Positions 1 to 49,052 of a stretch of DNA of 49,052 bases are shown here, piece by piece; position 1 is the first letter of the stretch; every line of letters starts with the position of its first letter. A model generated the notes under the pieces. It did no database searches. It saw nothing but the letters and a program-made list of their open reading frames with translations, and had not been told where the DNA came from. The stretch comes from Paracoccaceae bacterium (GTDB taxonomy: Bacteria; Pseudomonadota; Alphaproteobacteria; Rhodobacterales; Rhodobacteraceae). The DNA is taken from NCBI GenBank assembly GCA_009773055.1, contig WOUW01000022.1, forward strand, positions 1-49,052, written 5' to 3'. Position numbers and translations under genes: made by a program.

Positions 1-1034
1 AAATGCACGTTGTCGAAAGTGATCTCGCCCGAGGTGACCAAGAGGGGCTTGGCATCAGGCGCGTCGATGATCTCGGCCGGTTGGCCGAGCAGGCCGAACA
101 TCTCGCCCATGTCCACAAGCGCCTGCCGGATCTCGCGGTAGACGGTGCCAAGGAAGTTCAGGGGCATGGTGATCTGGATCATGTAGGCGTTGACCATGAC
201 GAAATCGCCCACGGTCAACTGCTTTGCGATGACGCCCTGCGCGCTCATCGCCATGACGATGACAAGGCCCGTGGTGATCAGCGTGGCCTGGCCCATGTTG
301 AGGAACGACAGCGACAGGCCGGTCTTGACGGCGGCGGTTTCGTACTGTCGCATCGCGCCGTCGTAGCGGTCGGCCTCACGCTGTTCGGCGTTGAAATACT
401 TGACGGTTTCGCGCCGCAGCTTCACGCGCCACTCGGTCACCTTGAAGGTGAAGAGGACATAAAGCGTGATGGTGACGATCACGACGGCAGCGTACTGCCA
501 GCCGAAGACCCAGGCGAAGATGCCCGCGACCATGCTGAGTTCCAGGATCAGCGGCCCGATGGAAAAGAGCATGAAGCGCAGAAGGAAGTCGACGCCCTTC
601 ACCCCGCGTTCGATGATGCGGCTGAGGCCCCCGGTCTTGCGGGTGATGTGGTAGCGCAAGGAAAGCTGGTGGATGTGGGTGAAGGTCTCGATGGCAAGGC
701 GGCGGATGGCGCGCTGGCCGACACGGACGAAGACGGCATCACGCAGTTCACCGAAGACCACGGCGCCAAGGCGCGCAAGGCCGTAAGCGATGACAAGGCC
801 GACGGCACCAAGGCCGATGAGCGCACGCGGGTCAGTGCCCGCTTCGTTCGACAGGGTGTCGACGGCAAGCTTGTAGACGTAGGGTGTCGAGACCGAAACA
901 AGCTTGGCGGCGAAAAGGAAGAGAAGCGCGATGACGACCCGTCGCTTCACCCAGCCTTGCCCCTCGGGCCAGAGATAGGGGGCGACGCGTCGCAAGGTTT
1001 TCCTGGCCCGCCAAACGCGTTGCGCGGCGGTCAT
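1..1034 (-). CDS. Atm1/ABCB7-type ABC exporter, membrane domain (partial, 3' end outside window)
   Basis: This is the N-terminal 344 or so residues of a fused permease-ATPase exporter. The reading frame is open from ATG at 1034 to the window edge and stops exactly where the nucleotide-binding domain begins (GEITFDNVHF). The transmembrane domain carries hallmarks of the Atm1/HMT1 branch, such as HIHQLSLRYHITRKTGGLSR followed by an ERG motif and, further on, YFNAEQREADRYD. Atm1 proteins export glutathione-linked sulfur or metal compounds across the inner membrane and protect against heavy metals. The ATPase half, with Walker A and signature motifs, is not in the window, so activity cannot be judged. 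An ArsR-family gene is divergently transcribed 43 bp away, which suggests metal- or sulfur-responsive control. No clear ribosome binding site precedes the chosen ATG. Confidence 0.88.
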   Translation of the reverse strand, partial: MTAAQRVWRARKTLRRVAPYLWPEGQGWVKRRVVIALLFLFAAKLVSVSTPYVYKLAVDTLSNEAGTDPRALIGLGAVGLVIAYGLARLGAVVFGELRDAVFVRVGQRAIRRLAIETFTHIHQLSLRYHITRKTGGLSRIIERGVKGVDFLLRFMLFSIGPLILELSMVAGIFAWVFGWQYAAVVIVTITLYVLFTFKVTEWRVKLRRETVKYFNAEQREADRYDGAMRQYETAAVKTGLSLSFLNMGQATLITTGLVIVMAMSAQGVIAKQLTVGDFVMVNAYMIQITMPLNFLGTVYREIRQALVDMGEMFGLLGQPAEIIDAPDAKPLLVTSGEITFDNVH

Positions 1035-1051
1035 GCTTGGGGTAATGTCAT

Positions 1052-1067
1052 TTCAACGCTTCTTGAA
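1052..1067. promoter_or_regulatory. Candidate ArsR operator between the ABC exporter and arsR genes
   Basis: An inverted repeat TTCAA-N6-TTGAA fills the 43-bp gap between the divergent starts at 1034 and 1078. ArsR-family repressors commonly bind AT-rich inverted repeats of this kind overlapping their own promoter. A further TTGAA half-site lies at 1070-1074. That the neighbouring ArsR protein binds here is inference from position and symmetry. Confidence 0.4.
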
Positions 1068-1077
1068 TAGTTGAACG

Positions 1078-1437
1078 ATGGACCGAAGTAAAGCCCTCGC
1101 CGCCCTGTCGGCCCTGGCACATGAGACGCGGCTGGACCTGATCCGCCTCTTGACCCCGCAGGGCGATGAAGGCATGGCCGCCGGCCTGATCGCCGAGACG
1201 TTGGGCATTGCTGCCCCGCGCCTGTCGTTCCATCTGTCAGCGCTGGAACAGGCGGGCCTTCTGCGGTCGCGCAAGGTGGCGCGGAACGTGTTTTACAGCA
1301 TCGACACGCATGGGATCGGATCGACGATCTCTTTCGTGCTGAACGATTGCTGTTGCGACCATCCCGAAGTGCTGGCGGCCTGTTCGCACCGCCGCACTGT
1401 GCCTCAGGGTGAGGTTGCGGGGACCGAGAATACCTGA
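1078..1437 (+). CDS. ArsR/SmtB-family transcriptional regulator with C-terminal cysteine cluster
   Basis: A 119-residue winged-helix repressor. The helix-turn-helix spans about residues 37-65, with the recognition stretch [17 protein letters not shown], followed by the wing ([12 protein letters not shown]). Near the C-terminus are three consecutive cysteines (91-93) followed by D94, H95, and then C102 and H104. This is a plausible thiol or metal sensing site that differs from the classical ELCVCDL site of helix 3, which is absent. The family represses target operons until metal, arsenite or reactive sulfur binds. It is divergent from an Atm1-type exporter, its probable target. Its last 34 bases overlap the 3' end of the convergent LysM gene. 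The actual inducer is unknown. Confidence 0.88.
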
Positions 1438-2756
1438 CCGGGATAGATCAGGTTCGGGTCCTTGATCTTGTCGCGGTTGGCCTCGAACACCTGCACATAC
1501 ATCACGCCGTCGCCGTAGCGTTCCTGCGCGATACCCCAAAGGGTAAAGCCGGGCTGGACGGTGACTGACACCGGGACCGGGGTGTCGGAAGCCGGGGCCA
1601 CGGGATCAGCCTGGGGCGCTGCAGGTGCTTCGGGCGAGGCGGTGGTTGCTGGGGCGGTTTCCGATGCAGCGGGTGCTGCAGGCGCGGCCGGTTCGCTTTC
1701 AGGTGCGGCACCGGCCGCGGGTTCGGCCACAGGAGGCTGGGCTGGGGCTTCGGTCGCAGCGGCCAGGTCCTGGGTGGCAGGCTCGGGAGCCTCGGCCACG
1801 GCGGCCAGCGCCTCCATCGTTTCGCGCTTGAACGGTGTTTCGAAGCGCGAAGTGACCTTGCCGCCGGCATCCAGCTGATCGACGCGGAGGGTGTAGATTC
1901 CCGGCGCGGTGTCCGGCAAGGTCGCAAGCCACAACCCGGAGGCTGGAATCTGCAAGGTCGCCTTTTCGGCGTTGTCTAGGTAAAGCCGCAAGGACGCCCC
2001 GCCTGCCCCGCGACCGCCGACCTGCACTTCGCCGTCCGGCGCATAGGAGATCGTGTCGATCATCACCGAAGCCGACGGCCCCGCGCTGGCCTCGGGTGCC
2101 GACGGGTCCTGCAGGACGACTGCGCCCTTGTCGGACAAAAGCAGCGCCGGGGGCGCGGCGGGGTCTTCGGCAAGGGCGACCTGACCTTCGGCCGGAGCGT
2201 CGGCTTCGGCAAGCTTCGGGCCCTCGATCGGGCCCAGGGCAACCATCTCTTGGGAGGCGACCACAGGCCCGTCCGACGGGGTCATCGACAGCCACATCAG
2301 GCTGGGCTTGGGGTTGGGCGGCAGTGTGAACAGGATTGCGAACTCTCCTGTGGCGGTCGCCGCACCGCTTGCCACGGCTACGTCATCGACCACGACCTCG
2401 ACAGTTGCACCGGGTGCTGCACTGCCCGAGACAACTGCCTCGCCGTCCGCCGCGACGCGCCAGGTGTCGATGACCGGCAGGCTGGGTGTGGCTTCAGTGA
2501 CGGGATCTGCGGCAGCTTCAGGGGCGGTGGCCGGCTCGGGCGATGCGGCGGCAGTCTGGTCTGTGGGGGATGGCTTGGTGGTAGCTTCGGGGGTCACCGG
2601 TTCGCCAACCAAAAGCGCAGGGTCGGCGGACGCTTCGACGGTCGGCAGGGGTCGCGTGGCCTGCCAGGCGAGGTAGCCGATCCCGACCACAGCCGTCCCG
2701 CCCAGAAGCAGGATCGCAACCCGTGTTCCCCGGTCCAAGGCACCGAATGCCGACAT
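1404..2756 (-). CDS. LysM-domain membrane-anchored protein, Ala/Pro-rich
   Basis: About 450 residues from the ATG at 2756; a TTG 72 bp upstream could add 24 residues but looks less likely. After a short cytoplasmic start comes one transmembrane segment ([19 protein letters not shown]). It is followed by long Ala/Pro/Glu-rich linkers, two Ig-like stretches with [17 protein letters not shown] and [17 protein letters not shown], and a C-terminal LysM domain (about the last 50 residues, containing [13 protein letters not shown] and [12 protein letters not shown]). LysM binds peptidoglycan, so the protein probably tethers the inner membrane to the wall. Proteins of this architecture are common in Rhodobacteraceae but have no assigned role. 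The gene is divergent from the LOG-family gene and convergent with arsR. Confidence 0.85.
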
Positions 2757-2852
2757 CCCCGTAACCCCCCGGCGCTCTTTCGCCGCTTTGCGTTTCTTGT
2801 CATCAGGAATCGCTATATGACGGGGCAAAGCAACCTTTTTTCCGGCTTACAC

Positions 2853-3404
2853 ATGTCCATGCGTTCCGTCTGCGTCTTTTGTGGCTCTCGATCCGGCCGC
2901 AACTCCGCCCATGACCGCGCCGCCCGCCAGACCGGCGAGATGCTGGCACGTCGCGGCTGGCGGCTGGTCTTTGGCGCGGGCGATGTCGGGCTGATGGGGG
3001 CGGTGGCCGAGGCCGCGACGGCTGCGGGAGCTTCGACGCTGGGCGTGATCCCGACGCATCTTCTGGGCAGGGAACGGGCCGTTCGCGATCACACGCGGCT
3101 GGTGGTCACCGAGGACATGCACGAACGCAAGAAGGTGATGTTCATGAACTCGGACGCGGCTGTGGTGCTGCCGGGGGGTGCGGGGTCGCTGGACGAGTTC
3201 TTCGAAGTGCTGACCTGGGCGCAGATCGGTCTGCACAAAAAGCCGATCCTGCTTCTGGATGTGGACGGCTACTGGCAGCCCCTGTTGCGGCTTTTGGACC
3301 ATGTGATCGCCGAAGGCTTCGCCGATGCCTCGCTTTTGCAGCATTTCCGGGCCGTGCCGGATGTGCCCGCGCTGGAAGCCGCCCTGGCCGAGCCCTTCGG
3401 GTAA
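2853..3404 (+). CDS. LOG-family protein (TIGR00730; putative cytokinin riboside 5'-monophosphate phosphoribohydrolase)
   Basis: A 183-residue Rossmann-fold protein. It begins with SVCVFCGSRSG and carries the family signature as PGGAGSLDEFFE, with serine where most members have threonine. A conserved glycine-rich strand (VFGAGDVGLMGAVA) and EDMHERKKVMF are also present. LOG proteins hydrolyse nucleoside 5'-monophosphates such as AMP or cytokinin nucleotides at the N-glycosidic bond; the physiological role in bacteria is usually nucleotide salvage or unknown. The start is ATG at 2853; a second ATG six bases on (2859) is equally possible. It is divergent from the LysM gene and convergent with sodB across a strong terminator. 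Confidence 0.9.
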   Translation: MSMRSVCVFCGSRSGRNSAHDRAARQTGEMLARRGWRLVFGAGDVGLMGAVAEAATAAGASTLGVIPTHLLGRERAVRDHTRLVVTEDMHERKKVMFMNSDAAVVLPGGAGSLDEFFEVLTWAQIGLHKKPILLLDVDGYWQPLLRLLDHVIAEGFADASLLQHFRAVPDVPALEAALAEPFG

Positions 3405-3412
3405 GACGAGAT

Positions 3413-3440
3413 CGGGCCCGCAGATCGCTCTGCGGGCCCG
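3413..3440. terminator. Bidirectional hairpin between the LOG-family gene and sodB
   Basis: A perfect inverted repeat with 12-bp arms (CGGGCCCGCAGA / TCTGCGGGCCCG) and a TCGC tetraloop lies in the 55-bp gap between the two convergent stop codons. There is no long T-run on either side, only TTGG to the right, so it is a strong hairpin that could serve both transcripts. Confidence 0.7.
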
Positions 3441-3459
3441 TTGGTATCGTTCGACCGGG

Positions 3460-4062
3460 TCAGAGACCGGCGGCCACCGCTTCCCAGTTCGCCAGCTTTT
3501 CCAGGAAGTTGGTCAGGTAGGCCGGGCGCTTGTTGCGGAAGTCGATGTAGTAGCTGTGCTCCCACACGTCGCAGCCCAAAAGGGCGGTCTGGCCGAAGCA
3601 AAGCGGGTTAACGCCGTTCTCGGTCTTGGTGACCTTCAGGCTGCCGTCCTTGTCCTTGACAAGCCAGGCCCAGCCCGAACCGAACTGGCCCGCACCTGCA
3701 GCGGCGAAGTCGTCCTTGAACTTCTGGACTGACCCGAAGCTGTCGGTCAGCGCCTTTTCCAGCGCGCCTGGCATCTTCTTGCCTTCGCCCGGGGCCATCC
3801 AGGTCCAGAACATGTTGTGGTTCCAGTGCTGGGAGGCGTTGTTGAAAATGCCGTTCTGGGCGACCGCACCGGCCTGGTAGGTGCCGCGGATGATGTCCTC
3901 GACGGATTTGTTCTCCCACTCGGTCCCGGCGATCAGCTTGTTGCCGTTGTCGACATAGGCCTTGTGGTGAAGGTCGTGGTGATATTCGAGCGTTTCCTTC
4001 GACATGCCGAGCGCAGCCAGGGCGTCGTGGGCATAGGGAAGATCAGGCAGGGTGAAGGCCAT
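3460..4062 (-). CDS. sodB: Superoxide dismutase, iron type
   Basis: A 200-residue cytosolic Fe/Mn-family dismutase converting superoxide to hydrogen peroxide and oxygen. Metal ligands by alignment are H28 (in EYHHDLHH), H82 (QHWNHNMFW), D165 and H169 (DVWEHSYY). Q78, in the position of the second-sphere glutamine of iron enzymes, and the lack of the MnSOD-type glutamine in the later NGVNPL stretch point to the iron form. An upstream in-frame extension of 23 codons is open, but the start at 4062 is preferred because AGGAG precedes it at good spacing and the protein then begins like its family (MAFTLPDLPYAHDAL). It appears monocistronic. Confidence 0.95.
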   Translation of the reverse strand: MAFTLPDLPYAHDALAALGMSKETLEYHHDLHHKAYVDNGNKLIAGTEWENKSVEDIIRGTYQAGAVAQNGIFNNASQHWNHNMFWTWMAPGEGKKMPGALEKALTDSFGSVQKFKDDFAAAGAGQFGSGWAWLVKDKDGSLKVTKTENGVNPLCFGQTALLGCDVWEHSYYIDFRNKRPAYLTNFLEKLANWEAVAAGL

Positions 4063-4095
4063 GGCGGTACTCCTGTTGGTTTGACGGCTTGCGAC

Positions 4096-4125
4096 GAATA
4101 AGAGGGCATCAGCGGTCAAGGTCAA
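4096..4125 (-). promoter_or_regulatory. Candidate promoter of sodB
   Basis: On the minus strand TTGACC (4125-4120) is followed after 18 bases by TTATTC (4101-4096), about 35 bases before the sodB start. This is a moderate match to a housekeeping sigma-70 promoter. A second overlapping TTGACC begins 6 bases downstream of the first. Confidence 0.4.
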
Positions 4126-4209
4126 GGGCAAGCGGGCGATATGCCCGGTGTCACTGCGGGTTTAACGCTGCCGCGCCGAACCGGTTGCGTCGGTCCGGGA
4201 CAGTCGCGA

Positions 4210-4755
4210 TCAAATCTCGCTGCCCGGCTGCGCGGAATGGGTCAGGAGGCCCATCACATAAGTCGCAACCGACCGGAAGCAGACCAGCGTAAACCCTTGA
4301 TCTTGCTTCCATAACGCAGCGGGGACCTGGGCTGCGCGGCTGCGACGCATCTCTCCGGGTTCAAGCACTTCGAAATCGACCGGAAACAGCTTGCGCAGAA
4401 CATCCGCAGCCTTGTCGCCTTCGATCCGGAAGACGGCGCGGGCGTCAGAGACGTCGACGGCAAGATGATGCTCTCCCGACAGGGACTTGGCGAGTTTCGC
4501 CAATGCGTCGGCGACCCCGGCGTAGGGCAGGATCAGCAGATATTCGTCGGGGCTCATCCAGCCGCAGGCGCGGTCGCCGTTAACCTCGATGCGCCTTTGG
4601 GCCGGGGTCTTGGTGCCCGTGACCGACTTGATCGCCTTGTCCAGCGATTTCAGTCCTTTGGCACGCAGAGTTATCATTCCGATGGGGCCGATTTCACGGA
4701 TGGAGGCGAAGCCCTGGAAGCTTGCGCCGTTCAGCGCCGAGACTGGATCAGACAT
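4210..4755 (-). CDS. soxG: Sarcosine oxidase, gamma subunit
   Basis: A 181-residue subunit of heterotetrameric sarcosine oxidase, homologous to part of the GcvT fold (SPDEYLLILPY; VDVSDARAVFRIEGD; VLRKLFPVDF). The complex demethylates sarcosine to glycine, passing the one-carbon unit to tetrahydrofolate and electrons to oxygen. The start at 4755 overlaps the last eight bases of soxA (ATGTCTGA), indicating translational coupling; an upstream extension inside soxA is less likely. It is the last gene of the leftward sox operon. Confidence 0.92.
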   Translation of the reverse strand: MSDPVSALNGASFQGFASIREIGPIGMITLRAKGLKSLDKAIKSVTGTKTPAQRRIEVNGDRACGWMSPDEYLLILPYAGVADALAKLAKSLSGEHHLAVDVSDARAVFRIEGDKAADVLRKLFPVDFEVLEPGEMRRSRAAQVPAALWKQDQGFTLVCFRSVATYVMGLLTHSAQPGSEI

Positions 4756-7666
4756 TCTGCTTCTCCCCGTCCTTGTCATAGAAGACCATGTCTCGCACCC
4801 GCGCTTTCACTGTGCCGCCTGCAACCGTGTTGAACTCTACCACCTCGCCGTTCCGCGCAGGCCCTTGTTTCAAAAGGCCCATTGCGATGCCGCGCTTCAG
4901 GGTCGGTGAATAGTAGGTCGAGGTCACGCGGCCCTGGACGTTACGCTGGCCGTTGGCGTTTGTCCCATCGGCGATGATGTAAGCGCCGTCCGGGATAACC
5001 GACCCGTCGAGGGTTTCGAACCCGACCAGTTTCCAGCGGTCGGGGCTGGCAAGGTAAACGCGTTCTTGCCCGCGTTTGCCAAGGAAGTCGGCTTTCTTCT
5101 TGGAGATCGCCCAATCAAGGCCAAGGTCCTGCGGGATCACCGTGCCATCGGTTTCGTCCCCGATCATGATGAAGCCCTTTTCGGCGCGCATCACGTGCAG
5201 GCATTCCGTCCCGTAAGGCATTGCGCCCAAAGCCCTTCCAGCGTCGACACAGGCGGCCCAGAAGGCAGCGCCGTGGCTGGATGGGACTGCAATCTCGTAA
5301 GACAACTCACCCGAGAAGCTGATCCGGTAGACGCGCACCGGGAAGCCCGCCAAAGTGCCGTCCGCCCACTGCATAAACGGCAGCGTTTCCTTGGAAACGT
5401 CCATGCCACCAAGAACTTGCAGCAGTTTCCGCGCGTTCGGGCCGACAACTGCGACCTGGGCATACTGTTCAGTCACGTTGGCGGTGTAAACTTTCCAGTC
5501 CCACCATTCGCACTGCAGCCAGTCCTCCATCCAGGCGTGGATGCGGTCGGCGCCGCCCGAGGTGGTGTGGCAGAGCCAGGTGTCCTCGTCGATCCGGGCG
5601 ACGACGCCGTCGTCCGAGAGGAAGCCCTGTTCGTTGCACATGAGGCCATAGCGGCACTTGCCGACCGGCAATGTGGACATGACTCCGGTATAGAGCATGT
5701 CGAGGAACCGGCCCGCATCGGGGCCTTTGACGATGATCTTGCCAAGGGTGGAGGCGTCGAGAAGTCCGAGGTTGGTGCGGGTGTTCAGGACCTCGCGGTG
5801 GACGGCCTGTTCGTGCGTCTCCCCGGCCCGCGGGAAGCAGTAGGGGCGCCGCCAGAGGCCAACAGGTTCGAAGTAGGCTCCGGCCTTTTCATGCGCTTCG
5901 TGCATCGGCGTGCGGCGGAGGGGCTGGAAGATCTCGCCCCGGGATTCGCCAGCCAGCGCGCCAATAGTGACGGGCGTGTAGGGCGGACGGAATGTGGTGG
6001 TGCCGACCTGAGGAATCTCTTGACCCAAAGCATCAGCAAGCACGGCGAGTCCGTTGATGTTGCTAAGCTTTCCCTGATCGGTGGCCATGCCCAGCGTGGT
6101 GTAGCGCTTGGTATGTTCGACCGACTGATAGCCCTCACGCGCGGCAAGCTGCACGTCCGAGACCTTCACATCGTTCTGGTAGTCGAGCCACATCTTCGAG
6201 CGCAGCTGGATCGGCGCGCCCTGCGGCATGACCCAGACCGGGGGGATCGCGACTGAAGAACCCGTAAGGCTCAGGTCTCCGGCAGCAGCGCCGACGACTT
6301 CGACCATGGCCGAGCCGTCATGGTTCAGCGGTGGGCGGGACGGGTCGGGGATGAAAGCCGAGATGCCTTCGTCCCAGGTTAGCTTGCCGCCGCAATGGCT
6401 CCACAGGTGGACGACGGGGGACCAGCCGCCGGACATCGCGACGGCCTCGCAGGCGATTTCTTCCTGCACAGCCCCCTCGCCTGCCTGGGCGCAGATGGCG
6501 ACGCCGTTGACGCGCTTGCTACCCTTGACCTTGGCGATGGCCTTGCCGGTCAGGACGCGGATACCAGCGGCACGGGCAGCCTCGGGCAGAGCGCCGTCGG
6601 CGACCTCACGGGCATCAAGGATGGCCGGGACGTCGAGGCCCGCAGATTTCAGGGCAAGGGCGGTATGATAGGCAGAGTCGTTGTTGGTGACGATGACAGT
6701 GCGGTCGCCGGGCGAGACGGCGTAGTTTGTCACGTAGTCGCGGACCGCCGAGGCCAGCATCACGCCTGGGATGTCGTTCCCGGCAAAACTGAGCGGGCGT
6801 TCAATGGCGCCGGTGGCGGTGACGATCTTGCCCGCCCGGATGCGCCAGAGGCGGTGCTTGGGGCGGCCGTCGCCCGGCGTGTGGTCTGCGACGCGCTCGT
6901 CGGCCAGCACATAGCCGTGGTCATAGACCCCAAAGCCGCAGGTGCGGGTGCGGATCGTGACGTTGTCGCGGGCGGCGAGATCGGCTTCGATGGCGGTCAG
7001 CCAGGCATCGACCGGCTGGCCCTGGATTTCGGTGTCATCAACCGGGGCACGACCGCCAAGCGTTGGGGTCTGCTCCAGCAGGATCACGCGGCTTCCTGCG
7101 TCAGCGGCGGCTTTTGCCGCCAGAAGACCCGCGACACCTGCACCCACCACCAGCACGTCGCAGAAGGCGTAGACCTGTTCGTAGCGGTCGGCGTCGCCGG
7201 TGGTCGGTGCCTTCCCAAGCCCGGCCGAGCGGCGGATGATCGGTTCGAAGACATGCTTCCAGAACGGGCGCGGGTGGATGAAGGTCTTGTAGTAAAAGCC
7301 AGCGGGAAGAAAGCGGGCGGCGGTGTTGTTGACCACGCCTATGTCGAATTCGAGGCTTGGCCAGTGGTTCTGGCTGGTTGACTCCAGCCCGTCGAAAAGC
7401 TCGGTCGTCGTGGTGCGCTGGTTCGGCTCCAGTCGGGCGCCCGACCCGAGGTTCACCAGCGCGTTCGGCTCTTCGGGGCCGGACGCCACGATGCCGCGCG
7501 GCCGGTGATACTTGAAGCTGCGGCCGACAAGCATCTGGTCGTTCGCCAGAAGTCCGGCAGCAAGGGTATCACCCTCGTAACCCCGGAAACGTTTGCCATT
7601 GAAGGAAAATTCGACTGGTGCCGCACGGTTGATCAACCGGCCGCCCTTGGCGAGACGCGTGCTCAT
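4748..7666 (-). CDS. soxA: Sarcosine oxidase, alpha subunit
   Basis: A 972-residue subunit, the usual length for the heterotetrameric enzyme. The N-terminal region is the ferredoxin-like Fer2_4 domain (FNGKRFRGYEGDTLAAGLL). It is followed by an NAD-binding dinucleotide fold (LVVGAGVAGLLAAKAA, about residues 172-187). The C-terminal half is a GcvT-like aminomethyltransferase domain that binds folate (for example HVMRAEKGFIMIGDETDG). The subunit holds NAD and, with the beta subunit, channels the iminium/methylene intermediate to tetrahydrofolate. Its ATG overlaps the soxD stop by four bases (ATGA) and its own stop overlaps soxG. No frame damage is seen. Confidence 0.96.
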   Translation of the reverse strand: MSTRLAKGGRLINRAAPVEFSFNGKRFRGYEGDTLAAGLLANDQMLVGRSFKYHRPRGIVASGPEEPNALVNLGSGARLEPNQRTTTTELFDGLESTSQNHWPSLEFDIGVVNNTAARFLPAGFYYKTFIHPRPFWKHVFEPIIRRSAGLGKAPTTGDADRYEQVYAFCDVLVVGAGVAGLLAAKAAADAGSRVILLEQTPTLGGRAPVDDTEIQGQPVDAWLTAIEADLAARDNVTIRTRTCGFGVYDHGYVLADERVADHTPGDGRPKHRLWRIRAGKIVTATGAIERPLSFAGNDIPGVMLASAVRDYVTNYAVSPGDRTVIVTNNDSAYHTALALKSAGLDVPAILDAREVADGALPEAARAAGIRVLTGKAIAKVKGSKRVNGVAICAQAGEGAVQEEIACEAVAMSGGWSPVVHLWSHCGGKLTWDEGISAFIPDPSRPPLNHDGSAMVEVVGAAAGDLSLTGSSVAIPPVWVMPQGAPIQLRSKMWLDYQNDVKVSDVQLAAREGYQSVEHTKRYTTLGMATDQGKLSNINGLAVLADALGQEIPQVGTTTFRPPYTPVTIGALAGESRGEIFQPLRRTPMHEAHEKAGAYFEPVGLWRRPYCFPRAGETHEQAVHREVLNTRTNLGLLDASTLGKIIVKGPDAGRFLDMLYTGVMSTLPVGKCRYGLMCNEQGFLSDDGVVARIDEDTWLCHTTSGGADRIHAWMEDWLQCEWWDWKVYTANVTEQYAQVAVVGPNARKLLQVLGGMDVSKETLPFMQWADGTLAGFPVRVYRISFSGELSYEIAVPSSHGAAFWAACVDAGRALGAMPYGTECLHVMRAEKGFIMIGDETDGTVIPQDLGLDWAISKKKADFLGKRGQERVYLASPDRWKLVGFETLDGSVIPDGAYIIADGTNANGQRNVQGRVTSTYYSPTLKRGIAMGLLKQGPARNGEVVEFNTVAGGTVKARVRDMVFYDKDGEKQNV

Positions 7667-7998
7667 TTCGTGACCTTCCCGTCAGGCTGCCAGCCGGGGC
7701 GGCGGGCCTGGATCTTCGCAATGATGTCGGCGGGGGGTTCAGAGACCTGTGAAGAGTAGGTCCCGAAAACCTCCAAAGTGGCGGTGCAGCGGGCCGCAAG
7801 GAACCACTTGCCGCAGCCGTAGCTGTGCCGCCAACGTTCGAAATGGACGCCCTTGGGGTTCTTGCGGGCGAACATGTAGGCCTCGAATTCTTCGGGGCTG
7901 GCACCCGGGCCAAAGCGCTTCAGATGCGCCTCGTAACCGGGCGACAACTCGGTCTCATCGGCCTTCACGCCGCAATAGGGGCATTCAAGGATCAGCAT
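7663..7998 (-). CDS. soxD: Sarcosine oxidase, delta subunit (zinc-binding)
   Basis: A 111-residue subunit starting MLILECPYCG. The zinc ligands known from the Corynebacterium enzyme are conserved: C6, C9, H58 and C62 (RWRHSYGCGKWF). The subunit stabilises the alpha-beta assembly. The start at 7998 is preferred to an upstream in-frame extension of 20 codons because it gives the family N-terminus. It lies 34 bp downstream of an FkbM-type methyltransferase gene rather than directly after soxB, which is the usual order. Confidence 0.95.
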   Translation of the reverse strand: MLILECPYCGVKADETELSPGYEAHLKRFGPGASPEEFEAYMFARKNPKGVHFERWRHSYGCGKWFLAARCTATLEVFGTYSSQVSEPPADIIAKIQARRPGWQPDGKVTK

Positions 7999-8032
7999 GG
8001 CAGGAGTTCCAGGGTAAGGGATGCGGCGAAGG

Positions 8033-8785
8033 TCATGCTTCGATTTCCGAAGCGCCAAGGGTCTTGTGGAAGAACGTCAAGAGCTCTTCCAGCGGGACGG
8101 ACAGGCGGGAGGGGGCGAGGCCAACCAGCCAGTCGGCGACGCGGAAGGGCGTGGAACCGGCGGCGATGACGGTGGCGACGCAGGTATCTTCGTTGGCCGT
8201 TCCGGGCGTGGAATGGATCAGCACAAGGGACGGATCGAGTGCCGACAGGTCGAAGCTATTCAGTGCCTGAGCCTCATGCCCGCCGACGTTGATCACAACG
8301 AGTTGGGCAGAGTCGATGCCAAGCTCATGCAGGACGGTGTCCATGCGCAAAAAAGGCACCTCGACGGACTGAATGTCCTCGTCCGTGACGCCGGGCGTGG
8401 CAATGCGGTCGCGGATCAGCGACGCCCGGCCCCGGGGCGCACGGGGGTAGCGGGATTCGGCGTCGGGGTTGAGCGAATGAAGCGGCAAGTTGCCAGAGAT
8501 ATCCGAGATGCCAAAGTTCAGGACGGCAACACGGTCGCTGTCGGCGTGGAGCGTCTCAAGCTCAGAAAAGGTCTGCGGTTGGGGTTCGATCAGAAGGCCG
8601 GACCATCCGTCTTCGCGGAACCGTTGCAGAAGCGGCAGGTCGGCTTCACCGTTGCCCGCGCCGATCTGAAGAACGAAAACACGGCCCTGATGATGGTCGT
8701 GCAAACCGTTCAATAGCATGGCCAGAATCGGTGGGTTGAGTTTGTACGGTCGTTTCGGCACGTAGGGACCAAGGTCGCGGATCAT
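8033..8785 (-). CDS. FkbM-family methyltransferase
   Basis: A 250-residue protein with an S-adenosylmethionine-dependent methyltransferase fold. The cofactor-binding loop is VLQIGAGNGEADLPLL, followed by an acidic strand end (LLIEPQPQTF), then VAVLNFGISD and, later, VPFLRMDTVLHELG and LVVINVGGHEAQAL. These match the FkbM pattern. The substrate is unknown; family members O-methylate sugars and small molecules. It lies between soxB and soxDAG, where no methyltransferase is needed for sarcosine oxidation. A strong hairpin separates it from the preceding gene, so it may head the soxDAG transcript. Confidence 0.8.
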   Translation of the reverse strand: MIRDLGPYVPKRPYKLNPPILAMLLNGLHDHHQGRVFVLQIGAGNGEADLPLLQRFREDGWSGLLIEPQPQTFSELETLHADSDRVAVLNFGISDISGNLPLHSLNPDAESRYPRAPRGRASLIRDRIATPGVTDEDIQSVEVPFLRMDTVLHELGIDSAQLVVINVGGHEAQALNSFDLSALDPSLVLIHSTPGTANEDTCVATVIAAGSTPFRVADWLVGLAPSRLSVPLEELLTFFHKTLGASEIEA

Positions 8786-8811
8786 GACCGAACCTCGCTC
8801 GAACCCTGCGA

Positions 8812-8841
8812 TCCGGCGCGCGACGGAAGCCGCGCGCCGGA
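8812..8841 (-). terminator. Strong hairpin inside the sox locus
   Basis: Perfect 11-bp arms TCCGGCGCGCG and CGCGCGCCGGA are separated by eight bases. It lies 10 bp after the stop of the small membrane protein gene and 27 bp before the FkbM start. No U-run follows, so it may terminate poorly, attenuate, or protect the upstream mRNA end. Confidence 0.55.
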
Positions 8842-8851
8842 CAGGTGGTTG

Positions 8852-9187
8852 TTACGGGTTGGCCGGAGGAGTTGCGGGCGCGGCAGCTGCGGGCGCGTCT
8901 CCGGTTGCGGGTGCCACAGGCTCAGGATTGGGTGCTGCCGGTGCGGGATCGATAGTGGTATTTGTCGTGCTATCCGCCGGAGCTGCGGGTGGCTCGATGG
9001 TGACGTTTGTGGTGTTGGACGCAGGCTCGGACGTGGAAATGGGGCCGGGGCTGCCGAAAACGAGCCACAGGATGAATCCCACGGCCACGACAAGGCCGCC
9101 AACGATAAGCGGCATGCTGTTGCTGGAAGATTCGGTGGTGCGGACGGTCTCACGGACGTTCGTCTTGGTATTGTCTTCATAGGCCAT
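8852..9187 (-). CDS. Small single-pass membrane protein with Ala/Pro-rich periplasmic tail
   Basis: A 111-residue protein of unknown function. A hydrophilic N-terminus (MAYEDNTKTNVRETVRTTES) is followed by one transmembrane helix, MPLIVGGLVVAVGFILWLVF (about residues 25-44). The tail is low-complexity, rich in Ala, Pro, Thr and Asn, with two related stretches NTTNVTIEPPAAPADS and NTTIDPAPAAPN. GGAG stands before the ATG. It sits between soxB and the FkbM gene. I recognise no domain. Confidence 0.75.
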   Translation of the reverse strand: MAYEDNTKTNVRETVRTTESSSNSMPLIVGGLVVAVGFILWLVFGSPGPISTSEPASNTTNVTIEPPAAPADSTTNTTIDPAPAAPNPEPVAPATGDAPAAAAPATPPANP

Positions 9188-9290
9188 TGGAGGGTCTCCA
9201 TGCTAAGTTCAACTGGCATGGAAACGCGGACTGCCGGGCGGGGGTTCCACCCGGACATGTCATCGGCAAGGAGTTGCCGAAAGGTGAGCA

Positions 9291-10538
9291 TCAGTGCGCC
9301 ACCCCCGCGGCGACAGACTCGTCTATGAACTGGCCGTCCTTGAAACGCCACATGTTGAACGCTTCGGCCAGAGGCCCGGGTTCGCCCTTGGCCATCAGTT
9401 CCGCCATCGCCCAGCCGGAGCCGGGGATCGCCTTGAACCCGCCGGTGCCCCAGCCGCAGTTGATGAAGCAGTTGCCGAGGGGTGTTTTGGAGATGAGCGG
9501 CGAGCGGTCACCAGTCATGTCGACGATGCCGCCCCATTGCCGCAGCATCTTGAGGCGGGAGATGATCGGGAAGGTCTCGACCAGCGCGCGCAGCGTTTCC
9601 TCGATGTGATGGAACGACCCGCGCTGGGTGTAGTTGTTGAAGCCGTCGGTGCCGCCGCCGATCACCATCTCGCCCTTGTCGGATTGCGACATGTAGCCGT
9701 GCACGGTGTTGGCCATCACCACGACATCCATGCAGGGCTTGATCGGTTCGCTGACCAGGGCTTGCAGCGCCACAGCCTCGATCGGCAGGCGGAAGCCGGC
9801 CATTTCGGCCAGCTGCCCGGAATGGCCGGCGACGACCATGCCCAGCTTCTTGGTGCCGATGAACCCCTTGGTCGTGTCTACGCCGGTGACTTGGCCGTTT
9901 TCGGAACGCACACCCTTAACTTCGCAATTCTGGATTATGTGCATTCCCATAGCTGAGCAGGCCCGGGCATAGCCCCATGCAACGGCATCGTGCCGCCCGG
10001 TGCCACCGCGCGCCTGCCAGAGCGCGCCGAGGACCGGGTAGCGCGGACCGTCGATGTTCAGGATCGGGCACAGTTCCTTGACCCGCTGCGGGGTGATGAA
10101 TTCGGTCGCCACCCCTTGCAGGGCGTTGGCGTGCTGGGTCCGGAGATAGCCCCGCACCTCGTGATGGGTCTGGGCCAGCATCATCACGCCGCGGGGGCTG
10201 AACATGACGTTGTAGTTCAGGTCCTGGCTGAGCGTTTCGTAAAGGCTGCGGGACTTTTCGTAGATCGCGGCCGACGGGTCCTGCAGGTAGTTCGAGCGGA
10301 TGATCGTGGTGTTCCGGCCGGTGTTGCCACCGCCAAGCCAGCCCTTTTCGATGATCGCGACATTGGTGATGCCGAAGTTCTTGCCCAGGTAGTAGGCGGT
10401 CGCAAGCCCATGGCCCCCTGCCCCGACGATGATCGCGTCATAGGCCGCCTTCGGCTCGGGCGAGGCCCAGGCGCGTTCCCAGCCCATGTGATACCGCATT
10501 GCCTCGCGGGCGATGGCAAAGACCGAATAACGCTTCAT
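9291..10538 (-). CDS. soxB: Sarcosine oxidase, beta subunit
   Basis: A 415-residue flavoprotein, the catalytic subunit. The FAD-binding fold is AIIVGAGGHGLATAYYLG (about residues 35-52). H183 in GRHDAVAWGY corresponds in position and context to the histidine that covalently carries FMN in heterotetrameric sarcosine oxidases; that assignment rests on family knowledge. The C-terminal GGWGTGGFKAIPGSG-like stretch (seen here as CGWGTGGFKAIPGSG) closes the FAD site. The start at 10538 has AGAGG upstream; an open extension of 49 codons upstream looks non-coding. It is the first gene of the leftward locus and is divergent from ccmI across about 200 bp. Confidence 0.96.
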   Translation of the reverse strand: MKRYSVFAIAREAMRYHMGWERAWASPEPKAAYDAIIVGAGGHGLATAYYLGKNFGITNVAIIEKGWLGGGNTGRNTTIIRSNYLQDPSAAIYEKSRSLYETLSQDLNYNVMFSPRGVMMLAQTHHEVRGYLRTQHANALQGVATEFITPQRVKELCPILNIDGPRYPVLGALWQARGGTGRHDAVAWGYARACSAMGMHIIQNCEVKGVRSENGQVTGVDTTKGFIGTKKLGMVVAGHSGQLAEMAGFRLPIEAVALQALVSEPIKPCMDVVVMANTVHGYMSQSDKGEMVIGGGTDGFNNYTQRGSFHHIEETLRALVETFPIISRLKMLRQWGGIVDMTGDRSPLISKTPLGNCFINCGWGTGGFKAIPGSGWAMAELMAKGEPGPLAEAFNMWRFKDGQFIDESVAAGVAH

Positions 10539-10746
10539 CGGGGCCTCTTGTCGGACGGGGGCTGCCAGAGCGGGTCCGGCTACCATGTCTTGGATCGAGT
10601 TTGGGTTATAGCCACACCCGCCTGCGGCACAATCGGGAAAATTGCGACATGATCTCGGCTTCCGCGGCGATGCGGCGGGCGACATCGGCCGCTGCGGCTG
10701 AATGACCCTTTCTTGAGCACAGGGAAACGACTATGTCGGGCCCGAA

Positions 10747-11967
10747 ATGTTGGTGGGAACGCAGGCGATGGCAGGCTGGGAATTCTGGGCGGTGGCCGGG
10801 GGACTTGCGGCGGTGGTCGTGGCACTTCTGGTGGCTGCCATGCGCCGGGTGCCGGCTGCGGCAGCAGACAGTGCCGCATCCGACCTTGCGGTCTACCGCG
10901 ACCAGCTGGCCGAGATCGAGCGGGACCTGACCCGAAACACCATCGGCCCGGACGAGGCTGCAAGACTGCGTGCCGAGATCGGCAAGCGGGTGATCGAGGC
11001 GGACCGCACACGGGCGTCGGCCCCTGCGGTGGGCATGTCCACTGCGCCCTACCGTGTGTCCCTTGGGCTGATCCTGGGCCTGGTCCTGCCGGGGGCGCTT
11101 GGGGCCTATTGGGGGCTTGGGGCACCGGGCTACAAGGACATGGCCCTGGGTCCGCGGCTGATCGAGCTGGACGCAGGTATGGCCGGTCGCCCCGGACAGG
11201 AAGCCGAGCTGGCGACCCTTGGCCGGGCGCGGGATGCTGTCGTCGACCAGCGGTTGCAGGCAGAGCTGGCAGCGGCTAGCGACCCTGTCGCGTTGCGCGA
11301 CCGCTTTCGGCAGGCATTCGAGGCAGGGCGGTTGCAGGAAGCGGTCCGGGTTCAGGAGCGTCTTCTGGTCGTTCTTGGAGATGCGGCCGGGTCGAACGAT
11401 CACGCGAACCTGGCGCTGGCGCTGGTGGCCGAGGCAAACGGCTATGTCTCGCCCGAGGCCGAGGCCGCGCTCAGGGCCAGTCTGCAGGCGGACATGGGCA
11501 ACGAGCTGTCCCGCTATCTTGTGGGCGAGATGTTCCTGCAGGGCGGACGCTTTGACCAGACCTTCCGCTTCTGGCGGCCCATCGCCGAGGACGGAATGCC
11601 AGGATCGCCCTGGGTTGCCTCGATTCGCGAGCGGATCGGACAGGTGGCCGAGCTGGCCGGGATACCTTACACCCCGGCCGCGGCGACAACGGGGCCGACG
11701 ACCGAAGATATGGCCGCGGCAAGCGAGATGAGCCCGGAAGACCGACAGGCGATGATCGAGGGGATGGTCGCGCAATTGTCGGACCGGTTGGCAACCGAAG
11801 GCGGCGCCGTCGAGGACTGGAACCGGCTGATCCGGTCGCTTGCCGTGCTGGAACGTCTGCCCGAGGCGCAGAAAATCTATGATGAAGCCAAAGCCAAGTT
11901 CGAGGGTCGCCCGGCGGAGCTGTCCTTCCTGCGGCTGGCGGCGGTCGAGACCGGGCTGAACCCGTGA
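10747..11967 (+). CDS. ccmI: Cytochrome c biogenesis protein CcmI
   Basis: A 406-residue inner-membrane protein of the System I haem lyase. The first transmembrane segment is [20 protein letters not shown], followed by a cytoplasmic leucine-zipper-like loop ([16 protein letters not shown]), a second segment ([20 protein letters not shown]), and a long periplasmic TPR-like domain that chaperones apocytochrome c. ATG at 10768, 21 bases downstream, would leave a more typical short N-terminus and is an alternative start. Its stop overlaps the ruvX start (GTGA), forming an operon. Confidence 0.92.
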
Positions 11968-12446
11968 TTTGTGCGTCGGTCGAGGAGTTTCTGGCGGCCC
12001 TGCGTCCGAACCGGGCTATTGCCGGGCTGGACCTTGGCGACAAGACCATCGGCGTTGCGCTGTCGGACCTGCGCCGGCAGGTGGCAACGCCAGTCGAGGT
12101 CATCCGGCGCGAAAAGTTCACCGTGGATGCAGGGCGACTGCTGGCGCTGCTGGAGGCCCGGGGGGCCTTCGGGATCGTGCTGGGCCTGCCCTTGAACATG
12201 GACGGTTCTGTAGGTCCGCGGGTGCAGGCGACGCAGGCCTTTGCGCGCAATCTGGAGAAGCTGACCGCGTTGCCGATCTGCTATTGGGATGAGCGTTTGT
12301 CAACCGTTGCGGCAGAAAGGGCACTCCTGGAGGCGGATACGTCAAGAAAACGTCGCAAAGAGGTGATCGATCAGGTGGCGGCGGGCTATATCCTGCAAGG
12401 AGCGCTGGACCGGATGGCGCATTTGGGGCGGAGTGACCTTTCGTGA
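11964..12446 (+). CDS. ruvX: Putative pre-16S rRNA nuclease / Holliday junction resolvase YqgF
   Basis: A 160-residue RNase H-fold nuclease. Conserved motifs are [15 protein letters not shown] near the N-terminus, [15 protein letters not shown] in the middle and [10 protein letters not shown] near the end, with the expected acidic active-site residues. The E. coli protein trims 16S rRNA 5' ends. The GTG start overlaps the ccmI stop, and the stop overlaps the GTG of the next gene, so all three are translationally coupled. Confidence 0.94.
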
Positions 12447-12673
12447 AGGACGATGTCTGGAAGCGTGACGAAATCGCCAGCCCTTGCGTGAAGCTGTGCG
12501 TCGTCCACCCCGAGGAACGCATCTGCGTCGGTTGTTTCCGGTCGATCGACGAGATCTCGACCTGGTCGAGGATGACGCATGAAGAGCGGGCCGAGGTGAT
12601 GGCTGACCTGCCGGCGCGTGCCCCCCGGCTGCAGAAGCGGCGCGGCGGGCGGCTGGCCCGGCTGGAGCGGTAA
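12443..12673 (+). CDS. DUF1289 family small cysteine-motif protein
   Basis: A 76-residue protein with the DUF1289 pattern: SPCVKLC, then [15 protein letters not shown], giving four cysteines in C-x3-C and C-x2-C arrangement, likely binding a metal. An Arg/Lys-rich tail follows ([15 protein letters not shown]). Function unknown. The GTG start overlaps ruvX by four bases. Confidence 0.9.
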
Positions 12674-12745
12674 TCAGGCAGAGTGCCTTGGCAGGCACGG
12701 AGTCCTTGGGTCGCCCGCGCGGGCCATGGCCCGCTTGTCTCCGAA

Positions 12746-12787
12746 TTGGGGGCTTCACCCCCAAACCCCCAGAGTATTTGGGACATG
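12746..12787. repeat. Dispersed intergenic repeat, copy 1 (hairpin plus AGTATTTGGG tail)
   Basis: TTGGGGG-cttca-CCCCCAA forms a perfect 7-bp hairpin (12746-12764). It is followed by ACCCCCAGAGTATTTGGGACATG. The same layout recurs at 24545-24591. Here it lies between the convergent ends of the DUF1289 gene and the oxygenase-like gene and could terminate transcription. Elements of this type are widespread in Rhodobacteraceae genomes to my knowledge; that is recall, not a search. Confidence 0.6.
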
Positions 12788-12794
12788 GGCAAGA

Positions 12795-13529
12795 TCAGGG
12801 GGCGTTGAGCCACTGGTGGACGCTTGGGTATTGCGGGCGGAGATAGGCGATCATCCGGCCCTCGGGCGGGGCCTTGTCCTGGGGTTTCCAGGGGGCAACG
12901 CCGTGGAGAGTGAGGCGATGGAGGAGCGTGGCTTCTCCAGGTCGGGCGGGAAGTTCGATACGGCGGCAGGCGGCGAAGATCTCGCGCCGGGCCTGCTGGT
13001 AGGGTTCGGTGATGTCGACGTCGCCCCAGGTTTCGGGCGGATGGGGTTCGAGGGCCTGCAGGAGGGCGGCGCGGAGACGTTCGTGGCTGCCCTCCCAGAC
13101 GGTCAGGGGTGATGCGGTGCCGTCGTTCAGCGGCAGGCCGAGAATCCAGGCGTGGGGTTCCTTGACCATCCGCCGCTTGTCGGGGCCGATGGGCAGAAGG
13201 CCATCGAGATGCGCGGCATCGCGGGTCTGGCGGTAGGTGAAGGCAGCCGAAGTCTCGTCCAGTGAGGGTTGCGGATAGCCGGGGCGGATCACCGACAACT
13301 GGGCGCGGTGCAGCGGCTGCGGCGGGATCGGAAGTGCGTCCCAGGGGAAGGCAACGCCGCCGACCGCGCCGTCCGGGCCGTTCGGCAGGGCGTCGACGCC
13401 GACAAACCAGGTGCCGCCGCAGCGCCAAGTCTCAGTCGTGGTGGACAGCGTGGCAAGGGCGGCTGTCCGTGCCGCAGCAGCCCAGGCGGAAATGGCAGGA
13501 TGCGGGCCGAGCTTTTGCCAGCCGGGCAT
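12795..13529 (-). CDS. Putative 2-oxoglutarate/Fe(II)-dependent oxygenase-like protein
   Basis: A 244-residue protein without a family name I can give with certainty. The pattern fits the cupin-fold oxygenases: H107-x-D109 (in AAHLDGLLP), then a distal histidine (H204 or H209 in LLHRLTLHG) and R225 (GRMIAYLRP), which would bind 2-oxoglutarate. Phytanoyl-CoA-dioxygenase-like proteins look like this. The ATG at 13529 overlaps the TauE/SafE stop by one base (TGATG); GTG codons just upstream are also possible. The substrate is unknown. Confidence 0.65.
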   Translation of the reverse strand: MPGWQKLGPHPAISAWAAAARTAALATLSTTTETWRCGGTWFVGVDALPNGPDGAVGGVAFPWDALPIPPQPLHRAQLSVIRPGYPQPSLDETSAAFTYRQTRDAAHLDGLLPIGPDKRRMVKEPHAWILGLPLNDGTASPLTVWEGSHERLRAALLQALEPHPPETWGDVDITEPYQQARREIFAACRRIELPARPGEATLLHRLTLHGVAPWKPQDKAPPEGRMIAYLRPQYPSVHQWLNAP

Positions 13530-14347
13530 CACCACCCCAGGACCTTGCGTAGCATGTTGAGCGCGACGAGGGTCAGGAACACGGCGAAGGCGCGTTTCAG
13601 GGGCTTCGGGTTCATCGCATGCGCAAGGCGCACCCCGAAGGGCGTGGTCAGAAGCGTGGTGCCGATGACCACCAGGAAGGCGGGAAGGTTGATCGCTCCG
13701 ACCGTCCAGGGCGGCGCGTACGCGACGGGGAGAAGCAGGAAGCCCAGCACCGCAGGCACGGCGATCAGGACACCAAAGCCCGAAGCGGTGGCGACAGCGC
13801 GGTGGATCGGCAGGGAATACAGCGTCATCAGGGGCACGCCGAACGTGCCACCGCCGATGCCCATCATGGCCGAGAAGAAACCAACTGCCCCGGCCAGAAC
13901 GCTGCGCACAGGCTGGTCGGGCATCTGTTCACCTAGCCGCCAACCATCACGCCCGAAGGCCATCCAGAGGCCCGCAATCCCCGCCAATGCCCCGAAGACC
14001 GCCTGCAAGGTGACCGAGGAGACCCTGGAGGCGACGAAAGTTCCGATGGCTGCAGCGATGACGAGGCTCGGACCCCAGGTCTTCAGAACCTCCCAGTCTA
14101 CCGCACCCTTGCGGTCGTGAGCCGAGACCGACCGGAACGAGGTGATGACGATGGTCGCCATCGAGGTGGCAACGCAGACCTGCATCAGCTGATCGCCACC
14201 GTAACCAAGACTTCCGAAAGCGTAGAAGAAGGCCGGGACGAGGACGATCCCGCCACCGACGCCGAGAAGCCCGCCGATCACCCCGGCGAAGGCTCCGATC
14301 ACCAGAAGGGCGGCAAACATGGGGAGAAGCAGGGAAGGATCGGGCAT
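13529..14347 (-). CDS. TauE/SafE family sulfite/anion exporter
   Basis: A 272-residue multi-pass membrane protein with the two family repeats, each with a Gly-rich start: GVIGGLLGVGGGIVLVPAFF near the N-terminus and MMGIGGGTFGVPLM at about residue 170. About eight hydrophobic segments are visible. The family exports sulfite, sulfoacetate or other anions, or imports taurine-related solutes. It is co-transcribed with the oxygenase-like gene, which suggests a sulfonate or related substrate, but only as a guess. The start at 14347 is chosen because a long upstream open extension is arginine/glycine-rich and not membrane-like. Confidence 0.85.
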   Translation of the reverse strand: MPDPSLLLPMFAALLVIGAFAGVIGGLLGVGGGIVLVPAFFYAFGSLGYGGDQLMQVCVATSMATIVITSFRSVSAHDRKGAVDWEVLKTWGPSLVIAAAIGTFVASRVSSVTLQAVFGALAGIAGLWMAFGRDGWRLGEQMPDQPVRSVLAGAVGFFSAMMGIGGGTFGVPLMTLYSLPIHRAVATASGFGVLIAVPAVLGFLLLPVAYAPPWTVGAINLPAFLVVIGTTLLTTPFGVRLAHAMNPKPLKRAFAVFLTLVALNMLRKVLGW

Positions 14348-14506
14348 CGGGCTTTCGGGGGGAACAGGGTCTGGACAGGCGGCCAGCCTAGCCGCGGGAC
14401 GACGGACAGACCAGACCGCAGAACGCTTGGGGCGGGGCTTTCCATTGCTACCGAATCCGCGTAAGGCTGGCGGCCTTCCGCATAGCAGTTCATAGAAAGG
14501 TCCATT

Positions 14507-15681
14507 ATGGCCCGCACGGTATCTTTGACCCTTATGTCCGTGATTCTCGGACTTGTTGCCGCCGTTGGCCCCTTTGCAATCGACATGTATCTGCCCGCGA
14601 TGCCCGACATCGGGCTCGACTTCAGGGTCGACCAGCAGGCGGTGCAATGGACGATTGTCGGCTACTTCATCACCTTCGGCCTTGCCCAGTTGGTCTATGG
14701 GCCCTGGGCGGACCAGGCGGGGCGGAAGCCGCCGCTATATGCCGGGCTGGCGCTGTTCATCACCGGGACGGTCATGTGTGCGCTGGCCCCGTCGATCGGC
14801 TGGCTGATCGTCGGGCGCATGGTGCAGGGCCTTGGCGGGGCTGCCAACATGGTCGTCCTGCGTGCCGTGATCCGCGACCTTGCAACCGGCCCGCAAGCGA
14901 CGCGGATGATGTCGACGATCATGATCGTCATCGCGGTTTCGCCCCTTCTCGCTCCACTGTCCGGGGCAGGACTACTGACCATCGGGGACTGGCGACTGAT
15001 CTTCTGGGCACTCCTGGTCGCGGCGGTCCTGAGCTTTTTCCTGATCCAGTTTGCGCTCCCTGAGACGCTGACGGAAAGGAACCGGCAGCGGTTCGATCTG
15101 GCTAGCACTTTGGCCGGGGCGAAACTTTTGCTGGCCGACCGGGATTTCATGGTGATGACGTTTCTTGCCGGCTTTGCGTTCGCCAGCTTCTTCGTGTTCA
15201 TCGCAAGTGCCTCGTTCGTCTACACGCAGGAGTTCGGGCTGAGCCCGACGCAGTTCTCGTTCGCCTTCGCGGTCAATGCCATCGGCTTCTTTGCGGCATC
15301 GCAATTCGCCTCGCCTTTGTCCCAGCGGATCGGAACGCTGCGGATGATCTCCGGGGCCAGCCTTGGGTTTGCCCTTGCCACCTTCGCGGGCTTCGGCTTG
15401 GCGCTTGCGGGACTGGCCAGCCTGCCGGTCACCATGTCCACGCTGTTTGTCGGCAACATCTTTCTGGGGGTGATCCTGCCCACGGCGCAGGTGCAGGCGC
15501 TGGAAGCGCATGGCGAGAATGCAGGCCTTGCCTCGTCCCTGGGGGGAACGATGCAGATGGTCGCAGCTGGTGTGCTGGTGGCAGCGGCAGGGCCGTTCCT
15601 TGATGGGACTGTGGTGCCGATGCTGGGGGCGATCGCCCTTTGCGGACTGATCGCTTTGCTTTTGTCGCGGATGATCCCGCG

Positions 15682-15700
<19 letters not shown>
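14507..15700 (+). CDS. Bcr/CflA family multidrug efflux MFS transporter
   Basis: A 397-residue, 12-helix major facilitator. Family signatures are FAIDMYLPAMPDIG in helix 1, VYGPWADQAGRKPPL in loop 2-3 and IVGRMVQGLGGAANMVVLRAVIRDL in the helix 4 region. Members export bicyclomycin, chloramphenicol or other compounds by proton antiport. The native substrate is not evident. It is divergent from the TauE/SafE gene, and its 3' end overlaps dusA by 19 bases on the opposite strand. Confidence 0.9.
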
Positions 15701-16665
<965 letters not shown>

Positions 16666-17013
16666 GGGCGGGGGGTATCGCACAGGCGGGGCGGAATTTC
16701 CAGAGCGGGGCTGCCCACGCGTGGACAGGCTGGCGGGGTCTTGGAAATCAAGGGGTTGGCTGTGGACGTTAAGACAGTGGTGACCATGACTGGTCCGGTC
16801 GCAATCTGGTGCCCTCTTTGTCTGGTCAAGCACATTCACGTGATCAGGACGACTGCCGCCCATACGGATCGCAGGTCACTTGGGTCCGAAGATGAACCCA
16901 ATATGAACGGCGGGTTCGTGGCGGGTTAAACATGGCCGATGCATGTTCAATACAAGGCGAGTCGTTGTCCGTGGAAATGCGCGGGAGGCTGGCTGGGTCA
17001 ATGGGGGTTGATC
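16666..17013. other. 348-bp intergenic region, little recognised
   Basis: Between dusA and a small plus-strand gene. I see no convincing reading frame or RNA gene. A 10-bp palindrome CCACGCGTGG lies at 16715-16724, a TCACGTGA palindrome near 16837, and short ATG-initiated frames that do not look coding. It probably contains the promoters of both divergent flanking genes. Confidence 0.4.
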
Positions 17014-17208
17014 ATGCTGCGTTCGAATGCTGAAGAAGGCCGTTTGCACCTGACCGCCGACTTGCGCGCAACTGAGGGGATTGCGCTCATGCCGATGCAA
17101 CGGAAGGTGAAGGCCACCTTGTTCCTGACGGACCGCAAGCAGTTTCCGCCAGTGGATGACGTCGTCGCGATCCTGGATCGGATCGCGTCGAGGGCATTCG
17201 TCGCCTGA
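17014..17208 (+). CDS. Small hypothetical protein
   Basis: A 64-residue protein, MLRSNAEEGRLHLT to ILDRIASRAFVA, with an amphipathic, soluble composition and a conserved-looking core (KVKATLFLTDRKQFPPVDDV). The start at 17014 is preceded by GGGGGTTG. The frame is open for a further 25 codons upstream, but that part is Cys/Trp-rich and unlike coding sequence here. It is followed 23 bp later by a good intrinsic terminator, which supports a real transcript. Function unknown. Confidence 0.5.
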   Translation: MLRSNAEEGRLHLTADLRATEGIALMPMQRKVKATLFLTDRKQFPPVDDVVAILDRIASRAFVA

Positions 17209-17225
17209 ACTGCAATGAACTGCCG

Positions 17226-17353
17226 AAGAATGGCCGCCCTGTCACCGGGGCGGCCTTTTCTTTTGCAGCGTCTGGACACCCTTACGCACGCCCGCAGCAA
17301 GAAGGGCCGCCCTGTCACCAAGGCGGCCGTTTCGATTGCTGCGTCTGGCCACG
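17226..17353. repeat. Duplicated 55-bp segment containing a terminator hairpin
   Basis: The block 17226-17280 recurs at 17299-17353 (73-bp period). Both copies contain GGCCGCCCTGTCACC, a GGCGGCC partner arm and GCGTCTGG. The second copy keeps a 7-bp stem (17305-17311 with 17322-17328) but its T-tract has decayed to GTTTCGATTG. The arrangement looks like a local tandem duplication of a terminator. Confidence 0.6.
17232..17264 (+). terminator. Intrinsic terminator after the small hypothetical gene
   Basis: GGCCGCCC (17232-17239) pairs with GGGCGGCC (17248-17255), followed directly by TTTTCTTTT. This is the clearest rho-independent terminator in the window. Confidence 0.85.
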
Positions 17354-17361
17354 GTGTTGAT

Positions 17362-17384
17362 GACCGGCAGGAAGACTGCCGGTC
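17362..17384 (-). terminator. Hairpin after the secreted Gly/Asn-rich protein gene
   Basis: GACCGGCAG (17362-17370) and CTGCCGGTC (17376-17384) form a perfect 9-bp stem with a 5-base loop, 15 bp beyond the stop codon at 17400. It lacks a clear U-run on the minus strand. Confidence 0.55.
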
Positions 17385-17399
17385 AGGCGTGCCTTTCGG

Positions 17400-18269
17400 T
17401 CAGAGGCCGAGAAGCTTTTTGACCGCTTCTTCAACAGCGTCGGTCACCGGCTTGTTGGCGGCCGCGTCCAGAAGATCGCGTTCCAGTTCCGGCTGAGCCT
17501 GAAGTCGTGCTTCCAGATCGGCAAGCTGGGCTTCAAGGGTTGCGTAGGCTTCGGCTTCGGCCAGTTCGACCTGGAGCGACCGTTCGGTCGCTTCGGCATT
17601 TGCCAAGGCATCGCGGGCGGCCGCAAGCTCGGCCTCGATGCTCGGGTCGGCGCCACCAGCCATTGCCAGATCGGCTTCCAGTCGTGCCACGTCGTCCGAC
17701 TTGGTGGCGACGTCATTCAATGCACCATTCAGATCGGTCTCGATCAGGGAAACATCGCGGGCCGGCGGGGTCATCGCATCCAAGACCGCTGACTTTTCCT
17801 CGAACTCGGCCTCAAGTTCGCGCCCTTCAACGACCGCGTCACGATAGGCACCGATCCGGCCCACGCGCGAATTCGGCGATGCGTTCTTGAAGGCATTGGC
17901 ATTCGCATGAGCCGCATTCAGAGCGCCAAGCTCCGAGGCGCTAACCCCCAGTTCGTCGGACAGGCGCTTGGACTTGGTCGAAGACTTCGACTTGGTTTTG
18001 CTGCTGGTCTCGCTGCCGCTGGACTTGGACTTGGACTTTTCGCCGCCGTCATTGGACTTGGCATTGCTGCCGTTCCCATTCCCATTTCCGTTCGACTTGC
18101 CGTTGCTACCGCCATTGCCGTTGCCGTTGCCACCGCCGTTGCCGCCATCATTTCCGGACTTCGCGAAGGCCATGTCGGGAACCGAAACAACCGTGACAAA
18201 TGCGGCCGAGCCAAGGAGAGCGATGGTCAACGAGCAAGTGCGCAGGATCTTGAGAGTTGATGTTTTCAT
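17400..18269 (-). CDS. Secreted protein with Gly/Asn-rich low-complexity region and coiled coil
   Basis: A 289-residue protein. The signal peptide (MKTSTLKILRTCSLTIALLG and on) probably ends at AFA-KS near residue 36. Residues 38-75 are almost entirely Gly, Asn, Ser and Lys (GGNGGGNGNGNGG), and 76-102 are Ser/Lys-rich. The rest is alpha-helical and charged, with heptad-like Ala/Leu/Glu stretches (about 150-275), probably a coiled coil. I recognise no enzyme domain. The low-complexity composition is shared with the divergent PepSY-like protein. A perfect 10-bp hairpin lies in its leader. Confidence 0.7.
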   Translation of the reverse strand: MKTSTLKILRTCSLTIALLGSAAFVTVVSVPDMAFAKSGNDGGNGGGNGNGNGGSNGKSNGNGNGNGSNAKSNDGGEKSKSKSSGSETSSKTKSKSSTKSKRLSDELGVSASELGALNAAHANANAFKNASPNSRVGRIGAYRDAVVEGRELEAEFEEKSAVLDAMTPPARDVSLIETDLNGALNDVATKSDDVARLEADLAMAGGADPSIEAELAAARDALANAEATERSLQVELAEAEAYATLEAQLADLEARLQAQPELERDLLDAAANKPVTDAVEEAVKKLLGL

Positions 18270-18290
18270 GACGGAACCTTCTCTTTAGGT

Positions 18291-18316
18291 GTGGTCCTGA
18301 CGTGCTTCAGGACCAC
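18291..18316 (-). promoter_or_regulatory. Perfect inverted repeat in the leader of the Gly/Asn-rich gene
   Basis: GTGGTCCTGA and TCAGGACCAC form 10-bp perfect arms around a 6-base loop, 21 bp upstream of the ATG at 18269. It may be an operator or an mRNA leader hairpin. On the minus strand AGAGAAGG follows as a likely ribosome binding site. Confidence 0.5.
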
Positions 18317-18464
18317 GAGGGTGAATTCTCTGCAAAGCGCGACCGGCAAGCCCCGGCTTTGGCCCGGCTTCCAGCCCGAGTCGCAATCTGTGGTAGAGTT
18401 AGACACCAAGCCGGTTTAACGAGGCAGGAACCGAGTGTTAATTTTGGGTTCATCCAGAGTTCGC

Positions 18465-18470
18465 TATACT
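18465..18470 (+). promoter_or_regulatory. Possible -10 box TATACT very close to the PepSY-like gene start
   Basis: TATACT ends six bases before the ATG at 18477. TTTTGG at 18442-18447 is a weak -35 match 17 bases upstream. If used, transcription would begin at or next to the ATG and give a leaderless mRNA, consistent with the absence of a ribosome binding site (TTCTTTC precedes the ATG). Confidence 0.3.
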
Positions 18471-18476
18471 TCTTTC

Positions 18477-18989
18477 ATGCGAATACGTTCTGCCCTGCTG
18501 TGTCTTGCCATGATTGCTCTGACCGGTCCGGTTCTGGGGGCAACGATGCGCGAACTGGACGGGGCCGAGTTGCGCCGTGTGGTCCGCGAAGGCGACCTTC
18601 TAGGGTTGAAGCAGGTCATCTCGTCCGTCGCCCGCCAGACCGAGGGCGAGCCGGTCGAAGCCCGCGCCTTCGAGGCCGACGGTGTATTCTACCGGATCGT
18701 GCTGAAGACAACCGACGGAAGTCTGATAAGCATGATCATCGACGCCAAGACCGGGAAACAGGTGGCCAAGGGGTCCGCCGTCGGCAAGCAGATTGTCGCC
18801 GCAGCCGAAAGCGGCGCCAAGTCCAAGGGTGGCAAGGGCCCGGCCGCGAGTGACAAAGCCAAGGGCAAAGCCGGCGGGAACGGGAACAACGGTGGAAGTG
18901 GGAACGGGAACAGCGGCGGAAACGGGAACGGTGGGGGCAACAGCGGCGGAAACGGTAACGGTGGGGGCAACGGCGGCGGGAAGAACTGA
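18477..18989 (+). CDS. PepSY-like periplasmic protein with Gly/Asn repeat tail
   Basis: A 170-residue protein. The signal peptide MRIRSALLCLAMIALTGPVLG is followed by a PepSY-like fold: GLKQVISSVARQTEGEPVEA, then FEADGVFYRIVLKTTDGSLI and IIDAKTGKQVAKG. Proteins of this kind often precede PhoPQ-like two-component genes and may act as periplasmic sensors or inhibitors. From about residue 105 the tail is Lys/Ala then Gly/Asn-rich, partly encoded by a 30-bp tandem repeat. A GTG at 18435 could extend the protein by 14 residues. The response regulator and kinase genes follow on the same strand. Confidence 0.72.
   Translation: MRIRSALLCLAMIALTGPVLGATMRELDGAELRRVVREGDLLGLKQVISSVARQTEGEPVEARAFEADGVFYRIVLKTTDGSLISMIIDAKTGKQVAKGSAVGKQIVAAAESGAKSKGGKGPAASDKAKGKAGGNGNNGGSGNGNSGGNGNGGGNSGGNGNGGGNGGGKN
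18911..18970 (+). repeat. 30-bp tandem repeat, two copies
   Basis: Two adjacent 30-base units (18911-18940 and 18941-18970) differ at one position and encode the SGGNGNGGGN-type tail of the PepSY-like protein. Confidence 0.85.
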
Positions 18990-19033
18990 TTTCGCCTTAA
19001 TTGTTGCCAGATTTGCGGATAATCCTTGCCGAC

Positions 19034-19664
19034 ATGAGAATACTGCTGGCTGAAGACGAACTGGTTCTGTGCGATCAGATCAAGAAGGTCCTCGTGGCCG
19101 AGGGCCGGATCGTGGACGTCGCCAATGACGGCCAGGAGGCCTGCTTTCTGGGGACGACCGAACCCTATGACATGATCATCCTAGACCTCGGCCTGCCGAT
19201 CCGCGACGGAATCTCGGTTCTGCGCGAGTGGCGCAGCGTCGGCGCGCGACGGCTGGTCGGACCGGGTCGACGGGCTGGATGCCGGGGCGGACGACTATCT
19301 GACCAAGCCCTTCCACCTGCCGGAACTTGCCGCACGGGTGCGGGCGACGTTGCGGCGCAGCTCGGGCCGGTCGAATCCATTGTTCCAGATGGGCGGTGTG
19401 GTTTTCGACACCCGCCATGGCCGCGCGACGGTGGACGGGGTGCCGGTCGATCTGACCTCGCAGGAGGTCGCGGTGCTGTCCTATCTGATCCACAACACCG
19501 GACGGCTGATTTCGCGGACCGAACTGTCCGAGCATATCTACGAATACGACGGCGACCGCGATTCCAACACCATCGCGGTCTTCATCAACCGCCTGCGCAA
19601 GAAGCTGGGGCCTGACCTGATCCAGACAGTGCGCGGGCGTGGATACATGATCGACGCAGCGTGA
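19034..19664 (+). pseudogene. PhoP-like response regulator, broken by internal deletion and frameshift
   Basis: The first part (from ATG 19034) encodes a normal receiver start: MRILLAEDEL with E7/D8, phospho-acceptor D51 in MIILDLGLP, and GISVLREWRSVG. At about 19241-19247 the frame changes. In the shifted frame the sequence resumes with ARDGWSDRVDGLDAGADDYL, TKPFHLPELAARVRATLRR and a complete winged-helix DNA-binding domain (LTSQEVAVLSYLIHNTGRL to TVRGRGYMIDAA), ending at 19664. The stretch xxxPVLVLT expected between, including the conserved switch threonine, is missing: roughly 20-26 bases, with a length not divisible by three. Read straight through, the first frame ends at 19615 as nonsense. 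Either a real recent loss of function or a sequence error. Confidence 0.85.
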
Positions 19665-21022
19665 TGGTGTCTCTGCGCCAACGAGCCTGGATCAGCGGCG
19701 GAGTGTCGGCGCTGGTGTCGATGGCGGTTGGCATCCTGCTTCTGTATTCCTTCCTGAACCAGCGCGAATCCGACCGCTTCGACCGCGCGCTGACGGAACG
19801 CCATACGCAGGCGGTTGTGGCGTTGAGCTATGCCGCGGACGATCCGGCGCGGCTGGCCGAGCTGTTGTTCGACCCGCAGTATCAGACGCCGTTTTCGGGG
19901 CGCTACTGGCAGGTGACGTCACCAGAGGGTGAGATCTTCGCTTCGGGGTCGCTTCTGGGCGCCAGCCTGCCGGGCGGTGACACGGTAGAGGCCAAGCTGG
20001 AACTGCGGGATGCGGCCAACCCGGATGTCGAGGAGGTGCGGGTTGCTGCACAGCGCATCACGCTGGAGGACGGTAGCGCCTGGGACGTCGCGGTTGGCGA
20101 AAGCCTGGCGCAACTGAAGGCCGACCGCCGGGACCTGCGGCAAAGCCTGGGAGCGGCCTTTGCGCTGGTGGCGGTAATCGGGCTTGCGAGCGTGCTGTTC
20201 CAGACGGCGGCGATCGTGCGTCCGCTTGACCGGCTGCGGCGCGATGTGGCGCAGCGCTGGGACCGGGACGAAGCACTGAGCGTGGCGGACTACCCCGAGG
20301 AAGTGGCTCCTCTGGTCAGCGACATCAACACCCTGCTGACCCGCAACCGCGAGATCGTCAGCCGGTCGCGGCGGCAGGCGGCGGACCTTGCACATGCGCT
20401 GAAGACACCAAGCGCGATCCTGCGCAACGAGCTGTCGGTCCTGGCCGAGAAGTCGCAGGACATGGGCAAGGCGCTGGACGCGCTGGACAGGGTCGACGCC
20501 CAACTTGCCCGGTCGCTGGCGCGGTTGCGCACCGCCAACACCGGCGAGACGGTGCAGGTGAAGACCGACCTCAGTCATTCGATCAACCGGTTCCAGCGGC
20601 TGTTCGGCATGATGGCGGACCGCGAGGGCAAGACCCTGTCAGTCGCCTGCGAGCCGGGGCTGATGGTTCGAATGGATGCGCAGGACATCGAGGAGGTGCT
20701 GGGCAACCTTCTGGACAATGCGCTGAAGTGGTGCCGCACGCGGCTGTCGCTGACGGCCTTGCAGCGCAAGGGCGGAATCGAGGTGCTGATCGAGGATGAC
20801 GGGCCCGGCATTCCCGAAGCGGACCGGGCCGAGGCGGTGCGGTCGGGTGCGCGGCTGGACACGTCGAAACCCGGGACGGGGTTGGGGCTGGCCATCGCCA
20901 GCGACCTTCTGCTGGCGTACGGAGCGGGGCTGGTGCTGGAAGACAGCAAGGGGCTGGGCGGATTGGCCGTCCGGATCACCCTGCCCGCCCGCCCGGCGCG
21001 TCCGTCGCGGGAACTGGCCTGA
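19664..21022 (+). CDS. PhoQ-like sensor histidine kinase
   Basis: A 452-residue membrane kinase. Two transmembrane segments (about residues 11-31 and 161-181) flank a periplasmic sensing domain of about 130 residues. The phospho-acceptor histidine is H244 in DLAHALKTPSAIL, the PhoQ-type H-box. The N-box is NLLDNALKWC, and ATP-lid motifs are DDGPGIPE and GTGLGLAIASDL. All catalytic motifs are intact, unlike the cognate regulator just upstream. The ATG at 19664 overlaps the regulator stop (TGATG); the GTG at 19661 is an alternative. Convergent with the glycerate kinase gene, six bases apart. Confidence 0.92.
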   Translation: MVSLRQRAWISGGVSALVSMAVGILLLYSFLNQRESDRFDRALTERHTQAVVALSYAADDPARLAELLFDPQYQTPFSGRYWQVTSPEGEIFASGSLLGASLPGGDTVEAKLELRDAANPDVEEVRVAAQRITLEDGSAWDVAVGESLAQLKADRRDLRQSLGAAFALVAVIGLASVLFQTAAIVRPLDRLRRDVAQRWDRDEALSVADYPEEVAPLVSDINTLLTRNREIVSRSRRQAADLAHALKTPSAILRNELSVLAEKSQDMGKALDALDRVDAQLARSLARLRTANTGETVQVKTDLSHSINRFQRLFGMMADREGKTLSVACEPGLMVRMDAQDIEEVLGNLLDNALKWCRTRLSLTALQRKGGIEVLIEDDGPGIPEADRAEAVRSGARLDTSKPGTGLGLAIASDLLLAYGAGLVLEDSKGLGGLAVRITLPARPARPSRELA

Positions 21023-21028
21023 CCGCAT

Positions 21029-22273
21029 TCAATCCGGTGGCAGCACCAGAATCGCGCGGAAGTCGTTGACATTGGTCAGCGTCGGGCCGGTGACAACCTG
21101 CGCGCCGGCGCGGGAAAAGTAGCTGTGCGCGTCATTGCGCGACAGTGCTTCGGCGGCCCCTGGGATTTGGAGCGTCGTGGGAGAAACCAGAGCGCCCGCC
21201 ACTTCGGCAGCGCCGTCCACCCCGTCAGTATCGCAGGCAATGGCATGGATCTGCGGGTGGCCGTCCAGCGCAAGGGCGAGGGCCAGACAGAACTCGGCAT
21301 TCGGACCACCGATGCCGTCGCCCCGGCGGGTGACTGTGAGTTCGCCGCCGGACAGGAGGAGGACAGGTCTGTCGCCAGGTTTCAACTGCGCCGCAATCTC
21401 GATGGCCCTGGCGGCCTGATCGCGGGCGACCACGCGCGCCTCTCCCTCAAGGCTGTCGCCAAGGGTGCGCACCTGGGCAAAAGGCGCGGCAAAAGCAGCG
21501 GCGGCGGCAAGGGATTGGGCGGGGGCCGCGTAGATGACATTCTCGGTGCGCGACAGGCGCGGGTCGCCGGGAGGGATTACGCCGGAATGGTCGAGCGCGA
21601 CGCGGGCATTGTCGGGGACCGGGATCGCCCAACGGTCGAGGATCGCGCGGACCTCGTCCGGGGTCGTGGCGTCGCCGACCGTTGGGCCGGAGCCGATGAA
21701 GGCAGGGTCATCGCCGGGAACATCCGAGATCATCAGCGCCAGCATGTGCGCCGGATAGGCGGCAGCGGCAAGCTGACCGCCCTTAACGCGGGACACGTGC
21801 TTTCGCACGGTGTTCATCGCCGAAATTGGCGCACCGGAGGCAAGGAGCGCCGCATTGACCGCCTGCTTTTCGGCCAGCGTCATGTCCTGCGCGGGCGCGC
21901 ACAGAAGGGCCGAGGCCCCGCCCGAGATCAGCGCAAGGACGAAGTCGTCTTCGGTCAGGCCCTGCACAAGTTGCAGCATCCGCTGGGTGGCCTCCACCCC
22001 GGCCTGATCGGGGACGGGGTGCGCAGCCTCGACAATCTCTATCCCCTTGCAGGGGCGACCATAGCCGTAGCGGGTGATCACGAGGCCGACGCATGGCCCC
22101 CAGACAGCCTCCACCGCTTCGGCCATCCGAGCCGAGGCCTTGCCTGCACCAATGACGATCAGGCGGCCCTTAGGCTTTTCCGGCAGGAACCCGGCCAGCG
22201 AGCGCATCGGATCGGCAACCTCGACGGCACGGTCGAAAAGCTGGCGCAGGAAGGTGGCGGGATCAGGAATCAT
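21029..22273 (-). CDS. Glycerate 2-kinase (GckA/TtuD, MOFRL family)
   Basis: A 414-residue enzyme phosphorylating glycerate to 2-phosphoglycerate with ATP. Signatures are LIVIGAGKASARMAEAVE near the N-terminus, ALISGGASALL, NTVRKHVSRVKGGQLA, and the C-terminal MOFRL region (LLSGGELTVT, GGPNAEFCLALAL, DTDGVDG). Some members were named hydroxypyruvate reductase in error. It starts within the stop codon of the lacI-type gene (ATGA). As the last gene of a large leftward catabolic island it suggests glycerate is an end product. Confidence 0.92.
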   Translation of the reverse strand: MIPDPATFLRQLFDRAVEVADPMRSLAGFLPEKPKGRLIVIGAGKASARMAEAVEAVWGPCVGLVITRYGYGRPCKGIEIVEAAHPVPDQAGVEATQRMLQLVQGLTEDDFVLALISGGASALLCAPAQDMTLAEKQAVNAALLASGAPISAMNTVRKHVSRVKGGQLAAAAYPAHMLALMISDVPGDDPAFIGSGPTVGDATTPDEVRAILDRWAIPVPDNARVALDHSGVIPPGDPRLSRTENVIYAAPAQSLAAAAAFAAPFAQVRTLGDSLEGEARVVARDQAARAIEIAAQLKPGDRPVLLLSGGELTVTRRGDGIGGPNAEFCLALALALDGHPQIHAIACDTDGVDGAAEVAGALVSPTTLQIPGAAEALSRNDAHSYFSRAGAQVVTGPTLTNVNDFRAILVLPPD

Positions 22274-23274
22274 TTGGCAAGGCTCGACGCGCGGGGAACG
22301 AGTGTGACGGGCGTAACGGTTTCCGGGGCGGGACGCTGGTCCTTTTCCAGCCAGTTGAGCACCGTTTCCGCCATTGCCCGGCCAAAACCTGCGATGTCGC
22401 AGCGAACCGACGAAAGGGCGGGAAAGGCCTGGGCGCAATCTTCGATATCGTCGAAGCCGACGACCTTCAGGTCCGGGCCTACAACACGGCCAAGCTCGGC
22501 GCAGCCGGTCAGAAGGCCAAGCGCGGTCAGGTCGTTGAAGCACAGGACCGCGTCGATCTGCCCATGGTCCCGCGCCAGCCGGTGCGCGGCCTCGCGTCCG
22601 AAAGCGCGGCCCGGGCGGCCCGGAAGGTGCAGCGGCTGCAAGCCCCGGGCCGCCAGTGCGGCAAGAAAGCCAGACATCCGCAGCTGCGTGACGGCGCGAC
22701 CTTCAAGACCGCCGACGAATGCGATGGCCTTCGCGCCCTGGGCCAGAAGGTGCTCGGTCGCAAGACGGCTGCCTTCGGGATAGTCGGGGGCGGCAAAGGG
22801 AAAGCGCGTGCTGTCCACCACACGCCGCAGCACTTGCAAGGCGGGGACATTGGCCCGGGCGATGGCGTCGAAGGTCGCGGATTCGGCGCCATAGGCGGGC
22901 GACACGATCAGCGCGGAGACGGAATGTTCCAGCATTGCGCCGACGACCTGGGCCTGAAGCCCGGGGTCTTCGTCGGTGTTGGCGATCACGGTCGCATAGC
23001 CGCGGGCCGACAGCGCCATCTGCAGCGATGTGGCAAATTCGGTGAAGAACGGGTTCCTAAGATCGTTGATGACAAGGCCGATCAGTCCCGCGTTGGCCGA
23101 GCGCAGGTTGGCTGCCGCGCGGTTGTAGACATAGCCAAGCTCGCTCATCGCGCGGCGCACGTCTTGGCGCGTCTGGTCCTTGACCAAGGGGCTTTGCTGC
23201 AAAACAAGGCTGACGGTCGATTTCGACACCCCGGCCAGGGTTGCCACATCGATGATCGTCGGCCGCTTGTCCAT
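22270..23274 (-). CDS. LacI-family transcriptional regulator
   Basis: A 334-residue repressor. The N-terminal helix-turn-helix is IDVATLAGVSKSTVSLVL, with the hinge helix after RAAANLRSANAG. The rest is a periplasmic-binding-protein-like ligand domain (LIGLVINDLRNPFFTEF, VVGFDDIEDCAQAFP). Sugars or sugar derivatives are the usual ligands, which fits the transporter and dehydrogenases in the same cluster. It lies seven bases after DUF993 and overlaps glycerate kinase. Candidate operators with a LacI-type CG-centred symmetry lie at 37984-38017. Confidence 0.93.
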   Translation of the reverse strand: MDKRPTIIDVATLAGVSKSTVSLVLQQSPLVKDQTRQDVRRAMSELGYVYNRAAANLRSANAGLIGLVINDLRNPFFTEFATSLQMALSARGYATVIANTDEDPGLQAQVVGAMLEHSVSALIVSPAYGAESATFDAIARANVPALQVLRRVVDSTRFPFAAPDYPEGSRLATEHLLAQGAKAIAFVGGLEGRAVTQLRMSGFLAALAARGLQPLHLPGRPGRAFGREAAHRLARDHGQIDAVLCFNDLTALGLLTGCAELGRVVGPDLKVVGFDDIEDCAQAFPALSSVRCDIAGFGRAMAETVLNWLEKDQRPAPETVTPVTLVPRASSLAK

Positions 23275-23280
23275 CGCACC

Positions 23281-24450
23281 TTACGCCTGTTCGACCCCGT
23301 GCAGGGCCAGAAGCGTCTGCATCCGCGCTTCTGCCAGATCGGGGCGGGAAAGCAAGCCTGCTTGGTCCGCAAGGCGGAAGACCTGCGCATAGTGGGTGAT
23401 GTCGCGGGAAGACTGGAAGCCCGCGGGCATGATGAAATGCCGCTGGTGGCCGTTGAGCCAGGAGAGGAATGCGATACCCGCCTTGTAAAAGCGGGTGGGG
23501 GCCCGGAAAATCTCGCGGCTGAGCGGGACTGTGGGGGCGAGAAGGCGGTGATAGGTGGCGCTATCGCCTTGCGCCAGGGCTTCGAGGGCCTGGGCGGCAG
23601 CGGGAGCGATGGCCGCGAAGATGCCGAGAAGTGCGTGGGAATAGTGCGTGCCGTCGCCTTCGATCAGAGGGGCGTAGTTGAAGTCGTCGCCGGTGTAGAG
23701 GCGGACGCCTGCGGGGAGCCGGGCGCGGAAGGTTTCCTCATGCGCCTGATCGAGGAGGGAGATCTTGATGCCGTCCACTTTCGCCGGATTCTCGGCGATG
23801 AGGCTGAGAACGAAGTCCGAGGTTTTGGCGACGTCGGTGGAGCCCCAGTAACCGGCGAGGGCCGGGTCGAACATGTCACCAAGCCAGTGGAGGATGACCG
23901 GGTCCTTGGCCCCGTCGATCAGGCGGCGGTAGACGTAGGTGTAACTGTCTTCGGTGGCGTTGATCGCGGTGAAGGCACGCGAGGCCATCAGGATAAGCTG
24001 GCCGCCCGCCGCCTCGATCGCTTCGGCCTGGTCGGTGTAGGCGGCGAGGATGGCGTCGGGGGTGGTGAGGTCGCCCGGCGATTTGTGGTCGGTGCCGGCC
24101 CCGCAGGCAACGCGGGGGGTCATGGGGTGGACCCTTGCGGCGCGCATGGTGCGCTGGATCAGTTCGACGGCGGTCGGCCAGTCAACGCCCATGCCGCGTT
24201 GGGCGGTGTCCATCGCCTCGGCGAGATGCAGGCCCTGGTCCCAGAGCTGGCTGCGGAAAGCAAGCGTCGCGTCCCAGTCGACGGCGGGGCGGGTGTCCCA
24301 GGGGTTCCGCTCACGCAATGGGTCGGAGACGACATGGGCAGCCGCGAAGGCGGTTCTTGTCAGTGCGGCTTTCGGGGCGCGGGGCGCGAGCGGGGTGCCG
24401 GTGAGGCGGTAGGATTCAAGCCGGGCGTCGGCGGTGGGGAGGGTCAGCAT
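23281..24450 (-). CDS. DUF993 family (dihydrodipicolinate synthase-like TIM-barrel) protein
   Basis: A 389-residue protein of the DUF993 family, related to the class I aldolase/DHDPS superfamily. K229 in VDGIKISLLDQ stands where DHDPS-type enzymes have the Schiff-base lysine, and YTGDDFNYAPLI follows as in that fold. Other conserved stretches are HPMTPRVACGAGTDH and FLSWLNGHQRHFIMPAG. No reaction is established to my knowledge; aldol cleavage of a 2-keto or 3-keto sugar derivative would fit the setting. The start at 24450 has AAAGG upstream. An open extension upstream lies over the intergenic repeat and is rejected. Confidence 0.8.
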   Translation of the reverse strand: MLTLPTADARLESYRLTGTPLAPRAPKAALTRTAFAAAHVVSDPLRERNPWDTRPAVDWDATLAFRSQLWDQGLHLAEAMDTAQRGMGVDWPTAVELIQRTMRAARVHPMTPRVACGAGTDHKSPGDLTTPDAILAAYTDQAEAIEAAGGQLILMASRAFTAINATEDSYTYVYRRLIDGAKDPVILHWLGDMFDPALAGYWGSTDVAKTSDFVLSLIAENPAKVDGIKISLLDQAHEETFRARLPAGVRLYTGDDFNYAPLIEGDGTHYSHALLGIFAAIAPAAAQALEALAQGDSATYHRLLAPTVPLSREIFRAPTRFYKAGIAFLSWLNGHQRHFIMPAGFQSSRDITHYAQVFRLADQAGLLSRPDLAEARMQTLLALHGVEQA

Positions 24451-24544
24451 GGGTCGGCCTTTCGGGCGGGTCGTGAATGGAGCGCTGGCGCGCAAGCCTT
24501 TTGTCTCGCCTCTGCGCGCCAAGGGCGCGCAACCGGCTCGGTCA

Positions 24545-24591
24545 CTGGGGGTGCTTCGCCCCCCAGGCCCCCAGAGAGTATTTGGGAAATG
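24545..24591. repeat. Dispersed intergenic repeat, copy 2
   Basis: CTGGGGG and CCCCCAG (24545-24551, 24560-24566) form a 7-bp hairpin, followed by GCCCCCAGAGAGTATTTGGGAAATG. It matches copy 1 at 12746-12787 in order and orientation. It separates the Dabb gene from DUF993 and could divide the island into two transcripts. Confidence 0.6.
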
Positions 24592-24604
24592 AGCAAGGGA
24601 AAGG

Positions 24605-24922
24605 TCATGGCTGCTCCTGAAGGATAGGCAGGTCAAAAACGAGGATTCCGTCGATCCCACCCTGGGCTGCGGCGACGAGGGCGGCTCCGACACGTTTGTG
24701 GTCGGGGTGGTCCTGGTAGGCTGCAAGCGCTTCCCAGTCGGCGAAATCCACGGTGAAGCCGTGGAGATAGCCGCGTTCGATCTTTTCCGGGCTTTCGCTG
24801 CGGCCGGAGTGGACGGCGAGGATGCCGCGGAGGTTCAGGCTATGGAGGTCGGCGAAGATCGCTTTGATTTGCGCTTCGGAGACCTCGGGGCGGGCTTTCA
24901 GAAGGACGATGTGGCGGATCAT
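24605..24922 (-). CDS. Dabb family (stress-responsive alpha/beta barrel) protein
   Basis: A 105-residue protein with the Dabb pattern: MIRHIVLLKARPEVSEAQI at the start, and YLHGFTVDFADWEALAAYQDHPDHK in the middle with the conserved H-P-x-H. Dimeric ferredoxin-like folds of this type include cyclases and hydrolases acting on small carbonyl compounds, but many are unassigned. The start overlaps the stop of the GMC oxidoreductase by four bases, so it is likely linked to that enzyme's product. Confidence 0.85.
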   Translation of the reverse strand: MIRHIVLLKARPEVSEAQIKAIFADLHSLNLRGILAVHSGRSESPEKIERGYLHGFTVDFADWEALAAYQDHPDHKRVGAALVAAAQGGIDGILVFDLPILQEQP

Positions 24923-26508
24923 GCGGGGACTTTCCGGACGGCGTTGATCATGTCGGCGGCTTTCTCGGCGATCATGATGGTGGCGGCGTTGGTGTTGGAG
25001 GAGACGACCGTGGGCATGATCGAGGCGTCGACCACGCGGAGGGCCTCGATCCCGTTGAAGCGGAGTTGGGGGTCGACGACGGCTTCCGCGTCCGTGCCCA
25101 TGCGGCAGGTTCCGGCGGGGTGGTGGTCGGTCTTGGCGTTCTTCACGGCGTAGGTGAAGTAGTCCTCCTCGGTCTTGATGTCGGGGCCGGGCAGGCGTTC
25201 GGCGAGGACGAAGGGTTTCAGGGCGGGCTGGCGCATGATCTCTTGTGCGAGTTTGAGGCCCTTGATCGACATGTCGCGGTCGTAGGGGTCTTCCCAGTAG
25301 TTCGGGTCGATCAGGGGGGCGGCTGTCGGGTCAGCAGAGGCGAGGCGGACGGTGCCCCGGCTGCGGGGGCGGAGGAAGGCGGAGTTCAGGGTGACGCCGC
25401 CTTGCGGCATGGCAGCGACGCCTGCCTCGATCCCCGAGCCGAGGCCGAGGTGGAACTGGATGTCGGGCGAGCGGGCGGAGGGGTCGGCGTACCAGAAACC
25501 GCCGGTCTCGAAGAGGGAGGAGGCGACGGGGCCTTTGCGGGTCAAAAGGTATTGCAGGCCCGCCAGCGCCGACCAGAGCGGTTTCGCGTAGCGGTCGTAA
25601 GTGTGCGGGCCGGTGCATTCGGCGATGACGAAGAGGTCGAGATGGTCCTGCAGGTTCGCGCCCACTTGCGGGCGGTCGAGGACCACTGGGATGCCAAGGC
25701 GCTGGAGGTCGTCCGCCGGGCCGATGCCGGAGAGTTGCAGGAGGCGCGGGGAGCCGATGGCGCCGGAGGAGAGGATGACCTCGGTCGTCGCGCGGTGGGT
25801 GGTCTCGGAAGTCTGGACGCCGATCGCCCTGCCCTTTTCGGTGACGATGCGCAGGACTTGCTGGCCGGTTTTCACGGTCAGGTTGGGGCGGTTCAGGGCC
25901 GGTTTCAGAAAGGCTGTAGCGGTGGAGGACCGGCGATACCAGCGCTGGGTCAGCTGGTAGTAGCCGAGGCCGTCCTGAGTTTCGCCGGTGAAGTCGCGGT
26001 TCCTCGGGATGCCGATTTCGGACCCGGCGGCGAAGAAGGCTTCGCAGATCGGCAGCGGAGCGCGGGGTTGGCTGACGCCGAGGGGGCCATCTTTGCCATG
26101 AAAGCGGTTTTCAAAGCTGTCGTTGTGTTCGGACTTCCGGAAGTAGGGGAGGACATCCTCATACCCCCAGCCGGGGCAGCCCATCTGGCGCCAGTCGTCG
26201 TAGTCCTGCGCATTCCCGCGCGTGTAGAGCTGGGCGTTGATCGAGGAGCCGCCGCCGATCACCTTGGCCTGGGTGTAGCGGATCTGCATGCCCTTCATGT
26301 GCCGCTGCGGGACGGTCTGCCAGCCCCAGGAGCCGATGCCCTTGGTCATCTTCGCGAAACCGGCGGGCAGGTGGTAGAACGGATGCCGGTCGCGGCCTCC
26401 GGCTTCAAGGAGGAGGACCTTGGCCGCCGGGTTCTCAGACAGGCGCGCAGCGAGGACGCAGCCTGCCGAACCTCCGCCGATGATGATGTAGTCGTAGCCT
26501 TCGGTCAT
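24919..26508 (-). CDS. GMC family oxidoreductase (choline dehydrogenase-like)
   Basis: A 529-residue FAD enzyme. The dinucleotide fold is YDYIIIGGGSAGCVLAARLS, followed by the GMC signature GGGSSINAQLYTRG. The catalytic pair lies near the C-terminus: histidine in DHHPAGTCRMG and asparagine in VVSSNTNAATIMIAEKAADM. Members oxidise primary or secondary alcohols of choline, sugars or aliphatic compounds. A GTG at 26514 overlapping the upstream SDR stop is an alternative start. It is one of two GMC enzymes in the island; this one resembles the BetA/AlkJ branch. Confidence 0.9.
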   Translation of the reverse strand: MTEGYDYIIIGGGSAGCVLAARLSENPAAKVLLLEAGGRDRHPFYHLPAGFAKMTKGIGSWGWQTVPQRHMKGMQIRYTQAKVIGGGSSINAQLYTRGNAQDYDDWRQMGCPGWGYEDVLPYFRKSEHNDSFENRFHGKDGPLGVSQPRAPLPICEAFFAAGSEIGIPRNRDFTGETQDGLGYYQLTQRWYRRSSTATAFLKPALNRPNLTVKTGQQVLRIVTEKGRAIGVQTSETTHRATTEVILSSGAIGSPRLLQLSGIGPADDLQRLGIPVVLDRPQVGANLQDHLDLFVIAECTGPHTYDRYAKPLWSALAGLQYLLTRKGPVASSLFETGGFWYADPSARSPDIQFHLGLGSGIEAGVAAMPQGGVTLNSAFLRPRSRGTVRLASADPTAAPLIDPNYWEDPYDRDMSIKGLKLAQEIMRQPALKPFVLAERLPGPDIKTEEDYFTYAVKNAKTDHHPAGTCRMGTDAEAVVDPQLRFNGIEALRVVDASIMPTVVSSNTNAATIMIAEKAADMINAVRKVPA

Positions 26509-26510
26509 AT

Positions 26511-27263
26511 TCACAGTCTTTCGATGGACAGCCCGCCGTCGACGGGGATGACCGCGCCAGTGGCGAAGGCCATCTGGCCGGTGACGAGGGGGAGGACGGC
26601 CAGGCCGATGTCGGAGGGCTGGCCCCAGCGCCCCGCGGGGACGAGGCCCTCGGCGATGCGGGCGTCGTATTTGTCTTTGACGGACGAGGTCATGGCGGTC
26701 TCGATGATGCCGGGGCGAAGCTCGAAGACGCCGATGTTGTGCGAGGCAAGGCGGAGGGCGAGGGTCTGGGCGGCCATCGACGCGGCGGCTTTGGAGATGC
26801 AGTAGTCGGCACGCTCGGGGCTGGCCATGCGGGCCGAGACGGAGGTGATGAAGGTGATGGAGCGATAGTGCTCGCCCGGGGTGGCCAGCATGCGTTTGGC
26901 GACCTGTTGGGCCAGGAAGAAGCTGCCCTTGAGGTTGATGTCGAGGATCCAGTCGAGGTCTTCCGGGGTCAGGTCCAGCATGTCGCCCCGGATTTTCGCG
27001 GCGACGCCCGCGTTCAGGATCAAGGCGGTGCCGGGGCCTTGTGCGGCCTCGATCCGGTCGAGGAGCGCAGGGATGGCGGGCAGGTCGGCGAGGTCGTGCT
27101 GGTAGTAGCGGGCGTCGGTGCCGAGGGTTTGCAGGGCCGGTGCGGCCTCGGCCTCGGGCGGGAGAGAGGCGATGGCGAGGCGGAAGCCTTGTTTCACAAG
27201 GGCTTGGGCGATGCCGAGACCGATGCCTTGCTGGCCGCCAGTGATGAGGGCAAGGGGTTTCAT
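26511..27263 (-). CDS. Short-chain dehydrogenase/reductase
   Basis: A 250-residue NAD(P)-dependent enzyme. The cofactor loop is ALITGGQQGIGLGIA, with LILNAGVA, then the catalytic serine in ITSVSARMASPERA and the YCISK motif (Y-x3-K). The C-terminus is GAVIPVDGGLSIERL. It resembles 3-oxoacyl-reductase-like sugar or polyol dehydrogenases. It is coupled to both flanking GMC genes by ATGA/GTGA overlaps, which places it in the same oxidative route. Confidence 0.92.
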   Translation of the reverse strand: MKPLALITGGQQGIGLGIAQALVKQGFRLAIASLPPEAEAAPALQTLGTDARYYQHDLADLPAIPALLDRIEAAQGPGTALILNAGVAAKIRGDMLDLTPEDLDWILDINLKGSFFLAQQVAKRMLATPGEHYRSITFITSVSARMASPERADYCISKAAASMAAQTLALRLASHNIGVFELRPGIIETAMTSSVKDKYDARIAEGLVPAGRWGQPSDIGLAVLPLVTGQMAFATGAVIPVDGGLSIERL

Positions 27264-28762
27264 GGTATGGCCTTGGCGATGTGGTCGCCTGCCCGAAGCG
27301 CGAGCGCTGCGATGGTGAGCGAGGGGTTCACGGCGGCGGAGGTGGGCAAAACCGAGGCGTCGCAGATGTAGAGGTTGTCGAGGTCGTGGGCTTTCAGGTT
27401 CGGGTCCACCACGGAGGTCGCAGGGTCCGCGCCCATGCGGTTGGTGCCGCATTGGTGGGAGGGTTTGGATTTGGGGAAGCCGCGAGACAGGGTAATCGGC
27501 CAGCCTGCCATCTTCATCGCTTGCTTGAGGCGTTTGACCAGAAGGTCGTGGGCTTTCGTGTTCGTCTTCTTCCAGTCCAGCACAACCTCGCCGTTGCGCC
27601 ACAACACGCGGGAGGTTGGGTCGGGCAGATCCTCGGACATGGCCATGATGTGGATCGAGTGGTCGGCGATGTGGTGGGCGAGCCAGAGGGGGAGGCCAGC
27701 TTCGCCCGCGAGGATCGGGCCGGTGATGCGGCCAAGCATCTGGATGTTGCCGAGGGGTTCGCCCTTCGGGCCGCCGGTCAGGTAGAAGTCGTTGATCTGG
27801 ATGGTCTTCTCGTAAACCGTCCGGTTCCGGCGGAAGGGGTTGTAGGCGACCATGCCGGTCAGGTTGTGGTTCATGAAGTTGCGGCCGACCTGATCGGATG
27901 TGTTCGCAAGGCCGGTTGGGTGGTCGTCGTTGGCGGAGGCAAGGAGGAGGGCGGAGGAGAGGATCGCCCCTGCCGCCAACACGACGATGGGGGCGGAGAG
28001 GGTCTCGCGGGTGCCGAAGCGTTCGACCTCGACGCCGGTGATCTTGCAGCCTTGGGAGAGGAGGCGGGTGACTTTCGTGCTGGTCTGGAGGGTGACGTTG
28101 GGGTGCTTCAAAGCCTCGGCCAGGGCGCAGCTTTCGGCATCGGATTTGGCGCCGGTGGTGCAGGGGAAGGCGTCCCAGCCGGTTTTCGCGCGTTTGAGCC
28201 AGGCGTCGATGTCGACACCGAGCGGTAGGGCAGAGACGTGGAGGCCCTGGGCGTGGAAGGCGGCGCGGAGGCGCCGGATGTCCGGCTCGTCGGGGACTGG
28301 CGGAAAGGGATAGGGGGCGGAGTGAGGAGGCTCGGAGGGGTCGTTCGCGACGTCACCCCGGACGCGGTAGAGGGTTTCGGCTTTGGAGTACCAGGGTTCA
28401 AGATCGGCGTAGCGTATTGGCCAACCGGGAGTGGTGCCTTCCATGTGGCGGAGGGGTGCGAAGTCATCGGCCCGGTAGCGGAGAAGGACTGCGCCGTAGA
28501 ACTTGGTGTTGCCGCCGACATAGGCGTAGTTGCCGGGGTGAAGGGGCGCGCCGGAAATATCCCGCCAGGTCTCATTCGGCTTGAAGTGGCCGCGCTGGAA
28601 GATGGCGGCGGGGTCGCGCGCCTCGGGCGAGTCCTTCAGCCGCTCGCCGCGTTCCAGGATCAGGATGCGGCGGCCAGTGGGTGCGAGAGCGGCGGCCAGC
28701 GTCGCGCCGCCCATGCCCGAACCGATGATGATAATGTCAGCAGTGTTTGGGGCAGGTTGCAT
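27260..28762 (-). CDS. GMC family oxidoreductase (second, cholesterol-oxidase-like branch)
   Basis: A 500-residue flavoenzyme distinct from the first GMC protein. The FAD loop is IIIIGSGMGGATLAAALAP with LILERGERL. YVGGNTKFYGAVLLRYRADD is characteristic of the branch related to gluconate 2-dehydrogenase and glucoside 3-dehydrogenase subunits. The catalytic histidine is in SHQCGTNRMG and the asparagine in AAVNPSLTIAALALRAG. The substrate is unknown; no cytochrome partner subunit is adjacent. Its start follows the UgpC-type stop directly. Confidence 0.9.
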   Translation of the reverse strand: MQPAPNTADIIIIGSGMGGATLAAALAPTGRRILILERGERLKDSPEARDPAAIFQRGHFKPNETWRDISGAPLHPGNYAYVGGNTKFYGAVLLRYRADDFAPLRHMEGTTPGWPIRYADLEPWYSKAETLYRVRGDVANDPSEPPHSAPYPFPPVPDEPDIRRLRAAFHAQGLHVSALPLGVDIDAWLKRAKTGWDAFPCTTGAKSDAESCALAEALKHPNVTLQTSTKVTRLLSQGCKITGVEVERFGTRETLSAPIVVLAAGAILSSALLLASANDDHPTGLANTSDQVGRNFMNHNLTGMVAYNPFRRNRTVYEKTIQINDFYLTGGPKGEPLGNIQMLGRITGPILAGEAGLPLWLAHHIADHSIHIMAMSEDLPDPTSRVLWRNGEVVLDWKKTNTKAHDLLVKRLKQAMKMAGWPITLSRGFPKSKPSHQCGTNRMGADPATSVVDPNLKAHDLDNLYICDASVLPTSAAVNPSLTIAALALRAGDHIAKAIP

Positions 28763-29875
28763 TCAGGGGGTGATCCGTTCCTCGGTTGCCGGATCGAAGG
28801 CGACTGCCTTCTCCATGTTGATGGCGAAGTCGAAATGTTGTCCCGGTACGACGGCAGCATCAGCGCGCATCCGGGCGATGGCGTCTTTGCCCGAGAGGGT
28901 CATGGTGACGAACGTGTCGGAGCCTGCGGGTTCGGTAACGGTCACGCGGTTGGTGAAAGGCTGGATGTTGCCGGACTTGCGATCCGCGCCTTCGGGGTCG
29001 GTGATCGCCTCGGGGCGGATGCCGAGGTGGATGGACTTGCCCGCCCATTCGGCGAGGTTGGCTTGGGAGAACCGCAGGTGGCGGATTGACCCGTCGGCGT
29101 CCGCAATGGCGGCGTGGGGCTGGCCGTTCTGCATTTCCACAGTCGCCGGGACGATGTTCATCGCCGGGCTGCCCATGAAGGTCGCGACGAAAAGGTTTGC
29201 CGGGGTGTCGTAGATTTCCTTGGGCGTGCCAAGTTGCTGGACATGGCCCTTGTTCATCACGGCGATGCGGGTGGACAGGGTGAGCGCCTCGATCTGGTCG
29301 TGGGTGACGTAGACGATGGTGGTCTTGAGCTTCTGGTGGAGCTTCTTGATCTCGGTCCGCATGTCGACGCGGAGTTTCGCGTCAAGGTTGGAGAGGGGTT
29401 CGTCGAACAGGAAGACATCGGGGTTCCGCACCAGGGCGCGGCCCATTGCGACCCGCTGGCGCTGGCCGCCGGAAAGCTGCCCGGGCTTGCGGTCGAGAAG
29501 CGTCTCGATCTGGAGGAGTTTGGCCACATCGGCAAGTGCGCGGTCGCGGTCGGGCTTCGGGACGCCGTGCATTTCAAGCCCGAAGGTCATGTTCTGGCCC
29601 ACCGTCATGTTGGGGTAAAGCGCGTAGCTTTGGAACACCATCGCGATGTTGCGTTTCGACGGGTGGACCCCGTTGACCACGCGGCCCTTGATTGCGATCT
29701 CGCCCCCGCTGATGCCTTCCAGCCCCGCGATCATGTTGAGAAGCGTGGACTTTCCGCAGCCTGAGGGGCCGACGAGGACAAGGAACTCGCCTTCCTCGAC
29801 CGCGATGTCGATGCGGTGCAGGACCTCGACCGGCCCATAGGATTTGGTGACGTTTCGGATGTCGAGAAAGCCCAT
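28763..29875 (-). CDS. ABC transporter ATP-binding protein, UgpC/MalK type
   Basis: A 370-residue ATPase of carbohydrate importers. Walker A is GPSGCGKSTLLN, the signature is LSGGQRQRVAMGRAL, Walker B is VFLFDEPLSNLDAKL, and the H-loop is VYVTHDQIEALTLS. The C-terminal TOBE region (HLGIRPEAITDPEGA) binds the second half of the transporter. It should power the two permeases encoded just upstream. Confidence 0.94.
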   Translation of the reverse strand: MGFLDIRNVTKSYGPVEVLHRIDIAVEEGEFLVLVGPSGCGKSTLLNMIAGLEGISGGEIAIKGRVVNGVHPSKRNIAMVFQSYALYPNMTVGQNMTFGLEMHGVPKPDRDRALADVAKLLQIETLLDRKPGQLSGGQRQRVAMGRALVRNPDVFLFDEPLSNLDAKLRVDMRTEIKKLHQKLKTTIVYVTHDQIEALTLSTRIAVMNKGHVQQLGTPKEIYDTPANLFVATFMGSPAMNIVPATVEMQNGQPHAAIADADGSIRHLRFSQANLAEWAGKSIHLGIRPEAITDPEGADRKSGNIQPFTNRVTVTEPAGSDTFVTMTLSGKDAIARMRADAAVVPGQHFDFAINMEKAVAFDPATEERITP

Positions 29876-29880
29876 TGTTT

Positions 29881-29914
29881 CATTCCTTCGGAATGCCCGG
29901 CCCCTCGCAGGGGC
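29881..29914 (-). other. Two small hairpins in the leader of the ATPase gene
   Basis: CATTCC-ttc-GGAATG (29881-29895) and GCCCCT-cgc-AGGGGC (29900-29914) stand between the permease stop and the ATPase start. The first overlaps the likely ribosome binding site (AAGGAATG) and could affect translation of the ATPase. Confidence 0.4.
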
Positions 29915-29932
29915 TCGGTGCGTTCAGCATTT

Positions 29933-29955
29933 CAATCGCTCCACTGGACCGATTG
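29933..29955. promoter_or_regulatory. Inverted repeat between permease and ATPase genes
   Basis: CAATCGCTCCA and TGGACCGATTG form 11-bp arms with one mismatch around a single C. The inner part TCGnTCCA...TGGAnCGA resembles the arms of the operator-like sequence at 37984-38017, with closer spacing. It may be an internal operator or an mRNA hairpin. Confidence 0.4.
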
Positions 29956-29978
29956 ATTTTTCTTCGAGAAACCATGCT

Positions 29979-30851
29979 TCACCCTTTCACAGAGCCCGCC
30001 ATCAGCCCGCGCACGAAGTAGCGGCCGATGTAGACAAAGAGGGTGGGAAGGGCGGCAAGGATCGCGCCCGCGAAGTGGACGTTGTATTCCTTCACGCCGG
30101 TCGACGATTGGACGAGGTTGTTCAGCGCCACGGTCATTGGCTGGCTGGTGCCCCCGAAGCTGACACCGAACAGGAAGTCATTCCAGATGTTGGTGAATTG
30201 CCAGATCACGCTGACGACGGCGATGGGGCCGCTAACGGGCAGAAGGATGCGCCAGAAGATGCGGAAGAACCCTGCCCCGTCGATCATCGCGGCGCGGACA
30301 AGCTCGGTGGGGAAGCTGGCGTAGTAGTTGCGGAAGTAGAGCGTGGTGAAGCCGATGCCGTAGACGACGTGGACCAGGATCAGGCCGGTGACCGTGCCCG
30401 CAAGGCCAAGCTTGCCGAGGACGACGGCCATCGGGATCAGCACGATCTGGAACGGGATGAAGCAGGAAAAGAGCATCAGCCCGAAGACCCAGGTGTCGCC
30501 CCGGAAGCGCCACTTGGTCAGGACGTAGCCGTTCAGTGCGCCGACAATGGTGGAAATGGCGACAGCGGGGACGACCATCAGGATCGAGTTCAGAAAGTAG
30601 GGCTTGAGGCCCGTTGGTTCGACGCCGATCTGGGCGGTGGACCAGGCCGAGCGCCAGGGGTCGAGGGTCCATTGCGACGGCAGAGCCATCATGTTGCCGC
30701 CGGTGATTTCAGACAGTGGTTTGAGGGAGTTTACGCCCATGACGTAAAGCGGCAGGAGGTAAAAGAGCGCAAAGAGGAGGAGGGTCAGGTAGATCAGCGC
30801 CCGGGTGAAGCGACCGGTTGAGACGGCGGTGTCTTGTGTCACTGCAGCCAT
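29979..30851 (-). CDS. Carbohydrate ABC transporter permease (MalG/UgpE type)
   Basis: A 290-residue permease with six hydrophobic segments. The EAA loop for ATPase contact is ELVRAAMIDGAGFFRIFWRILLP. The N-terminal hydrophobic segment (LIYLTLLLFALFYLLPLYVM) follows a short cytoplasmic start. Its ATG overlaps the TGA of the upstream permease by one base. Confidence 0.94.
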   Translation of the reverse strand: MAAVTQDTAVSTGRFTRALIYLTLLLFALFYLLPLYVMGVNSLKPLSEITGGNMMALPSQWTLDPWRSAWSTAQIGVEPTGLKPYFLNSILMVVPAVAISTIVGALNGYVLTKWRFRGDTWVFGLMLFSCFIPFQIVLIPMAVVLGKLGLAGTVTGLILVHVVYGIGFTTLYFRNYYASFPTELVRAAMIDGAGFFRIFWRILLPVSGPIAVVSVIWQFTNIWNDFLFGVSFGGTSQPMTVALNNLVQSSTGVKEYNVHFAGAILAALPTLFVYIGRYFVRGLMAGSVKG

Positions 30852-31738
30852 CACTTCTTCTCCTTCAGCTCGGCGTAAAGGTAGGGAACCATGATCGCGG
30901 CGATGGTCATCAGCATGATCACGGCAGAAGAGGCCCCGATCCCCATCTGGTTGCGGGTGAAGGTGTAGGAATACATGAAGGTCGCTGGCATCTCGGTCGC
31001 CCGGCCCGGGCCGCCACCGGTCAGGGCGATGACCAGGTCGTAGGACTTGATCGCCAGATGGCTGAGGATGACGAAAGCCGACAGGAAGGCGGGGCGGAGG
31101 AGCGGGATGACGATGCGGCGGTACAGCTGCCAGTTCGATGCGCCGTCGATCTGGGCGGCCTTCAGGATCTCGTTGTCGATCCCGCGCAGGCCGGCGAGGA
31201 ACATCGCCATCACGAAGCCCGAGGTTTGCCAGACAGCGGCGATGACAATGGTGTAAAGCGCCATCTCCCCGTCCTTGATCCAGGTGAAGGAGAACGACTC
31301 CCACCCCCATTGGTGCATGATCCGTTCAAGGCCGATGCCCGGATCGAGGAACCATTTCCAGGCGGTGCCAGTGACGATGAACGACAGGGCCATGGGATAG
31401 AGGTAGATCGGGCGCAGCACGCCCTCGCCCCGGATCTTCTGGTCGAGGAAGATCGCCAGCATCAGGCCGATCAGGGTGCAGATCACGATGTAAAGCGTGG
31501 CGAAGATCGCGATGTTGACGATGGCGGTGTGCCAGGCCGGAAGCGCGAAGAGCTTGTGGTAATTCTCGAATCCCACCCAGGTAAACTTGGGCAGCATCTT
31601 CGAGCCTGTAAAGCTGAGCACGATTGTGAACAGGATGAAGCCGTAGACGAAGAGGAGCGTCACCGCGAAGGAGGGCGCAAGGACAAGCTTTGGTAGCCAG
31701 TCCTGCAAACGTGTGCGGAAATCGACCTCGTTGGCCAT
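30851..31738 (-). CDS. Carbohydrate ABC transporter permease (MalF/UgpA type)
   Basis: A 295-residue permease with six hydrophobic segments; the EAA loop is NEILKAAQIDGASNWQLYRR followed by IVIPLLRP. A very good ribosome binding site (AAAGGAGG) precedes the ATG at 31738. It pairs with the second permease and the ATPase to form an importer with the solute-binding protein. Confidence 0.94.
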   Translation of the reverse strand: MANEVDFRTRLQDWLPKLVLAPSFAVTLLFVYGFILFTIVLSFTGSKMLPKFTWVGFENYHKLFALPAWHTAIVNIAIFATLYIVICTLIGLMLAIFLDQKIRGEGVLRPIYLYPMALSFIVTGTAWKWFLDPGIGLERIMHQWGWESFSFTWIKDGEMALYTIVIAAVWQTSGFVMAMFLAGLRGIDNEILKAAQIDGASNWQLYRRIVIPLLRPAFLSAFVILSHLAIKSYDLVIALTGGGPGRATEMPATFMYSYTFTRNQMGIGASSAVIMLMTIAAIMVPYLYAELKEKK

Positions 31739-31794
31739 GCTCGTCCTCCTTTGCGTCCAGGTCGACCAAAATCCTTGCTTAAGGAATTTGGGAC

Positions 31795-31818
31795 GGGGGG
31801 CGGCCGTAACCGCCCCCC
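31795..31818 (-). terminator. Hairpin between solute-binding protein and permease genes
   Basis: GGGGGGCGG (31795-31803) pairs with CCGCCCCCC (31810-31818), 8 bp beyond the solute-binding protein stop. No U-run follows. In ABC operons such hairpins often give partial termination or mRNA protection, yielding more binding protein than permease. Confidence 0.6.
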
Positions 31819-31825
31819 CAGGCGG

Positions 31826-33076
31826 TTACTGAGCGGCAGCGACGGCTTCGGCCAGCGCGGCAGCGGCAGCGGCACCATCGGCATACTCGCCGTTGAAGGC
31901 CGCGGTGATCACGTCATAGGTGGCGTTTTTCACCGCCGCCGGGGCTGCATGGCCATGCGCCATCGAGCCGAAGAGTGTCCCGGCAGTATTGGCCTCGGCC
32001 AGGTCGGCCATGCCCTTCTTGCCGCAGTCATCGAAGGCCTCGTTCGACACGTCGGTCCGCGCCGGAACCGACCCCTTCACCACGTTGAACGCCGACTGGA
32101 AGACTGGGTCCATGATTGCCTTGGCCATTGCGACTTGCGCTTCCTGCTTCGCAGCGTTCGTCTGGTTGAACATCGCGAACTGGTCGGAATTGAACGTGAC
32201 TGACCCTTGCGTGCCCGGGAAGCGGATGCATACGAAGTCGGTGCCAGGGACCTTGCCGGCCTTCAGGAACTCGCCCTTGGCCCAATCGCCCATCATCTGC
32301 ATGCCGGCCTCGCCATTGATCACCATGGCCGAAGCGAGGTTCCAGTCGCGGCCCGAGAAGTTGTCGTCGACGTAGGAGCGCAGCTTGATAAGGTGGTCGA
32401 ACGCGGTGGCCATCTCGGCCCCGCCCAGGGCTGCGGGATCAAGGTCGATGAAGGCCTTCTGATACAGATCGCCGCCCATGCCGAGGACGATACCGTCGAA
32501 AACGGTCGCTTCCTGCCAAGGCTGGCCGCCGTGGGCCAGGGGGGTGATCCCCGCCTCTTTCATCTTGTCGAGGACGGCCACCAGCTCGTCCCAGGTCGTC
32601 GGAGCAGCAAGACCGGTCGCGTCGAGGGCCGCCTTGTTGATCCAGACCCAATTGGTCGAGTGGACGTTGACCGGGGCTGCCACCCACTTGCTGTCATAGG
32701 TCGAGAACTTCTGCAGCGCGGCGGGAACGACCTTGTCCCAGCCTTCCGCCGTGGCCGTAGCGGTCAGGTCGGCGAGTGCGCCTTCGGCGGCCCAGTCCTG
32801 AATGTCGAAGCCCAGCATCTGCACGGCGGTCGGTGGGTCGCCAGCCGTGACGCGGGCACGTAGGGCGGTCATCGCGGCTTCGCCACCGCCACCCGCGACA
32901 GGCATGTCGACCCAGCCGGTGCCAGCCTTGCCGAGGTTGTCCTTAAGGACGTTCAGCGCGGCCGCTTCACCGCCGGACGTCCACCAGTGCAGGACTTCGA
33001 CGTCTTCCGCGAATGTGATCGAAGTCGTCATCACCAGGACCGCCGCAGCGGTCATCGTCGTTCCAAAAAGGCGCAT
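31826..33076 (-). CDS. Extracellular solute-binding protein of the carbohydrate ABC importer
   Basis: A 416-residue periplasmic protein. The signal peptide [20 protein letters not shown] ends near TFA-ED. It begins with [19 protein letters not shown], typical of family 1 sugar binding proteins, in particular those linked to UgpC-type ATPases for glucose/mannose-like sugars. Conserved parts include [20 protein letters not shown] and [19 protein letters not shown] lies upstream of the ATG. The ligand cannot be told from sequence alone. Confidence 0.93.
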
Positions 33077-33113
33077 GGTTTCCTCCCGTATTGCGCTTCG
33101 ATTTGCCCGCTGT

Positions 33114-34640
33114 TCAGCGGGGTCTTACCCAAGGCGTTCGCGTGCGGCCGATCCGCATCACGAGCGACTTGATTTCAGTAAACTCGTCGAGGCCGTAGCG
33201 GCCGATCTCGCGGCCGAGGCCCGATTGCTTGACGCCGCCGAAGGTGACTTCGGGGAAGCCGTCCATCCAGGTGTTGGTCCAGACGGTGCCCGCTTGCGCA
33301 CCGCGCGCGAAGGATAGGCAGGTGTGGACATTCTCGCTCCACACGCCTGCCGAAAGGCCGTAATCGGCGTCGTTGACCAGGGTCAGCGCCTCTTCCAGCG
33401 TGCGGAATGTGAGGACGGTCAGAACCGGGCCGAAGACCTCTTCGCGGGCGATAGGCATGTCTGGGGTGACGTTTGTCACCACGGTCGGCTGGTAGAACTG
33501 GGCCGCCAGGCCGGGAATGGTCAGCGGCTGGCCGCCAAGCGCGACGGTGGCCCCGGCATTGCGGGCGGCGGCAACATAGGCGTCGATCTTCGCGCCGTGT
33601 TCGGGCGAGACGATGGCCCCGACCTGCGTCGCGGGGTCCAAGGGATCGCCAAAGGCCACCTGCCGCGACAGTTCGACCACGCGGGCGGTGAACGCCTCGG
33701 CAATGTCTGCATGCACGATAATGCGGCTGCCCGAATTGCAGCACTGGCCGACGTTGAAATACACCCCAAACACCACAGCATCGGCGGCGCTTTCCAGATC
33801 GGCATCGGGAAAGATCACCTGCGGATTCTTGCCGCCAAGCTCGAGCGCGACCTTCTTCAGCGTGCCGCTGGCCGCAGCGGCGATGCCCTTGCCCACGGCG
33901 GTTGAGCCGGTGAATGTCACCATATCCACGTGCCGGTCGCTGGCCAGGGTCGCACCGACGGGCTGGCCAAGGCCAAGCACGATGTTGACGGTGCCTGCAG
34001 GCAGGCCCGCCTCGACCAGAAGTTCGCCAAGGATCACGGTTGTCGAGGGGGTAAGCTCGGAGGGTTTGACAACGCAGGTGCAGCCCGCAGCCAGCGCGAA
34101 GGGCAGCTTCTGCGACAGGATCCAGAACGGAAAGTTCCAGGGCGTGATGATGCTTACGACGCCAATGGGTTCCTTCAGAACCACAGCCAGAATATCGGCG
34201 CCCAGCGCATTGTGACTGTCGCCCTGCAGCGTCCGGGCAAGCGAGGCGGCATAACGCCAGAGGTCAGCCGCCCCCGACACCTCACCCCGCGCCTGCGTGA
34301 TCGGCTTGCCGGATTCCAGCGTCTCCAATAGCGCCATGCGCTCGACGTTCGCTTCGATCAGGTCAGCGACCTTCAACAGGACTGCGGCGCGCTCTTTCGC
34401 CGAAAGCTGGCTCCAGCGGCCATCGTCGAAGGCCCGACGTGCAGCTGCGATGGCCGCTTCGGCTTCGGGTTTGCCGCCTTTCGCGGCCCTGCTCACGACA
34501 ACCCCGTGCGAGGGCGAGACGCGTTCGGTCACAGCCGCGTCAGAGCTGTCCAGCCATCGACCGTCGATCAGATGCCGGGCGCGGAAGGGCGCTGCCGGAA
34601 GCGTGGCGTTCGACGAGGGGATCAGGGTCAGGTCAAGCAT
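33114..34640 (-). CDS. NAD-dependent aldehyde dehydrogenase
   Basis: A 508-residue dehydrogenase with the catalytic glutamate in [11 protein letters not shown] and cysteine in [11 protein letters not shown]; the NAD-binding region has [12 protein letters not shown] and PWNFPFWI. Substrate aldehydes may be betaine aldehyde-like, succinate semialdehyde-like or aromatic. It starts two bases beyond the enoyl-CoA hydratase stop, and the solute-binding protein follows 37 bp downstream. An upstream in-frame extension of 23 codons inside the hydratase gene is rejected. Confidence 0.93.
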
Positions 34641-34641
34641 G

Positions 34642-35409
34642 TCAGGTTCCCGGGAATTCTGGTTTGCGCTTGCCCTGAAAGGCGGTAACGCCCTCTTGCC
34701 GGTCGTCACTTGCTGCGATGGCGGCAGAGCCCAGCGCCTCGATCAGGGCTGCGGAGTCCTCGCCTTGTCCGGCATGGATCATCGCCTTGGTGATCTCGGT
34801 TGCGCGTGGCGACAGGGCGGCGGCCTTTTGGGCGATCTCCTGCGCTGTGGCGCGAACGTCCTCGGCTATTTCGGCGACGAAGCCGCAGGCGAGGAGCCTC
34901 TCGGCTCCGATCCGGCGGCCGAAGAGCGCCATTTCCTTCACCATCCCCTCGGGGATCAGCCGGACAAGGCGTTGACTGCCGGACCAGCCGGGGACGATCC
35001 CGACCCCTGCTTCGGGCAAGGCGATGGTGGCTTTGGGCGTGATCAGGCGGATGTCACAGGCAGCGGCCAATTCCAGTCCACCGCCGAAAGCGTGTCCGTT
35101 CAGTGCTGCGATAGAGGGTTTGGAAAGCCGCGCGAGGCGGTCAAAGATGCGGTGCCCGCCCCGAACCCAGTTCCGGGCGAATTCTGCCGGGGACAGCCCG
35201 CCCCAGGCGTTGATGTCTGCCCCCGAGCAGAAGGCACGGTCGCCTTCGCCGATCACGATCACCGCGCGGACTTCCGGGCGGGCCTCGATCACCTCGAGAT
35301 GGCTGGAAAGCTGCCCCAGCATCTCGACCGTGAAGCAGTTGAGCTTGGCCGCATTGTCAAGCCGCAGCTCGGCCACCGGACCGGCAATGTGCAGGCGGAC
35401 GCTGGTCAT
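34642..35409 (-). CDS. Enoyl-CoA hydratase/isomerase family protein
   Basis: A 255-residue crotonase-fold protein. The oxyanion-hole strands are AFCSGADINAWGG and NGHAFGGGLELAAACDIRL; the region IALPEAGVGIVPGWSGSQRL carries a glutamate (in LPEAG) at a usual catalytic position. It would hydrate or isomerise a CoA thioester. The ATG overlaps the CoA-transferase stop (ATGA), so the two probably act in sequence. Confidence 0.92.
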   Translation of the reverse strand: MTSVRLHIAGPVAELRLDNAAKLNCFTVEMLGQLSSHLEVIEARPEVRAVIVIGEGDRAFCSGADINAWGGLSPAEFARNWVRGGHRIFDRLARLSKPSIAALNGHAFGGGLELAAACDIRLITPKATIALPEAGVGIVPGWSGSQRLVRLIPEGMVKEMALFGRRIGAERLLACGFVAEIAEDVRATAQEIAQKAAALSPRATEITKAMIHAGQGEDSAALIEALGSAAIAASDDRQEGVTAFQGKRKPEFPGT

Positions 35410-36977
35410 GGCTGCCACCCCATCGGGCCGTGGGTCAGCAAGGACAGCGGCATGGTGGCGGCGGTATCAGCGATGGAAACGCGCCCCTGCGACGCGGCAA
35501 CGATGTCGCGGGCGGGGTCGATACCGGGCATGATCTCGGTTGCGACGAGGCCCGTGTCAGTCAGCCGGATCACGCAGCGTTCCGTAACATACAAGACCTC
35601 TTGCCCCTGCTGACGGGCGCGGCTGCCCGAGAAGGTGACGTGTTCGACCTTGTCGACCATCTTGCAAAACTTGCCCGGGGTGGTGACCTTCAGGCCCGTA
35701 GCAGTCAGTTCCACCCCTGCCCCGGCCTCGAACCAGCCGGAGAAGACGATCTTGCGGGCATGCGAGGTGATGTCGACAAAGCCGCCGCAGCCGGCTGTCA
35801 GATAGGGCTTCTTGCCAAGCTTCGAGACGTTGACGTTGCCTTCAACGTCAATCTCCAGGAACGACAGGAAGGACAGATCGAAACCGCCACCCTGGAAGTA
35901 GATGAACTGCTGCGGTGCCGGGACGAAGGCGTCGGCGTTCGAGGCGCAACCAAAGGCGAAGCCAGTCAGGGGCATACCGCCGACCGCGCCTTGTTCGATG
36001 GCCCAGGTGACGGCTTCGGGGTGGCCTTCTTCAAGCAGTATGCGGGGGACCATCGCGCTGATGCCGAAGCCGAGGTTGGCAGTCATGCCGTCCCGCAGTT
36101 CCAGCGCCGCGCGACGGGCGATGACCTTTTCGACTCCATGCTCGGCGAGGGTGAATGACGACCATGGCCGCATGATCTGGCCGGAAATGGCGGGATCATA
36201 AGGGGTTTCGCAGGTCTGCTTCTGGTCGGGGTCGATCACGATCAGGTCGACCAGATGACCCGGCACGCGCACGTCATGGGGGCGCAAAGACCCCTTGGCG
36301 GTCACCCGACCGACCTGCGCAATCACAAGACCGCGGTTGGTGCGGGTGGCAATCGCCTGTTCGAGGCCGCCCAGATAGGCGCCTTCGTGTTCGTAGGTCA
36401 GGTTGCCCCATTCATCCGCCGTGGTGGCGCGCAGGATGCAGACGTCGGGCTGAATGTTGGGGAAGTGGAGCCATGTTTCGCCGCCGAACTCGACACGCTT
36501 CACGATCGGCGCAGCGGCCCCGCGCGCGTTCATGGCACAACCCTCGCGGATCGGATCGGCGAAGGTGTCCATCCCGACCTTCGTCAGCACGCCCGGGCGG
36601 CGGGCGGCGGCGTCGCGGTGCATGTCGAACATGATACCCGAGGGCACGTTATAGGCGGCGACCCGGTCCTCGACGATCATCTTCCAGATCTCGGGCATCG
36701 GCAAATTGGACGAGCCCGAGGGGTAAGAGCCGGCCAGCACCCGCGCCAGAAGCCCGTCCTGCGCGATCCAGTCCATCCCTTTGACGCCATACATGTCGCC
36801 AGCCGCAATCGGGTGCAGCGTGGTGATGGCCTTTGGGTGACCCTCTGTCCGGAATCGGTTGCCCAGCGCTTTCAGGACCAGATCAGGACAGCCAAGCGCC
36901 GAGGAGGAGGAGACGGTGACGACCGCCCCGTCCTTGATACGGGCAACAGCTTCGGCGGCGGGAACAAGCTTGGTCAT
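35406..36977 (-). CDS. Fused alpha-beta acyl-CoA:acetate/3-ketoacid CoA-transferase
   Basis: A 523-residue family I CoA-transferase with both subunits in one chain, as in E. coli YdiF and mitochondrial SCOT. The first half carries GVKGMDWIAQDGL and GSYPSGSSN. The second half has the catalytic glutamate E328 in WAIEQGAVGG. It transfers CoA between carboxylates. Together with the hydratase it indicates that a carboxylic acid is activated in this route. Its start overlaps the stop of the Gfo/Idh gene (ATGA). Confidence 0.92.
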   Translation of the reverse strand: MTKLVPAAEAVARIKDGAVVTVSSSSALGCPDLVLKALGNRFRTEGHPKAITTLHPIAAGDMYGVKGMDWIAQDGLLARVLAGSYPSGSSNLPMPEIWKMIVEDRVAAYNVPSGIMFDMHRDAAARRPGVLTKVGMDTFADPIREGCAMNARGAAAPIVKRVEFGGETWLHFPNIQPDVCILRATTADEWGNLTYEHEGAYLGGLEQAIATRTNRGLVIAQVGRVTAKGSLRPHDVRVPGHLVDLIVIDPDQKQTCETPYDPAISGQIMRPWSSFTLAEHGVEKVIARRAALELRDGMTANLGFGISAMVPRILLEEGHPEAVTWAIEQGAVGGMPLTGFAFGCASNADAFVPAPQQFIYFQGGGFDLSFLSFLEIDVEGNVNVSKLGKKPYLTAGCGGFVDITSHARKIVFSGWFEAGAGVELTATGLKVTTPGKFCKMVDKVEHVTFSGSRARQQGQEVLYVTERCVIRLTDTGLVATEIMPGIDPARDIVAASQGRVSIADTAATMPLSLLTHGPMGWQP

Positions 36978-37969
36978 GCTGCAACCCTTACCGTCTGACG
37001 CTGGCCCGTGCGGGCGGCCTCCCGGACAGCCAAGGCCACGGTCAGCGAGGCTATGCCGTCCTTGCCCGTCGCTGCGGGCTGGCCCAGACCCGCGACGGCG
37101 GCCAGGAAATCCTGTACCGATTGCAGGTAAAGGTCATGCGCGGAATAGGGCACCGCTTCCCGGCCCGCGGCGGTGACCAAAGTGATCTCGCCCACCGGAG
37201 CCTGGGTCATCACGCCGGAGGCGAAGATCGAGCCTTCGGTGCCGTGCGCCTCCAGCCCGGATCCGGCGAAGGGATGGGTAAAGCTTTCATGGCTGAGCAC
37301 CATCGCGCCCGAGGGCATTGCCCAGACCGACATCGCAGAATCCTCGACCCCCTGCCCCATGCCGCTTGTCCCCAATTGCGCCACGACCGAGACCGGCGTT
37401 TCGTCCAGCAGGAACCGCGCCACATCGGCGTCATGGACCGTGATGTCTGGGATCACTCCACCTCCAGCCTCAGGGTTGTCGATCCGCCAGCCCTGCAGAT
37501 GCGGGGGAAGATGAACCGCGTGAAAGAGGCGCAGGGACAGCACGCGACCGATTCGACCGGCCCTGATCAGGTCCCGGATCGCGCGGTGCGACCCCGAACA
37601 GCGCAGATGGTGGTTGGTGGCAAAGACCCGCCCCGCCCCATCGGCGGCGCGGACCATTTCCTCGGCTTCGGCCACGGTCATCGCCAGTGGCTTTTCGCAC
37701 AGGACATGCTTGCCCGCTGCAATCGCTGCCAGCGCCTGATCATGATGCTTTTCGTTGGTCGAAGAGATGTAGACCGCAGGGATCGAGGGGTCGTCCAGCA
37801 CGGTTTCCAGCCGGGTTTCAGCACCGGGAATGCCATTCATCCGGGCGAATTCCTCGGCGCGGGCGGCGCTGGTACTGACGACGGCGGCCACATCCTGACC
37901 CGCCGCCCGCAGCGCGCCGATCATGTGCTCCCCGGCAATCGTGCTAGCCCCGATCAGTCCCCAACGCAT
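36974..37969 (-). CDS. Gfo/Idh/MocA family oxidoreductase
   Basis: A 331-residue NAD(P)-dependent dehydrogenase. The nucleotide fold is RWGLIGASTIAGEHMIGAL; the family motif is HVLCEKPLAMTVAEAEEM, with the catalytic lysine in EKP and a histidine in IPDITVHDADVARFLL. Substrates in the family are sugars, inositols and sugar derivatives. It is the first gene of the leftward island. ATG at 37969 is preferred; an upstream start would lie inside the operator-like palindrome. Confidence 0.92.
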   Translation of the reverse strand: MRWGLIGASTIAGEHMIGALRAAGQDVAAVVSTSAARAEEFARMNGIPGAETRLETVLDDPSIPAVYISSTNEKHHDQALAAIAAGKHVLCEKPLAMTVAEAEEMVRAADGAGRVFATNHHLRCSGSHRAIRDLIRAGRIGRVLSLRLFHAVHLPPHLQGWRIDNPEAGGGVIPDITVHDADVARFLLDETPVSVVAQLGTSGMGQGVEDSAMSVWAMPSGAMVLSHESFTHPFAGSGLEAHGTEGSIFASGVMTQAPVGEITLVTAAGREAVPYSAHDLYLQSVQDFLAAVAGLGQPAATGKDGIASLTVALAVREAARTGQRQTVRVAA

Positions 37970-37983
37970 GATTCTCACCCTAT

Positions 37984-38017
37984 TTGGTTCGTTCCAATGA
38001 TTACTGGAACGATCCAA
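37984..38017. promoter_or_regulatory. Twin CG-centred operator-like sites upstream of the catabolic island
   Basis: TTGGTTCGTTCCA (37984-37996) and TGGAACGATCCAA (38005-38017) are inverted copies matching at 12 of 13 positions, 8 bp apart. Each arm with its flank is itself a partial palindrome around CG (TTGGTTCGTTCCAA, CTGGAACGATCCAA), the layout of LacI-family operators. Centres are 20 bp apart, about two helical turns. It lies 15-48 bp before the Gfo/Idh start. Binding by the LacI protein of the island is inference. Confidence 0.6.
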
Positions 38018-38158
38018 ACTTCGTCAATAGCCGATTTAGGACAAGCGTCGATCCGGGCCTCAACAACAGGGAACAGGGTTCAAAATTTCAGGAAACTGGA
38101 GCTATCTCCGACCGAATTGGACGGTCTTCCAGCAGGTCAGGCCAAGCCGACCGTCAGT

Positions 38159-38638
38159 TCAACGCTTTGTCCGGGTGCTGGCCGCCGTCGACCCGTTTCT
38201 GAGGTCCAGCTTCTGCAGGTCTTCCAGCAGATCGAGAAGCGCCTCAAGCCGCTTGCGGCCGAACTCGGCCTCGATCCGGCCCAGAATGGCCGTGCTGTGC
38301 GCGGCATGGGCGTTGACCAGCGCAAGCCCTGCCGGGGTGATCGCAACGATGGTCTTCCGGCGATCCTCGGGCGGTGTCATGCGCGAGATCAGCCCTTCGT
38401 CCACCATCGGCCCGACCATTCGCGTCAGGCTGGAGAGGAGAAGCACCGCCTCGGCAGCGACCTGGCTGAGTTCAAGCGGCCCGCGTTCCTGCAGGACGCG
38501 CAAGACGCGCCATTTCTGTTCGTTGACACCCGACGTCGCCAGCATGTCGCGGAACGGCCCCATCACCGTTTCCCGCGCCCGCAAGAGCGCGATCGGCAAG
38601 GAGCGACGGGTTTGGCGAAAGCTGGGCGTGTCGGTCAT
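38159..38638 (-). CDS. hpaR: MarR-family repressor of homoprotocatechuate catabolism
   Basis: A 159-residue winged-helix regulator matching HpaR: SLPIALLRARETVMGPFRDM near the N-terminus, NEQKWRVLRVLQERGPLELS and the recognition region LLLSSLTRMVGPMVDEGLI, with the wing PPEDRRKTIVAIT. HpaR represses the hpa meta-cleavage genes until homoprotocatechuate or its precursor binds. It is divergent from hpaF with a perfect palindrome between them. No good ribosome binding site is visible before the ATG. Confidence 0.88.
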   Translation of the reverse strand: MTDTPSFRQTRRSLPIALLRARETVMGPFRDMLATSGVNEQKWRVLRVLQERGPLELSQVAAEAVLLLSSLTRMVGPMVDEGLISRMTPPEDRRKTIVAITPAGLALVNAHAAHSTAILGRIEAEFGRKRLEALLDLLEDLQKLDLRNGSTAASTRTKR

Positions 38639-38685
38639 GATCCGGTTATGGCGCGTTTTCGGGGCGGCCTCAATCCACCGAAAAT

Positions 38686-38703
38686 TACTTGCCAAAGCAA
38701 GTA
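38686..38703. promoter_or_regulatory. Perfect palindrome, candidate HpaR operator
   Basis: TACTTGC-CAAA-GCAAGTA, with 7-bp perfect arms, stands 47 bp upstream of hpaR and 31 bp upstream of hpaF. The TTGC-N4-GCAA core is the shape of many MarR-family operators. It is well placed to control both divergent transcripts. Confidence 0.65.
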
Positions 38704-38734
38704 TCATATCGCTGACTGCTCCGGGGAGGCCGCC

Positions 38735-39127
38735 ATGCCACACATACAGATCGACTATTCGGCGAACCTTGAACATCGCCTTGATGTCGCAGGCCTGTGC
38801 CGGGTCCTGCGCGATGCGGCGGTGGCCACGGGAATCCTGCCCTTGGCGGGTATCCGGGTGCGGGCGATCAGAGCGGACCATGTGGTGATCGCGGACGGAA
38901 GTCCCGACCACGCCTATCTGGATATCTCGGTCCGCTTGCGTGGCGGGCGCACGGACGCAGCCAAAGCCGAGGCGACCGCGCTGATCTTCGCCGAAGCCGA
39001 GGCCTTTTGCGCTGAGGTCATGGCCACCTCTTCGTTCATGCTGTCGATGGAAATGCGTGACATCGACCCCGGTCTGTCGCCCAAGGCCAGCTCGATCCGC
39101 AAATACCTGCCGGGAGGCACCGAATGA
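38735..39127 (+). CDS. hpaF: 5-carboxymethyl-2-hydroxymuconate delta-isomerase
   Basis: A 130-residue member of the tautomerase superfamily acting after the dehydrogenase in the homoprotocatechuate pathway. The mature protein starts MPHIQIDYSANLEHRLD, giving the catalytic Pro-1 after methionine removal; other conserved parts are YLDISVRLRGGRTD and FMLSMEMRDIDP. GGGGAGG precedes the ATG. Its stop overlaps the hpaE start. Confidence 0.93.
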   Translation: MPHIQIDYSANLEHRLDVAGLCRVLRDAAVATGILPLAGIRVRAIRADHVVIADGSPDHAYLDISVRLRGGRTDAAKAEATALIFAEAEAFCAEVMATSSFMLSMEMRDIDPGLSPKASSIRKYLPGGTE

Positions 39128-40626
39128 CCCTTCAGACCCATCTGGAAAAGCTGGACCGCCACCTCGCGCGGTTTCGGGAGGGCGGCATCCTGAACCTGAT
39201 CGACGGCATGGATGTGCCGGCGGCCAGTTGCTTTCAGACACACTCGCCGGTGGACGAAACCCTGATCGCCGAAGTCGTGCGGGGGACAGCTGCCGACATA
39301 GACCGCGCCGCCAAGGCGGCAAAGGCGGCGTTTCCGGCCTGGGCGGCGATGCCGGGCGATAAGCGCAAGGCGATCCTGCACCGGATCGCCGACGGGATTG
39401 AAGCGCGGGCTGAGGAAATCGCCCTTTGCGAATGCTGGGACACCGGACAGGCTTGGCGCTTCATGTCGAAGGCCGCCCTGCGTGGCGCCGAGAATTTCCG
39501 ATTCTTCGCAGACCTTTCGCCCGGTGCGCGGGATGGCAAGTCGCTGCCGACCACAGACCACCTGAACGTCACCAGCCGAAAACCCATCGGCCCGGTGGGC
39601 GTCATCACCCCGTGGAACACGCCTTTCATGCTGTCGACCTGGAAGATCGCCCCGGCCCTTGCTGCAGGCTGCACGGTCGTTCACAAACCTGCCGAGCTCT
39701 CGCCCCTGACGGCACGTATTCTGGCAGAGATCTGCCATGAGGCGGGCCTGCCCCCAGGCGTCCTGAACCTCGTCAACGGCTTCGGAGAAGAGGCAGGCAA
39801 GGCTCTGACCGAACACCCCGACATCAAGGCCATCGCCTTCGTCGGCGAAAGCCGCACCGGTTCGATGATCATGAAGCAAGGCGCGGATACCCTGAAGCGC
39901 GTGCACTTCGAACTTGGCGGCAAGAACCCCGTCGTTGTCTTCGACGACGCCGACCTCGACCGCGCGCTGGATGCAGTGATCTTCATGATCTACTCGCTGA
40001 ACGGCGAGCGGTGCACCTCCTCCTCGCGCCTTCTGGTGCAAGACACCGTCGCTGACGAATTCCATGTCCGGCTGGTCGATCGGATCAACCGGATCAAGGT
40101 CGGCCACCCGCTTGACCCGGCGACCGAGATCGGGCCGCTGATCCACAAGACCCATCTCGACAAGGTCACGTCCTATGTCGGTATCGGCCAAGCCGACGGT
40201 GCGACCCTTGCCGCCGGTGGCGCACGCCTGGGCGAGACGGGATGGTTCTTCCGCCCCACCCTTTTCACCGACGCCACGCCGAATATGCGGATCGCGCAGG
40301 AAGAGGTGTTCGGCCCCTTCCTCACCTCTCTGACCTTCAACGACGAGGCGGAGGCGCTGGAGATCGCCAACTCCACCGCCTACGGATTGACCGGCTATCT
40401 CTGGACCCAGGACTTGACCCGCGCGCTGCGCTTTTCCGATGCGCTGGAGGCCGGAATGATCTGGGTGAACAGCGAGAACGTCCGCCACCTGCCCACGCCT
40501 TTCGGCGGAGTGAAGGCCAGCGGCGTCGGTCGCGATGGCGGGGACTGGTCGTTCGAGTTCTACATGGAACAGAAGAATACCGCCTTCGCCCTTGGTCACC
40601 ACAAGATCCAACGCCTGGGAGCCTGA
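39124..40626 (+). CDS. hpaE: 5-carboxymethyl-2-hydroxymuconate semialdehyde dehydrogenase
   Basis: A 500-residue NAD-dependent aldehyde dehydrogenase. The catalytic glutamate is in HFELGGKNPVVVFDDADLD and cysteine in NGERCTSSSRLLVQD; VITPWNTPFMLSTWKIAPAL is the form typical of HpaE. It oxidises the ring-cleavage semialdehyde to 5-carboxymethyl-2-hydroxymuconate. Coupled to hpaF by ATGA; hpaD begins one base after its stop. Confidence 0.95.
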   Translation: MTLQTHLEKLDRHLARFREGGILNLIDGMDVPAASCFQTHSPVDETLIAEVVRGTAADIDRAAKAAKAAFPAWAAMPGDKRKAILHRIADGIEARAEEIALCECWDTGQAWRFMSKAALRGAENFRFFADLSPGARDGKSLPTTDHLNVTSRKPIGPVGVITPWNTPFMLSTWKIAPALAAGCTVVHKPAELSPLTARILAEICHEAGLPPGVLNLVNGFGEEAGKALTEHPDIKAIAFVGESRTGSMIMKQGADTLKRVHFELGGKNPVVVFDDADLDRALDAVIFMIYSLNGERCTSSSRLLVQDTVADEFHVRLVDRINRIKVGHPLDPATEIGPLIHKTHLDKVTSYVGIGQADGATLAAGGARLGETGWFFRPTLFTDATPNMRIAQEEVFGPFLTSLTFNDEAEALEIANSTAYGLTGYLWTQDLTRALRFSDALEAGMIWVNSENVRHLPTPFGGVKASGVGRDGGDWSFEFYMEQKNTAFALGHHKIQRLGA

Positions 40627-40627
40627 C

Positions 40628-41608
40628 ATGCCCGTCCCCGTCCCGAACCTTTACCCACCCTTCAACACCGTCCGCCTAAGCCATGTCGAATTCGGCGTGA
40701 CCGACCTCGCGAAATCCCGCGCCTTCTACGTCGACACCCTTGGCCTGCAGGTGAGTGAAGAGGACAGCTCGACGATCTATCTGCGAGCTATGGAGGAACG
40801 CGGCCACCACTGCATTATCCTGAAGCAGGCCGCCATGGCCGAAGCCTGCTTTCTGGGCTTCAAGGTCTGGGACGAAGACAACCTCGACCGCGCAGCCGCC
40901 CACTTCGCGGGCAAGAGCCTGCCTGTGGAATGGGTTGAAAGCCCCCACATCACCCGCGCCTTCCGCACCCGCGACCCGCAGGGCATCCCGCTGGAGTTCC
41001 ACGCCCGGATGGACCGCCTGCCCCCGATCCATCAACAGTACAAGCTCTACAACGGCGTGAAACCGCTGCGGATCGACCATTTCAACTGCTTCTCCCCCGA
41101 CGTCGACGCCTCTGTTGCCTTCTGGAACGACATCGGCTTTCGCGTCACGGAATACACGGAGGAAGCCGACACGGGCCGCCTCTGGGCCGCCTGGACCCAC
41201 CGCAAGGGGGGCGTTCATGACCTGGCGTTCACTAACGGGTTTGGGCCGCGTTTGCACCACACCGCCTTCTGGGTGCCAACACCGCTGAACATCATCGACC
41301 TGCTGGACCTCATGTCCACCACCGGCTGGCTGGCGAACATCGAGCGTGGCCCGGGCCGTCACGGCATCTCGAACGCCTTTTTCCTTTATGTCCGCGACCC
41401 GGATGGCCACCGCATCGAGATCTACTGTTCCGACTACCAGACGGTCGACCCCGACCACGAGCCGATCAAGTGGGATCTGAAGGACCCGCAACGCCAGACT
41501 CTTTGGGGCGCCCCTGCCCCGCGCAGCTGGTTCGAGGAAGGCAGCCTTTTCGCCGACACCACCGCGGTCCCAGCGACGCTCAAAGCCAGCCCGATCATCG
41601 CGCCATGA
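40628..41608 (+). CDS. hpaD: 3,4-dihydroxyphenylacetate 2,3-dioxygenase (type I extradiol)
   Basis: A 326-residue ring-cleaving enzyme of the vicinal-oxygen-chelate fold, like Brevibacterium and Arthrobacter homoprotocatechuate dioxygenases and unlike the LigB-type HpaD of E. coli. Metal ligands by alignment are H151 (RIDHFN), H211 (RLHHTAFW) and E264 (HRIEIYCSDY). H197 (GGVHDLAF) matches the acid-base histidine of the Brevibacterium enzyme. The N-terminal VOC domain is degenerate, as usual. The metal (Fe or Mn) cannot be told from sequence. Confidence 0.93.
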   Translation: MPVPVPNLYPPFNTVRLSHVEFGVTDLAKSRAFYVDTLGLQVSEEDSSTIYLRAMEERGHHCIILKQAAMAEACFLGFKVWDEDNLDRAAAHFAGKSLPVEWVESPHITRAFRTRDPQGIPLEFHARMDRLPPIHQQYKLYNGVKPLRIDHFNCFSPDVDASVAFWNDIGFRVTEYTEEADTGRLWAAWTHRKGGVHDLAFTNGFGPRLHHTAFWVPTPLNIIDLLDLMSTTGWLANIERGPGRHGISNAFFLYVRDPDGHRIEIYCSDYQTVDPDHEPIKWDLKDPQRQTLWGAPAPRSWFEEGSLFADTTAVPATLKASPIIAP

Positions 41609-42459
41609 TGCTGGTCACCTTCAGTTCAAACGGCCGCCAGCACTGGGGCACCACTGCGCCGGGGGGAGTGCTTGCCCTGTCGGATGCCTTCCCGCAGTGG
41701 CAAACCCTGCGGAATGTGATCGAGGCCGGGGCAATCCCGCAGGTTCTGGCGGAAGCGACTGGCCGTCCCGCCAGTCATCATGAAGGGTTGTTCACATACG
41801 ACCCGCCGGTCCCTGACCCGGAGAAGATCATCTGCGTCGGCGTCAACTTTCCCGACCGCAATGCGGAATACAAGGACGGGCAAGAGGCGCCGCCCAACAT
41901 GTCGCTCTTCATCCGCTTTCCGCGCAGTTTTACCGGCCATGGGGCTCCACTGATTCGTCCCCCAGAAAGCGAACAGCTTGATTATGAAGGCGAAATTGCC
42001 ATTGTCATCGGTAAGGCCGGCCGCCGTATCCCCGAGGCCGATGCCCTTTCCCACATCGCTGCCCTCACCCTGTGCAACGAGGGCACGATCCGCGACTGGG
42101 TACGGCATGCCAAATTCAATGTCACGCAAGGCAAGAACTGGGATCGCTCTGGCGCACTGGGGCCGGGGCTCACGCCGTTCACCGACCCCGCCCAGATTGC
42201 CGACATCGCACTCACCACCCGCGTCAACGGCGACATCCGCCAGCAGGACCGCACCGGTCGAATGCTTTTCCCGATCGCCCACCAGATCGCCTACATCTCG
42301 ACCTTCACCACGCTGGTCGCCGGCGACATCATCGTCACCGGCACCCCCACCGGGGCGGGCGCAAGGTTCGATCCGCCGATCTGGCTGAAGCCCGGCGACG
42401 TGATTGAGGTCGAAGCAGATGGCCTGCCCAGTCTGCGCAACACCGTGGCAGACGAATGA
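41605..42459 (+). CDS. hpaG: Fumarylacetoacetate hydrolase family; HpaG-type decarboxylase/isomerase
   Basis: A 284-residue single-domain FAH-fold protein. Metal-binding parts are DYEGEIAIVIGKAGRRI and LCNEGTIRDWVRHAKFN; GDIIVTGTPTGAG closes the active site. By position it should decarboxylate 5-oxo-pent-3-ene-1,2,5-tricarboxylate and/or isomerise its product, the HpaG step. E. coli HpaG has two such domains; only one copy is present here. ATG overlaps the hpaD stop; a second ATG follows immediately at 41608. Confidence 0.83.
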   Translation: MMLVTFSSNGRQHWGTTAPGGVLALSDAFPQWQTLRNVIEAGAIPQVLAEATGRPASHHEGLFTYDPPVPDPEKIICVGVNFPDRNAEYKDGQEAPPNMSLFIRFPRSFTGHGAPLIRPPESEQLDYEGEIAIVIGKAGRRIPEADALSHIAALTLCNEGTIRDWVRHAKFNVTQGKNWDRSGALGPGLTPFTDPAQIADIALTTRVNGDIRQQDRTGRMLFPIAHQIAYISTFTTLVAGDIIVTGTPTGAGARFDPPIWLKPGDVIEVEADGLPSLRNTVADE

Positions 42460-43256
42460 CCCCAACGGAAATCGCCAGCGCCGCCCGGGCACTTCTCACT
42501 GCCGAAGACACACACCAGCAGGTCGCTCTCCTCTCCCTCGCCCACCCCGGCATGACGCTGGACGACGCCTATGCCGTGCAAGCGGAACTTATCGCGATGA
42601 AACTGGCCCGGGGCCGCAAGCGCATCGGCTGGAAGATCGGCCTCACTTCCCGCGCCATGCAGGAACAGCTCAAGATCGACACGCCGGACTCGGGCGTCCT
42701 TCTCGACGACATGGTATTTCCGGATGGCTCGTCCGTTCCGAAAAACCATTTCATCCAGCCGAGAGTCGAAGCGGAGATTGCCTTCCTCATGGCCCGCGAT
42801 CTTTCTGGCACGGACGTCACCCGCAAGGATGTCATCGCCGCCACCGGCCATGTTGCGCCGTCGCTGGAGATCCTCGACACCCGCATCCTTCGCACCGATC
42901 CCGCCACCGGCAAGGCGCGGATCATCACCGACACCGTCAGCGACAACGCGGCCAATGCGGGAATTGTTCTTGGCGCGCAGCGCCACGCTTTAGACACCCA
43001 GGACCTCCGCTGGGTCGGAGCCATCGTCAAGCGCAACGGTGTGGTAGAGGAAACCGGCCTTGGCGCGGGTGTCCTTGACGACCCGGTCACCGGAATACTC
43101 TGGCTTGTCCAGCGCCTTGCCGCCTATGGTCAGGGCCTGAAGGCGGGGGATATCGTTCTCTCCGGCAGTTTTGTGCGGGCCATCGAAGCCCCGCCCGGCA
43201 GCCGGTTCGAGGCCGATTTCGGCGCTTTCGGATCAGTCTCCATCAACTTCGGATAG
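42456..43256 (+). CDS. hpaH: 2-oxo-hept-3-ene-1,7-dioate hydratase
   Basis: A 266-residue hydratase of the MhpD/HpaH family, Mg-dependent. Typical stretches are KRIGWKIGLTSRAMQEQL, PRVEAEIAFLMARDL (metal-binding glutamates), TDTVSDNAANAGIVLG and GDIVLSGSFVRAIEAPPG. It adds water to give 4-hydroxy-2-oxoheptanedioate. Coupled to hpaG (ATGA). Confidence 0.94.
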   Translation: MTPTEIASAARALLTAEDTHQQVALLSLAHPGMTLDDAYAVQAELIAMKLARGRKRIGWKIGLTSRAMQEQLKIDTPDSGVLLDDMVFPDGSSVPKNHFIQPRVEAEIAFLMARDLSGTDVTRKDVIAATGHVAPSLEILDTRILRTDPATGKARIITDTVSDNAANAGIVLGAQRHALDTQDLRWVGAIVKRNGVVEETGLGAGVLDDPVTGILWLVQRLAAYGQGLKAGDIVLSGSFVRAIEAPPGSRFEADFGAFGSVSINFG

Positions 43257-43259
43257 CCC

Positions 43260-44030
43260 ATGCCCGCCCCTCTGAACCGTCTGAAACATCGCCTCGCCGC
43301 CGGGGAAACCGTCTATGGTTGCTGGCTTGGAATGGCCGACCCCTACGCTGCCGAAATGGCTGCAACCTGCGGCTTCGACTGGCTTTTGGTCGACGGCGAG
43401 CATGCGCCGAACGACCTGCGCTCGACAATGGCACAATTGGCAGTCATCGAGCCTTCGCCCAGCCAGCCGGTGGTGCGCCTGCGTGACGACGACCCTGCCA
43501 GGATCAAGCAGGCGCTGGACGCGGGCGCGCAAAGCCTGCTGATCCCGATGATCGAGACCGCCGACCAGGCCCGCCGCGCGCTGGCCGCCACCCGCTACCC
43601 GCCCGAGGGTATCCGGGGGGTCGGCTCCTCCCTCGCCCGCGCCTCGCGCTTTTCGGCGATCCCGGACTATCTGAAAACTGCGAACGACCAGATTTGCCTG
43701 ATCCTGCAGGTTGAAAGCAGGGCGGGATTGGCGGCGCTGAATGATATCCTCGCCATCCCCGGCATCGACTGCGTTTTCATCGGCCCTTCGGACCTTGCGG
43801 CCGACATGGGTCACCTTGGAAACGCCAGCCACCCGGAGGTCCGTGCCGCCGTGATGGACGCGCTGGCCCGGATCGCAGCCTCTGGCAAAGCCGCTGGAAT
43901 GCTGTCGACCGAAGACGCGTTCATTGCCGATTGCCTGCAGGCCGGCGCGCGATTTGTTGGCGTTGGCATCGACGTTCTCGCCTATGTCGGCGCGCTGCGG
44001 GCGCGGGCAAGGCAGTTCATCCCGGGCTGA
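43260..44030 (+). CDS. hpaI: 4-hydroxy-2-oxoheptanedioate aldolase
   Basis: A 256-residue class II pyruvate aldolase. Conserved parts are DWLLVDGEHAPNDL (catalytic His), LLIPMIETADQAR (metal-binding Glu), GVGSSLARASRF and CVFIGPSDLAADMG (metal-binding Asp). It releases pyruvate and succinate semialdehyde. Starts three bases after hpaH and ends four bases before the convergent PLP-cyclase gene. Confidence 0.94.
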   Translation: MPAPLNRLKHRLAAGETVYGCWLGMADPYAAEMAATCGFDWLLVDGEHAPNDLRSTMAQLAVIEPSPSQPVVRLRDDDPARIKQALDAGAQSLLIPMIETADQARRALAATRYPPEGIRGVGSSLARASRFSAIPDYLKTANDQICLILQVESRAGLAALNDILAIPGIDCVFIGPSDLAADMGHLGNASHPEVRAAVMDALARIAASGKAAGMLSTEDAFIADCLQAGARFVGVGIDVLAYVGALRARARQFIPG

Positions 44031-44034
44031 CGGC

Positions 44035-46008
44035 TCAGTCCAAAACCAACGCCAGCGCCCGGATGGGTGAACCCGTCCCGTCCTTGATCTTCAACGGCGT
44101 CACGATCAGCACTGCGCCTTTCGGCGGCAGTTGGTCGAGATTGCAGAGGCTTGCGAGCCCAAAACAGTTGTCCCGGTGCAGGAAGTTGTGCGCCGGGAAA
44201 GGCGGGCTGAACTTGCCCGCCATCCCCGCGTCCGTGCCGATGCACTGCGTGCCCCAGCCGACGATGCCTTTGCCCAAGAGGTAGTCGATGCAGTCCGTGG
44301 ACGGACCGGGGGAATGTGAGCCGTCCTCGTAAGGATCGGGGTCCTCGTTCAGGAACAACTCCTCGTCATGCGACCGCTTGTCCCAGTCGGTGCGCATCAG
44401 CACCCATTCGCCCGGACCGATTGGCCCGTGCTTCGCCTCCCAGGCCTTCACATGCGCGGCGGTCAGAAGGAAATCAGGGTCGGCGGCGGCCTCGGCCGAG
44501 CAGTCGATGACGTTCGCGGGCGCGATCAGGCGCTGGACCGACAAGGTGTCGGTAAAGCCGTCGGGGTGATCCTTGCCCGACAGCCAATGGTGCGGCGCGT
44601 CGAAATGGGTGCCGGAGTGTTCGCCGAGTTCGAGCCAGTTCCAGGCCCAGAACGGGCCGTCGGTGTCGTATTCGCTGATCCTGTGGATCGCGACCTTGGG
44701 CGTGTTCCGCGCGAGATCTTCGGGAAGCCGGAGGATCGGCGTCTCGGGCCCCAGCTGGGCTGTCAGGTCCACGACCCTAACTGCTCCGCCCGCCAGCCCG
44801 GAAGCCAGCGCTGCCAGCACTTCTGCCGCGCCTTTGGCCTTCTCCCCCTGCCCCGCAAAGCGACAGCGGCGGCGGGTCATCACCTCCTCCATCATGTCGA
44901 AGACAGCATCAACTGCACGTTCTTCCGTGACGAAACCCGGCGACATCCGCAGGATCGGGCCGCGGAAATCGACGGAATAACCTTCGACCCCCAGCGCGCC
45001 GACGCAGGCTGCCGCTTCGGCCTTGTCCGGCATCCGGATCATCACCGCGCCGCCCCGCCTGTCGGGGTCGCGCGGTGAATGGAGCGGCAGGTTCAGCCGG
45101 TCGGCGCGGGTGATCACCCGGTCCACCAAACGGCGGTTGTGAGCGGCGACGTCGTTCAGATCCTGTTTCGAAAACCACTCCAGAGCCGGAAGCGAAGCGA
45201 TAGCCGCGACCGACCCCGGCGTACCGGTGTCGAAGCGGCGGACGTCGGGGGCGTACTCGAACTTGTCGAGATCCCAGGAGAACGGGTTGTTCTGGCTGAA
45301 CCAGCCCCGGCCTTCCGGCATCAGAGTCGGGATCAGGTCCTTGTCGGCATAAAGGATGCCTGCCCCCGGCGTCCCGCAGAGCCATTTGAGGCTGGTCGAG
45401 ACGACAAAGTCGACCCTCGGATTCATCGCGTCGAACGGCATCAGGCCCGCGCCCTGCGTGATGTCGACAACCATCAGAGTGCCCATTGTGCGGCCGTGGG
45501 CGACGAGCGCCGGGTAGTCCATCTTGGAGGACCCGATCGAGGTGACCCAGGTGATGAGGGCGAGGCCTACGTCAGGGGTCCAATGGGCGAGGTAATCCTC
45601 GGTCTCCACCCAGGCGCGGCCTTCGGAAAGGGGGACGGTGGTCAGGGTGAAGCCCATCTTCGGGGCGAGACCTGCGAGGAGAAAATGGAGCGAGGGGAAG
45701 CAGTCGGCGGCGGCGAGGACTTTTTTGCCGCGCAGGCTTCCTTCCGGCAGGGCGCGGAGGATTTTCTGCAGGCCTTCAGTCACGTTGTCGACGGTGGTGA
45801 GGCTGCCCTTCGGGACATTGATCAACCGACGCCAGCGGTCGATGAAGTCCTGCCGCTTGCGCAGGACGTAGCCCCACTGCTTGTCGTTCGGGGCAGCCCA
45901 GACCTCGGAGAACTCGGCCATCGCGCGGGACAGGTCTTCTTCCTTGCCGGGGTAGATGCCGATGGAATGGTAGAGGAAGTAGCCCCCCTCGGTCGTGTTG
46001 CGGGTCAT
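44035..46008 (-). CDS. Fusion: kynureninase-like PLP domain + KynB-like cyclase/formamidase domain
   Basis: A 657-residue two-domain protein. Residues 1-385 form a class V aminotransferase-fold PLP domain: N75/T77 region for phosphate, D182 (VVDITQGAG) contacting the pyridine ring, and Schiff-base lysine K208 in STSLKWLCGTPGAG, the form seen in kynureninase-like proteins. After a linker (386-410), residues 411-657 are a cyclase-family metal hydrolase with EHSGTHFDAPHHW (463-475), the metal site of bacterial kynurenine formamidase (KynB), and GWGTQCIGTDAG. In the kynurenine route these would be consecutive activities, formamidase then kynureninase. The real substrate may differ, since neighbours are a P450, a ferredoxin and a GS-like ligase. 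The frame is continuous, without a stop or shift. The preferred ATG is at 46008. Confidence 0.82.
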   Translation of the reverse strand: MTRNTTEGGYFLYHSIGIYPGKEEDLSRAMAEFSEVWAAPNDKQWGYVLRKRQDFIDRWRRLINVPKGSLTTVDNVTEGLQKILRALPEGSLRGKKVLAAADCFPSLHFLLAGLAPKMGFTLTTVPLSEGRAWVETEDYLAHWTPDVGLALITWVTSIGSSKMDYPALVAHGRTMGTLMVVDITQGAGLMPFDAMNPRVDFVVSTSLKWLCGTPGAGILYADKDLIPTLMPEGRGWFSQNNPFSWDLDKFEYAPDVRRFDTGTPGSVAAIASLPALEWFSKQDLNDVAAHNRRLVDRVITRADRLNLPLHSPRDPDRRGGAVMIRMPDKAEAAACVGALGVEGYSVDFRGPILRMSPGFVTEERAVDAVFDMMEEVMTRRRCRFAGQGEKAKGAAEVLAALASGLAGGAVRVVDLTAQLGPETPILRLPEDLARNTPKVAIHRISEYDTDGPFWAWNWLELGEHSGTHFDAPHHWLSGKDHPDGFTDTLSVQRLIAPANVIDCSAEAAADPDFLLTAAHVKAWEAKHGPIGPGEWVLMRTDWDKRSHDEELFLNEDPDPYEDGSHSPGPSTDCIDYLLGKGIVGWGTQCIGTDAGMAGKFSPPFPAHNFLHRDNCFGLASLCNLDQLPPKGAVLIVTPLKIKDGTGSPIRALALVLD

Positions 46009-46077
46009 GGATCGTGGGACCTCCCTGGCCGTGGGGTCGAGAGTGCCAGCCTCGGCGGGGGGCCGCAAGGGTTACAG

Positions 46078-46094
46078 CTGCCCACGGTGGGCAG
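46078..46094. promoter_or_regulatory. 17-bp palindrome upstream of the PLP-cyclase fusion gene
   Basis: CTGCCCAC-G-GTGGGCAG, with 8-bp perfect arms, lies 70 bp before the start at 46008. On the minus strand TATAGT, a possible -10 box, stands just upstream of it. A repressor operator is plausible; no regulator gene is in this part of the window. Confidence 0.45.
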
Positions 46095-46246
46095 ATTTGG
46101 AGACTATAATGAAAACAAAATCTTGCGCGTGGCCATTCAGGGTTTCTTAAGGATTTGCCAGCCATCCGGCAGTTGCGAAAAGGGCGAGGACGGCACGGTC
46201 CAGCCCGCCCACGGTGCCGTCCGGTGGACCGTGAAATCGGTCGTCG

Positions 46247-46561
46247 TCAGGCCTCTGGAACAGAAACCACGATCCCGTCCAGTGCCGCGCTCATCCTGAC
46301 CTGACAGGACAGCCGCGAGGTTGGCTGACGGTCGGCCTCGGTGATGTCGAGCATGTCTTCCTCGAACGGTCCCGGTTCCCCTGCCCTGTCCGCCCAAGTG
46401 GGGTGGACAACCACATGGCAGGTGGCGCAGGACATCGAGCCACCGCATTCGCCGATGATGCCCGGGACGCCGTGCCTGGTGGCGGCTTCCATCAGGCTTT
46501 GGCCTTCGGGCACGTCGAGGGTGATCTCGCGGCCATCGGCCAGGTTCCAGGTGGCTTTCAT
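46247..46561 (-). CDS. [2Fe-2S] ferredoxin, adrenodoxin/putidaredoxin type
   Basis: A 104-residue electron carrier. Cluster ligands are C39, C45, C48 (GECGGSMSCATCHVVV) and C86 (SRLSCQV), the spacing of vertebrate-type ferredoxins serving P450s. It lies between the ligase gene and the PLP-cyclase gene and is the likely donor for the P450 encoded upstream in the same direction. A matching ferredoxin reductase is not seen in the window. Confidence 0.94.
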   Translation of the reverse strand: MKATWNLADGREITLDVPEGQSLMEAATRHGVPGIIGECGGSMSCATCHVVVHPTWADRAGEPGPFEEDMLDITEADRQPTSRLSCQVRMSAALDGIVVSVPEA

Positions 46562-46570
46562 GGCTAACCC

Positions 46571-47863
46571 TCAGACATACCAGATATAATAGTCGCGCAA
46601 TGCCGCGCCTTCGAGGCCTTGCGTCTTTGTGACCTCGATCCGTTTCATGAAGAGGTGATGTTCCACCAGCTCTGGGCCGAGGGCTGCGGCCAGCGCGGTG
46701 TCAGCCTCCAGGTCGTCCATCGCTTCGGCCAGTGAGGCCGCGACGCCGTAGCCTGCATCGGTGCGGTCGAAGCCGTCGCCGGCCTCGGGCGCGGGGAGGG
46801 TGTAGGCGTTTTCGACGCCCAGAAGCCCGGCCTGCAGGAGGGCGGCGAGGGCGTTGTAGGGGTTGCAACTGGCGTCGGCCATGCGGTGTTCGAGGCGGGT
46901 CTTCGGGCCGCCCTCTTCGGACACACGCACGGTCACGCCGCGATGGTCGCCGCCCCAGTTGCACCAGTAGCCCGACATCGAGGCGGGTTGCAGGCGCAGG
47001 TAGCTGCCGACCGTGGGGGCGAGGAGACCGGCAAGGCCCTTGTGGTGGTGCAGCCAGCCCGCGACCACGCCCTTTGCAAGGTCGTTCATGTGGTCGGGGC
47101 CGCCCTTTGGCCCGGTTGCCAGCGCGTTCTTGCCTGCCTTGTCGGCGAAGGAAAGGTTGAAATGGAGGCCAGAGCCGCCCTTTTCCAGGATCGGTTTTGG
47201 CAGGAAGGTCAACAGGATACCGTGTTCCAGCGCCACTTCGCGGGCCATCTGGCGGAAGAGGACCATTTCGTCCACCGCCTTGACCGCATCATCATAGGCG
47301 AGAGTGAATTCGTACTGCGGGGTGTCGTATTCGGCTGTGATGAGTTCAAGGCGGAAGCCTGCCTCCTCGGCACGTTGCCAGATCGCATCGGTGAAGCCTG
47401 CTGGGTCGGCGAAGGGGCCGGTGCCGTAGACGATGCCGCCGGGGGCGTGCATCGGGGCAAGGCTATCATCCTCGTTGATCTCGAAGGCGAAGGCTTCCAG
47501 TTCGATCCCGACTTTGGCGGTCAGGCCTTTGCCGGTCCAGGCCGCGACGGCGCGTTTCAGGGCCGAGCGGGGGCAGAGCGGGATGCGCGCGCCGTCACTG
47601 TCGTAAAGATCTCCGGTGACGACCTTGGTGTCGGGCTCCCACCCGTCGCGGATTTCCTCGGCGACCCAGCGCAGTTCCATGTCCGGGATGCCCTCGCGGC
47701 ACTTGGTGTGGGGGGCGTCAAGGATCAGGTCCTTGTCCCAGTGGACCGAGAAGGTCGGACGCGCCATGCGCGTGCCGTCGGATTTCAGCTTGGACGCGGG
47801 CAGGTATTTGCCGCGCATCAGGCTGAGATGATCGCAGAACATCGCGCGCAGGCGGTCGGCCAT
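46571..47863 (-). CDS. Glutamine synthetase family protein (possible gamma-glutamyl-amide ligase)
   Basis: A 430-residue protein of the glutamine synthetase fold. Recognisable parts are KVGIELEAFAFEI (metal-binding glutamates), GGSGLHFNLSF, RLQPASMSGYWCNWGGDHRG and TRLEHRMADASCNPYNALAAL. It is shorter and more divergent than housekeeping GlnA and lacks its adenylylation loop sequence, so it is more like GlnT/PuuA-type enzymes that glutamylate amines. The context with a P450 and ferredoxin suggests a catabolic amine, as in known gamma-glutamylation pathways; substrate unknown. Confidence 0.85.
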   Translation of the reverse strand: MADRLRAMFCDHLSLMRGKYLPASKLKSDGTRMARPTFSVHWDKDLILDAPHTKCREGIPDMELRWVAEEIRDGWEPDTKVVTGDLYDSDGARIPLCPRSALKRAVAAWTGKGLTAKVGIELEAFAFEINEDDSLAPMHAPGGIVYGTGPFADPAGFTDAIWQRAEEAGFRLELITAEYDTPQYEFTLAYDDAVKAVDEMVLFRQMAREVALEHGILLTFLPKPILEKGGSGLHFNLSFADKAGKNALATGPKGGPDHMNDLAKGVVAGWLHHHKGLAGLLAPTVGSYLRLQPASMSGYWCNWGGDHRGVTVRVSEEGGPKTRLEHRMADASCNPYNALAALLQAGLLGVENAYTLPAPEAGDGFDRTDAGYGVAASLAEAMDDLEADTALAAALGPELVEHHLFMKRIEVTKTQGLEGAALRDYYIWYV

Positions 47864-47945
47864 TGTTGTTGTCCCCTGTTTCTTAATGGTCGCGTGATTG
47901 TCGAGGAAAACCGGTTCCCACTTTTCCTCATCACGCTCCGTTGGA

Positions 47946-49052
47946 TTATTGCAGCGTCACGCGGACGGGCAGGTTTTTCAATCCGGCCACGAAGTTCGAG
48001 CGCAGGAATTTCTGCTCTCCCGCCGGTTCGATGGATGAGATGCGTTTGGCGAGTTCCTGGAACAGGACGCGGACTTCCAGCCGCGCGAGCCACATGCCAA
48101 GGCAGAGGTGCGGGCCGCCTTGTCCGAAGGCGAGGTGCTTGTTCGGGGTCCGGCCAAGATCGACGCGGAAGGGCTGGTCGAAAGCGGATTCGTCGCGGTT
48201 GGCGGAGGCGAACCAGTAGAGGACCTTGTCTCCGGCCTTGATCTCTTTGCCGTGCAGCTCGAAGTCGCGGGTCGCGGTGCGGCGGAAGTAGCTGGTCGGG
48301 CTGGCCCAACGGATGATTTCGTCCGCCATGGTGTCGTCGACCGCACCGGACTGGATGAGGGGCAGGAGTTCGGGCTGGTGCGCCAGCGCCTGCAAGCCGG
48401 CGGCTATCGAGTAGCGGGTGGTGTCGTTCCCGGCGGCGACGACGAGGCAGAAGAAGTTGCGAAACTCGTTTTCCGGCATGACCTGGCCGTCGTGGCCGGG
48501 TTGCAGGATCATGTGCAGGACGCCAGAGGTGTCCCCGGCGGCTTCCTTCCGCTTCATCAGGTCCTTGGCGTAGACGAAAAGCTCGGCCCCGGCGGGCGAG
48601 TTGAAGGGCATCATGCGGAATTCGTCGGTGGTCAGCTTGTCGAGGACGTGGGGGGTGAAATCAGGGTCGGTGTTGGCGATGAGGGCGTCGCCCTTTTCCA
48701 CCAGCCAGGGGAGGTCCTCGTCGGGGAGGCCCACGATCCGACCGAGCATCCGCATCGGCAACTCGCGGGCGATGTCCTTCGTGGCGTCGAAGGTTTCCTT
48801 GGCTAGAGCGGTGTCGAGGATCGTGGCGCATAGATCGCGGATGGACTGCTCGAAAGTCGCAATGACGGGCTTGGAGAAGGCCTTGGCGACCTTGACGCGG
48901 GTCATCATGTGTTCGGGCGGGTCGGTTTCCTGGAAGGTGCGGCGGGCGAGATATTCTTCGTAGCTCTGATCCTCCATCCGGATGCCGCGGGCCGAGGAGA
49001 GGAGGTCGGGCTGGCCGTTCAGCCGGTGGATGTCCTCGTGCCTTGTGACGGA
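47946..49052 (-). CDS. Cytochrome P450 (partial, 5' end outside window)
   Basis: 368 residues are visible; the frame stays open from the stop at 47946 to the window edge, reading VTRHEDIHRLNGQPDLLSSA before the first internal ATG at 48977, so the true start lies beyond. The I-helix is AAGNDTTRYS, the E-x-x-R motif is DEIIRW, and the haem loop is FGQGGPHLCLGMWLA with the cysteine ligand. It is a class I bacterial P450 that would take electrons from the ferredoxin in this cluster. Substrate unknown. HMMTRVKVAKAFSKP is the usual C-helix region. Confidence 0.93.
   Translation of the reverse strand, partial: SVTRHEDIHRLNGQPDLLSSARGIRMEDQSYEEYLARRTFQETDPPEHMMTRVKVAKAFSKPVIATFEQSIRDLCATILDTALAKETFDATKDIARELPMRMLGRIVGLPDEDLPWLVEKGDALIANTDPDFTPHVLDKLTTDEFRMMPFNSPAGAELFVYAKDLMKRKEAAGDTSGVLHMILQPGHDGQVMPENEFRNFFCLVVAAGNDTTRYSIAAGLQALAHQPELLPLIQSGAVDDTMADEIIRWASPTSYFRRTATRDFELHGKEIKAGDKVLYWFASANRDESAFDQPFRVDLGRTPNKHLAFGQGGPHLCLGMWLARLEVRVLFQELAKRISSIEPAGEQKFLRSNFVAGLKNLPVRVTLQ

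Follow-up and report, generated by a model that had tools for sequence, protein, structure and literature searches.

The fused gene and its surroundings

The window, a 49,052-nt stretch of contig WOUW01000022.1 from a Paracoccaceae bacterium, contains on its minus strand a gene for a fused two-domain protein of 657 aa (44035..46008, with ATG at 46008). An earlier note had described a kynureninase-like and a KynB-like domain joined in one continuous frame of this length. The frame was borne out by translation, which met no stop before its end, and the two domains in one polypeptide by matches to the Pfam models Aminotran_5 (residues 60–325, E 2.6e-20) and Cyclase (residues 413–594, E 2.6e-34). 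The N-terminal domain (residues 1–385, 44854..46008) was assigned by profile, alignment, and tree to fold type I PLP enzymes, as a sister family of kynureninase. It is followed by the domain junction (residues 386–393, 44830..44853), placed by alignment, from which a variable linker extends as far as about residue 405, and by the C-terminal isatin hydrolase (IH) domain (residues 394–657 plus the stop codon, 44035..44829), assigned by homology and fold match. All of these lie on the minus strand. The low-confidence structure model of the protein (pLDDT 64, 32 close sequences) was used for fold matching only, and its active-site geometry was left unread.

Relatives were searched for with short peptide patterns in one genome per species, and the best 80 of 214 relatives represented 78 distinct loci. 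Among these best 80, the fusion was present in at least 46 loci of other assemblies (L003–L048); it is therefore neither a chance product nor a join error. Of the matches listed, the fused loci were mostly from Rhodobacteraceae, and L048 was from a Hoeflea bin. The frame was open through the whole match in 44 of the 46 loci and full length in 42, with L045 and L048 open and cut by a contig end. The two loci that were not open were L040 and L043, the latter holding 117 N. Mean column identity was 82% in an alignment of 32 sequences, comprising the window protein and 31 of the 46 fused loci. When the whole protein was searched at class level (E 1e-60), 13 of 385 genomes gave matches; these reached the PLP domain in G000 and G002 only, both from the family of the window, and covered IH only in the others.

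Domain searches placed three further minus-strand genes in the window, as the earlier note had listed them: a 2Fe-2S ferredoxin (Fer2, 46247..46561), a glutamine-synthetase-like (GS-like) ligase (46571..47863), and a cytochrome P450 whose 5' end lies beyond the contig end (47946..49052). As the window copy of the P450 is cut, its homologue from L044 was used for searching; the closest solved relatives were of the CYP125 and CYP124 types, so an indole oxygenase role is not supported by the P450 of the window. The GS-like ligase was most like ordinary glutamine synthetases, yet scored below the curated cut-offs. All three genes were found within 9 kb in seven of the 46 fused loci besides the window (best 80 of 214 relatives), sitting 1.0–3.2 kb upstream of the fusion in those seven, and this block may act on another compound. 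The plus-strand hpa genes in the window look like a standard homoprotocatechuate cluster. This cluster was rejected as a constant partner for the lower half of a route: apart from the window, four of the 46 loci (L007, L013, L039, and L044; best 80 of 214 relatives) have the full set beside the fusion, and the others a partial set or none.

Identity of the two domains

By sequence, fold match, and signature motifs, the C-terminal half is a predicted isatin hydrolase. Its best solved match was 4j0n (E 5.6e-129), followed by the IHA entries 5nmp, 5nnb, and 5nna (1e-77 to 1.3e-76), and the top Foldseek matches of the low-confidence model were 4m8d and 4j0n, at 72% identity. According to the accessible text of PMC6117287, isatin hydrolases are marked by HxG[T/A]HxDxPxH, a WxW/FxW pocket, and GLQC/GLAS, the last of which has I(L/I)E as its counterpart in KynB. 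The minus strand of the window encodes the aromatic pocket motif of isatin hydrolase, WAWNW (residues 454–458, 44635..44649), a metal-binding motif of the form HxGTHxDxPxH within HSGTHFDAPHHW (residues 464–475, 44584..44619), reading HSGTHFDAPHH at residues 464–474, and GLAS (residues 617–620, 44149..44160), the signature of isatin hydrolase B. Residues H464, H468, D470, and H474 were invariant in the 32-sequence alignment. The metal, WxWxW, and GLAS motifs were also present in the five fused relatives inspected, the first W being replaced by F in three of them.

The label KynB-like holds at the level of the superfamily, but KynB identity was rejected. The window protein scored 25.9 bits against the arylformamidase model TIGR03035, below its cut-off of 223, the best matches were isatin hydrolases, and the KynB motif I(L/I)E is absent from the window protein, with GLAS at its position.

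The PLP domain is, on sequence grounds, a sister family of kynureninase, predicted to handle the cofactor and the amino acid in the same way and the aromatic part differently. K208, the PLP Schiff-base lysine (45385..45387), D182, the expected partner of the PLP ring nitrogen (45463..45465), and R354, the expected alpha-carboxylate-binding arginine (44947..44949), all encoded on the minus strand, align with K227, D201, and R375 of Pseudomonas kynureninase. The roles given to D182 and R354 are those that we take D201 and R375 to have. The positions of D182, K208, and the metal motif were as the earlier note had claimed, with the cofactor and metal sites intact.

In a single-sequence search, the kynureninase 1qz9 came first (1e-15), followed by desulfurases and C-S lyases. 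A profile was built from 23 members, seven of them fused and the other 16 drawn from 23 stand-alone copies; a match running over a stop excluded L089, L090, L098, L099, L103, and L110, and L091 was omitted by choice. Four kynureninase chains led the profile matches (1.1e-29 to 3.2e-22, with 1qz9 at 1.1e-29 and 3e9k at 1.3e-24), ahead of the C-S lyase C-DES (2.8e-18) and cysteine desulfurases (4.7e-16). Foldseek with the low-confidence model gave a TMt of 0.76 for C-DES versus 0.73 for kynureninase. The domain was below every curated-model cut-off listed: it reached 43.3 bits against the kynureninase model TIGR01814 (cut-off 246.4) and a slightly higher 56.5 bits against the SufS/desulfurase model TIGR01979 (cut-off 475).

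As a control, we aligned seven fused and 15 stand-alone members with six kynureninases from genomes that also carry the PLP domain; residues are numbered as in Pseudomonas kynureninase, via alignment with 1qz9. Positions F129, D201, K227, W256, T282, R369, and R375 were kept in all 22 PLP-domain members, equivalents of K208, D182, and R354 thus being present throughout. Replacement was equally uniform at D132 (mostly Leu; the site varies among Leu, Met, Ile, Val, and Asn), H204 (Gln), Y226 (Leu), and H259 (Gln), four residues that we assume to belong to the kynureninase catalytic site and that were kept in all six true kynureninases. On a tree of 28 rows, the PLP-domain family stood apart from the kynureninases with support 100/100, and the fused proteins formed one clade (100/99). 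This split, together with the retention of the cofactor and carboxylate residues and the replacement of the four others, points to a sister family. The term kynureninase-like is therefore right in that kynureninases are the closest solved relatives, but a true kynureninase was rejected given the TIGR01814 score (43 vs. 246 bits), the four substitutions in 22 of 22 members, and separate kynureninases in most of the same genomes.

Co-occurrence and gene context

The two domain families are linked across genomes, also as separate genes. Of 341 genomes of the order, 28 had the PLP domain (seven fused and 21 stand-alone), 50 had IH, and 26 had both (Fisher 6e-23, a value that kinship among the genomes makes a guide only). 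With the fused genomes excluded, IH was present in 19 of 21 PLP-domain genomes versus 24 of 313 others (Fisher 3e-17, calculated on related genomes that are not independent). The stand-alone PLP copies were 45–58% identical to the domain in the window. IH lay 5.8–17.1 kb from the PLP gene on the same contig in 12 of the 21 stand-alone genomes and was not found at E 1e-40 in two (G116 and G205). IH without the PLP domain occurred in 24 of the 341 genomes. At least one further IH match was present in 18 of 21 fused genomes, and the genome of the window itself has a separate IH with an IorA-cluster gene nearby (L002).

Genes of the kynurenine route were common in the same genomes. Among 42 genomes with the PLP domain (at most 41 distinct, as G098 and G723 are the same genome by coordinates), kynureninase was over the cut-off in 38 and TDO in 39. 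Canonical TDO was present in 37, the TDO match in G205 and G303 being a TDO-like gene itself. Neither canonical TDO nor kynureninase was over the cut-off in G205 and G303, and neither TDO nor kynureninase was in the assembly of the window (59% complete).

The TDO-superfamily gene was found in just these two of the 341 genomes, G205 (one of the two stand-alone genomes lacking IH at the above threshold) and G303. Both carry the PLP domain, and the distances to the PLP gene were 100 bp and 2.4 kb. The TDO-like protein scored 124 bits against the canonical TDO cut-off of 391. Its loop SLKGR resembles SLGGR of MarE, where TDO has GTGGS; in an ungapped register SLKGR is offset by one from GTGGS, and the score was higher for TDO (85 bits) than for MarE (44 bits). 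A flavin monooxygenase of the HsaA/XiaF/Rv3094c type lay 139 bp from the PLP gene in one of the two genomes. The genera of G205 and G303 held no further TDO-like copies, with 1 of 16 and 1 of 1 genomes positive, the known ones. In these two genomes, the TDO-like and PLP genes could replace the kynurenine route.

Neighbours were screened by tblastn with a panel of neighbour proteins within 9 kb of the PLP domain, at the 46 fused loci (best 80 of 214 relatives) and 22 stand-alone stretches (L111–L132). Gene context differed strongly between lineages. Among the 46 fused loci, IorA/IorB were detected in seven, and a set comprising an AHL-lactonase-like protein (AiiA/AttM-type), an SDR, and a VioD/GntC-like PLP enzyme also in seven; in L027, a contig of 4.5 kb, no SDR of this set was detected. 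Seven loci had a leucine-type binding protein near the fusion, and five had a histone-deacetylase-fold hydrolase. A StyA-like monooxygenase, an M20 peptidase, BKACE, and a CocE-type hydrolase with a peptide importer were each found in two loci, and the Rieske oxygenase of L026 in one. Another Rieske protein was spotted by eye in L019. In 12 of the 46 loci, some on short contigs, tblastn detected no panel partner over these 9 kb.

In the stand-alone stretches, the lactonase–SDR–PLP set and a peptide-type importer were each present in eight of 22. IorA or IorB was found in three, with IorB 37 and 73 bp from two PLP copies. The M20 peptidase was found in two, 15 bp away in one (M20 peptidase genes lay 15–48 bp from some PLP-domain copies), and the TDO-like gene in two. 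Six stretches, some of them on short contigs, had no panel partner (L112–L116 and L118). Fused and stand-alone copies, on either side of the fusion event, thus share partners, though not at every locus.

A predicted route through isatin

In our estimate there is an even chance that the fused protein serves, as a bifunctional enzyme, in tryptophan-type catabolism via isatin, its predicted activity being to cleave dioxindolyl-L-alanine and open the isatin released. Forming isatin from an amino acid needs a cut between C-beta and the indole C3 with oxygen on C3, which makes dioxindolyl-L-alanine, a doubly oxidised tryptophan, the simplest substrate. The PLP domain would cut it by retro-aldol cleavage into isatin and L-alanine; in kynureninase, by contrast, a gamma-ketone is hydrolysed at the corresponding bond. 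Loss of Asp132 and Tyr226 would fit such a shift from hydrolysis to retro-aldol chemistry. The retro-aldol products, isatin and alanine, would form without water.

The C-terminal domain would then hydrolyse isatin to isatinate (2-aminophenylglyoxylate), a step well supported by homology. Isatinate fits as the product, as isatin hydrolase is fused to a PLP enzyme and an alpha-keto-acid oxidoreductase is encoded at some loci. The neighbours suggest that an IorAB-type 2-oxoacid:ferredoxin oxidoreductase would convert isatinate to 2-aminobenzoyl-CoA. Upstream, lineages may differ in the oxygenases by which they reach the substrate, or may take it up in oxidised form as a peptide or lactone, and the flavin hydroxylase beside one PLP gene could hydroxylate C3. 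The gamma-lactone that a gamma-hydroxy amino acid can form would suit the nearby homoserine-lactone-type lactonase. Tryptophan oxidation can yield a spirolactone of this kind.

We infer the substrate, the retro-aldol step, channelling, and the roles of IorAB, the lactonase, and the TDO-like gene from these lines of evidence taken together. Channelling between the domains, suggested in the earlier note, is plausible; the fusion would hand reactive isatin directly to the enzyme that opens it. The N-formyl intermediate suggested with it was not supported: the second domain being an isatin hydrolase, the intermediate is better read as isatin. The departure from the standard kynurenine route that the note had seen in the neighbouring genes was supported.

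A different substrate for the same chemistry seems unlikely. Isatin would here be released from a ring-substituted or N-modified relative (e.g., hydroxylated or halogenated), prepared in the Tabrizicola lineage by the P450, ferredoxin, and GS-like genes. Such a reading would account for those genes 1.0–3.2 kb upstream in seven of 46 fused loci besides the window, for the strong variation of context by lineage, and for stand-alone copies just 45–58% identical to the window's domain. However, the block is missing from 39 of the 46 fused loci (best 80 of 214 relatives), and the catalytic positions, apart from the variable Asp132 site, are common to all 22 members, which suggests one shared reaction. 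We consider it improbable that, along the lines of the earlier note, the protein joins a kynureninase to a formamidase and acts on N-formylkynurenine or some similar amide. In favour of this view, the superfamilies of both halves serve in tryptophan degradation, the N-terminal profile has its closest solved relatives among kynureninases, and no kynureninase passes the cut-off in G205 and G303, which have the TDO-like gene beside the PLP gene. Against it stand scores well under the cut-offs for kynureninase and arylformamidase, the replacement of Asp132, His204, Tyr226, and His259, GLAS where KynB has I(L/I)E, and a true kynureninase elsewhere in 38 of the 42 genomes (at most 41 distinct).

Similarly low is the probability that the PLP domain is a C-S lyase whose substrate is an oxidised indole conjugated to cysteine, in a mercapturate-like route, with M20 peptidases and peptide importers supplying the conjugate. 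C-DES is the next profile match after the kynureninases (2.8e-18) with a marginally better fold match (TMt 0.76 vs. 0.73), Q185 aligns with a Gln of a desulfurase, and M20 peptidase genes lie 15–48 bp from some copies; yet kynureninases outscore C-DES in the profile search, the domain retains the kynureninase residues at W256 and T282, and no glutathione transferase was recognised among the subset of neighbour proteins inspected. That the fusion merely co-expresses two catabolic enzymes, with no intermediate passed, is a little less probable still. The further IH match in 18 of 21 fused genomes would agree with it, as IH is then not needed only as a fusion partner, and so would the separate IH of the window genome near an IorA-cluster gene (L002). 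The linkage of the same two families as separate genes in stand-alone lineages and the single clade of the fused rows stand against it.

Returning to the route through isatin, we advance, tentatively and as possible rather than probable, a second aerobic route for tryptophan, or oxidised peptide tryptophan, that would bypass kynurenine: tryptophan to oxindolylalanine, dioxindolylalanine, isatin plus alanine, isatinate, and 2-aminobenzoyl-CoA, via a PLP retro-aldolase, isatin hydrolase, and an IorAB-type enzyme, the first two fused in part of Rhodobacterales so that isatin is never released. If true, this would name the side-chain-cleaving enzyme of a tryptophan route and explain a family left by curated models between kynureninase and cysteine desulfurase. 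It would also provide a natural PLP enzyme to make or break 3-hydroxy-oxindole amino acids, reveal where metabolism that forms isatin is found, and clarify how oxidised tryptophan, a frequent kind of damage to proteins, is recycled by some bacteria. The accessible portions of the open-access literature searched held no description of the fused architecture, the PLP sister family, or the implied route; as far as that literature goes, these are what is new, all parts belonging to known superfamilies.

Among known systems, isatin hydrolase B from Labrenzia aggregata (4j0n, 4m8d) is like the C-terminal domain in its sequence (72% identity in the fold alignment) and its metal, WxWxW, and GLAS motifs; unlike the window protein, its crystal chain has 263 residues and no PLP domain. 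Kynureninase (Pseudomonas fluorescens 1qz9, TIGR01814) shares with the PLP domain the fold, the PLP Lys and Asp, the carboxylate Arg, W256/T282, and an expected C-beta/C-gamma cut, but the PLP domain lacks Asp132, His204, Tyr226, and His259 and scores far below the cut-off, and true kynureninases coexist with it in most genomes examined. MarE makes 2-oxindoles and has the loop SLGGR, according to the accessible text of PMC11904535. This loop is resembled by SLKGR of the TDO-like protein encoded beside two stand-alone PLP genes, outside the window, although that protein scores closer to ordinary TDO.

The accessible text of PMC13397446 reports the addition of L-alanine to isatin by two PLP aminotransferases, Aro8 and TyrB, giving a gamma-hydroxy amino acid of m/z 237, and describes UstD and KynU with the same kind of nucleophilic intermediate. 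These PLP enzymes join an alanine-derived nucleophile to carbonyls to form gamma-hydroxy amino acids; they work in the direction of synthesis, whereas here the catabolic reverse is proposed as native. The iad auxin loci (Variovorax, Bradyrhizobium) degrade IAA via isatin, with iorB/iorA among the auxin-locus genes named in a legend (PMC9613470, accessible text). The route runs from indole to the dioxindole level (dioxindole-3-acetate), then through side-chain removal to isatin, isatinic acid, and anthranilate, with IadI, annotated as a kynurenine formamidase, acting late, as given in the accessible text of PMC12633357. The predicted route works on the same principle and differs in the side chain: in the iad pathway the acetate is thought to be removed by the CoA-dependent IadFG with IadH, whereas in the predicted route an alanine chain would be taken off by a PLP enzyme in one step.

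Other genes of the window

The plus strand of the window, opposite to the fusion, carries a homoprotocatechuate (hpa) meta-cleavage cluster, HpaE-D-G-H-I, together with a MarR gene (38159-44030). HpaE, HpaD, and HpaH passed their NCBIfam cut-offs; HpaI scored below its own. The fusion stop codon and the end of HpaI lie 4 bp apart, tail to tail. Among the other fused loci, HpaI was present without HpaH, G, and D in six (L003-L006, L011, and L012). On the reverse strand, a 523-aa frame (35406-36977), which presumably encodes an acyl-CoA transferase-like protein, has homologues (cluster c13) near 10 fused loci. The window also encodes a sarcosine-oxidase-alpha-like protein with Fer2_4, SO_alpha_A3, and GCV_T domains (4748-7666).

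Loci with stand-alone isatin hydrolase

Isatin hydrolase stands alone in loci L049-L080 and L117. CrtO/CrtI-like FAD oxidoreductases (cluster c2) were found in 26 of 32 such loci, frequently in two copies, and a luciferase-type monooxygenase (cluster c7) in 15. IorA-like genes and a peptide-type ABC importer were also detected there.

Recurring neighbours of the PLP domain

A short protein of the tryptophan dioxygenase (TDO) superfamily, with a 248-aa core and an SLKGR loop, is encoded near stand-alone PLP genes in L130 (10214-11647) and L132 (3455-4198). Its gene occurred in two of the 341 genomes searched, both times with the PLP gene close by. Upstream of the fusion, a histone-deacetylase-fold hydrolase was found in L006, L007 (8628-9731), L013, L039, and L044; in L007, it is adjoined by a class III-type aminotransferase. 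A VioD/GntC-like PLP enzyme (L035, 5931-7052; L123, 13017), of a family that cyclises hydroxylated arginines, is encoded close to some fused and some stand-alone copies.
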